From Thermoplasmata archaeon (lineage in GTDB: Archaea > Thermoplasmatota > Thermoplasmata > Lutacidiplasmatales > UBA184), in assembly GCA_030037815.1 (NCBI GenBank), contig JASHPZ010000065.1, positions 1 through 37,747 of the forward strand: a DNA stretch of 37,747 bases, in the 5' to 3' direction. A program made the position numbers and the translations under genes. Within the stretch, counting starts at the first letter, position 1. The number at the start of each line of letters is the position of its first letter. The notes under the pieces are model-generated. The model worked only from the letters and a program-made list of their open reading frames with translations. It did no database searches and was not told the DNA's origin. Positions 1-37,747 of the stretch are shown piece after piece.

Positions 1-199
1 GCGCGGGCGCGCGGCCGTCCGGCCGCGGCGCGGCCGGCGCGCGCTCCGGGCCCGGCGACTCCGGCGCCGGGTCCGCGAACGCGACGTGGGTGACGGGGGG
101 CGGCGCCGACTCGAGCGAGAACTCGCACGCGGGGCAGACCCGCGAGTCGGGGGCGACCGTCGCCCCGCAGTTGGGGCAGAGCGTGTGGGAACCTTCCAT
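1..199 (-). CDS. Zinc-ribbon protein, N-terminal part (truncated at window edge)
   Basis: Reverse-strand ATG at 199 reads MEGSHTLCPNCGATVAPDSRVCPACEFSLESAPPPVTHVAF..., with CPNC...CPAC zinc-ribbon motifs. Open to the window edge. Confidence 0.7.
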   Translation of the reverse strand, partial: MEGSHTLCPNCGATVAPDSRVCPACEFSLESAPPPVTHVAFADPAPESPGPERAPAAPRPDGRAPA

Positions 200-218
200 C
201 GGGCCTCGGCAGTACGGA

Positions 219-303
219 TGCAGGGGGTGAGATTTGAACTCACGAACTCCTACGAGACCAGGACCTCAACCTGGCGCCTTTGACCAAGCTGGGCCACCCC
301 TGC
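219..303 (-). tRNA. tRNA-Leu (anticodon GAG)
   Basis: Minus strand GCAGGGG/CCCCTGC acceptor, CCAGG-TTGAGGT-CCTGG anticodon arm (GAG), long class II variable arm, GTGAG-TTCAAAT-CTCAC T arm. Confidence 0.93.
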
Positions 304-410
304 ACGACCCGTCGCGCGTACGGGGCCCCGCCGATAACCTTTGCGAACACGCGTGGACTCTCGAGAGATAACGTCGGCTCCCCCGAAAAAAGCCTTCTAT
401 GAGGAGGCGG

Positions 411-424
411 TGGCCCGCGGGCCA
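411..424. promoter_or_regulatory. 14-bp perfect palindrome TGGCCCGCGGGCCA at the alba start
   Basis: Exact self-complementarity read from sequence. It abuts the ATG at 424. Confidence 0.4.
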
Positions 425-765
425 TGGAAGGCCGTCCGAACCCCGGCGCGACCGTGTTCATCGGTCAGAAGCCGACCATGACGTACGTCTTCCAGGTCGT
501 CAGCGAACTCAACTCGGGCGCGGGCCCCGTGGTCGTGAAGGCGCGGGGGAACGCGATCGGCAAGGCCGTGGACGTGGTCGAGGTCGTCCGGCGCCGCTTC
601 CTCGAGGGGCAGGTCGCCGTCGGGTCGATCGCGATTGGGACGGAGCGGCTGACGAACCGCGACGGGCGGGACGCGAACGTCTCGTCGATCGCGATCCCGC
701 TCACGCGGACCGGCCCGGCCCCGGCGGCCGCGGGGCCGGCCGCGGCGGCGGCGCCGCCTGGATGA
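424..765 (+). CDS. albA: Alba family DNA/RNA-binding chromatin protein
   Basis: VFIGQKPTMTYVFQVVSELNSGAGPVVVKARGNAIGKAVDVVEVVRRRF matches the Alba fold signature. Confidence 0.93.
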   Translation: MEGRPNPGATVFIGQKPTMTYVFQVVSELNSGAGPVVVKARGNAIGKAVDVVEVVRRRFLEGQVAVGSIAIGTERLTNRDGRDANVSSIAIPLTRTGPAPAAAGPAAAAAPPG

Positions 766-2596
766 CCCAGGTCCCGGCCCAGACGTCCCCGACCCGCTGG
801 CGTTCGGGAGAGAGCGCGATCGTCAGGGCGCCGATGGCGCCGAGCAGCGCGATCCCTCCGATGACGAAGCCCGCGACCCCGATCGCGGAGAGCACCCCAC
901 CCGGGAGAACGAACCCTCCGAGCACCGCCCCCCCCGAAACGCCCGCCTTGGTCGAGAACGCGACCCCGATCGCGAGGCCGAGCACGAGGATCGTGAGGAT
1001 CGGGAGGTTCGGGGCGGTGCGCACGAGCGCGGCGAGCCCCCCGGGTCGCCCGAGCGAACGGTCCCGGACGGCCAATCGGAACAGCCGCTTGCCGACGGTC
1101 GTCCCGTAGTAGGCCTGGCCGACGACGAAGTAGAGAAACCCGAGGCTGATCAAGAGGTAGACCGCCGCGTTGAACGAGACGGAGCCGAGCAGGCCGACCA
1201 GGTCGTCCGGGCTCGTGACGGCGAGGAGCGTCAGCGGCACCGCGGCGACCGCGGTGACCAGCGCGAGGTCGACCGCGAACGCGGCGACCCGCGGACCGAG
1301 CGGCGCGTAGCGCCGGGCGCCGAGGTCCCGCCCGACGACGACCAGGAACCGCGCGGTGAGCCACGCCCGGAACCCCTCCTTCGGGTCCGACGTTCCCGTC
1401 CGGGCGAGCGCGTCGAGGTTCGCCTGGTCGCTGACCACCCAGCCGGGCACGGGCAGCCCCTCCCACGGCCGGTCGTCCGGGGCGGGCGTCGCCCCTAGGA
1501 GGCGTCGCGCCTGGGCGGCGGCCTCGTGGGTGGCGAGGGACGAGTCCCGCAGCGAGAGGTCCAATTGGCCGGCGACGCCCTCGCGGAAGGCCCGTCCGAG
1601 GCGGCCGATCGGGGTCGGGGTCGGCTCCGCGACCCGAGGGTCGACGGGGTCGAACCCGCGCCCGGCGAGCGTGTGGCCGAGGTACGCGCCCGCGAGCGCC
1701 ATCAGTCCCGAGAGGTAGACGAGGTCCGAAACGCCCGCGCCGCCGATGGTGTAGAGCGCGGCGGGCCCGCCGTTATAGAGCGGCGGCTGGCGCAGGAGGT
1801 CCGCGCCGAGCAGCACCCCGAACGTCCCGGTGAGGAAGGCGGCGGGGAGGGCGAACGCCTCGCGCCCCGGGAACACGCGGGGCGCGAGCGCGGCCGCAAC
1901 GAACCCGACCCCGAGGGGCGGGATGAGGTAGTACGGGAACGACTCGGTGATCCCGACGCCGACGATCGCGGCCGTGCCGGCGAACGTCAAGACGAGGACG
2001 CCCGCCGTCAGGCCGCCCAGGTAGAGCAGGATCGGCGCCCCCGGCGCGGAGGAACGGAGGGTCACGACGGCGAGCGCGGCCATCGCGACCAGCGCTCCGA
2101 GCAGCACGAGCACGGTCGCGGCGTTCGCGGGGCCGATCCCGAACGCGCGGCCGACCGCGGTGACGGCGGCGGCCGAGAACGGGAGGACGATGAGGAGGAG
2201 CCCTGCGCCCATCGCGCCCAGGAAGAGGAGGTAGGCGGTCGCCGACCGACCGCGCGGCGGCGCGTACCGTCCGAGCGCGTAGAGGCCGACGAAGATCGGA
2301 AAGAGCGCCCCGGCGAAGCTGACCGCGACCCAGTCGTTCCCGACCGGCACGAACGGCAGGATCGCGAGCGACGCGAGGAGGCCCCCGGGGAGCAGGAGCC
2401 AGAACGCCTTGCGCCCGAGACCCACGCTCTCCGCGAACGCGGGGTGCTCCCAGGCGACCAGGTACAGGAGCGCCCAGAGGAGGGCCGGCAGGGCGAACGC
2501 GCTCGCGTTGCCGGCGATGTCGAGCGTAAGCTCCACCGGGTCGACCACGGTCGGACGCGCCGACGCCGGCGCCGCCGGTCCGAGCCCGGGGCTCAC
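701..2596 (-). CDS. Multi-pass membrane protein with C-terminal RDD domain
   Basis: Many hydrophobic segments. RDD-like C-terminus RYAPLGPRVAAFAVDLALV...YYGTTVGKRLFRLAVRD...RVGDVWAGTWVIQ. Confidence 0.8.
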   Translation of the reverse strand: MSPGLGPAAPASARPTVVDPVELTLDIAGNASAFALPALLWALLYLVAWEHPAFAESVGLGRKAFWLLLPGGLLASLAILPFVPVGNDWVAVSFAGALFPIFVGLYALGRYAPPRGRSATAYLLFLGAMGAGLLLIVLPFSAAAVTAVGRAFGIGPANAATVLVLLGALVAMAALAVVTLRSSAPGAPILLYLGGLTAGVLVLTFAGTAAIVGVGITESFPYYLIPPLGVGFVAAALAPRVFPGREAFALPAAFLTGTFGVLLGADLLRQPPLYNGGPAALYTIGGAGVSDLVYLSGLMALAGAYLGHTLAGRGFDPVDPRVAEPTPTPIGRLGRAFREGVAGQLDLSLRDSSLATHEAAAQARRLLGATPAPDDRPWEGLPVPGWVVSDQANLDALARTGTSDPKEGFRAWLTARFLVVVGRDLGARRYAPLGPRVAAFAVDLALVTAVAAVPLTLLAVTSPDDLVGLLGSVSFNAAVYLLISLGFLYFVVGQAYYGTTVGKRLFRLAVRDRSLGRPGGLAALVRTAPNLPILTILVLGLAIGVAFSTKAGVSGGAVLGGFVLPGGVLSAIGVAGFVIGGIALLGAIGALTIALSPERQRVGDVWAGTWVIQAAPPPRPAPRPPGPGRSA

Positions 2597-2609
2597 CTAA
2601 ACGTTTTGT

Positions 2610-2626
2610 CGGAGGTTTTTCCTCCG
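2610..2626. promoter_or_regulatory. Inverted repeat CGGAGG-TTTTT-CCTCCG upstream of the aspartase-like gene
   Basis: Perfect 6-bp arms with a 5-nt spacer, between a CTAAAC TATA-like element and the ATG at 2634. Confidence 0.4.
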
Positions 2627-2633
2627 TCCGCCG

Positions 2634-4034
2634 ATGGCCCCCGACCGCGTCGAGAAGGACTCGCTCGGACCGCGCGACGTGCCCGAGACGGCCTACTGGG
2701 GGATCCAGTCGCTGCGCGCCCACGAGAACTTCCCGGTGAGCGGGCTGCGGTCATCGCCGCACCTCGTCCGCGCCTACGCGCTCCTGAAGCTCGCGTGCGT
2801 GCGCGCGAACGTCGCGCTCGGCGGGCTGGACGCCGAGCGGGGCACCGCGCTCGCGCAGGCCGCGGAGGAGATGGCGGCCGGTCGGTTCGCGGCGGAGTTC
2901 GTCGTCGACGTCTTCCAGGCCGGCGCGGGCACGTCGTTCCACATGAACGTGAACGAGGTGCTGACGAACCGGGCGCTCGAGTTGATGGGCAAGCCCCGGG
3001 GGGACTACGCCACACTCAGCCCGAACGACCACGTGAACCGCGGGCAGTCGACCAACGACACGTACCCGTCGGCCGCACAGGTCGCGACGTTGTTCGCGCT
3101 CGCGGAGGTGCGGGTTGCCGTCGGCGGGCTCGCCGCCCGCCTGCGCGCCAAGGGCGAGGAGTTCGCCCGCGTTCCGAAATCCGGCCGCACCCATCTCAAG
3201 GACGCGATGCCGGTCACGCTCGGCGCCGAGTTCTCGGCGTATGCGTCCAGCTTGGAGCACGTCGTCGAAATGCTCGCGCCCGTCGAGCGCGCGCTCGCCG
3301 AAGTCCCGCTGGGCGGGAGCGCCGTCGGGAGCGGGGTGAACTCGGTACCGGGATTCCGCCGGAAGGCGGTGGAGGGACTCGCGGAGCTCGCGAAGCTGCC
3401 GCTCACGGTCGCCCGCGACCCGTTCGAGACGATGCAGAGCCGCTGGCCGTTGGGCGCGGCCTCGGCGTGGCTGCGGACGCTCGCCCTCGAGCTCCTCCGG
3501 ATCTCGAACGACCTTCGCCTCCTCTCGAGCGGTCCCGCGACGGGGTTCGACGAGATCCGCCTCCCCGAGATCCAGCCGGGTTCGTCCATCATGCCCGCGA
3601 AGGTGAACCCGTCCGCGGCGGAATGCCTCGGGATGGTCGCGTTCCACGTGGTGGGGGCCGACGCGGCGACCGCCTACGCCGTGCAGGCGGGCCAGCTCGA
3701 GATCAACGTGATGATGCCGCTCGCCGCGTACGAGGTGCTGTTCTCGGCGCAGATCCTCGCGAGCTACCTACCCGTCTTCGCACGCACGTGCGTCGACGGC
3801 ATCACCGCGAACGCCCCCCGGCTCGAGAAATTCCTGATCGAGTCGGCCGCGGTCGCGACCGTGCTCACCCCGCGCCTGGGCTACCTCAAGGTCGCCGAGC
3901 TGCTCCACGAGGCGGAGCGGACCCACCGGCCGATCCAGGAACTCTTGGTCGCCCACGGCCTCCTGACCGCCGGCGAGGTCGAAGAGCTCCTCGGCTCCGC
4001 CGCCCTGCTGAAGCTCACGCAGCCGGTCCCGTAG
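2634..4034 (+). CDS. aspA: Aspartate ammonia-lyase (aspartase/fumarase superfamily)
   Basis: EKDSLGPRDVPETAYWGIQSLRAHENFPVSG, NDHVNRGQSTNDTYPSA and the signature loop GSSIMPAKVNPS. EIQPGSSIMPAKVNP favours aspartase over fumarase (usually MPGKVNP). Confidence 0.85.
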   Translation: MAPDRVEKDSLGPRDVPETAYWGIQSLRAHENFPVSGLRSSPHLVRAYALLKLACVRANVALGGLDAERGTALAQAAEEMAAGRFAAEFVVDVFQAGAGTSFHMNVNEVLTNRALELMGKPRGDYATLSPNDHVNRGQSTNDTYPSAAQVATLFALAEVRVAVGGLAARLRAKGEEFARVPKSGRTHLKDAMPVTLGAEFSAYASSLEHVVEMLAPVERALAEVPLGGSAVGSGVNSVPGFRRKAVEGLAELAKLPLTVARDPFETMQSRWPLGAASAWLRTLALELLRISNDLRLLSSGPATGFDEIRLPEIQPGSSIMPAKVNPSAAECLGMVAFHVVGADAATAYAVQAGQLEINVMMPLAAYEVLFSAQILASYLPVFARTCVDGITANAPRLEKFLIESAAVATVLTPRLGYLKVAELLHEAERTHRPIQELLVAHGLLTAGEVEELLGSAALLKLTQPVP

Positions 4035-4051
4035 GCGGCGGACCGGCGCAG

Positions 4052-4057
4052 CTTAAG
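4052..4057 (+). promoter_or_regulatory. TATA-like box CTTAAG upstream of trmB-like gene
   Basis: CTTAAG ends 30 nt before the ATG at 4087. Same element and spacing recur elsewhere. Confidence 0.5.
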
Positions 4058-4086
4058 CGGCGGGCCGTCCGTCCCGCCGGTCGCCC

Positions 4087-4842
4087 ATGGCGACCGTCGA
4101 GGAGACCGCGATCGCGCTCGGCAACCAGGCGTCGGACGAGTTCCGTCGCGCCGCCGACGTGCTCGGGAAGGTCGGGCTCACGACGTACGAGGCGCGCGCC
4201 TACATCGCGCTGGTCGGACGCGGCGTGGGCGACGCGGCCACGCTCGCCGCCGCGGCCGGCATCCCGCGGACGAGCGCCTACAAGGTGCTCGAGTCGCTCT
4301 CGGAGAAGGGGTACGCCCAGCCGACCGGCGGAAAGCCGATCCTGTTCCGGCCGACGCCGCCGCTCGACGTCGCGGAGACCCTGAAGGGCGCGATCCAGGA
4401 GGTGTTCGAGCAGCTCGCGCAGCTCCACCGCGTGGTCGCGGAGCACGGCGAGCCCCAGCTCGTCTACCTCCTGTCGGGCCGCGACAAGGTCGTCCAGAAG
4501 ATCGGCGAGCTCCTCGACCAGGCGACCCAGACGTTCATCCTCACCACCCCGCAGGTGGCCGAGCTGCGGGACGACCTGGGGAAGAAGATCCAGCACGCGG
4601 TGAAGCGCGGCGTGGTCGTCACCTTCGTCACCGCGCCGCTCCAGCGCGTCCCCGAAGGGGTCGCCTACGTACCGCGGGAGAACCTCCTCGCGACCGAGGT
4701 GCTCGCGGACGGGGCGCACGCGCTCTTGGCCGCGCCGGGGCTGGACGCCTGCGGGTTCACCGACAACCCGATCCTGACGGCGCATCTCAAGCAGTTCCTC
4801 GAGGTCGTCCTCGACAAGGAGCCCGAGGGCCCCCGCACGTAG
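4087..4842 (+). CDS. TrmB family transcriptional regulator
   Basis: N-terminal wHTH VGLTTYEARAYIALVGRGVGDAATLAAAAGIPRTSAYKVLESLSEKGYAQ typical of TrmB. Confidence 0.9.
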   Translation: MATVEETAIALGNQASDEFRRAADVLGKVGLTTYEARAYIALVGRGVGDAATLAAAAGIPRTSAYKVLESLSEKGYAQPTGGKPILFRPTPPLDVAETLKGAIQEVFEQLAQLHRVVAEHGEPQLVYLLSGRDKVVQKIGELLDQATQTFILTTPQVAELRDDLGKKIQHAVKRGVVVTFVTAPLQRVPEGVAYVPRENLLATEVLADGAHALLAAPGLDACGFTDNPILTAHLKQFLEVVLDKEPEGPRT

Positions 4843-4862
4843 GGGCCCCGCGGGAGCGTCCC

Positions 4863-5735
4863 GTGGACTCCGCCCGTCGCCCCGAGCGGGTTCCTCCGGC
4901 CGAACGGGTCCGGGCGCGCGTCGCCCGACTCGCGGGGTCCGCCGTCGCGGCGGAGCTCCCGGCGGGATACCAGCGGATGGGGTGCGTCCTCCTCCTGCGC
5001 CTCCCGGCGCGGCTGAAGCCGCACTTCGCGACCATCGGCGCGGCGTGGCAGGCCGAGCTCGGCGTGACGACCGTGTTGGTCCAGGCCGGGCCGGTCGCGG
5101 GCGAATTCCGCCGCCCCACCGTCGTGACCGCCGCCGGCGGTCCGACCGAGACGGAGGTGGTCGAGCACGGGGTGCGGTGGCGGTTCGACGCGGCGCGGGT
5201 GATGTTCGCCGCGGGGAACCGGACGGAACGCCAGCGCGCCCGGCGGCTCGTCCGCGACGGGGAGCGCGTGGTGGACCTGTTCGCCGGCATCGGCTACTTC
5301 GCGATCCCCGCGGCGCTGTCGGGACCCCGGACGCGGGTGGTCGCCGTCGAGAAGAACCCGGTCGCCCACCGGTATCTCGCGGAGAACGCGGCCCTCAACG
5401 GGGTCGCGGACCGGATCGCGCCGCACCGGGGCGACAATCGGGAGGTCCCGCTCGCGCGCGGCGCGGCCGACCGGGTCTTCCTGGGCTACCTGCCGACCGC
5501 CCTCCCCTGGGTCCCCCGAGCCCTCGACCTCGTGCGGCCCGAGGGCGGCGTGCTCCACGTGCACACCGTGGCCGACGCCCGTTCGGCCCGGGCGGACGCC
5601 GAGGCGAGCGTGACGGAGGCGGTGCGCGCGGCCGGCGGGTCGGTGCGGGGCCCGGTCACGTCCCGCGACGTGAAGCCGTACGGTCCCGGACGCACCCACG
5701 TCGTGGTGGACGCCCCGGTCGTCCCGCCGCGCTAG
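4863..5735 (+). CDS. Class I SAM enzyme of Trm5/Tyw2 family, probably Taw2 (wyosine pathway aminocarboxypropyltransferase)
   Basis: VVDLFAGIGYFAIPAAL, VVAVEKNPVAHRYLAENAALNGV and GDNREVP...FLGYLP. GDNR plus absence of an NPPY/NLP motif favours Tyw2-like. GTG start. Confidence 0.75.
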   Translation: MDSARRPERVPPAERVRARVARLAGSAVAAELPAGYQRMGCVLLLRLPARLKPHFATIGAAWQAELGVTTVLVQAGPVAGEFRRPTVVTAAGGPTETEVVEHGVRWRFDAARVMFAAGNRTERQRARRLVRDGERVVDLFAGIGYFAIPAALSGPRTRVVAVEKNPVAHRYLAENAALNGVADRIAPHRGDNREVPLARGAADRVFLGYLPTALPWVPRALDLVRPEGGVLHVHTVADARSARADAEASVTEAVRAAGGSVRGPVTSRDVKPYGPGRTHVVVDAPVVPPR

Positions 5736-6853
5736 TGCGCGAGCGGGGCCGGCGGTCGGAGCGCGGCCATCGCCTTCGGGAACGCCTCGGCGAACCGCTC
5801 GATGTCGGCAGGGGCGTTCGAGAACGAGATGCGGACGAACTTGTGGCCGTGGGCCGGCGAGAGGTAGTTGCCCGCACGGACGAAGACGCCGTGGTCCCGA
5901 AGGAGGTGCTCCTGGAGCGCCTCGGGGGTGACGCCGGTGGCGCCGAGGTCGATCGCCATCATGTTGGCGCGGGACGGATACACCGGGAGCGAGACTCCCT
6001 CGACCCCGTGCACGACGTCCCGGATGCGGGCCCCGTTCGCGCGGGTCTGCCGGACGACGGCGCCGATCCACGCGGACTTCGTCCGCAGCGCGGCGATCGC
6101 CGCGGCCTGCGCCAGCACGTTCACGCCGAGGTCGTTCGTGTTGAACCGCGCGATCCTCTTCGCGAGGTCGGGGAGCGCCAGGAGCCCGCCCAACCGGAGT
6201 CCCGCGAGACCGCAGTTCTTCGAGACGGACCAGACCGTGACGGTCTCCTCGGGCGCGAACTCGGCCGCGAGCGCGTGGCCCTCCGAGAAGTCCCGGTACG
6301 TGACGTCGTTGAGCAGCGTGAGGTGGTGGTCGTGCGCGAGCTCGGCGATCGCGCGGACCTCCTCGCGCGGATAGCCCGAGCCGAGCGGGTTCAACGGGTC
6401 GATCAGGAGCAGCATCTTCGTCTTCGGGCCGATCGCCTCCTGCACGCGGTCGGACGAGAGCCGGTACGGCGCCCGGTAGATGTCCAGGTTCTTCGTCCGG
6501 GCGCCCGACAGCTCGACAAACTTGTGGATGATGAGGTAGCTCGGGTCGGAGGCGACGACCTCGTCCCCCGCGGCGAGCAGCGCCCGCGTGAGCATGTAGA
6601 GCGCTTCCGTGCCGCCGCTCGTGACGACGGGTTGCTGGTCGGGGAGCCCGAAGTCCGACCGGACGAGGTCGAGGAGCTCGGGGTCCCCGGCGGCGATCGG
6701 GTAGCTCTCGTACCGCCGGCGCTCGACGCACTCGGCGAGCGCGCCCTGGACGACCTCGGGCGGCACGAGGTGGTTCGTGTTCTGGCAGAGCCAAGCGACC
6801 TCGTTCCGTCGCGCATTCGCGTACCGGAACGCGTCGAACGGAGGGTCGGGCAC
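5732..6853 (-). CDS. PLP-dependent class I/II aminotransferase
   Basis: TSGGTEALYMLTRALL, LLIDPLNPLGSGYP, NDVTYRDFS, SVSKNCGLAGLRLGGL (PLP lysine motif). GTG start with TTAAG about 24 nt upstream. Confidence 0.9.
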   Translation of the reverse strand: MPDPPFDAFRYANARRNEVAWLCQNTNHLVPPEVVQGALAECVERRRYESYPIAAGDPELLDLVRSDFGLPDQQPVVTSGGTEALYMLTRALLAAGDEVVASDPSYLIIHKFVELSGARTKNLDIYRAPYRLSSDRVQEAIGPKTKMLLLIDPLNPLGSGYPREEVRAIAELAHDHHLTLLNDVTYRDFSEGHALAAEFAPEETVTVWSVSKNCGLAGLRLGGLLALPDLAKRIARFNTNDLGVNVLAQAAAIAALRTKSAWIGAVVRQTRANGARIRDVVHGVEGVSLPVYPSRANMMAIDLGATGVTPEALQEHLLRDHGVFVRAGNYLSPAHGHKFVRISFSNAPADIERFAEAFPKAMAALRPPAPLAH

Positions 6854-6877
6854 GGGCGAAAAAGAGTCGCGGGACCC

Positions 6878-7660
6878 TTAACGGCTTTGGGCGCCGCTCG
6901 GCGCCGCCGCGAGGAACGCCGTGACGATCCCCATCGACTGCGGGACGGCGACCGCCCGGTCGAACCCGACCCGGCGGAACGTCGCGAGCAGTTCGGGCCG
7001 TCCCGGTAGGCTCCGCAGCGACTCGGGGAGGTACCGGTACGGTCCTTCGCTCGCGACGAGCGCGCCCAGGCTCGGCACGACGCGGTCGAAGTAGGCGTGG
7101 AACAGCCGTCCGAAGGCCGGGGAGAGCGGCTCGGTGATCTCGAGCGTCAGGAGCGTCCCGCCCGGACGCAGGACCCGACGCATCTCGGCGAAGGCGCGGG
7201 GGAGGTCCGCGAGGTTCCGGGCCAGGAACGCGTTCGTCACGAGGTCGAACGTCGCGTCCGGGAACGGCAGCGAGAGGGCGTTCGCCCGGGCGAACGCGAG
7301 ACGGGCGCGCTCCCGCCCGCTCGCCGCCCGCGCGTGGCGGACCATCGCGGGCGTGAAGTCGGCGGCGACGACCCGCGCGCCGGGAAAACGGTGCGTGACG
7401 AGGCGCGCGAGTTCCCCGGTGCCGCACCCCAAGTCGAGGACGCGCGCCACCGGCCCGTCGCCGCGGAACCGGTCGAGGGCCCAGAGCGCCCGCGGCCGCC
7501 AGAGGTAGTCGTTCCCCAACGACGCGACGTGGTCGAACCACTCGTACCGCTCGACGATGTGCGTGAACATCCGGCGGACCTCGCGCTCGAAGGCCGGGCC
7601 GCCCCGCTGGGGGTGGGGCGAGCCGTCGACCGCGGAGCGACCGGGGGCGTCCGCCGCCAC
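6878..7660 (-). CDS. UbiE/MenG-like class I SAM methyltransferase
   Basis: FTHIVERYEWFDHVASLGNDYLWR...VLDLGCGTGELARL...FPDATFDLVTNAFLARNLADLPRAFAEMRRVLRPGGTLLTLEI. GTG start proposed at 7660; the 1295-aa track ORF upstream of it is spurious. Confidence 0.85.
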   Translation of the reverse strand: MAADAPGRSAVDGSPHPQRGGPAFEREVRRMFTHIVERYEWFDHVASLGNDYLWRPRALWALDRFRGDGPVARVLDLGCGTGELARLVTHRFPGARVVAADFTPAMVRHARAASGRERARLAFARANALSLPFPDATFDLVTNAFLARNLADLPRAFAEMRRVLRPGGTLLTLEITEPLSPAFGRLFHAYFDRVVPSLGALVASEGPYRYLPESLRSLPGRPELLATFRRVGFDRAVAVPQSMGIVTAFLAAAPSGAQSR

Positions 7661-7683
7661 GATCCTCCACCGGGGCGGTCCGC

Positions 7684-10116
7684 TTAACGCGTGGGGGTCG
7701 CCGGGGCGAGCCGCCCCCGGAGCTCCTGGACCCGCGGCTCGAAATCGGGGCGGTGCTCGAGGATGCCGGCCTGGAGCGCCTCGTCGAGCCGCGCCCGCGA
7801 CTCGGCGGGCTCGCCGCGCAGGTACGAGAGCCGGGCCATCCGGAACAGCACCTCCGACGTCTCGGAGACCAGCCTCAGCTCGCGGGCGCGCGCGAGCGAC
7901 TCCTGGTAGTGGGCCTCGGCCGCGTCGAGCCGGCCCTCCGTCTCGGCGATCATGCCGTAGGTCATCGCGATCTGCTGCGGCGCCATCCGGTCGCCGAGCG
8001 GGGCGATCGTCGCGACCGCCCGCTCCAGGTCCGCGGACGCCGGGCCGGCCCGGCCGAGCTCGGCGTGCCACTGCGCCAAGTTGAGCAGGCAGTAGCTGAT
8101 GTAGATCGGCGAGCGGGACTGCTCCGCGGCGGCGAGCGCCTCGTTCACGTGGCGGAACGCCTCGTCCACGAGGCCGACCGCGTACTCGAGGACGGCCCGG
8201 TCCATCAACACCCGCGACCGGGCGGACTGCTCGCCGGCGGTCGCGAACAGGGCCGCGGCGCGCTCGAACAGGTCGAGCGCGGGGGCGAGGTGGCTTCCCC
8301 CCCGCGGGACCATCGTGTTGGCGACGTCGACGAGCGCGTGGCCCCGCTGGAGCGCGGTCCCGTCCCGCTCCGCGATCTCGAGCGCGACCCGCTGGTGGCG
8401 CTCGGCCTTCGGGAGGTCGCCGAGCCGCCAGGCGACGATCCCGAGGACCCGGCTCGCGGCCATCAGGTCGAGGGAGGTCCCCCACCGCTCGAGGCCCTTG
8501 GTCGCCTCGGTGGCCAGCGCCTCGGCGCTCGCGTACTCGCTCTTGTCGACCCGCGTCTGGGCGAGGGCCAAGAGGGCCCGGCCGAGCTCGAGGTCGGCGC
8601 CGGTCGCCGAGCGAGCGCGGCCGACCGCCTCCTCGAGGAGCTCGTCCGAGCGGTTCCAGCTGCCGAGTTCGTCCAAGAGCCGGCCCTCCTCGGTCAGGAG
8701 CCGCACTTCGCGCCGCACGTCGGCGTCCGGTCTCCGGCGTTCGGCCTCGACGGCGCGGGCGATGTGCGATACGGCCGCGTCGTAGGCGTACGCGACCGTC
8801 GCCGCCTCCGCGGCCCGCACGTTGTACTCGACCGCCTTCGCGTCCAGTCCGCCCAGGTAGAAGTGCCGGGCCAATTCGACGTCGGAGGCGCCGCCCGCCT
8901 CCTCGAGCGCCACGCCGGCCTTGCGGTGCAGGATCTTCCGCCGGGTCTCCGTCAGCTCCGCGTAGACGTTCGCCCGGACGGACTCGGTCAGGAACTCGTA
9001 CACTTCGTCGCCGCGCTCGCGTCCGATCCCGAGCCGCACGATCCGGTCGAGCGTCTCGGTGACGCGCTCCTCGTCGAGCCCGGCGACCGCGGCGAGCTCG
9101 CGGAAGGAGAACTCCTTCCCGAGGACGGCGGCGTACGTGAGGATCCGGCGGTCCTCCTCCTCGAGCGAGCGCATCCGGCGGAGGAGCATCTCGGTGACGT
9201 CCTCCGCCTCCTCGCCGGCCGGGGCGTCCGACCCGGTCGTGGCGCGGACGAGCTGTTCGACGAACAGCGGGTTCCCCTCGGTCTGGGCGTGCCAGCGCTG
9301 CACGTCCGCTTCCGCCGGGGAGCGGCCCTCGAGGATCCAGGTGGCGAACTCGCCGACCTCCTGGACGGTGAGCGGACGCAACGGCGCGACCCGGAACGCC
9401 GGGGCGGCCGCGAGCGCCTCGAGGTACGGCTTCGTCCGCGGGAGGGCCTCCTCGGGGTCGACGGAGGTCGCGACCACCGCGACGGGCGCCCGCCCGAGTT
9501 CGGCGGCGAGCCGCTCCAAGAACGCGAGCGTGGAGGAGTCCGCGAACTGCACGTCGTCCGCGGCGAGGAGGAGGGGGCGCTCGACCGCGCGGTCGATCAC
9601 GCGGTCGACGAGCCGCGCGAGCATCTCGTCCCGCACGGCATCCAGGCCCTCGATCGCGGTCGGGCCGAGGGGGGCGAGGACCTCGTCGAGCGGCCCGGCT
9701 GCGGTCGTCGCCGCCGCGGGGCCATGGCCGTCCCCGTGGGGCGGCTCGACGGGGGGCTCGGCGACCGGCGCGAGAAAGAGCGGGAGCTCGGGGCCGGCCG
9801 CGTCGGGGGCGTCGCGGGGCTCCGACTCGGGCTCCGGCGCGGAGGCGAGAAGTCCGCGCAGCAGCGAGAACGGCGCCGGGAGCTCCTGCGGCAGCGCGCG
9901 CCCGACCAGCACCTCGAACCCGCGCTCGCGGGCGAGCTCCGCGGTCCGCTGGAGGAAATGGGTCTTGCCGATCCCGCTCGGCCCGACGACGAGGACTCCG
10001 CCGCCGGCGCCGCCCGCGCGCACCTGGTCGAGCCGCCGGCCGACGTCGTCCAGGATGTCGGTGCGGCCGAACAGCGGCGTGCTCGTCGCCCCGCGCCCGC
10101 GCCGCGCGCCGGCCAT
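7684..10116 (-). CDS. AAA/STAND-type ATPase with winged-helix and TPR repeats (MalT/AAA_16-like regulator)
   Basis: Walker A GPSGIGKT, Walker B-like PLLLAADDVQF, internal wHTH RRILTYAAVLGKEFSFRELAAVAGLDEERVTETLDRIVRLGI, extended alpha-helical TPR C-terminus. Confidence 0.85.
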   Translation of the reverse strand: MAGARRGRGATSTPLFGRTDILDDVGRRLDQVRAGGAGGGVLVVGPSGIGKTHFLQRTAELARERGFEVLVGRALPQELPAPFSLLRGLLASAPEPESEPRDAPDAAGPELPLFLAPVAEPPVEPPHGDGHGPAAATTAAGPLDEVLAPLGPTAIEGLDAVRDEMLARLVDRVIDRAVERPLLLAADDVQFADSSTLAFLERLAAELGRAPVAVVATSVDPEEALPRTKPYLEALAAAPAFRVAPLRPLTVQEVGEFATWILEGRSPAEADVQRWHAQTEGNPLFVEQLVRATTGSDAPAGEEAEDVTEMLLRRMRSLEEEDRRILTYAAVLGKEFSFRELAAVAGLDEERVTETLDRIVRLGIGRERGDEVYEFLTESVRANVYAELTETRRKILHRKAGVALEEAGGASDVELARHFYLGGLDAKAVEYNVRAAEAATVAYAYDAAVSHIARAVEAERRRPDADVRREVRLLTEEGRLLDELGSWNRSDELLEEAVGRARSATGADLELGRALLALAQTRVDKSEYASAEALATEATKGLERWGTSLDLMAASRVLGIVAWRLGDLPKAERHQRVALEIAERDGTALQRGHALVDVANTMVPRGGSHLAPALDLFERAAALFATAGEQSARSRVLMDRAVLEYAVGLVDEAFRHVNEALAAAEQSRSPIYISYCLLNLAQWHAELGRAGPASADLERAVATIAPLGDRMAPQQIAMTYGMIAETEGRLDAAEAHYQESLARARELRLVSETSEVLFRMARLSYLRGEPAESRARLDEALQAGILEHRPDFEPRVQELRGRLAPATPTR

Positions 10117-10140
10117 CGAGAGGAAAAGTCCGGTCCGCGC

Positions 10141-10147
10141 CTATAAG
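10141..10147 (-). promoter_or_regulatory. TATA-like box CTTATAG (minus strand) of the STAND/TPR gene, overlapping the upstream gene's stop codon
   Basis: Reverse strand CTTATAG. The TAG is the stop of the 528-aa CDS. 24 nt to the start at 10116. Identical heptamer occurs at 21484-21490 before rpoE1. Confidence 0.5.
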
Positions 10148-11727
10148 GGATGTTGGTCCGAGTCGGCCGGCGGCGCACCGGTCGAAGAGGCCTCGGCCTC
10201 CGCGAGCTGGCGCTTCAGCTCCTCGTACGGCGCCGTGTGTTGCGGCCGGAGCTCCGTCACCTTCAGGTCGGAGGCGGCGCGGAACGCCGCGCGGGCGCCG
10301 GGCAGGTTGCGGGTCTTGAACCGAAGGCGCGCGAGGTAGAACTGGACCTCCGCCTCGTCCGCGGTGAGCTGGTACTTGCGCGTGAACGCGAGCGACTCGA
10401 GGAACGCCCGCTCCGCGTCCTCCCACTGGGCGCGCTTCTCGGCGATGAGCCCGCGGTTGACGGCGATCGACTGGAGGCTCAGGACGTCCCCGAGCCGGTC
10501 GAGGATCCGCCCGGCCTGTTCGTTGTCGCGTTCCGCCTCCTCCAGCTCGCCGAGCGCGATGCGGAGCTCGACGCCCGAGAGGAGCGAGCGGCCGAGCGCC
10601 CGCGGGTCGTGGGCCCGCTCCGCGGCCTCCCGCGCCTGGTCGATGTACTCGAGGCCGTCCTGCGGCCGGGTCTCCCCGACGGTCACGGCGAGGTTGTGGT
10701 AGGCGCGGGAGAGCTCGGGCCAGTCGCCGGCCTGGCGCAGCCGTTCGACCGCGCGCTCGTACCACTCGATCGCCTCGACCCGGACCTCCGGGCCCAGCAG
10801 GGCGAACGAGTTGCCGATGTCGATCGAGAGGCGTCCCAGGAGCTGCGGGTCGCTCTTCGGCGGGAGCGCGTCCAGGGCCCGCATGCTCTGGTCGAGCGCT
10901 TCGCGGTACGCTCCGCGTTGGAACGCGACCCGCCCGAGGAGCCGATACGTCTGCGCGATCCCGATCCGGTCGTCTGCCTTCCCGAACAGCCGCAGCGCCT
11001 GCGCCGCCCCGTTCACCGCGGACTCGACGTCCAGGTTCTCGCGCGCGACCTCGGCCCGGGCGAGGAGGAGCCGGGCGTGGATGTGCGGGTCCCCCGTGTC
11101 CGCCTTCGCGAGCGCCTCCGTAAAGTAGCGGTCGGCGGCGCGGAAGTTCCCGAGCCCGTAGTAGAGGTCGCCCAGCGTCTCGCCCACCTCCGCCTCGAGC
11201 TTCGACTGCCCTCCGCCGAGCGCGGCGAGGTCGACCAGCACGCGCTCGAGGTGGTGGACCGCCACCTCCGGTTGCTCCCCCTCGCGCGCCTTCTGGGCGG
11301 CGAGCCGGTTGTACTTGAGCGACTTCTCGGGGACCTTCCCCAGGAAGTAGTGCCGGCCGAGTTCCGCGAGCTCGACCGCCGACGGGGACGGATGCGCCGT
11401 CTCCATCACGTCCGCGATCTTGCGGTGGAGGACGCGCAGCCGGCTCTCGGTCAGGGACCGGTAGATCCGGGCGCGGACCTCCTCCTCCTCGAACCCGAAC
11501 CGGCCGCCGCCGGGCCGTTCGCGCAGGATGCCGCGGTGGACGAGCCGTTCGAGCTCCTCCGCGAGGACCTCCTCGGACAGTCCCATCGCGGCGACCAAGA
11601 GGTCGAAGTCGAACTCCGCGCCGATCGCGCTCGCGTAGGCGAGGATGCGGAGCTGCTCCGACGAGAGTTGGGCGACGGCCGGGCTCGCGCCCGCCGCGGC
11701 GACCCCCGGGCTCGCCCGGCCGACCAT
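10141..11727 (-). CDS. TPR protein, ATPase-less paralog of the neighbouring STAND/TPR protein
   Basis: LRILAYASAIGAEFDFDLLVAAMGLSEEVLAEELERLVHRGI is collinear with the wHTH and TPR part of the 810-aa neighbour. No Walker motifs. Confidence 0.8.
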   Translation of the reverse strand: MVGRASPGVAAAGASPAVAQLSSEQLRILAYASAIGAEFDFDLLVAAMGLSEEVLAEELERLVHRGILRERPGGGRFGFEEEEVRARIYRSLTESRLRVLHRKIADVMETAHPSPSAVELAELGRHYFLGKVPEKSLKYNRLAAQKAREGEQPEVAVHHLERVLVDLAALGGGQSKLEAEVGETLGDLYYGLGNFRAADRYFTEALAKADTGDPHIHARLLLARAEVARENLDVESAVNGAAQALRLFGKADDRIGIAQTYRLLGRVAFQRGAYREALDQSMRALDALPPKSDPQLLGRLSIDIGNSFALLGPEVRVEAIEWYERAVERLRQAGDWPELSRAYHNLAVTVGETRPQDGLEYIDQAREAAERAHDPRALGRSLLSGVELRIALGELEEAERDNEQAGRILDRLGDVLSLQSIAVNRGLIAEKRAQWEDAERAFLESLAFTRKYQLTADEAEVQFYLARLRFKTRNLPGARAAFRAASDLKVTELRPQHTAPYEELKRQLAEAEASSTGAPPADSDQHPL

Positions 11728-11839
11728 CCTCCCCGGAAACGCGACGGGTGAGGTTAAAGTCCTGCCGCCGCGCGGCGCGCGCGATCGGTCGCGCGGCCCC
11801 GCAAGGGCTATCTATCGCGCCCCAGGTCGCGCGGGCGCG

Positions 11840-12088
11840 ATGGCCGAGGAGCTTCCGCCTCCGGCGACCAGCCCCCTGCGTCAGATGTCGGCGGCCCGCC
11901 GGGCGACGTTCTGGGGGTTCGCCTCGCTGGTCATCCTCGCGATCGGCTTCTACGCGTGGTGGGGGATCTCGTTCGGCGTCTGGATCGACAACGGGGTCTA
12001 CGCCGTCGTGATCACGCTGCTCCTGTTCGGCCTCGCGGGCATGTGGCTCGTCTCGCCGAACCCGCCGGCGCCCGCGCCGACCGAGTGA
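11840..12088 (+). CDS. Small membrane protein (82 aa, about two TM helices)
   Basis: MAEELPPPATSPLRQMSAARRATFWGFASLVILAIGFYAWWGISFGVWIDNGVYAVVITLLLFGLAGMWLVSPNPPAPAPTE. The track ORF starts earlier, but the ATG at 11840 suits the CTAT-rich element upstream. Confidence 0.7.
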   Translation: MAEELPPPATSPLRQMSAARRATFWGFASLVILAIGFYAWWGISFGVWIDNGVYAVVITLLLFGLAGMWLVSPNPPAPAPTE

Positions 12089-12098
12089 GCCGGCGCGC

Positions 12099-13526
12099 CT
12101 AGAGCGGCTGGGCCGCGAGGGCCCATCGAGCCCCTTCCGAGGTGCCGCAGCCGACGCACGCGCCGATCGTCGGGAGCTCGAGCGGAAGTTCCTCCTCGGG
12201 CGTTCCGAGGAGCGCCCCGTCGATCGCGGTCTCGATCCGGTGGCCGCACGCCTCCTGCCCGCACCAGGCGACCACGCGCACGCGCTCGGAGCCGGCGAGC
12301 TCCTCGAGCGTCCGCGCGACGGAGAACGACGCGCGGAACTCCGCCGTCGCCTTCTCGGTGAGCGCCCGGTCGAACTCCACCAGCCGCTCGGCGACCTCCG
12401 CCTCGAGGCGGTCGAACGAGACCCGCGTGCGTCGGCCCAGTCGGTCGACCGCGCTCGCCGACCGCGCCTCGGCTTCGCGCTTTCCGAGCTCGAGCCGGAG
12501 GGGGACGCCCTTCAGTTCCCATCGGTAGTACTTCGCGCCGGGCCGGTCCTCCGAAAGGTCGACGTGGACGCGCCGGCCGCCCGCGCGCAGGCGGTCCGCG
12601 AGCTCCGACGCGGTCCGTTCCGCCGCGCCCGGGGCGTCGGCCGACGGGATCGGCACGATCACGACCTCGAAGGGGGCGATCGCGGACGGGAAGACGGCCC
12701 CCTTCGCGTCCCCGTGCACGGCGACGATGGCACCGAGGAGGCGCTCCGACAGCCCGAACGTCGTCTGGTGGACGTACTCTTGCGAGCCGTCGGCGGCCTC
12801 GTACCGGATCGCGTACGGGACCGAGAAGTTCTGCCGGTAGTGGTGGACGCTCCCGATCTGGAGGGTGCGGGCCCCGCCGACCGGGATGTCGAACGCGACC
12901 GAGTAGTGGGCCCCCGCGAACTTGTCCCACTCCGGACGGCGGATCGGCACGTACGGGAGCGCGAACGCCTCCGCCATCGCGCGGAACGCCGCGAGGTTCG
13001 AGCGGACGCGCGCGGTCGCCGCGGCCTCGTCCACCTGGCAGGTGTGCTCCTCGAAGAAGTGGATCTCGCGGACGCGGACGAACGGTCGCGTCGTTTTCGT
13101 CTCGTACCGGAACGTGTTGACGATCTGGTAGACGTTGAGCGGGAGGTCCTTGTGCGAGCGCACCCACAGGGCGAACGTGGGGTACATCGCGGTCTCGCTC
13201 GTCGGGCGGAGGACGAGCCGCACGTCGAGGTCCGAGAGCCCGCCCTTCGTCACCCAGTAGACCTGCGCGTCGAACCCCTTGATGTGCTCCTTCTCCTTCG
13301 CGAAGTCGGTCTCAGGGATCAGTGCCGGGAACTCGACCGCCTCGGAGCCCGTCGCCTCGATCGCGCGCACCATCACCGCGTCCAGGTTGCGGCGGGCGCG
13401 CATCCCGTAGGTCGTCCAGACGTTCATCCCCTTCACGCCGTACCGCTTGTCGGAGAGGTCGGCGCGGTCGACCACCTCGAGGTACCAGTCGATGAACTTC
13501 GCGCGCTTGTCCGGCAGCTCGACCAT
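12099..13526 (-). CDS. proS: Prolyl-tRNA synthetase, archaeal/eukaryotic type
   Basis: FIDWYLEVVDRADLSD...VKGMNVWTTYGM...LVLRPTSETAMYPTFALWVRSHKDLPLNVYQIVNTFRYETKTTRPFVRVREI. Confidence 0.96.
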   Translation of the reverse strand: MVELPDKRAKFIDWYLEVVDRADLSDKRYGVKGMNVWTTYGMRARRNLDAVMVRAIEATGSEAVEFPALIPETDFAKEKEHIKGFDAQVYWVTKGGLSDLDVRLVLRPTSETAMYPTFALWVRSHKDLPLNVYQIVNTFRYETKTTRPFVRVREIHFFEEHTCQVDEAAATARVRSNLAAFRAMAEAFALPYVPIRRPEWDKFAGAHYSVAFDIPVGGARTLQIGSVHHYRQNFSVPYAIRYEAADGSQEYVHQTTFGLSERLLGAIVAVHGDAKGAVFPSAIAPFEVVIVPIPSADAPGAAERTASELADRLRAGGRRVHVDLSEDRPGAKYYRWELKGVPLRLELGKREAEARSASAVDRLGRRTRVSFDRLEAEVAERLVEFDRALTEKATAEFRASFSVARTLEELAGSERVRVVAWCGQEACGHRIETAIDGALLGTPEEELPLELPTIGACVGCGTSEGARWALAAQPL

Positions 13527-13635
13527 GGGGGCCCCCGGAGGGAGGGCCTCGCGGCATAAGCGTATCCGGCGGACGTCGCGGCCGCCCCGCTCGGCGGCAG
13601 CCGGGCCGCGCGGGGCGTCAGCCGAAAGAGGAGGT

Positions 13636-13641
13636 CTTAAG
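13636..13641 (+). promoter_or_regulatory. TATA-like box CTTAAG upstream of DUF373 gene
   Basis: CTTAAG ends 28 nt before the ATG at 13669. Confidence 0.5.
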
Positions 13642-13668
13642 GCCCTCGGGCCGCATGGTTAGCGGGCC

Positions 13669-14757
13669 ATGCGCCTCGTCGTCTGCGTCGACCGGGACGA
13701 CGACCTCGGTCGCAAGGCCCAGGTCGCCGGACCGGTCGTCGGCCGGTCCTCCGCCATCGACGCCGCGACCCGGCTCGCGACCGTCGACCCCGAGGACTCC
13801 GACCTCAACGCGATCTTCGCGGCCGTCAGCCTGCTCGACGAACTGCGGGGGGCCGGCGAAGAAGCCGAGGTGTGCGTCCTCACCGGCTCGCCGCGGGTCG
13901 GCGCGCTCTCCGACCGCCGGGTCGCCGACCAGTTCGACCAGGTGCTGAAGGACGTCGAGGCGACCAGCGCCTACCTCGTCAGCGATGGGGCGGAGGACGA
14001 GTTCCTGTTCCCGATCCTCGCGTCGCGCGTCCGGATCGACGGGGTCCGCCGCGTCTTCGTCCGCCAGAGCCAGAGCATCGAGTCGACCTACTACACGCTC
14101 GTCCGGGCCCTGAAGGACCCGAAGTTGCGCGCGAAGACGATCCTGCCGTTCGCGCTCGTCCTCCTGATCCTCGGGCTCGCGGCCGCCGGCGGCGTCCTCC
14201 CGTGGGGGATCATCGGGCTCTCGGTCGTCCTCGGGGTCTACCTGATCTTCTGGACGTTCGACATCGACGAGGCGCTGATCGAGTCGGTCCGCTCCGCGTC
14301 GTCCGACATCCGCCAGGGGTCGGTCGCGTTCGGGTTCGGCCTCTTCTCGATCGCCTTGGTCGGCGTCGGCTTCCTCACCGGGTTCAACCTCTGGTCGGCG
14401 GACTCGAACGGCGCGCCGCTCGACCGCGTCCTCCAGTTCCTCGCGGGCGGCCTCTTCTGGTGGGTCCTCGGCGCGCTCGTCTGGGAGACCGGCCGGGCGG
14501 TGCGGCGGATGTTCGCGCGCGGGCGATTCCCGCGCTCGTTCGTCGTCGGGACGACCTCGATCGTCGGCATCGGGAGCCTGAGCTACGGGATCGTCTACCT
14601 CGTCCGGTACCTCGAGGGGCAGGTCGACCCGACCGGGGTCCCGCTCCTGGTCGCGCTGATCGTCGCGGGCCTGGGGCTCGTGATCGGCGCGGGCGTGCTG
14701 CAGCAGTACTTCAAGGCGGCCGCGCGGCGCGCGGTCGCGGACCCCGCGTCGGGGTAG
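13669..14757 (+). CDS. DUF373 family membrane protein
   Basis: MRLVVCVDRDDDLGRKAQVAGPVVGR...ATRLATVDPEDSDLNAIFAAVSLLDEL...VFVRQSQSIESTYYTLVRALKDPKLRAKTILP plus C-terminal TM helices. Confidence 0.9.
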   Translation: MRLVVCVDRDDDLGRKAQVAGPVVGRSSAIDAATRLATVDPEDSDLNAIFAAVSLLDELRGAGEEAEVCVLTGSPRVGALSDRRVADQFDQVLKDVEATSAYLVSDGAEDEFLFPILASRVRIDGVRRVFVRQSQSIESTYYTLVRALKDPKLRAKTILPFALVLLILGLAAAGGVLPWGIIGLSVVLGVYLIFWTFDIDEALIESVRSASSDIRQGSVAFGFGLFSIALVGVGFLTGFNLWSADSNGAPLDRVLQFLAGGLFWWVLGALVWETGRAVRRMFARGRFPRSFVVGTTSIVGIGSLSYGIVYLVRYLEGQVDPTGVPLLVALIVAGLGLVIGAGVLQQYFKAAARRAVADPASG

Positions 14758-14763
14758 GTCCGC

Positions 14764-15378
14764 CTACTCGATCCCGGCGCGCCGCGCGACCTGTTCGAGG
14801 TCCGCGCGCGGGACGTCGAGCCCGCACCGTTCGCGCAGCGTCGCGCGCACCCGGTCGACCCCCCGGCCGTGCTGGGCCGCCTTCTCCGCGAGCGCGACCA
14901 GGTCCTCCCAGTAGTTCCACGGGAAGACGACCCAGACCCACGCGCCCCGCGGGATCGTCTCCGCGGTGTACGTCGGGACGAACGTCGCGTGGTCGATGTG
15001 GAGGAACGTCGCCGTCTCGGCGCGCGCGGGGCCGGCCGCCGTGACGTGGTCCCGCGCGAGCCGCAGGCTCTCGCCGGTGTCCGTGATGTCGTCGACGATC
15101 AGGACCTTCTGCCCCGCGACCGGCCCGCTCAATCCCTCGGTCAGCTCGGCGTGCCCGTCCCGGGTCGCCGTCACGCCCCAGTGCTGCGCGCGGAGCGAGA
15201 CGAGGCGCTTCACCCCGAGCCGGTCGCAGAGGAGGCGCGCGGGGACCCACCCGCCGCGGGTGAGCCCGACGATCGTCTCGGGGACGGCGTCGGCCGTGCG
15301 GACGCGGGCCGCGACCCGGTCCGCCCAGCCGTCCGCCTCCGCCCACGTCGCGCGGCGGCAGCGCGGGAGGTCGTCCAT
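14764..15378 (-). CDS. Phosphoribosyltransferase (Gpt/Hpt-like)
   Basis: PRPP-binding motif KVLIVDDITDTGESL and IVGLTRGGWVPARLLCDRLG. Confidence 0.88.
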   Translation of the reverse strand: MDDLPRCRRATWAEADGWADRVAARVRTADAVPETIVGLTRGGWVPARLLCDRLGVKRLVSLRAQHWGVTATRDGHAELTEGLSGPVAGQKVLIVDDITDTGESLRLARDHVTAAGPARAETATFLHIDHATFVPTYTAETIPRGAWVWVVFPWNYWEDLVALAEKAAQHGRGVDRVRATLRERCGLDVPRADLEQVARRAGIE

Positions 15379-15400
15379 CGCGGGGCGGCCCGGACCGGAC

Positions 15401-16663
15401 CTACGGGTAGATGCCGCGGATCCGGATCGCGTCCACGACGCGCTGGATCGCGACCACGTAGGCGGCCGTGCGGTTGTGGACCTTGTACTGCTGGGCGGCC
15501 TTGTGGACGTCCGCGTACGACTGGACCATCACGCGCTCGAGCCGGGTGTTGACCTCGCTGAGCGGCCAGAAGAACCCCTGGATGTCCTGCGCCCACTCGA
15601 AGTAGCTGACCGTCACGCCGCCCGCGTTCGCGAGCACGTCCGGCAGCACGGTCGTCTTCTTCTGGAACAGGATCGTGTCCGCCTCGGGGACGGTCGGGCC
15701 GTTCGCGGCCTCGGCGACCAGCTTCGCCTGGATCTTGTCCGCGTTCTTCGCGGTGATCTGGTTCTCGAGCGCCGCGGGGACGAGGATGTCGGCCTTCGTC
15801 TCGAGGACCTCCTCGTTCGAGATCGACTTCGCGCCGGGGAACCCGACGACCGAGCCGGTCTTCTTCTTGTGCTCCTCGACGGCGTGCGGGTTGAACCCGT
15901 CCGCCTTGTAGATCCCGCCCTTCGAGTCGGAGACGGCGACGATCTTCGCGCCCTGTTCGTCGTAGAGGAGGTTCGCGGCGACGCTGCCCGCGTTCCCGAA
16001 CCCCTGGATCGCGACGGAGCCGCCCTTCACGCGGACGCCCGCGTCCTTCGCGGCCTCGCGGATGACGTAGGCGCAGCCGCGGCCCGTCGCCTCGCCGCGG
16101 CCTTCCGAGCCGCCGAGGCTGATCGGCTTCCCCGTCACGACGCCGGGCACGGAGTAGCCCTTCTGCATCGAGTAGGTGTCCATGATCCACGCCATCGTCT
16201 GGCTGTCGGTGTAGACGTCCGGCGCCGGGATGTCGACCTCGGGTCCGATGATGCCGGAGATCTCGCTCGCGTAGCGGCGGGTGAGCCGCTCGAGCTCGCC
16301 CGGGCTCATGTGCTTCGGGTCGCAGATGACGCCGCCCTTCGCCCCGCCGTAGGGGATGTTGACGACGGCGCACTTCCACGTCATCCAGGCGGCGAGCGCC
16401 CGGACCTCGTCCAGCGTGACCGACGGGTGGTAGCGGATCCCGCCCTTGCACGGCCCGCGCGCCATGTTGTACTGCACGCGGTAGCCGGTGAAGACGCGGT
16501 AGGTCCCGTTGTCCATCCGGACCGGGAAGTTCACCGTCAGCTCGCGCTTCGGGTACTTCAGGACGGCGCGCGCTCCCTCGTCCATCTTGAGGAGCTCCGC
16601 CACGATGTCGACCTGTCGCCGCGCCGTCTCGAACGGATTGATGCTGGAAGGTTCGTTCGCCAT
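15401..16663 (-). CDS. gdhA: Glu/Leu/Phe/Val dehydrogenase (glutamate dehydrogenase)
   Basis: GPCKGGIRYHPSVTLDEVRALAAWMTWKCAVVNIPYGGAKGGVICDPK and Rossmann VAIQGFGNAGSVAA. Confidence 0.95.
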   Translation of the reverse strand: MANEPSSINPFETARRQVDIVAELLKMDEGARAVLKYPKRELTVNFPVRMDNGTYRVFTGYRVQYNMARGPCKGGIRYHPSVTLDEVRALAAWMTWKCAVVNIPYGGAKGGVICDPKHMSPGELERLTRRYASEISGIIGPEVDIPAPDVYTDSQTMAWIMDTYSMQKGYSVPGVVTGKPISLGGSEGRGEATGRGCAYVIREAAKDAGVRVKGGSVAIQGFGNAGSVAANLLYDEQGAKIVAVSDSKGGIYKADGFNPHAVEEHKKKTGSVVGFPGAKSISNEEVLETKADILVPAALENQITAKNADKIQAKLVAEAANGPTVPEADTILFQKKTTVLPDVLANAGGVTVSYFEWAQDIQGFFWPLSEVNTRLERVMVQSYADVHKAAQQYKVHNRTAAYVVAIQRVVDAIRIRGIYP

Positions 16664-16726
16664 GACCCCATCCTCGGGCGGGCGATGGACCGGCCCCGCG
16701 GCTACTTGAACGTGACGAGAACTGTG

Positions 16727-17764
16727 CTAGAGTGACGCACGCCGCGCCCGTTTCCCCGCGGATTTTTGCAGGCGGTCCCGGGGTCGTCCGAACGGATTCC
16801 ACCCCGGTTCGGGCATTGGGGCGAGGCCGTCGGCGGTGCGCAGCCACGCGTCCCGTCCGCGCTCGACGTGGCCGACCACGGTGAGGCGCGCGTCGGAGCG
16901 CGCCACCGCCCGGCGCGCCGCGCGGAGCCGGTCGGGCCGAATCGCCGCGAGGAGTTCGTAGTCGCCCCCGAAGAACGCGACCGCCCGCCGTTCGGGGTCG
17001 GACAGGCGCGGCCGCCGGACTCCGCGCGCGAGCGGCAGCGACGCCTCCTCGATCACGACCCGCACTCGGCTCGCGGCGGCGAGGAGTCGACTCGACTCGG
17101 CGAGGCCGTCGGACGTGTCCATCATCGCATCGACCTCCGGGGCGAGCGCGACGCCTTCGGCGACCCGGGGCCGCACGTCAAGGAGCGCTGACAGGGTCCG
17201 CCGCGAGGCGCCGTGCTCCGTGAGCGCCCCGGCGGCGACCCCGCCCCGGCCCACCACGCCCGTGACGGCCACGAGGTCACCGGGCCGGGCCCGACTCCGC
17301 GGTGCGAGGGAGCTCGCCCGGCCCCACCCGACCACCGTCGACACCAGAGTCCGCGTCTTCGACGGTTTCGTGTCGCCGCCGACCAGGAGGGCGCCGTGCC
17401 GCCGGGCCATCGCATCCGCGCCCCGCACGACCTCGCGCGCCCAGGCGGAGGAGGAGCCGGGCGGGACGAGCACGGCGAGCAGGACACCGGCGGGTTGGGC
17501 GCCCTTTGCCGCCACGTCCGAAAGGCTGACCGCGACCGCGGCGGCCCCGACCGCGGCGGGCGGCGACCGAGCGAGAAAGTGCGTCCCCTCGACCAGGGAG
17601 TCCGTGGAGACGACCGCCACGCGACCCGGCGGAGGAACCAGCGCCGCGGCGTCGTCCCCGAGCGGCAGCAGTCCCGTCCGACCGGCCCGGAGGTGCGCGG
17701 CCGCCCACGCGTGGAGCGCCCGTTCGTCGACCGGCGGGTCCCGGGCGCCGGAGCGGGCGGGCAT
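16727..17764 (-). CDS. thiL: Thiamine-monophosphate kinase
   Basis: LPLGDDAAAL...VVSTDSLVEGTHF...AVSLSDVAAKGAQPAGVLLAVLVP...VGGDTKPSK...MMDTSDGLAESSRLL. ATG at 17764. Confidence 0.92.
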   Translation of the reverse strand: MPARSGARDPPVDERALHAWAAAHLRAGRTGLLPLGDDAAALVPPPGRVAVVSTDSLVEGTHFLARSPPAAVGAAAVAVSLSDVAAKGAQPAGVLLAVLVPPGSSSAWAREVVRGADAMARRHGALLVGGDTKPSKTRTLVSTVVGWGRASSLAPRSRARPGDLVAVTGVVGRGGVAAGALTEHGASRRTLSALLDVRPRVAEGVALAPEVDAMMDTSDGLAESSRLLAAASRVRVVIEEASLPLARGVRRPRLSDPERRAVAFFGGDYELLAAIRPDRLRAARRAVARSDARLTVVGHVERGRDAWLRTADGLAPMPEPGWNPFGRPRDRLQKSAGKRARRASL

Positions 17765-17769
17765 GGCGC

Positions 17770-18960
17770 CTAGGTGTACGGCAGGAACTCCTTGCCGAGG
17801 AGCTCGCGGCCGAGGATGATCCGCATGATGTTGAGGCCGCCTTCGGCTCCGACGAGGTAGCTCATGATCCCCCGCAACCCGAGTTCCAGGCCGACGTCGA
17901 CCGTGTAGCCGGCCGCGCCGTACCACATCATCACGCGCTTCACGCACTCGAAGGCGATCGGCGGGGCGGTGAGCTTCACCGAGGCGACCGCGCGCTCGAC
18001 CTCCGAGCGGTGCGAGGGGTCACCCTTCAGGGTGTAGGTGTCGAGGAGCCACGCGGCCCGGCGGCACTGCCACTTCACCGCCTCGACCTGCGTCCACAGG
18101 TCGACCAGCTCGAACTGGATCCCCTCGAACTTGCCGAGAGGGGCGCCGAACGCCTGGCGCTCGCGGATGTACGCCATCCCGGTCTCGAGCGCGCGTTCCG
18201 CGGCGCCGATGCACGCCGCGCTGACGAACGTCCGGGCGACCATGAACCCCTCCATGGCGACCCCGAACCCCTTCCCCTCGGGGCCGACCAGGTTCGCCTC
18301 GGGCACCCGGGCGTCCTGGTACGTGAGGCTCCCGGTCGAGATCCCCATCCGGCCCATGTTGTGGAACCGCTGGGTCGTGATCCCGTCGGACCGCGTCGGC
18401 ACGTAGAGGAAGTTGAACCCACCGCCCGCGGCTTTCGACAGCGTGAGGTGGCCGCCGCCGAGCGTCTTCGCTTCCTCGACGCCCGACACGAACGACTTCT
18501 CGCCGCGGAGGACGAACGACTTCCCGTCGCGACGGGACTCGGTGTGCATGCCGTGGAGGTCGCTCCCGCCTGTCGGCTCGGTGGTTGCGATGCCGAGGAA
18601 CGCCCGGCCCGACGTGACGGCCGGGAGCACGGCCTGCTTCGTCGCCTCCGACCCGTGTCGGGCGAGAATGGACCCCCACCCGGCCTCGAGCAGGAAGAAC
18701 ACCGCCGTCGCCATCGAGAAGTCGCCGCGGCCGACCTCCTCGGCCGCGATCTCGGTCAGGACGGCCGAGGCGCCCATCCCGCCGTATTCGGACGGGACCG
18801 GCATCGCGAGCAGCCCCAGGTCGGCCATCGCCCGCAGTACGTCCGCGGGGATCCGGCCCTCGCTGTCGATCTTCCGCTCGTTCGTCCGGAGGACCCGGTC
18901 GCCGAACTTGCGGCACGCCGACTGGAACGCGCGCTCCTCGTCGTTCAGCTCGAACTCCAT
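17770..18960 (-). CDS. Acyl-CoA dehydrogenase
   Basis: MPVPSEYGGMGASAVLTEIAAEEVGRGD, FLGIATTEPTGGSDL, RQAFGAPLGKFEGIQFELVDL. Confidence 0.95.
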   Translation of the reverse strand: MEFELNDEERAFQSACRKFGDRVLRTNERKIDSEGRIPADVLRAMADLGLLAMPVPSEYGGMGASAVLTEIAAEEVGRGDFSMATAVFFLLEAGWGSILARHGSEATKQAVLPAVTSGRAFLGIATTEPTGGSDLHGMHTESRRDGKSFVLRGEKSFVSGVEEAKTLGGGHLTLSKAAGGGFNFLYVPTRSDGITTQRFHNMGRMGISTGSLTYQDARVPEANLVGPEGKGFGVAMEGFMVARTFVSAACIGAAERALETGMAYIRERQAFGAPLGKFEGIQFELVDLWTQVEAVKWQCRRAAWLLDTYTLKGDPSHRSEVERAVASVKLTAPPIAFECVKRVMMWYGAAGYTVDVGLELGLRGIMSYLVGAEGGLNIMRIILGRELLGKEFLPYT

Positions 18961-19027
18961 CGGAATCGGCGCACGACCCCGGCGGGAGATTTAGCCTCGC
19001 CCGGCGAGCGACGCCGGGCGGGAACGT

Positions 19028-19034
19028 CTTTAAG
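19028..19034 (+). promoter_or_regulatory. TATA-like box CTTTAAG upstream of gap
   Basis: CTTTAAG ends 30 nt before the GTG at 19064. Confidence 0.5.
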
Positions 19035-19063
19035 CCGGGGCCGGTGCGAACGCCGAGGCGACG

Positions 19064-20089
19064 GTGGCGCGGGTCCGGGTCGCGGTCAACGGGTTCGGAA
19101 CGATCGGAAAGCGAGTGGCGGACGCGGTCGCGAAGCAGTCCGACATGGAGCTGGTCGGCGTCACCAAGACGCGGCCGAGCTTCGAGGCGCGCCGGGCCGC
19201 GGAGAAGGGATACCGCCTCTACGTCGCCGGCGCGAACGGCGCGGCGGAGTTCGAAAAGGCCGGTCTCCCCGTCGCCGGAACGGTCTCGGACCTCCTCTCC
19301 CAGGTCGACGTGGTCGTCGACGCAGCCCCCGAGAAGGTCGGCAGGGAGAACCGCAAGCTGTACGATGCCGCGGGCGTGCGCGCGATCTTCCAGGGCGGCG
19401 AGAAGTCCGACGTCGCGGAGGCGTCGTTCAACGCGCTCGGGAACTACGCCGCCTGCCTCGGCAAGAAGTCGCTCCGCGTCGTCTCATGCAACACGACCGG
19501 GCTCGCGCGCGCCGCGTCGGTCGTCGTGCCGAGTTGGGGGGTCGACCACTGGGAGGCGACGCTCGTGCGGCGGGCGAGCGACCCCGCGGAGACGAAGCGA
19601 GGTCCGATCAACGGGATCCTGCCGACGTTCCTCCTTCCGTCCCACCACGGGCCCGACGTGCGGACCGTCTTCCCCGACCTCTCGATCGCGACGACCGCGG
19701 TCGTCGTGCCGACGACGTTGATGCACGTCCACGTCAACCACGTCCGGCTGGAGCGCCCCCCCGCGCACGCCTTGGACGTCGTCGCGGCGTTCCGATCTGC
19801 GCCGCGGTTCCACCTGTTCGCTCCGTGGGAGCACGTCGACGGGACGCCGCAGGTGATGGAGTACGCGCGCGACCGCGGCATCGGGTTCAACGACATGATG
19901 GAGAACGTCCTCTGGGAGGAGGGGGTCCGCCTGGACGGCCGCGACCTCTACTTCTTCCAGGCGATCCACCAGGAGTCGATCGTCGTCCCGGAGAACGTGG
20001 ACGCCATCCGCGCGATGTTCCATCTCGCGAAGGATGCCCGTGAGTCGATCGCGAAGACCGACCAGGCGCTCGGGCTCGCCCCGCACTGA
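19064..20089 (+). CDS. gap: Type II (archaeal) glyceraldehyde-3-phosphate dehydrogenase
   Basis: VRVAVNGFGTIGKRVADAVAKQSDMELVGVTKTRPSFEARRA...FQGGEKSDVAEASFNALGNYAACLGKKSLRVVSCNTTGL. GTG start. Confidence 0.95.
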   Translation: MARVRVAVNGFGTIGKRVADAVAKQSDMELVGVTKTRPSFEARRAAEKGYRLYVAGANGAAEFEKAGLPVAGTVSDLLSQVDVVVDAAPEKVGRENRKLYDAAGVRAIFQGGEKSDVAEASFNALGNYAACLGKKSLRVVSCNTTGLARAASVVVPSWGVDHWEATLVRRASDPAETKRGPINGILPTFLLPSHHGPDVRTVFPDLSIATTAVVVPTTLMHVHVNHVRLERPPAHALDVVAAFRSAPRFHLFAPWEHVDGTPQVMEYARDRGIGFNDMMENVLWEEGVRLDGRDLYFFQAIHQESIVVPENVDAIRAMFHLAKDARESIAKTDQALGLAPH

Positions 20090-21473
20090 CCCGACCCCGA
20101 TCCGGATCCGGCCGGTCGCCGGAGCCCGGGACGTGGCCGCCGCGCGCCGACTGTTCCTCGAGTACGCGGAGGGCCTGGGCGTGGACCTCGAGTTCCAGGG
20201 GTTCGCGGACGAGCTCGCCCGCCTTCCCGGTGAGTACCGGCCTCCCCGGGGCGCCCTCTTGCTCGCGGTCGAGAGGCGTCGGGCGGTCGGGTGCGTCGGG
20301 GTGCGGCCACTCTCGTCCACGGTCGGGGAGATGAAACGGCTGTTCGTCCGGCCCGACCGGCGGGGCCGCGGCCTCGGCCGGGACCTCGTGCTCGCGTCGA
20401 TGGAGTCCGCGCGACGACTCGGGTACCGACGCCTGCGGCTCGACACGCTCGCGACGATGCGGGCCGCCATCGAACTGTACCGGTCCCTCGGGTTTCGACC
20501 GATCCGCCCGTACCGATTCAACCCGGTCCCGGGCGCACGGTACTTCGAGGCGAACCTGGGGGCACCGGCCCCCTCCCCTTCGGCGCTCCCGCCCGCGCGC
20601 CGCTCGGTGCGGCACGGTCGGATCCGCGAGCGGTTCGACGCGCAGGTGACGCGGGAGTGGAACCGGTTCGGCAGCACGGCCCGGCGGCGCGTGCACGGAC
20701 AACTGCGCGCCCGCTTCCTCGCGCAGCACCTTCCCGCCGGGGGCGGCTGGGTGCTCGAGCTCGGCCCGGGGCCGGGACGATTCTCCGCCCAGATCGCCGG
20801 CCGTGCGAGGCGGGCGGTCGCGGTGGACCTGAGCCGGCCGATGCTCCGCCGGGCCCGCCAACGGACGTCCCGGGAACGGGTCGCGCGCCGCGTGCGCTGG
20901 GTGCGGGGGACCGGCGAGCGACTGCCGTTCGCCCCCGGGGCGTTCCGCGCCGCGGTCGTCTACGGCAACATCCTCGGGTTCGCGGGGCACGAGGGCCCCG
21001 AGCTTCTGCGGGAGCTCGCGCGGGTGGTGCGCCCCGGCGGGCGCCTCATCCTGGACGTGTCGTCCCCGGTCTCGGCGACCTCGGAGTTCCTCCACGTGGC
21101 CGCGCAGCGTCGATTCTTGGAGCGGATCCTCGCCGACCCCCACCGGTACTTCCTGGACCACGTGCTCGCGAAGGGTCACCAGCCGTACGACCCGGCGCGC
21201 ATGGCGTTCTTCGAGTTCTCGTTCTACACGCCCGACCAGGTCGCCGTCCTGCTGCAAGCGGCGGGGTTCGCGGTGACCGACCGGATGGCCGTCGCGCCGG
21301 TCAGCGCCTTCCAGGAGCGGATTGCCGCGAGCGCGGGCCGACGTCGGCGCACCTGGGAGAATCTCCTCGTGCTGGAGGAGAAGATCGGCCGGCGCGCGGG
21401 CGCGCTCGAGACCGGCCACGGCGTCGTGGTCGCGGCGGTCCGTCGCGGCCGCCCGACGAACCGGCCTCCGTGA
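20034..21473 (+). CDS. GNAT acetyltransferase fused to class I SAM methyltransferase
   Basis: N-half GNAT: MKRLFVRPDRRGRGLGRDLVLASMESARRLGYRRLRLDTLATMRAAIELYRSLGF. C-half MTase: VLELGPGPGRFSAQIAG...AVDLSRPMLRRARQR...LRELARVVRPGGRLILDV. The exact start is uncertain; the ATG shown overlaps the end of gap. Confidence 0.85.
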   Translation: MPVSRSRRPTRRSGSPRTDPTPIRIRPVAGARDVAAARRLFLEYAEGLGVDLEFQGFADELARLPGEYRPPRGALLLAVERRRAVGCVGVRPLSSTVGEMKRLFVRPDRRGRGLGRDLVLASMESARRLGYRRLRLDTLATMRAAIELYRSLGFRPIRPYRFNPVPGARYFEANLGAPAPSPSALPPARRSVRHGRIRERFDAQVTREWNRFGSTARRRVHGQLRARFLAQHLPAGGGWVLELGPGPGRFSAQIAGRARRAVAVDLSRPMLRRARQRTSRERVARRVRWVRGTGERLPFAPGAFRAAVVYGNILGFAGHEGPELLRELARVVRPGGRLILDVSSPVSATSEFLHVAAQRRFLERILADPHRYFLDHVLAKGHQPYDPARMAFFEFSFYTPDQVAVLLQAAGFAVTDRMAVAPVSAFQERIAASAGRRRRTWENLLVLEEKIGRRAGALETGHGVVVAAVRRGRPTNRPP

Positions 21474-21483
21474 CCCCAATCAT

Positions 21484-21490
21484 CTTATAG
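21484..21490 (+). promoter_or_regulatory. TATA-like box CTTATAG upstream of rpoE1
   Basis: CTTATAG ends 24 nt before the ATG at 21514. Confidence 0.5.
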
Positions 21491-21513
21491 AGGCCCCCAG
21501 TCGCGGGCGGCAC

Positions 21514-22146
21514 ATGTACTATCTCGACCACCGGCGGGACGTCGTCCGCATCCCGCCCGAGCGGCTCGGACCGGAGCTTTCGAACGTGCTCACCGAGCTC
21601 GCCCAGCAGCAGTTCGAGGGGAAGCTGGTGGACGGCCAGAGCCTCGCCGTCACGATCCGCGACGTGAAGTCGATCGGCGAGGGCCACATCATCCACGGCG
21701 ACGGCGGCGTCTACCAGGAAGTCGAGTACCAGGCGCTCCTCTTCCGCCCCGAGATCCAGGAGGTCGTCGAGGGCGCGGTCGTCGAGATCCGAAAGTTCGG
21801 CGCCTTCGTCCGGTTCGGCCCGCTCGACGGGCTGCTCCACGTCTCGCAGATCATGGACGACCGCGTGAACATCGACGAGCACAACCAGCGGCTCGTCGGC
21901 GTCGAGTCGAAGAAGGACCTGAAGGTCGGCTACAAGGTCCGCGCCCGCGTCGTCTCGCTCTCCCTCTCCGAGATCTCCCCCCGCGACAGCCGCATCGGGC
22001 TCACGATGCGCCAGCCCGCGCTGGGCCGGCTCGAGTGGATCGTGGAGGCGCACAAGCGGACCGACGACAAGTCCGGGAAGAAGTCCGGCCCGCCCGCCGG
22101 GAAGCGGACGGTGGCGAAGCCCGCGGCGAAGGCCGAGGGCGCCTAG
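21514..22146 (+). CDS. rpoE1: DNA-directed RNA polymerase subunit E' (Rpo7/Rpb7)
   Basis: MYYLDHRRDVVRIPPERLG...GDGGVYQEVEYQALLFRPEIQEVVEGAVVEIRKFGAFVRFGPLDGLLHVSQIMDD. Track ORF starts earlier (21322), but homology begins at this ATG. Confidence 0.95.
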   Translation: MYYLDHRRDVVRIPPERLGPELSNVLTELAQQQFEGKLVDGQSLAVTIRDVKSIGEGHIIHGDGGVYQEVEYQALLFRPEIQEVVEGAVVEIRKFGAFVRFGPLDGLLHVSQIMDDRVNIDEHNQRLVGVESKKDLKVGYKVRARVVSLSLSEISPRDSRIGLTMRQPALGRLEWIVEAHKRTDDKSGKKSGPPAGKRTVAKPAAKAEGA

Positions 22147-22148
22147 CG

Positions 22149-22334
22149 ATGATCAACCTCAAGGCGTGCAAGAGCTGCAACACGATCACCGAGGCGGCGA
22201 AGTGCCCCCGGTGCGGCGGCGAAACCTCGCGCGAGTGGCAGGGGTACCTCGTCGTCATCGACCCGGAGAAGAGCGAGATCGCTCGCAAGATGGGGATCCA
22301 TGCCGCGGGTCGGTACGCCCTCCGCGTCAAGTGA
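22149..22334 (+). CDS. spt4: Transcription elongation factor Spt4 / RpoE2
   Basis: MINLKACKSCNTITEAAKCPRCGGETSREWQGYLVVIDPEKSEIARKMGIHAAGRYALRVK, directly after rpoE1. Confidence 0.95.
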   Translation: MINLKACKSCNTITEAAKCPRCGGETSREWQGYLVVIDPEKSEIARKMGIHAAGRYALRVK

Positions 22335-22857
22335 CGAGCGGGCCTGGTTCGTCCCCGAGTCGCTGCGCCCGACGCTCGCGGAGCGGTACGGTCCGGTCTA
22401 CGCCGGTGAGGAAGCGGACCGGCGCCTCCGGGCGCTGGGCCTGTTCGCGGCGTGCGGCGACCGGGTGACCGCCCGCGCCGTCGAGCTGGGGCACCTGCCG
22501 CTGGTCGGGATCGTCGACTACAAGACCCAGCGGAACGAGCCGGTCGACCCCGCGGTCTTCGCCCCGCTCGCGGCGCGTCGGCTCGTCCGCGTCCGGAACC
22601 CCCCGGGAGTGCTGACGGAGTCGCTCCGCACCGCGGTCCGGGAGATGGTCGCGGGGGCGGGCGGGCTGATCGAAGTGGACGGCGAGGAGGACCTCGGCTC
22701 GCTCGCGCTCGTCGAGTCGCTTCCCGCCGGGGCCACCGTTATATACGGCATCCCGGGTGCGGGGGTCTCTTTCGTCCGCGTTGACGCGGACGCGAAGGAA
22801 CACGTCCGCAACCTGATCGGCCAGATGGAACCGAGGCGAATTCCCCGTGGAGATTAG
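22300..22857 (+). CDS. GTP-dependent dephospho-CoA kinase (DUF359 family)
   Basis: VGIVDYKTQRNEPVD, RVRNPPGVLTESL, IEVDGEEDLGSLALVESLPAGATVIYGIPGAGVSFVRVD, plus conserved position between spt4 and eS24. Confidence 0.92.
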   Translation: MPRVGTPSASSDERAWFVPESLRPTLAERYGPVYAGEEADRRLRALGLFAACGDRVTARAVELGHLPLVGIVDYKTQRNEPVDPAVFAPLAARRLVRVRNPPGVLTESLRTAVREMVAGAGGLIEVDGEEDLGSLALVESLPAGATVIYGIPGAGVSFVRVDADAKEHVRNLIGQMEPRRIPRGD

Positions 22858-23206
22858 GATTCTCGAAGACCACCCCAACCCGCTCCTGAAGCGGCGGGAG
22901 TACCACTTCGAGGTGGCGCACGCGACCGCCGCTACGCCGACCCGCGACCAGGTGCGCGCCGAGCTCGCGAAGCTCGTGAGCGCGTCCAAGGACCGGGTCG
23001 TGGTCGAGCGGATGCGCGCCCGGTTCGGCACCGCCGTCACCCGCGGCGAAGCCCGCGTCTACGAGTCCGCGGACGCGGCGAAGAAGATCTCGCGCGCCCA
23101 CATCCTCGTCCGGAACGGCCTCAAGGAGAAGGAAGCGAAGGGCCCCGCCGCGCCCGCCGCCGAGCCGCCGAAGGCCGAGGCCCCCGCCGCCGAGAAGAAG
23201 GAGTGA
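22847..23206 (+). CDS. rps24e: Ribosomal protein eS24
   Basis: [64 protein letters not shown] start overlapping the upstream gene. Confidence 0.93.
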
Positions 23207-23406
23207 GCCCGGTCGTGGCGAAGGCGCGGGTCGGACTCTACGACACGAAGGGCGACAGCCTGACCCGGACCCACAAGTCGTGCCCGAAGTGCGGGCCCGG
23301 CACGTTCCTCGCGGAGCACGCGGACCGCCGCTCGTGCGGCCGGTGCGGCTACTCCGAGTCGAAGTCGCCGCCCCCCGCGAAGGCGAAGGCCCCGAAGGCG
23401 AACTAG
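23203..23406 (+). CDS. rps27ae: Ribosomal protein eS31 (S27ae)
   Basis: [31 protein letters not shown] zinc ribbon. GTGA start/stop overlap with rps24e. Confidence 0.93.
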
Positions 23407-23434
23407 CGCCCCGCGGTGCGGTGCGCGCCCCCGA

Positions 23435-23905
23435 TCACACCGGGGTGAATCCGTTCCGGTCCGGCGCGATCGCCACGGCCTGCGCGAGGCCGTAGAACGC
23501 CATCGACGCGATGAACCCGACCGCCATCACGAACGACCAGTCGTTGTTCGCGAACCCCGAGAGGACGAACTGGACGCCGGCCTCGAGGGCGACGAGGACG
23601 CTCAGGAGCCCCGCGAGGGTCAGCACCCGCAGGCGCTTCGGCTCCCCCTTTGCGAACGAGACGTAGGCGAGGAGGATCGCGAGCAGGAGCAGGACGAACG
23701 CGAGCGCGTAGTGCGCGGTGAGCACCGGGTCGCCCGAGTACGCGAGGGCGGTCATGAGGTCGTGCGTGTCCGGGAACTTCCCGAACAGCGCCACCCAGAT
23801 GCCGAGCAGGAACTGGAGCGCGAGCAGGCCCACCGTGAGGCGCAGGAGGACGACCATCCGTCGGCTCGCCGTCATGAACGCGGAGCCCGACCCCGCGGCG
23901 TCCAC
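23435..23905 (-). CDS. Four-TM integral membrane protein of unknown function
   Basis: Hydrophobic segments VVLLRLTVGLLALQFLLGIWVALFG, YALAFVLLLLAILLAYVSF, VLTLAGLLSVLVALEAGVQFVL, FVMAVGFIASMAFYGLAQAV. Confidence 0.7.
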   Translation of the reverse strand: MDAAGSGSAFMTASRRMVVLLRLTVGLLALQFLLGIWVALFGKFPDTHDLMTALAYSGDPVLTAHYALAFVLLLLAILLAYVSFAKGEPKRLRVLTLAGLLSVLVALEAGVQFVLSGFANNDWSFVMAVGFIASMAFYGLAQAVAIAPDRNGFTPV

Positions 23906-23926
23906 TTAGCGCCTTCCCCCGGCGCG

Positions 23927-25177
23927 CTACGCCGTGTCCTGCGCCGCCGAGAGGCGGCGGGCCGCGTGGCGGAACAAAAGGACGGCGGGCACGCCCGGCG
24001 CGACCAGGAGGAGCCAGATCGTGAGCGGGTTCGTCGTCACCGATAGGACCCATCCGCCGACGAGCACCGAGACGATGAAGCCGGCCGCGAAGACCATCCC
24101 GAACGCGCCGTTGTACGAGCCGATCTCGGACCTCGGCGCGAGGTTCGACGGCAAGGTCGCCTGGGGGATCGTGATCAGGTTCTCCCCGACCGTCAGCACG
24201 ACGACCGCGACGAAGAACGCGAGCGTCGGGAAGAGGGTCAACAGGCCCGCGACCCCGAGGCCGACGAACCCGAGGGCGTAGAACCCGAGCCCGAGCACCG
24301 CGATGGACGTGTGACGTCGTCCGATCACGCTCTCGGTGGTGACGGTCTGGCCGAACACCACGACGAGCCCGTTCAACGCGAGTCCGGCGCCGAGGAGCGA
24401 GTAGGAGACGCCGAGGACGTTGTGCACGTAGAGGGGGAAGATGACCGACCACTGGCCGACCACGAGCGACGCGAGCGCGAAGGCGAGGAGGAGTTCGAGC
24501 GCCACCCGGTCGCGGGCCAGCTTCCGGAAGCTCTCCGCCATCGTCGGCGGGCGCTCGGACGAAACGGCGGCCGCGTCCGACGCGAGGGGACGGGGCGCCG
24601 CGGCGAGCTCCCGGTCCCGCGGGGACGGCGCGAGCGTGACGGCCAGGAAGACCGCCCCGGCCAGCATCACGACCGTCGCGACGCCGACCGAACCGGCGAA
24701 GCCGACCGCCGCGATCAGGAGGCCTCCGACGGTCACCCCGACGGAGTAGCCCGCGTTGAAGCCGATGCGGTAGAACGTGAACCCGCGGGTCCGCTCCGAC
24801 CCCTCGGCGAAGTCGGCGATGTAGGCGGAGGCGGCCGGGCCCGCCGTCGTCGTGACGGCGCCGCCCGCGAGCGCCGCGGCGATCGCCCCCTCGAGCGAGT
24901 GGATCGAGAACGCGTAGGCGAGCGCCGCGGTCGCCGCGGCCTCGGCGAACAGGCCGACCAGGAGGAGACGCCGCCGGCCGAGGCGGTCGGTCGCGAGGCC
25001 CCCGAGGAAGTTGAACGGCAGGAGCGCGACGCCGACGCCCGCGATGATCTCGCCGACCTCGAGGTACCCGACGTGCAGGACGTTGACGAGGAACAGCGCC
25101 AGGAACGGGTTGTAGAGGGCGTTCCCCATCATCCGGACCGCGACGCCGACGCCGAGAAGGCGGAGGTTGCGGTCCAT
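23927..25177 (-). CDS. MFS transporter
   Basis: About 12 TM helices with the MFS loop motif FLGGLATDRLGRRRLLLVG. Confidence 0.9.
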   Translation of the reverse strand: MDRNLRLLGVGVAVRMMGNALYNPFLALFLVNVLHVGYLEVGEIIAGVGVALLPFNFLGGLATDRLGRRRLLLVGLFAEAAATAALAYAFSIHSLEGAIAAALAGGAVTTTAGPAASAYIADFAEGSERTRGFTFYRIGFNAGYSVGVTVGGLLIAAVGFAGSVGVATVVMLAGAVFLAVTLAPSPRDRELAAAPRPLASDAAAVSSERPPTMAESFRKLARDRVALELLLAFALASLVVGQWSVIFPLYVHNVLGVSYSLLGAGLALNGLVVVFGQTVTTESVIGRRHTSIAVLGLGFYALGFVGLGVAGLLTLFPTLAFFVAVVVLTVGENLITIPQATLPSNLAPRSEIGSYNGAFGMVFAAGFIVSVLVGGWVLSVTTNPLTIWLLLVAPGVPAVLLFRHAARRLSAAQDTA

Positions 25178-25251
25178 GCGGTGGGGAGCCGGGCGACCGT
25201 CTCAACCCCGACTCACGTCCGGTGCGTGCCGGCGGTGGCCGACCTCGCGCG

Positions 25252-25269
25252 CGTCAACCGCGGTTGACG
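25252..25269. promoter_or_regulatory. 18-bp perfect palindrome CGTCAACCGCGGTTGACG (candidate operator)
   Basis: Perfect dyad between divergent MFS and DoxX genes, just upstream of the ATTGAAG TATA-like element. Confidence 0.65.
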
Positions 25270-25314
25270 GCCGATTGAAGAGCGGGCCGCGGGGTCGCCG
25301 ACTCAGGTGGGGAC

Positions 25315-25884
25315 ATGGGAGCCGAGATCACGGAGTTCGCGCGACCGAGGAAGGCCGAGCACGCCGCGGGGATTGCGACGCGGTCGGTCGACCGCATGGT
25401 GGCGACGCACGCGACCCAGACGCTGTCGGCCGCGCGCATCCTGTTCGGGTCGATCTTCCTGTTCGACGGAATCCTGAAGTGGATTCTGTTCGAGCAGGGC
25501 ACGATGCAGGCGACGATCCAGAGTTTCGGGTACGCCACCCTCAGCTCGAATTGGGTCGCGGTCGGCGCGGCGGTCGCGCTGGGCGAGACGTTCGGGGGAC
25601 TCGCGCTCCTCCTCGGCCTGTTCCAGCGCCCGGCCGCGGTCGGTTCCTCCGCGATCATGTTCGGCATCTGGGGGCTCAGCGGATTCGACGGGGCGTACGT
25701 GCAGGGGACGGGCTGGTCGTTCGTGGGCTACACCGACCCCGGCGGGGACCTGATGCTCGCGCTCGTGTTCCTCGTGCTCGTCTTCGCGCCGTACGCCTAC
25801 GGGCTGGCCTCCCGCTTCCGCCTCCGCGAGCGGTTCCCCACGAACTCGGTCCGCGACCGGGTGCTCCGGTTCCTCGTCTGCTGA
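25315..25884 (+). CDS. DoxX/DoxD-like membrane protein
   Basis: ARILFGSIFLFDGILKWILF...ALGETFGGLALLLGLFQRPAAVGSSAIMFGIWGL typical of the DoxX family. Confidence 0.8.
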   Translation: MGAEITEFARPRKAEHAAGIATRSVDRMVATHATQTLSAARILFGSIFLFDGILKWILFEQGTMQATIQSFGYATLSSNWVAVGAAVALGETFGGLALLLGLFQRPAAVGSSAIMFGIWGLSGFDGAYVQGTGWSFVGYTDPGGDLMLALVFLVLVFAPYAYGLASRFRLRERFPTNSVRDRVLRFLVC

Positions 25885-25901
25885 GCGCGCGGACACCCCG
25901 A

Positions 25902-25931
25902 CCGGGCGGCTCCGACCGCGGAGTCGCCCGG
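25902..25931. terminator. Strong 12-bp hairpin between convergent genes (terminator-like)
   Basis: CCGGGCGGCTCC-gaccgc-GGAGTCGCCCGG: 12-bp stem with one G-U and a 6-nt loop, between the DoxX stop (25884) and the regulator stop (25975). No T-tract. Confidence 0.45.
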
Positions 25932-25974
25932 CGACCCGCTCCCGAACGGAGGCCGCACCCCCCACAGGGGAACG

Positions 25975-27033
25975 CTACGCTTCGTCCGAGCGATCCGACG
26001 TCGTGGGTTCGGCGAACGTCCGGTTGGCCGCCGGGTCGGGCGGGGCGAGCAACGTCGCGTCGGTGAGGAGACCGACCGCCTCCGTCCCTCGCGTCGTCAG
26101 ACGGTACTCCTCGCTTTCGTGCCGCAGCAGTCCCGCATCGACCAGCTTGCGGACGTGGAACGACATCTTCGGGGAGTCGTCGAGCCCGGCCGCCTCCATC
26201 AGCTGACTGAACGTGGCGGGCCCGGACCGGGCGCGCTGGAGCGCGCGTCGGCGAATCGGATTCGCGAGCGCGTCGAGCGTGCCTTGGGTCTCCTCGCTCG
26301 CGACCGCGCTCGCGACGGCCGCGGCCGCCTCGGGCGAGATGCGCGCCGGGTCGAAACTGACCCTCAGGGGCCCACGACCGGCGACGAGAAGACGAATCTG
26401 GTCGAGCGCGGCCACGACGTCTTCGAGGCGATGGCGCTCGAGCAGCCGGTCCACCCCGGCGACCACCACGGCCGAGCGGGCGTGGGTCCCCACGAACTCC
26501 CGCACGCGGTCGACCACCGCCGCGGGGGACGTCGGGTCGAGGGGTTCGAAGTGCAGGTGCGGCGCGGAACGCGGCGCCGCCTCGGCGAGGTAGAGGACTT
26601 CGAACTCCCCCGACCGGGCGAGCTCACGGGCCTCGGCCGCGGGTGCCCGCCGCCGCTCGGGAGGCGCCGCGAAGGCGCGCTCTTGGCTGGCCAGCTCGAG
26701 CGTTCCCCGGAGCTGTTCGATGCGGAACGGCTTGCGGAGGTAGTCGAAGGCGCCCGCCTTCATCGCCTCGAGCGCGGTATCGACGGACGCGAACCCGGTG
26801 ATCAGCACCACGAGGGTGCGGGGCCACTGCCGCCGCACCTCCCGCAGGAGCTCGAGGCCCCCGTGGCGGGGCATCTTGAGGTCCGTCAGGACCACATCGA
26901 CTTCGTCCCGGGTGAGCGCCTCCACCGCCTTCGGCACGGAGGAGGCGGCCGCGACCTCGTGCCCGTCGTCGCGCAGCAGCTCCGCGAGCTCCTCGCGGAA
27001 CACGACGTCGTCGTCGACGACCAGGATGCGCAC
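25975..27033 (-). CDS. Response regulator: REC, DUF835-like and ArsR-type winged-helix domains
   Basis: REC: MRILVVDDDVVFREEL...VVLTDLKMPRHGGLELL. Middle: SAVVVAGVDRLLERHRLEDVVAALDQIRLLVAGRGPLRVSFDPARISPEAAAAV. C-terminal wHTH: DALANPIRRRALQRA...KMSFHVRKLVDAGLLRHE. GTG start. Confidence 0.88.
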   Translation of the reverse strand: MRILVVDDDVVFREELAELLRDDGHEVAAASSVPKAVEALTRDEVDVVLTDLKMPRHGGLELLREVRRQWPRTLVVLITGFASVDTALEAMKAGAFDYLRKPFRIEQLRGTLELASQERAFAAPPERRRAPAAEARELARSGEFEVLYLAEAAPRSAPHLHFEPLDPTSPAAVVDRVREFVGTHARSAVVVAGVDRLLERHRLEDVVAALDQIRLLVAGRGPLRVSFDPARISPEAAAAVASAVASEETQGTLDALANPIRRRALQRARSGPATFSQLMEAAGLDDSPKMSFHVRKLVDAGLLRHESEEYRLTTRGTEAVGLLTDATLLAPPDPAANRTFAEPTTSDRSDEA

Positions 27034-27103
27034 GGGGCGTCCATCCCGGTCCGACCGTTAGACCTTTCCCCGCGGCCGGCGCGGATGGGGCCGGCGGTTT
27101 CGT

Positions 27104-28564
27104 TCAGCGGGGCGCGGACGCGGCCGGCTCGCGCAGGGGCAGCACCACCACGAACTCGGCGCCGCCCCCCTCGAGGTTCAGGCCGCGGATCGAGCCGTGG
27201 TGCGACTGGACGATCCCGTGGCAGATCGCGAGTCCGAGTCCGGTCCCCTCGCCTTCGGGCTTCGTCGTGAAGAACGGTTCGAACAAGTGGGGAAGCACGT
27301 CGGGTGGGATGCCGGGCCCGGCGTCGGCCACCGCCAGCTCCGCCCACCGCCCCCGACGTCGGCCGCGCACGACGATCCGCCCGCCGCCCTTCTGCGCGTC
27401 GTAAGCGTTGTTGAGCAGGTTCGTCAGGACCTGGACGAGCTGGCCCCGATCCCCGCGCACGGGGAGGCCGTCGGCGGGCAGCTCCTCCTCGACCACGACG
27501 TCCATCGACTGCTTGCCGCGCAGGAACTGGACCGACTGTTGTGCGACGTCCACGAGGTCGACGTCCGCGACCTTCGGGTCGTCCCGGCGGGCGAAATCGA
27601 GCAGGCTGCGCACGATGCGCGCCGCGACCTCCACTTGGTCCTGGAGGGCCGAGAGGCGACGGTCGACCGCGGGGTCCGCGTTCTTCCGACGGAGGCTCTC
27701 GGCGATGAGCATCACGTTCGCGAGCGGCGTGTTGACCTCGTGGGCGACCCCGGCCGCGAGCTGACCCATCGAGGAGAGCCGGTCGAGATGCGCGGAGGCC
27801 ATCTCCCACTCCCGCTGCTCCGTCCGGTCGACCGCGACCCCGAGGTAGTGGCTCACGACGCCGTGCGCGTCGCGAATGGCCGTGATCGCGAGCAGGACCG
27901 GGTGCTCAGTCCCTCGCCGGTCGCGATTCAGGAGCTCGCCCGACCACGAACCGCGCGCCGGGTCGAGCAGGTCCGCCCACATCCGCTCGTACAATTCGAC
28001 CGGGGTGTAGCGACTCCGGACCAGGTTCGGCTTGCGGCCGATGCACTCCTGCCGGGAGTAGCCGTAGATCCGCTCGAACGCGGGATTGACGTCGATCATC
28101 ACCCCCTTCGCGTCGGTGAGTTGCATCGCGTTGGTCGACCCGCGGAACGCGGCGTGGAACAGCTCCGCCCGCGCCTGCTCGGCGACGCGCTCGGTGACGT
28201 CCCGGACCATGACGAGCACGTCCGCGGTCCCGTCGCCGGTGAGAGGAAGCCGTCGAATGTCGACGTCCACGTAGACCGGCTGCGCGGTGTCCCGGTGCCG
28301 CGCGCGCACCCCCGGGAACGACGCCGGCGCCCCCGTCGTCAATGCCGCATCGAGCGCCGCGCGGATCGCCGGCGACCAGGTGCCGTCCGACTCCCGGAAG
28401 TCGTGGTAGTCGCGCCCGACGATCTCGCGGGCCCGACCGGTCACCGCGAAGTAGGTGGAATTCGCCCAACGGACCGTTCCCGGCGCGCGCAACAGCGCGA
28501 TCCCGACCGGCGCCGTTTCGAGCAGGTCGAGGGCGCGCTCGGCCGCCGCGTCCTCCCCGGTCAT
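27104..28564 (-). CDS. PAS-PAS sensor histidine kinase
   Basis: Two PAS regions (APVGIALLRAPGTVRWANSTYFAVTG; AMQLTDAKGVMIDVNPAFERIYGYSRQECIG), H-box AAGVAHEVNTPLANV, HATPase VLTNLLNNAYDA, DAGPGIP, FEPFFTTKPEGEGTGLGLAICHGIV. Confidence 0.95.
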   Translation of the reverse strand: MTGEDAAAERALDLLETAPVGIALLRAPGTVRWANSTYFAVTGRAREIVGRDYHDFRESDGTWSPAIRAALDAALTTGAPASFPGVRARHRDTAQPVYVDVDIRRLPLTGDGTADVLVMVRDVTERVAEQARAELFHAAFRGSTNAMQLTDAKGVMIDVNPAFERIYGYSRQECIGRKPNLVRSRYTPVELYERMWADLLDPARGSWSGELLNRDRRGTEHPVLLAITAIRDAHGVVSHYLGVAVDRTEQREWEMASAHLDRLSSMGQLAAGVAHEVNTPLANVMLIAESLRRKNADPAVDRRLSALQDQVEVAARIVRSLLDFARRDDPKVADVDLVDVAQQSVQFLRGKQSMDVVVEEELPADGLPVRGDRGQLVQVLTNLLNNAYDAQKGGGRIVVRGRRRGRWAELAVADAGPGIPPDVLPHLFEPFFTTKPEGEGTGLGLAICHGIVQSHHGSIRGLNLEGGGAEFVVVLPLREPAASAPR

Positions 28565-28650
28565 CGCATCGCCGAAGCGGGTCGCGGTCGATTAGCCTTC
28601 AGGTAGGGCCGATGCTCGGCGCCCGACGCAATTCCACGGCGTCCGCGTGC

Positions 28651-29259
28651 CTAGGGCGGGTCCCGGGGCCGCTCGGCCCGAACGGCGCGGCTCCAGCACG
28701 GTCCCGACGTGATCTCGAGGCGGACCCGGACGAGCCCGCCCTCGACGGCGACGGTGCAGGGAAATCCCGAGCCGTAGAGCACGCCGAGCATCGGCCAGTT
28801 CGCGGATCCGGTCACGGCCTCGAGGACCTCCACGCCGACCGCCCGCGCGCGGTCGGCCAGGTGCCAGAGGAGGAGCGTCGCCGCGCCTTTGCCGTGGAGG
28901 GAGTCCGCGATGAGGAACGCCACCTCCGCGACCGTGGGGCGGACGGGGTCGCGGTCGAACTCGGCCTGGCCGACGAGCCGGCCGGTCGGGCCGTCCAGCA
29001 CTTCGAGGACGACCGAGGTCCGGCCCGGGCCGCTCGGCCCGACCAGGTGGTCGACCGCGCGCTGGCGCGAGACCGGGTCGAAGTACCGGAGCTCGATCGC
29101 CTCGTCCGAAAGGCCCGCCACGAACTCCGCGAGGGCCGCCCGGTCCCCGGGACGCACGGGTCGGATGCGTACGCGGGTCCCGTCCCGCAATGCGACGACC
29201 TCCTCCGCCGGGCGACCGGATCTCGGCACGGGTCCGGTGGCCCTGGAGTCGGAGTGCAC
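28651..29259 (-). CDS. GNAT family N-acetyltransferase (Pat-like)
   Basis: LRDGTRVRIRPVRPGDRAALAEFVAGLSDEAIELRYF...AEVAFLIADSLHGKGAATLLLWHLADRARAVGV. Confidence 0.85.
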   Translation of the reverse strand: MHSDSRATGPVPRSGRPAEEVVALRDGTRVRIRPVRPGDRAALAEFVAGLSDEAIELRYFDPVSRQRAVDHLVGPSGPGRTSVVLEVLDGPTGRLVGQAEFDRDPVRPTVAEVAFLIADSLHGKGAATLLLWHLADRARAVGVEVLEAVTGSANWPMLGVLYGSGFPCTVAVEGGLVRVRLEITSGPCWSRAVRAERPRDPP

Positions 29260-29390
29260 GCCCGAGAGTGGGTCGCCGGAGGCATGAAGCGCCGCTCAAT
29301 CAGATTTGACGGATGGGTCCGCGGCGACGCGCGGCTCGGCCGGATGGCCCGAGCCGGGGTCGCCGCGTCGGTTCGGCCGCGTACCGAGGT

Positions 29391-30461
29391 TCAGCCCGGC
29401 CCGAACCGGATCAGCGGCTTCAGGATGCCGTCCGCCTTCCGGTCCATCAGGTCGAACGCAACCTCGACCTCGCCGAAGTCGAACCGGTGGGTCGTCATCG
29501 GCGTCGGGTCGACCTGGCCCGACTGGAGGAGCCGAAGGAGCCGGCCCATTCGCACCCGGCCCCCGGGGCAGAGACCGGTGCGGATCGTCTTGTCGCTCAT
29601 GCCGACCCCCCAGTCGAGGCGCGGGATCCGGACGTAGTCGCCCTCGCCGTGGTACCCCACGTTCGAGATCGTCCCGCCCGGACGCGCCGCCCGCACGCAG
29701 TTGATGAACGTCGCCTCCGCGCCGAGCGCCTCGATCGCCGCGTCGACCCCTTCCCCTCCGGTGAGGCGGAGGATCTCGGGCACGGGGTCGCCCGCCGCGA
29801 AGTCGACCACCGCACCGGCGCCGAACTGGCGGGCGAGCTCTTGCCGGCGGGGGACGGTCTCGACCGCGATCACGAGCCCCGCGCCGCGCAGCAGTGCGCC
29901 GGCGATGGCCATCAGCCCGACCGGACCCGCCCCGAACACCGCGACCGTCCCCCCGATCGGGATGTCGCCGTTCTCCGCGGCCATGAACCCGGTCGACATC
30001 ATGTCGCAGGCGTAGACCGCTCGCTCGTCCGGCACGTCGTCGGGGATCGGGGCGAGGTTCGCGACGGCGTCGTTGACGTGGAAGTACTCGGCGAGCGTGC
30101 CGTCCTTCACGTTCGCGAACTTCCAACCTCCGAGCATCCCCGAGCACTGCGACGGGAATCCGCGCAGGCAGTTCGTGCAGTGGTAGCACGGCGTGATCGC
30201 GTTCACCGCGACCCGTTGACCGACCCGGAGGCCCTCGACCGACGACCCGAGTCGGTGGACGACGCCCACCGACTCGTGCCCGAGCGTCAGGTTCGTCCGC
30301 GGGCCGATCGCCCCGCGGACGGTGTGGGAGTCGGAAGTGCAGATCAGCGCGTGGGTCGTTCGGACGATGGCGTCGTTCGGGCCCGGCTCCGGCACGGGCT
30401 TCGTCCGAACGGAGACGTGTCCGATCCCGTCCATCACAAAGGCGCGCATCGTTTCGGTCAT
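29391..30461 (-). CDS. Zinc-dependent MDR alcohol dehydrogenase
   Basis: LTLGHESVGVVHRLGSSVEGLRVGQRVAVNAI (GHE zinc motif), structural-zinc Cys region C..C..C, Rossmann VAVFGAGPVGLMAIAGALL. Confidence 0.93.
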   Translation of the reverse strand: MTETMRAFVMDGIGHVSVRTKPVPEPGPNDAIVRTTHALICTSDSHTVRGAIGPRTNLTLGHESVGVVHRLGSSVEGLRVGQRVAVNAITPCYHCTNCLRGFPSQCSGMLGGWKFANVKDGTLAEYFHVNDAVANLAPIPDDVPDERAVYACDMMSTGFMAAENGDIPIGGTVAVFGAGPVGLMAIAGALLRGAGLVIAVETVPRRQELARQFGAGAVVDFAAGDPVPEILRLTGGEGVDAAIEALGAEATFINCVRAARPGGTISNVGYHGEGDYVRIPRLDWGVGMSDKTIRTGLCPGGRVRMGRLLRLLQSGQVDPTPMTTHRFDFGEVEVAFDLMDRKADGILKPLIRFGPG

Positions 30462-30586
30462 CGCCGTTCGACCGGCCGCCGACTAGATGACCGACTCGTG
30501 AACTCCGCTCGACGGAAGCGCGGCGGGCCGACTTTGCTCGCCGGACGCCGGCCCGGGTCTCGCGGGGCCGTGGTCTTTAAGATGCG

Positions 30587-30649
30587 TACCCACCTCCCAC
30601 CGCGCCACCAAGAAGTCCCGGTCCAGCGCGACCGGGGACGGGGAGGGTA
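30587..30649 (+). ncRNA. Candidate structured small RNA / long tRNA leader
   Basis: CTTTAAG element at 30575-30581, then nested pairing: TACC(cac)CTCCC 30587-30598 with GGGAGGGTA 30641-30649, enclosing GTCCCGGTC 30615-30623 / GACCGGGGAC 30630-30639 (one bulge). No coding signal recognised. Confidence 0.3.
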
Positions 30650-30698
30650 TCGCGACCTGATCTCACGCCGGACGGATGGTTCGCTCGGCCGACGGAGT

Positions 30699-30772
30699 GG
30701 GCCCGTAGTATAGCTTGGATATCACGGTGGCCTCCGGAGCCTCAAACCCGGGTTCGAATCCCGGCGGGCCCG
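30699..30772 (+). tRNA. tRNA-Arg (anticodon CCG)
   Basis: GGGCCCG/CGGGCCC acceptor, CTCCGGA anticodon loop (CCG), CCGGG-TTCGAAT-CCCGG T arm. D and anticodon stems carry mismatches. Confidence 0.88.
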
Positions 30773-30833
30773 TTCCGACGTACGACCGAGGATCGTGCGC
30801 GCCGTCGTCCCGGCGAACCCCGTGCGTACGGCA

Positions 30834-30849
30834 CTACGCCGGTACGTAG
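30834..30849. promoter_or_regulatory. Inverted repeat CTACG-ccggta-CGTAG upstream of the Cys-peptide/arsC/aquaporin operon
   Basis: 5-bp perfect arms with a 6-nt spacer, just upstream of the TATA-like CTTAT (30856-30860). Confidence 0.35.
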
Positions 30850-30895
30850 CGGCGGCTTATCCTCACTTCAGATATTGTAGTGGTCGAGGTACCCG

Positions 30896-30979
30896 ATGCC
30901 CGAGACGTGTTGCCAGGACCCCGGCTGCGCGTGCGACCCGACGACCTGCCCACCCGGCTGCTGCGACGACTGCTGTTGA
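30896..30979 (+). CDS. 27-aa cysteine-rich, metallothionein-like peptide
   Basis: ATG...TGA translates to MPETCCQDPGCACDPTTCPPGCCDDCC (9 Cys of 27). Below the length cutoff of the supplied track. TATA-like CTTAT about 36 nt upstream; stop overlaps the arsC TTG start (TTGA). Confidence 0.7.
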   Translation: MPETCCQDPGCACDPTTCPPGCCDDCC

Positions 30980-31422
30980 CCGCCCCGCGCGTCGCCCTGT
31001 TCATCTGCGTCGAGAACGCGTGCCGGTCGTTGATGGCCGAAGCGATGTTCAACGCCGACCCGCCGCCCGGCTGGACCGCGGTTTCCGCGGGCACACAACC
31101 GGCGGCCGGGCCGAACCCGCGCACCGGCCCGATGCTGGCGGAGATCGGCCTCGCGCTCCCGGCGCACCCCCCGCAGATCCTGACCCCGGAGATGATGCAG
31201 GGGGCGCGCGAACGGGTCACGATGGGCTGTCTGGACGACGCGAGCTGTCCGGCCCAGTTGAAGGGACTCGACCTGAGGGACTGGGGGCTCCCCGACCCGG
31301 CCGGTCTCGACGACGCCGGCTTCCGACGAGTGCGCGACGACCTGCGGGGCCGGATCGCCGGGCTGCGCCGCGAGCTCGTGCTCGCCGACCGGCGGCGCGC
31401 CGCGCTCCGTCCGGCCGCGTGA
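30976..31422 (+). CDS. ArsC-type arsenate reductase / LMW phosphatase-fold protein
   Basis: VALFICVENACRSLMAEAMFN (CX5R P-loop), VSAGTQPA, VTMGCLDDASCPAQLKGLDLRDWGLPDPAG...FRRVRDDLRGRI. TTG start proposed at 30976; the 180-aa track ORF reads out of frame through the Cys-rich peptide. Confidence 0.88.
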   Translation: MTAPRVALFICVENACRSLMAEAMFNADPPPGWTAVSAGTQPAAGPNPRTGPMLAEIGLALPAHPPQILTPEMMQGARERVTMGCLDDASCPAQLKGLDLRDWGLPDPAGLDDAGFRRVRDDLRGRIAGLRRELVLADRRRAALRPAA

Positions 31423-31428
31423 TCCCCG

Positions 31429-32148
31429 TTGACGAGCTCCGGGATCGGACGGTGGCTCGCGGAGTGTGCGGGCACCGGCCTCCTGGTGGGGATCGGCACC
31501 GGAACGATCGTGGCCGCGGGCCGCGGAGGGGGGATCCCCCCGTGGCTGATGGCCCTCGCCTGGTTCGCGGCGGTGCTCGTCCCGATCCTCCTCTTCGTCG
31601 GGGTCTCGGGGGCCCACCTGAACCCCGCCGTCACCCTGGCGCTCGCCGTCAGTGGCCGGGTGGCGTGGCGGGAGGCGATCCCGTACTGGACGGCGCAGTT
31701 CGCCGGCGCGTTCGCGGCGAGCTTCGCCGTCGAGCGGTCGCTCGGAACCGGCAGCCACCTCGGCGCGACCCTCCCCGCCCACGGGCTCGTCGCGCCGGCG
31801 TTCGTGGCGGAGGCCGGCTTCACGGCGGTCCTGGTCGCGTCGGTGTTCGTGCTCGCGGACTCGGGCGTCGGGCGGTGGCGATGGAGGTTGCTCCTGCCTC
31901 CGGCCGCGGTCGGCCTGTCGACGTTCGTGATCGGCCCGTGGACCGGTAGCTCGTTGAACCCGGCCCGCACGCTCGCGCCGGCCGTCCTCTCGGGGACGTA
32001 CTCGGACCTCTGGCTCTACCTGGTCGCCGTCCCGCTCGCGGCGATCGTCGTCGCGGTCGGGTGGAAGCCCCGCGCGGTCGACATCGAGGACCAGGGCGTG
32101 AGTCCGGCGGTCGAGCGCGAATCCGAGGCCGGCGAACTCACGGACTGA
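31429..32148 (+). CDS. MIP-family aquaporin / aquaglyceroporin
   Basis: Two NPA boxes: SGAHLNPAVTLAL and GSSLNPARTLAPAVL. Six hydrophobic segments. TTG start 7 nt after arsC. Confidence 0.93.
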   Translation: MTSSGIGRWLAECAGTGLLVGIGTGTIVAAGRGGGIPPWLMALAWFAAVLVPILLFVGVSGAHLNPAVTLALAVSGRVAWREAIPYWTAQFAGAFAASFAVERSLGTGSHLGATLPAHGLVAPAFVAEAGFTAVLVASVFVLADSGVGRWRWRLLLPPAAVGLSTFVIGPWTGSSLNPARTLAPAVLSGTYSDLWLYLVAVPLAAIVVAVGWKPRAVDIEDQGVSPAVERESEAGELTD

Positions 32149-32252
32149 CCGCGCCCCGCGCTCGCGGGGGCTGCGGGTCGCGTCCGCCTCGGGACGCCCG
32201 AGTGCCCCGGCTCCCACCGGCAGCCATTAAGGGCGAGCCCCCATCCGCCCGC

Positions 32253-34181
32253 GTGACGGCCGAGGTGCGATCGCTCGCGGCCGTCATGCTCACCGACATG
32301 GTGGGCTACTCCTCGATCGTCCAGCGCGACGAGCGGCTCGCGCTCCGGCTGGTCCAAGAACAGGAGCGGATCGTCCGCGGCCGCCTGAAGGTCCGGCGCG
32401 GCCGCGCCGTCAAGTCGCTGGGCGATGGGGTGCTCGCGGAGTTCGCGAGCGCGCTCGACGCGGTCGAGTGCGCCGTCGAGATCCAGCGGGCGCTCGAGCG
32501 CCGGAACGCCCGCCGCCGGGCGGTGCGCGTCGAGCTGCGCATCGGGATCCACCTCGGGGACGTCGTCCACCGCGACCGCGACGTCTTCGGCGACGCCGTG
32601 AACATCGTCGCGCGCATCGAGCCGCTCTCGGACCCGGGCGGCGTCTGCCTGACCCAGCCCGTGTACGACCAGGTGCGCAACCGGATCGACGTGCGGATCG
32701 AGGCGCTCGGCACCCCGGCGCTCAAGCACATCGAGACGCCCGTTCCGACCTACCGGCTCCTCCTCCCGTCCGTCCGACCACGCGCCGCCGAGCTCCCCCC
32801 GGACCGTCCGCGGCTCGCCGTCCTCCCGCTCGCGAACCTGAGCGGTCAGGCCGAGGACGAGTACTTCGCGGACGGGATCACCGAGGAGCTGATCCAGATG
32901 CTCTCGAAGATCACCGGCCTCCGCGTGATCGGACGGACGTCGGTGATGCGCTTCAAGTCGTCCGCCGCATCCCCCGCCGAGATCGCGCGCGAGCTTGGCG
33001 TCCAGTCGGTCCTCGAGGGCGCGATCCGCAAGGCCGGCGCGCGCGTCCGGGTGACGGCCCGTCTCCTGGACGGAAAGAGCGGCGAGTCCGTCTGGTCCGG
33101 CGAGTTCGACCGGCAGGTCGAGGACGTCTTCGCGCTCCAGTCGGAGATCTCGCGCAAGATCGCCGGGTCGCTCGAGGTCCGCATCCTCGGGGGCGAGCGC
33201 GCGGCGCTCCAGCGCCCGATCACCTCCGACCCGGACGCGCACGCATTCTACCTCAAGGGCCGCGCGCTCCTCAACCGACGGACCGCCGACTCGCTCCGCG
33301 CGGCGCTGGGGGAGTTCCGCTACGCCCTGCGGGAGGACCCGGCGCTCGCCGAGGCGCACGCGGGCGCCGCCGACGCCTTCAGCACGCTCGCCTGGCTCGA
33401 GTTCGCCCGGCCGAAGGAGGCGTTCCCGCGGGCCCGGGCGGCCGCCCTGCGGGCCGTGCGACTCGACCCGGCCCTCGCCGAGGCCCACGCGTCGCTCGGG
33501 TTCGTCCGGTTCCTCTACGACCGCGCGTGGGTGGAAGCGGAGACGGAGTTCCGCCGCTCGATCGCGCTCAACCCGAACTACCCGACGGCCCACCAGTTCT
33601 ACTCGGACCTGCTGAAGGCGTTGGGCCGGCTGGACGAGGCGCTGGTCGAGGTGGAGCGGGCGCGCGAGCTGGACCCCCTGTCCCTCGGGATCAACACCGC
33701 GCGCGGCCACGTGCTCTACCTGGCCCGGCGGTACGACGAGGCGATCGACCAGTACCGCCGGGCCCTCGCGCTCGACCCCGGGTTCGCGCAGGCCCACCTC
33801 TGGTTCGGCCGGCCGTACCTCGAGAAGGGGAGGTACGACGCGGCGATCGCCGAGGTCGAGACCGCGGTCCGGCTGACCCACGAGAGCACAATGAGCCTCG
33901 CCGTGCTCGGGCACGCGCACGCCTCCGCCGGCCACGCGCGGGAGGCGCGGGCGATCCTCGCGCGACTGCTCCGTCGCGGGCGGACTCAGTACGTTCCGTC
34001 GTACTGGATCGCGCTCGTGCACGTCGGATTGGACGACCGGGACCAGGCATTCCGCTGGCTCGACCGGGCCGACCGCGAACGGTCGGCGTGGCTCGCGTGG
34101 ATCAAGGTCGAGCCGCGGTTCGACGGGTTGCGCTCCGACCCGCGGTTCCCGCGTCTGCTCCGGCGGCTCAAGCTCGCCTGA
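32253..34181 (+). CDS. Class III adenylate/guanylate cyclase with TolB-N/FlgO-like region and TPR repeats
   Basis: AAVMLTDMVGYSSIVQRDE, KSLGDGVLAEF, RIGIHLGDVVHRDRDVFGDAVNIVARIE. Then LAVLPLANLSGQAEDEYFADGITEELIQMLSKITGLRVIGRTSVMRFK and TPRs. GTG at 32253 with CATTAAG 22 nt upstream. Confidence 0.92.
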   Translation: MTAEVRSLAAVMLTDMVGYSSIVQRDERLALRLVQEQERIVRGRLKVRRGRAVKSLGDGVLAEFASALDAVECAVEIQRALERRNARRRAVRVELRIGIHLGDVVHRDRDVFGDAVNIVARIEPLSDPGGVCLTQPVYDQVRNRIDVRIEALGTPALKHIETPVPTYRLLLPSVRPRAAELPPDRPRLAVLPLANLSGQAEDEYFADGITEELIQMLSKITGLRVIGRTSVMRFKSSAASPAEIARELGVQSVLEGAIRKAGARVRVTARLLDGKSGESVWSGEFDRQVEDVFALQSEISRKIAGSLEVRILGGERAALQRPITSDPDAHAFYLKGRALLNRRTADSLRAALGEFRYALREDPALAEAHAGAADAFSTLAWLEFARPKEAFPRARAAALRAVRLDPALAEAHASLGFVRFLYDRAWVEAETEFRRSIALNPNYPTAHQFYSDLLKALGRLDEALVEVERARELDPLSLGINTARGHVLYLARRYDEAIDQYRRALALDPGFAQAHLWFGRPYLEKGRYDAAIAEVETAVRLTHESTMSLAVLGHAHASAGHAREARAILARLLRRGRTQYVPSYWIALVHVGLDDRDQAFRWLDRADRERSAWLAWIKVEPRFDGLRSDPRFPRLLRRLKLA

Positions 34182-35166
34182 ACGTCCCCGCGTCCGCGCG
34201 GCGCCCCGCCGCCCGGAGGACGCGGAGCGCGTTCAGCGTGACCATCTCGTTGCGGGGACCGACGCCCCAGTCGACGACCTCCGTGTTCGCGCCGTCGGCC
34301 GGACCGCTCCGCCAGAACCGGCGCTCCGCGGCCCAACTCCCGTCGGGCGAGCGCCGGGCGAGGAGCCGGTCGAGCGCCTCGCGCGTCCGCGGGTCCCCCA
34401 GGGCCCCGGCTGTTCCGAGCACCCGAAGAGCCTGGAGGAGGTCGTAGTGCCAGTAGACCGGATAGTGGAGCCGCGACCACTCCGACGGGAGTTCGCCCTC
34501 ACCGCGACAGGATCGTACGAGGCGGTGTCGCAGGAAGAACTCGGCCGCACGCTCGACCGCGGGACGGACGGAGTCGTCCCCCGAGGTGCGGAGGTACTCG
34601 CTCAGTCCCCACAAGGTCGCGAGGGACTCGTAGAACGACGAGTGGGTCGCGTCGGGGGCGGAGTCGCAGTTCCAGCCCCCGTCCGGCCACTGCCAGCGCA
34701 CGAGGCCGTGTGCGATCGCCCGCACGCGCGGGTCCGTGGCGCGCCCGAGCCGCGCGGAGACCCCCAGCGGATTGCCGAGCACGGACGCGTGCACCCGGAA
34801 CCGACCGCGCACGCGGTGCGGGTCGGCCGTACGGTGGGGGAGCCGGTCGAGGACGTACCGGAGCGCCCGCTGCGCCACCGGATGGTCGGGCGGCACCCCG
34901 AGCTCGACCGCCGAGACGAGTCGCCAGGTCGCACCGGCCCACTTCTTGTACCAGTGGACGCCGAAGCTCCCGTCCGGTCCGGCCCCCGCGAGGAGCGCCC
35001 CGAGGCGGGGGCCGTGCACGAGGCGACGTCGGAGCTCCCGCACCTCGGCGGAGCGCTCCGACCGGCCCAGTACCTCGGTGAGCGTGAGGAGTCGAATCGA
35101 CGGGTCGGGAGAATCGAGGAGGAACCGAACCCCGGGAGAGCTCGGGTCCAACGCGCGCTCTTCCAT
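34168..35166 (-). CDS. Terpenoid cyclase/prenyltransferase-like alpha/alpha-toroid protein (paralog A)
   Basis: QW-like repeats GPDGSFGVHW, WPDGGWNCD, SPDGSWA. LHYPVYWHYDLLQALRVL. ATG at 35166. Confidence 0.8.
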   Translation of the reverse strand: MEERALDPSSPGVRFLLDSPDPSIRLLTLTEVLGRSERSAEVRELRRRLVHGPRLGALLAGAGPDGSFGVHWYKKWAGATWRLVSAVELGVPPDHPVAQRALRYVLDRLPHRTADPHRVRGRFRVHASVLGNPLGVSARLGRATDPRVRAIAHGLVRWQWPDGGWNCDSAPDATHSSFYESLATLWGLSEYLRTSGDDSVRPAVERAAEFFLRHRLVRSCRGEGELPSEWSRLHYPVYWHYDLLQALRVLGTAGALGDPRTREALDRLLARRSPDGSWAAERRFWRSGPADGANTEVVDWGVGPRNEMVTLNALRVLRAAGRRADAGTFRRA

Positions 35167-35273
35167 GCTCGCGCGACCAACGCACGCCAATGGAAAACGG
35201 GTCGTTCGGCCCGGGTCGGCTCGAAGGGTGGGGTGAAGTGCCCCGGCACCGTCCGGCCGGGTCGGGGCGCCCG

Positions 35274-35978
35274 ATGCAGGTCGAATCCGATCCGGACCCA
35301 AAGTGGGTCGCGAGACTCAGCGGGAGATCGCCGACGGCGGTCGAACGCGCGCTCGCGGAGGCGGCGGGCCAGCGGGCCCTGTTCGGGTACCTTGCGCGGC
35401 AGCACCGAGCCGAGGGACGGAGCTCGTACGTCGAGATCGACGCGCCGCTCGAACTGCACGCGCTCGTCCGTCTCCTGCGTCCGTCGCACGTGGTGGAGGT
35501 GGGCGTCTCCTCGGGAGTCTCATCGGCATACCTCCTGAACGCGCTGGACCGGAATCGGCACGGCCGGCTCCACTCGGTGGACCGGCCGAGCCACCCGACG
35601 AAGCAGCAGATCGCGGAGGGCGCGACCCACGAGTCGTGGACGTTGCCGGTCGGCCGGTCGACCGGATGGGCCGTGCCGCCGCGCCTTTGGCGGCGGTGGG
35701 ACCTTCGCCTCGGAGACAAGGCGGACGTGCTCCCGATGCTCGCCGAGCAGCTGCCGAAGATCGACCTGTTCGTCTACGACGTCCCCCACCGGGACACGGG
35801 TACCCGCGGGGAACTGCGTGCCCTGGACCGGCGCCTGCGACGGGGCTCGGTGGTGATCATCGACCACGGTCCCGGCGGCGAACTGTGCGACGCGCTCCGG
35901 ACGTGGGCCCGCTCCCGCGGTGCGGAGCCGATCGGCCGGGCCGGGCTGGGCCTGTACGGGGCGCGGGCGGCGCGCTGA
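35274..35978 (+). CDS. Class I SAM-dependent methyltransferase
   Basis: VVEVGVSSGVSSAYLLNALDRNRHGRLHSVDRP...LRLGDKADVLPMLAEQLPKIDLFVYDVPH...RGSVVIIDHG. ATG at 35274 preferred over the track start at 35190. Confidence 0.8.
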   Translation: MQVESDPDPKWVARLSGRSPTAVERALAEAAGQRALFGYLARQHRAEGRSSYVEIDAPLELHALVRLLRPSHVVEVGVSSGVSSAYLLNALDRNRHGRLHSVDRPSHPTKQQIAEGATHESWTLPVGRSTGWAVPPRLWRRWDLRLGDKADVLPMLAEQLPKIDLFVYDVPHRDTGTRGELRALDRRLRRGSVVIIDHGPGGELCDALRTWARSRGAEPIGRAGLGLYGARAAR

Positions 35979-36039
35979 GCGCCGCCCGCACGCCGGAGTC
36001 AAGTCCGAGGGCGGGTTGGGGGCCTCGGACGACCGGAAG

Positions 36040-37029
36040 ATGACGACCGATCGCGGCCGCGGATCGCACCCCGACGCGGAGTCACATCTCCGCCTCGCCC
36101 GCAGCCCGCAGCCGTCCGTCCGGTACTTCGCGCTCACCGAACTCCTCGGGCGCGGCGAGGACGACCCCGAGGTGCGCTCGGCCCGCCGGCAGATCCCGCG
36201 CACCGGATGGGCCGCCGACCTCCTCGCGACGCAGAAGGCCGACGGGTTCTGGGAGGCGCACACCCCCCGCACGGTCCGCGAGTGGGTCAACTTCCTCCGA
36301 TTCCCGCCGTTCCGGTCCACCATTTGGCAGGGAACGGTGCTCGCCGACCTCGGGCTCACGTCGGCCGACCCGCGGATCCGGAAGCTCGCCGAGTGCGTGT
36401 TCCGGTACAACCTCGCGCTCAGCTCGCCGCTCAACCTCTACACGGAGGAGGTCTGCATCGTCGGCAACGTCGCCCGCATGCTGATCCGGTTCGGCTACAG
36501 GGACGACCGGCGCGTCCGGAAGCTGCTCGACTGGATGCTCGAGGACCAGCGCGAGGACGGCGGGTGGAACTGCGCCGCGGGCGCCCCGGGGACGTTGGAC
36601 GCGTGGGAGGCGCTCTCCGCGTTCGCCGCGATCCCGAAACCCCAGCGCTCGGCGAAGGTCGACCGGGCGGTCGCCCGCGGCGCGGAGTTCTTCCTCGCGC
36701 GGAAGCTGGTCCACGAGGGTCCCCCGTACGCGCCCTGGCTGCGGCTCCACTATCCGACCCACTACTACTACGACGTCCTGGTCGGTCTGGACGTCCTGAC
36801 GCAGCTCGGCTACGGCGGCGACCGCCGGCTCGGACCGGCCCTCGAGGTCCTCGCGAAGAAGCGACGGCGCGACGGGAGGTGGGCGCTCGACCGGATCCAT
36901 CCCGACGAGCTCCCGCGGGGCGGCGGCCGTACGGTCCGACCGCTCGCCCTCGAGCGCGCCGGCGCCCCGAGCGAGTGGATCACGCTCACCGCCCTCCGGG
37001 TCCGCGCCCGCGTCGAGCGCGCAAGCTGA
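36040..37029 (+). CDS. Terpenoid cyclase/prenyltransferase-like alpha/alpha-toroid protein (paralog B)
   Basis: SVRYFALTELLGRGEDDPEV, EDGGWNCAAG, AEFFLARKLVHEG...WLRLHYPTHYYYDVLVGLDVL, RRDGRWALDR. Collinear with paralog A. ATG at 36040. Confidence 0.8.
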   Translation: MTTDRGRGSHPDAESHLRLARSPQPSVRYFALTELLGRGEDDPEVRSARRQIPRTGWAADLLATQKADGFWEAHTPRTVREWVNFLRFPPFRSTIWQGTVLADLGLTSADPRIRKLAECVFRYNLALSSPLNLYTEEVCIVGNVARMLIRFGYRDDRRVRKLLDWMLEDQREDGGWNCAAGAPGTLDAWEALSAFAAIPKPQRSAKVDRAVARGAEFFLARKLVHEGPPYAPWLRLHYPTHYYYDVLVGLDVLTQLGYGGDRRLGPALEVLAKKRRRDGRWALDRIHPDELPRGGGRTVRPLALERAGAPSEWITLTALRVRARVERAS

Positions 37030-37107
37030 GCCGGCGACCGGCCCCCCCGGCGTCGGTCGGCGCCGACGGGGTTGAAGAGACGCGGCGCCGTGGCCGGCCG
37101 GCTCCCG

Positions 37108-37623
37108 ATGGCCGCGTCGCGCGCCACCACCTACGAGGTCCGCTGCGCGTTCCGAGCACCGCTCGACTACGTGTTCCGCTGGTGCACCGACTACACCCCG
37201 GACGACGCCCGGCTCGAGAAGGCGCGGTACGAGCGCCGCATCCTCTCGCGCTCCGCCCGCCGGATCGTCTACGAGGACCTCGAGGACTCCGGACGCGGCT
37301 GGGACTGGAGCCGGCAGACCGTCACGTTGCGCCCGCCCGACCGGTGGCACGCCCACGTCCAGGGCAACCTGCGCACCTGGGAGATCGACTACCGGCTCGC
37401 GGAGCTCGGCGACGGGGGGACCGAACTCCGCTTCCGCGGGGTCCGGCGGCCGACCGCCCTCGGTCCCCCCAACCCGTCCCGAGCCCGGATGGAACCCGCG
37501 ATCGCCCGCGGGTGGGCCGGGTTCGCCCGGGCCCTCGAACGCGACTACGGGCGCGCCCGCCGCGGACCGGGCCCGAGGCGCACGGAACGTTGCGACAACG
37601 TTCAAGTAAGGCGGCCGGGGTGA
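37108..37623 (+). CDS. SRPBCC (START/polyketide-cyclase-like) protein
   Basis: YEVRCAFRAPLDYVFRWCTDYTPDDARLEKARYERRI...RIVYEDLEDSGRGWDWSRQTVTLRPPDRWHAHVQGNLRTWEIDYRLAELGDGGTELRFRG. ATG 32 nt after a TTGAAG element. Confidence 0.75.
   Translation: MAASRATTYEVRCAFRAPLDYVFRWCTDYTPDDARLEKARYERRILSRSARRIVYEDLEDSGRGWDWSRQTVTLRPPDRWHAHVQGNLRTWEIDYRLAELGDGGTELRFRGVRRPTALGPPNPSRARMEPAIARGWAGFARALERDYGRARRGPGPRRTERCDNVQVRRPG
37586..37602. promoter_or_regulatory. Perfect inverted repeat AACGTTG-CGA-CAACGTT (candidate operator)
   Basis: 7-bp arms with a 3-nt spacer, immediately before the TCAAGTAAG TATA-like element and 33 nt before the ATG at 37635. Confidence 0.6.
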
Positions 37624-37634
37624 GGGAGAACGCC

Positions 37635-37747
37635 ATGCCCGCCGGAAAGGGGACCGACCGCCCGGCCCGGGAGGAGCTTCCGCCCGAGGAACCGTCCGAG
37701 ACGACCCAACTGGTCGCCCGGATCGAGGAGGAGCTGGACCTGCTCGT
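37635..37747 (+). CDS. N-terminus of a truncated protein of unknown function
   Basis: ATG at 37635: MPAGKGTDRPAREELPPEEPSETTQLVARIEEELDLL..., open to the window edge, behind a promoter-like element. Confidence 0.55.
   Translation, partial: MPAGKGTDRPAREELPPEEPSETTQLVARIEEELDLL

Follow-up and report, generated by a model that had tools for sequence, protein, structure and literature searches.

A cysteine-rich mini-peptide gene at the head of an archaeal arsC-aquaporin operon, with a probable metallothionein-like role in arsenite buffering

In the bacterial metallothionein system of smtA, the gene of its SmtB/ArsR-family repressor, smtB, lies divergent to the metallothionein gene, and in phytochelatins and in plant and fungal metallothioneins As(III) is held by peptide thiolates. 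The repressor gene can also be remote from the metallothionein gene, as in azuR-nmtA (PMC8790569). In Sinorhizobium meliloti, an arsenate reductase and an aquaporin form the ArsC-AqpS pair, with downhill release of As(III) (PMC9454679). Short cysteine-rich ORFs are further known from mycobacteria, where leaderless polycysteine sORFs are described as attenuators (Canestrari et al., 2020, as cited in PMC9094748). In the literature searched, no metallothionein-type peptide dedicated to arsenic was found for archaea, the combination of Thermoplasmata, metallothionein and arsenic returned general papers only, and the paper describing the Lutacidiplasmatales makes no mention of arsenic.

Here, a window of 37,747 nt (the whole stretch of DNA analyzed) from a 1.57-Mb, 89% complete MAG of a soil archaeon, G000, was compared with its relatives in a family of 103 genomes. 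The relatives are Thermoplasmata archaea (Lutacidiplasmatales, Thermoplasmatota), Candidatus Lutacidiplasma silvani included, and all sequences compared come from MAGs. The arsC sample comprised 108 distinct loci of the family, 107 of them testable for an upstream Cys-rich sORF.

The peptide gene and its operon

An earlier note, made from the window's letters, had proposed an unlisted metallothionein-like peptide gene leading an arsC-aquaporin operon. On re-reading, the peptide sequence, its coordinates, the count of 9 Cys in 27 residues and the spacing CC-x4-C-x-C-x4-C-x3-CC-x2-CC were all exact, the TTGA overlap of the peptide stop with the probable TTG start of arsC was real, and a CTTAT was found about 35 nt 5′ of the ATG (Table 1). 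The comparison with relatives supported the ORF as the operon-heading gene, very probably translated. The arrangement is best explained as a three-gene arsenic operon of peptide, arsC and aquaporin, with the peptide gene first.

Table 1. Features of the predicted arsenic operon in the window, and the hxlR gene of the same genome
Feature	Position	Strand	Basis or remark
TATA-like box CTTAT of the peptide-arsC-aquaporin operon	30856..30860	+	Same place in 41 aligned sites; putative promoter element
Operator palindrome CACTTCA-GATAT-TGTAGTG, probable HxlR site (putative)	30864..30882	.	1 mismatch vs. consensus CACTTCA-N5-TGAAGTG
Shine-Dalgarno (SD) GAGGT, 5 nt 5′ of the peptide ATG	30886..30890	+	SD enrichment at family peptide starts
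Cys-rich peptide gene, 27 aa, MPETCCQDPGCACDPTTCPPGCCDDCC, 9 Cys	30896..30979	+	31-member promoter-sharing family (28 arsC-linked and 3 further)
arsC, LMW-phosphatase-type (thioredoxin-type) arsenate reductase, TTG start in the TTGA overlap	30976..31422	+	Pfam LMWPc PF01451
MIP-family aquaporin/aquaglyceroporin, probable As(OH)3 channel (predicted)	31429..32148	+	Pfam MIP 3e-33
hxlR of G000 (L230), separate contig	C88:29132-29455		HxlR family, three invariant Cys

The window ArsC carries, as read by sequence, a CVENACRS P-loop and the redox cysteines of MGCLDDASCP, and its matches to NCBIfam PRK13530 and TIGR02691 were both under the model cut-offs. Downstream of the operon, 32061-34181 encodes a fusion of a class III adenylate/guanylate cyclase domain and TPR repeats.

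The note had suggested searching related archaea for a Cys-rich frame ahead of arsC, and this search was positive. Such an ORF (≥4 Cys, ≥15% Cys, ≤200 nt upstream of arsC) lies directly 5′ of arsC in 28 of the 108 loci and encodes 22–42 aa with 20–38% Cys. Among the testable loci it was found at 28/107, while the controls gave 6/4000 for random windows taken from these loci, 0/107 for reverse complements and 26/2140 for first-order Markov shuffles. Under a stricter threshold (≥6 Cys, 20%), 28/107 loci stood against 3/4000 windows, 0/107 reverse complements and 3/2140 shuffles. Across the CxxGCCxxC block that is common at the C-terminus (16 loci), 158, 213, and 402 differences fell at codon positions 1, 2, and 3, respectively, and 0, 13, and 135 in its four Cys codons. 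The regions outside this block diverge too fast for dN/dS, and the closest pair, L004 and L034, differs by 1 synonymous and 2 nonsynonymous changes in 99 nt, too sparse for such an estimate.

The peptide stop most often overlaps or abuts the arsC start in the 28 loci. SD matches of ≥4 nt were found at 89% of the peptide starts. The corresponding figures were 36% for arsC starts and 29% for random sites, indicating that ribosome loading most likely takes place at the peptide and that arsC is translated through coupling. The note's suspicion of a false ArsC N-terminus was borne out, as LMWPc homology is confined to residues 40–159 of the 180-aa ORF that begins at GTG 30880. In L118, L174, L144, L128, L149, and L110, stops interrupt the arsC frame 1–7 codons ahead of the arsC start, which excludes a conserved ArsC N-terminal extension. 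On this sequence evidence, the long arsC call running through the peptide is wrong. Because its genes are shorter than 45 codons and are hidden by such false arsC extensions, the peptide family is invisible to standard annotation.

A chance ORF, produced where GC-rich DNA reads as Cys in one frame while ArsC truly starts at GTG 30880, would agree with the arsC frame being open back to that codon in the window and with the lack of a Cys-rich frame in the nearest relative (G093/L003, ArsC 79% identical), which has the same promoter. However, this GTG overlaps the operator and, judging from the position of the TATA-like box, probably lies at or before the transcription start. Chance and an ArsC N-terminal extension were both rejected, on the homology limits, the control windows, the bias of divergence to the third codon position and the stops in relatives, and we give this explanation virtually no weight. 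From the sequences compared, the status of the peptide as a gene and its membership in the regulon described below are well supported.

Peptide family, promoter and HxlR regulator

The 31 peptides are 22–43 aa long and contain 5–15 Cys (20–38%) in CC, CxC, and CxxC arrangements, in keeping with the small size and Cys content (15–35%) of metallothioneins. Their pooled composition, with 31.6% Cys, 13.5% Pro, and <2% I+L+V+F+Y+W, likewise fits the low aromatic and hydrophobic content of metallothioneins. The sequences are strongly diverged (examples are MPDTCCESAQCTPNADCCDPTCCPPGCCDDCCTP, MSENDPGCCDPLGCPPGCCDWC, MSELCCPTPCCRIACCRMPCCETPCCDPKVCRPDCCTSCC, and MPDTPRPGPCCDPPTGCCCCCCCCGCARHP), and many members share the recurrent motif D-P-x-x-C-P-P-G-C-C-D-x-C-C, in which non-Cys residues are conserved as well. 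Several members are barely more than poly-Cys runs (CCCCCCCC), with 7–9 consecutive Cys codons.

Scanning 25 members against Pfam and NCBIfam at E up to 1 detected no metallothionein (PF02069 included) and no credible family; Pfam returned just two weak keratin-type composition matches, and NCBIfam none. A peptide profile had no match in the PDB. Metallothionein composition together with the lack of a family match led us to propose a metallothionein-like action outside the described metallothionein families. In the 103 genomes, at E up to 0.01, the profile matched upstream of arsC only, where its own members match by construction, and the search of 399 genomes of the class with profile A1 gave nothing outside the family. 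The arsC relatives in other phyla (L080–L096) have no such ORF, except for one ORF of low Cys density in L080.

All 28 arsC-linked peptide ORFs sit behind a TATA-like CTTAT and the palindrome CACTTCA-N5-TGAAGTG or a close variant, and nearly all start 9–15 nt after the palindrome. The promoter consensus of 41 aligned sites reads ..GTACGTAGCGGCg.CTTATgA.CaCTTCA...aTTGAAGTG. This composite pattern occurred at 41 sites in 36 of the 103 family genomes, vs. 0 for the reversed-pattern control; a scan of 399 genomes of the class found it in the family only. When 42 distinct sites were inspected, 29 led to a Cys-rich peptide, 4 to the arsenite methyltransferase ArsM, 1 to a truncated ArsM-like remnant (L159), 2 to short ORFs with 2–3 Cys left (L020 and L142), and 6 to nothing Cys-rich. 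The remnant, L159/L222 in G079, is a 52-aa ORF behind an arsenic-type promoter and directly 5′ of arsC; it resembles a C-terminal leftover of ArsM, i.e., a decaying arsM.

Homologous loci lacking the Cys-rich frame had been named in the earlier note as evidence against the gene, and here the outcome was divided: 28 loci keep the frame, while some relatives, the nearest included, have the promoter only (L003, L124, L141, L147, L097, and L059). These promoter-only loci and the fast evolution of the peptide indicate that it is dispensable.

The promoter/operator is common to the peptide operons, the arsM-arsC operons and the divergent hxlR gene. A regulator of the HxlR family (Pfam PF01638) is divergent from the operator in most of the inspected operator loci, and all 36 operator-bearing genomes have its gene, compared with 13 of the 67 others. 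Cys14, Cys16, and Cys32 (numbering of the G026 HxlR) are invariant among 45 HxlR sequences and would suit a three-thiolate As(III) site. In G000, exactly two palindromes with ≤1 mismatch were found, one before hxlR on its separate contig and the other before the peptide, which ties the regulator to the operator independently of neighborhood. The HxlR proteins L224–L230, linked to the operator by divergence or by a palindrome, are candidate As(III) sensors outside the ArsR/SmtB family. Where relatives have the divergent hxlR, the window has a tRNA-Arg(CCG) (30698-30773) directly 5′ of the operon, and traces of the usual divergent-promoter sequence (CACTACGCCGGTACGTAGCGG) persist just 5′ of the TATA-like box.

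The slot before arsC and copies away from it

The slot before arsC is occupied by the peptide in 28 and by ArsM in 39 of the 108 loci; elsewhere it holds an HgcC/AbrB-like protein whose N-terminus is Cys-rich, a regulator of the ArsR type, or another gene. No slot contains both peptide and ArsM (0/28 vs. 39/80, Fisher p = 4e-7, shared ancestry ignored). ArsM anywhere in the genome is also rarer with the peptide, at 3/26 vs. 40/67 arsC-bearing genomes (p = 2e-5, shared ancestry again ignored), and none was detected in G000 at the threshold used. The ArsM of G059 matched NCBIfam NF008823 above the cut-off. On the ArsC tree, about 12 switches between peptide and ArsM were counted, and the peptide state changed ≥10 times on branches with good support, indicating that the exchange occurred many times. 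In L104, L113, and L116, the gene before arsC encodes an AbrB-like protein whose N-terminus is rich in Cys (CCGDDCCGAESSCCGFPASGCC for L104), and that of L104 matches NCBIfam HgcC (NF040962, ‘HgcAB-associated’).

Behind arsC, the 28 peptide loci carry a MIP channel in 25 cases and ACR3 in 2. A preference for the aquaporin over ACR3 was nominally significant (p = 0.005) and was unsupported once loci were paired on the tree for relatedness.

Three further copies, under the same promoter, lack an arsC immediately after them. In L217 (G071), MTERPPKDRCCTRTTECTADGPCECVEECCCCCSDGSGPPSRR is followed by nothing on that strand and no ars gene; in L218 (G098), a Ppx/GppA-like gene (named by eye), and no ars gene, comes about 100 nt after MPTTRGSDGRCDPSCCPPGCCDE; and in L219 (G059), a poly-Cys peptide that starts with GTG and has a promoter of its own precedes a second complete promoter and arsM-arsC. 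These standalone copies are hard to square with the ORF being purely a cis leader of arsC.

Function of the peptide and comparison with known systems

We consider it probable that the peptide is a metallothionein-like member of an arsenic regulon that heads its operon and acts in trans, its thiolates buffering the As(III) that ArsC produces, with the aquaporin as exit. As(III) binding at the three invariant HxlR cysteines would derepress the operon, and peptide and ArsC would be produced in a coupled manner. ArsC would then reduce arsenate to arsenite, the 9 thiolates of the peptide, enough for as many as three As(III) bound as AsS3, would hold the new As(III) and shield the thiols of the cell, and the aquaporin would release As(OH)3 down its gradient. 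In most peptide genomes, thiolate buffering would replace methylation by ArsM. The binding of As(III) is suggested by the composition, about a third Cys with almost no Ile, Leu, Val or aromatic residues, and by the regulon; the metal could be another soft ion instead. More tentatively, and with rather less confidence than in the buffer role, the peptides may represent a new archaeal class of ribosomal arsenite-binding mini-peptides (22–42 residues) that repeatedly replaced ArsM under a new HxlR-type As(III) sensor with three cysteines.

Two other functions were weighed against buffering, both of which we regard as unlikely. The ORF may be a cis-acting leader in which the speed of Cys-codon decoding, set by Cys-tRNA supply or by a loss of thiols to arsenic, controls the overlapping arsC while the peptide itself is idle. 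The mycobacterial Cys-rich uORFs have a similar architecture, being short, rich in Cys runs and just 5′ of the next gene (PMC4633059), and at the peptide-arsC loci a Cys-rich sORF indeed directly precedes a gene that, mostly lacking an SD, is probably coupled to it. The runs of consecutive Cys codons point the same way, although the poly-Cys members suit a regulatory leader and a metal ligand equally. Conversely, L217, L218, and L219 depart from the rule that an attenuator acts only in cis with its target always behind, the recurrent motif conserves non-Cys residues, and RNA structure at the junctions does not exceed chance (mean z of 0.34, compared with 0.19 at arsM-arsC junctions), so that the standalone copies and the missing structure disfavor a cis attenuator. 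In addition, arsC mostly has no SD to mask or free, and a slowdown in Cys decoding would presumably reduce the coupled arsC instead of increasing it. The leader reading keeps most weight for the poly-Cys members, and peptide and leader functions could coexist. Less likely still is a specific partnership in place of a bulk sink, in which the peptide would serve ArsC as a thiol/redox partner or As(III) chaperone, or would pass As(III) to the aquaporin or the HxlR sensor. The tight stop-start coupling, the Cys pairs alongside acidic residues, the Cys-rich N-terminal stretch of ArsM in the same slot and the need of LMW-phosphatase-type ArsC for external thiols all agree with it, but the number (5–15) and spacing of Cys are too variable for specific docking, copies exist away from arsC, and the peptide is absent at most arsC loci of the family (80/108).

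If the buffer role is confirmed, a peptide route would join the microbial arsenic toolbox, with the recurrent swap of an enzyme, ArsM, for a peptide sink in one operon slot, and this exchange would bear on who methylates arsenic in acidic soils. The HxlR family would gain a testable As(III) sensor, and the loci offer a clean case for deciding between a Cys-codon attenuator and a small Cys-rich protein that is functional.

Compared with the mycobacterial polycysteine attenuators as cited above, the archaeal sORF is alike in being a short Cys-rich ORF just before the next operon gene. It differs in having an SD, copies without a target gene and no junction structure, and in that the gene behind it encodes an arsenate reductase instead of a cysteine/sulfur gene. 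With the bacterial metallothioneins SmtA/BmtA/NmtA (PF02069), the peptide shares a very small size, Cys-richness and putative control by a metal-type repressor whose gene is divergent or remote. However, it has no sequence match to them, is about half as long, contains CC doublets and C runs with hardly any His, and lies in an archaeal arsenic operon with an HxlR-type instead of an ArsR/SmtB regulator. The chemistry proposed is that of phytochelatins and of plant and fungal metallothioneins, to which no homology was found, while the archaeal peptide is ribosomal and encoded in an arsenic operon. Relative to ArsC-AqpS of S. meliloti, the archaeal operon adds a Cys-rich peptide in front and a regulator of the HxlR family.
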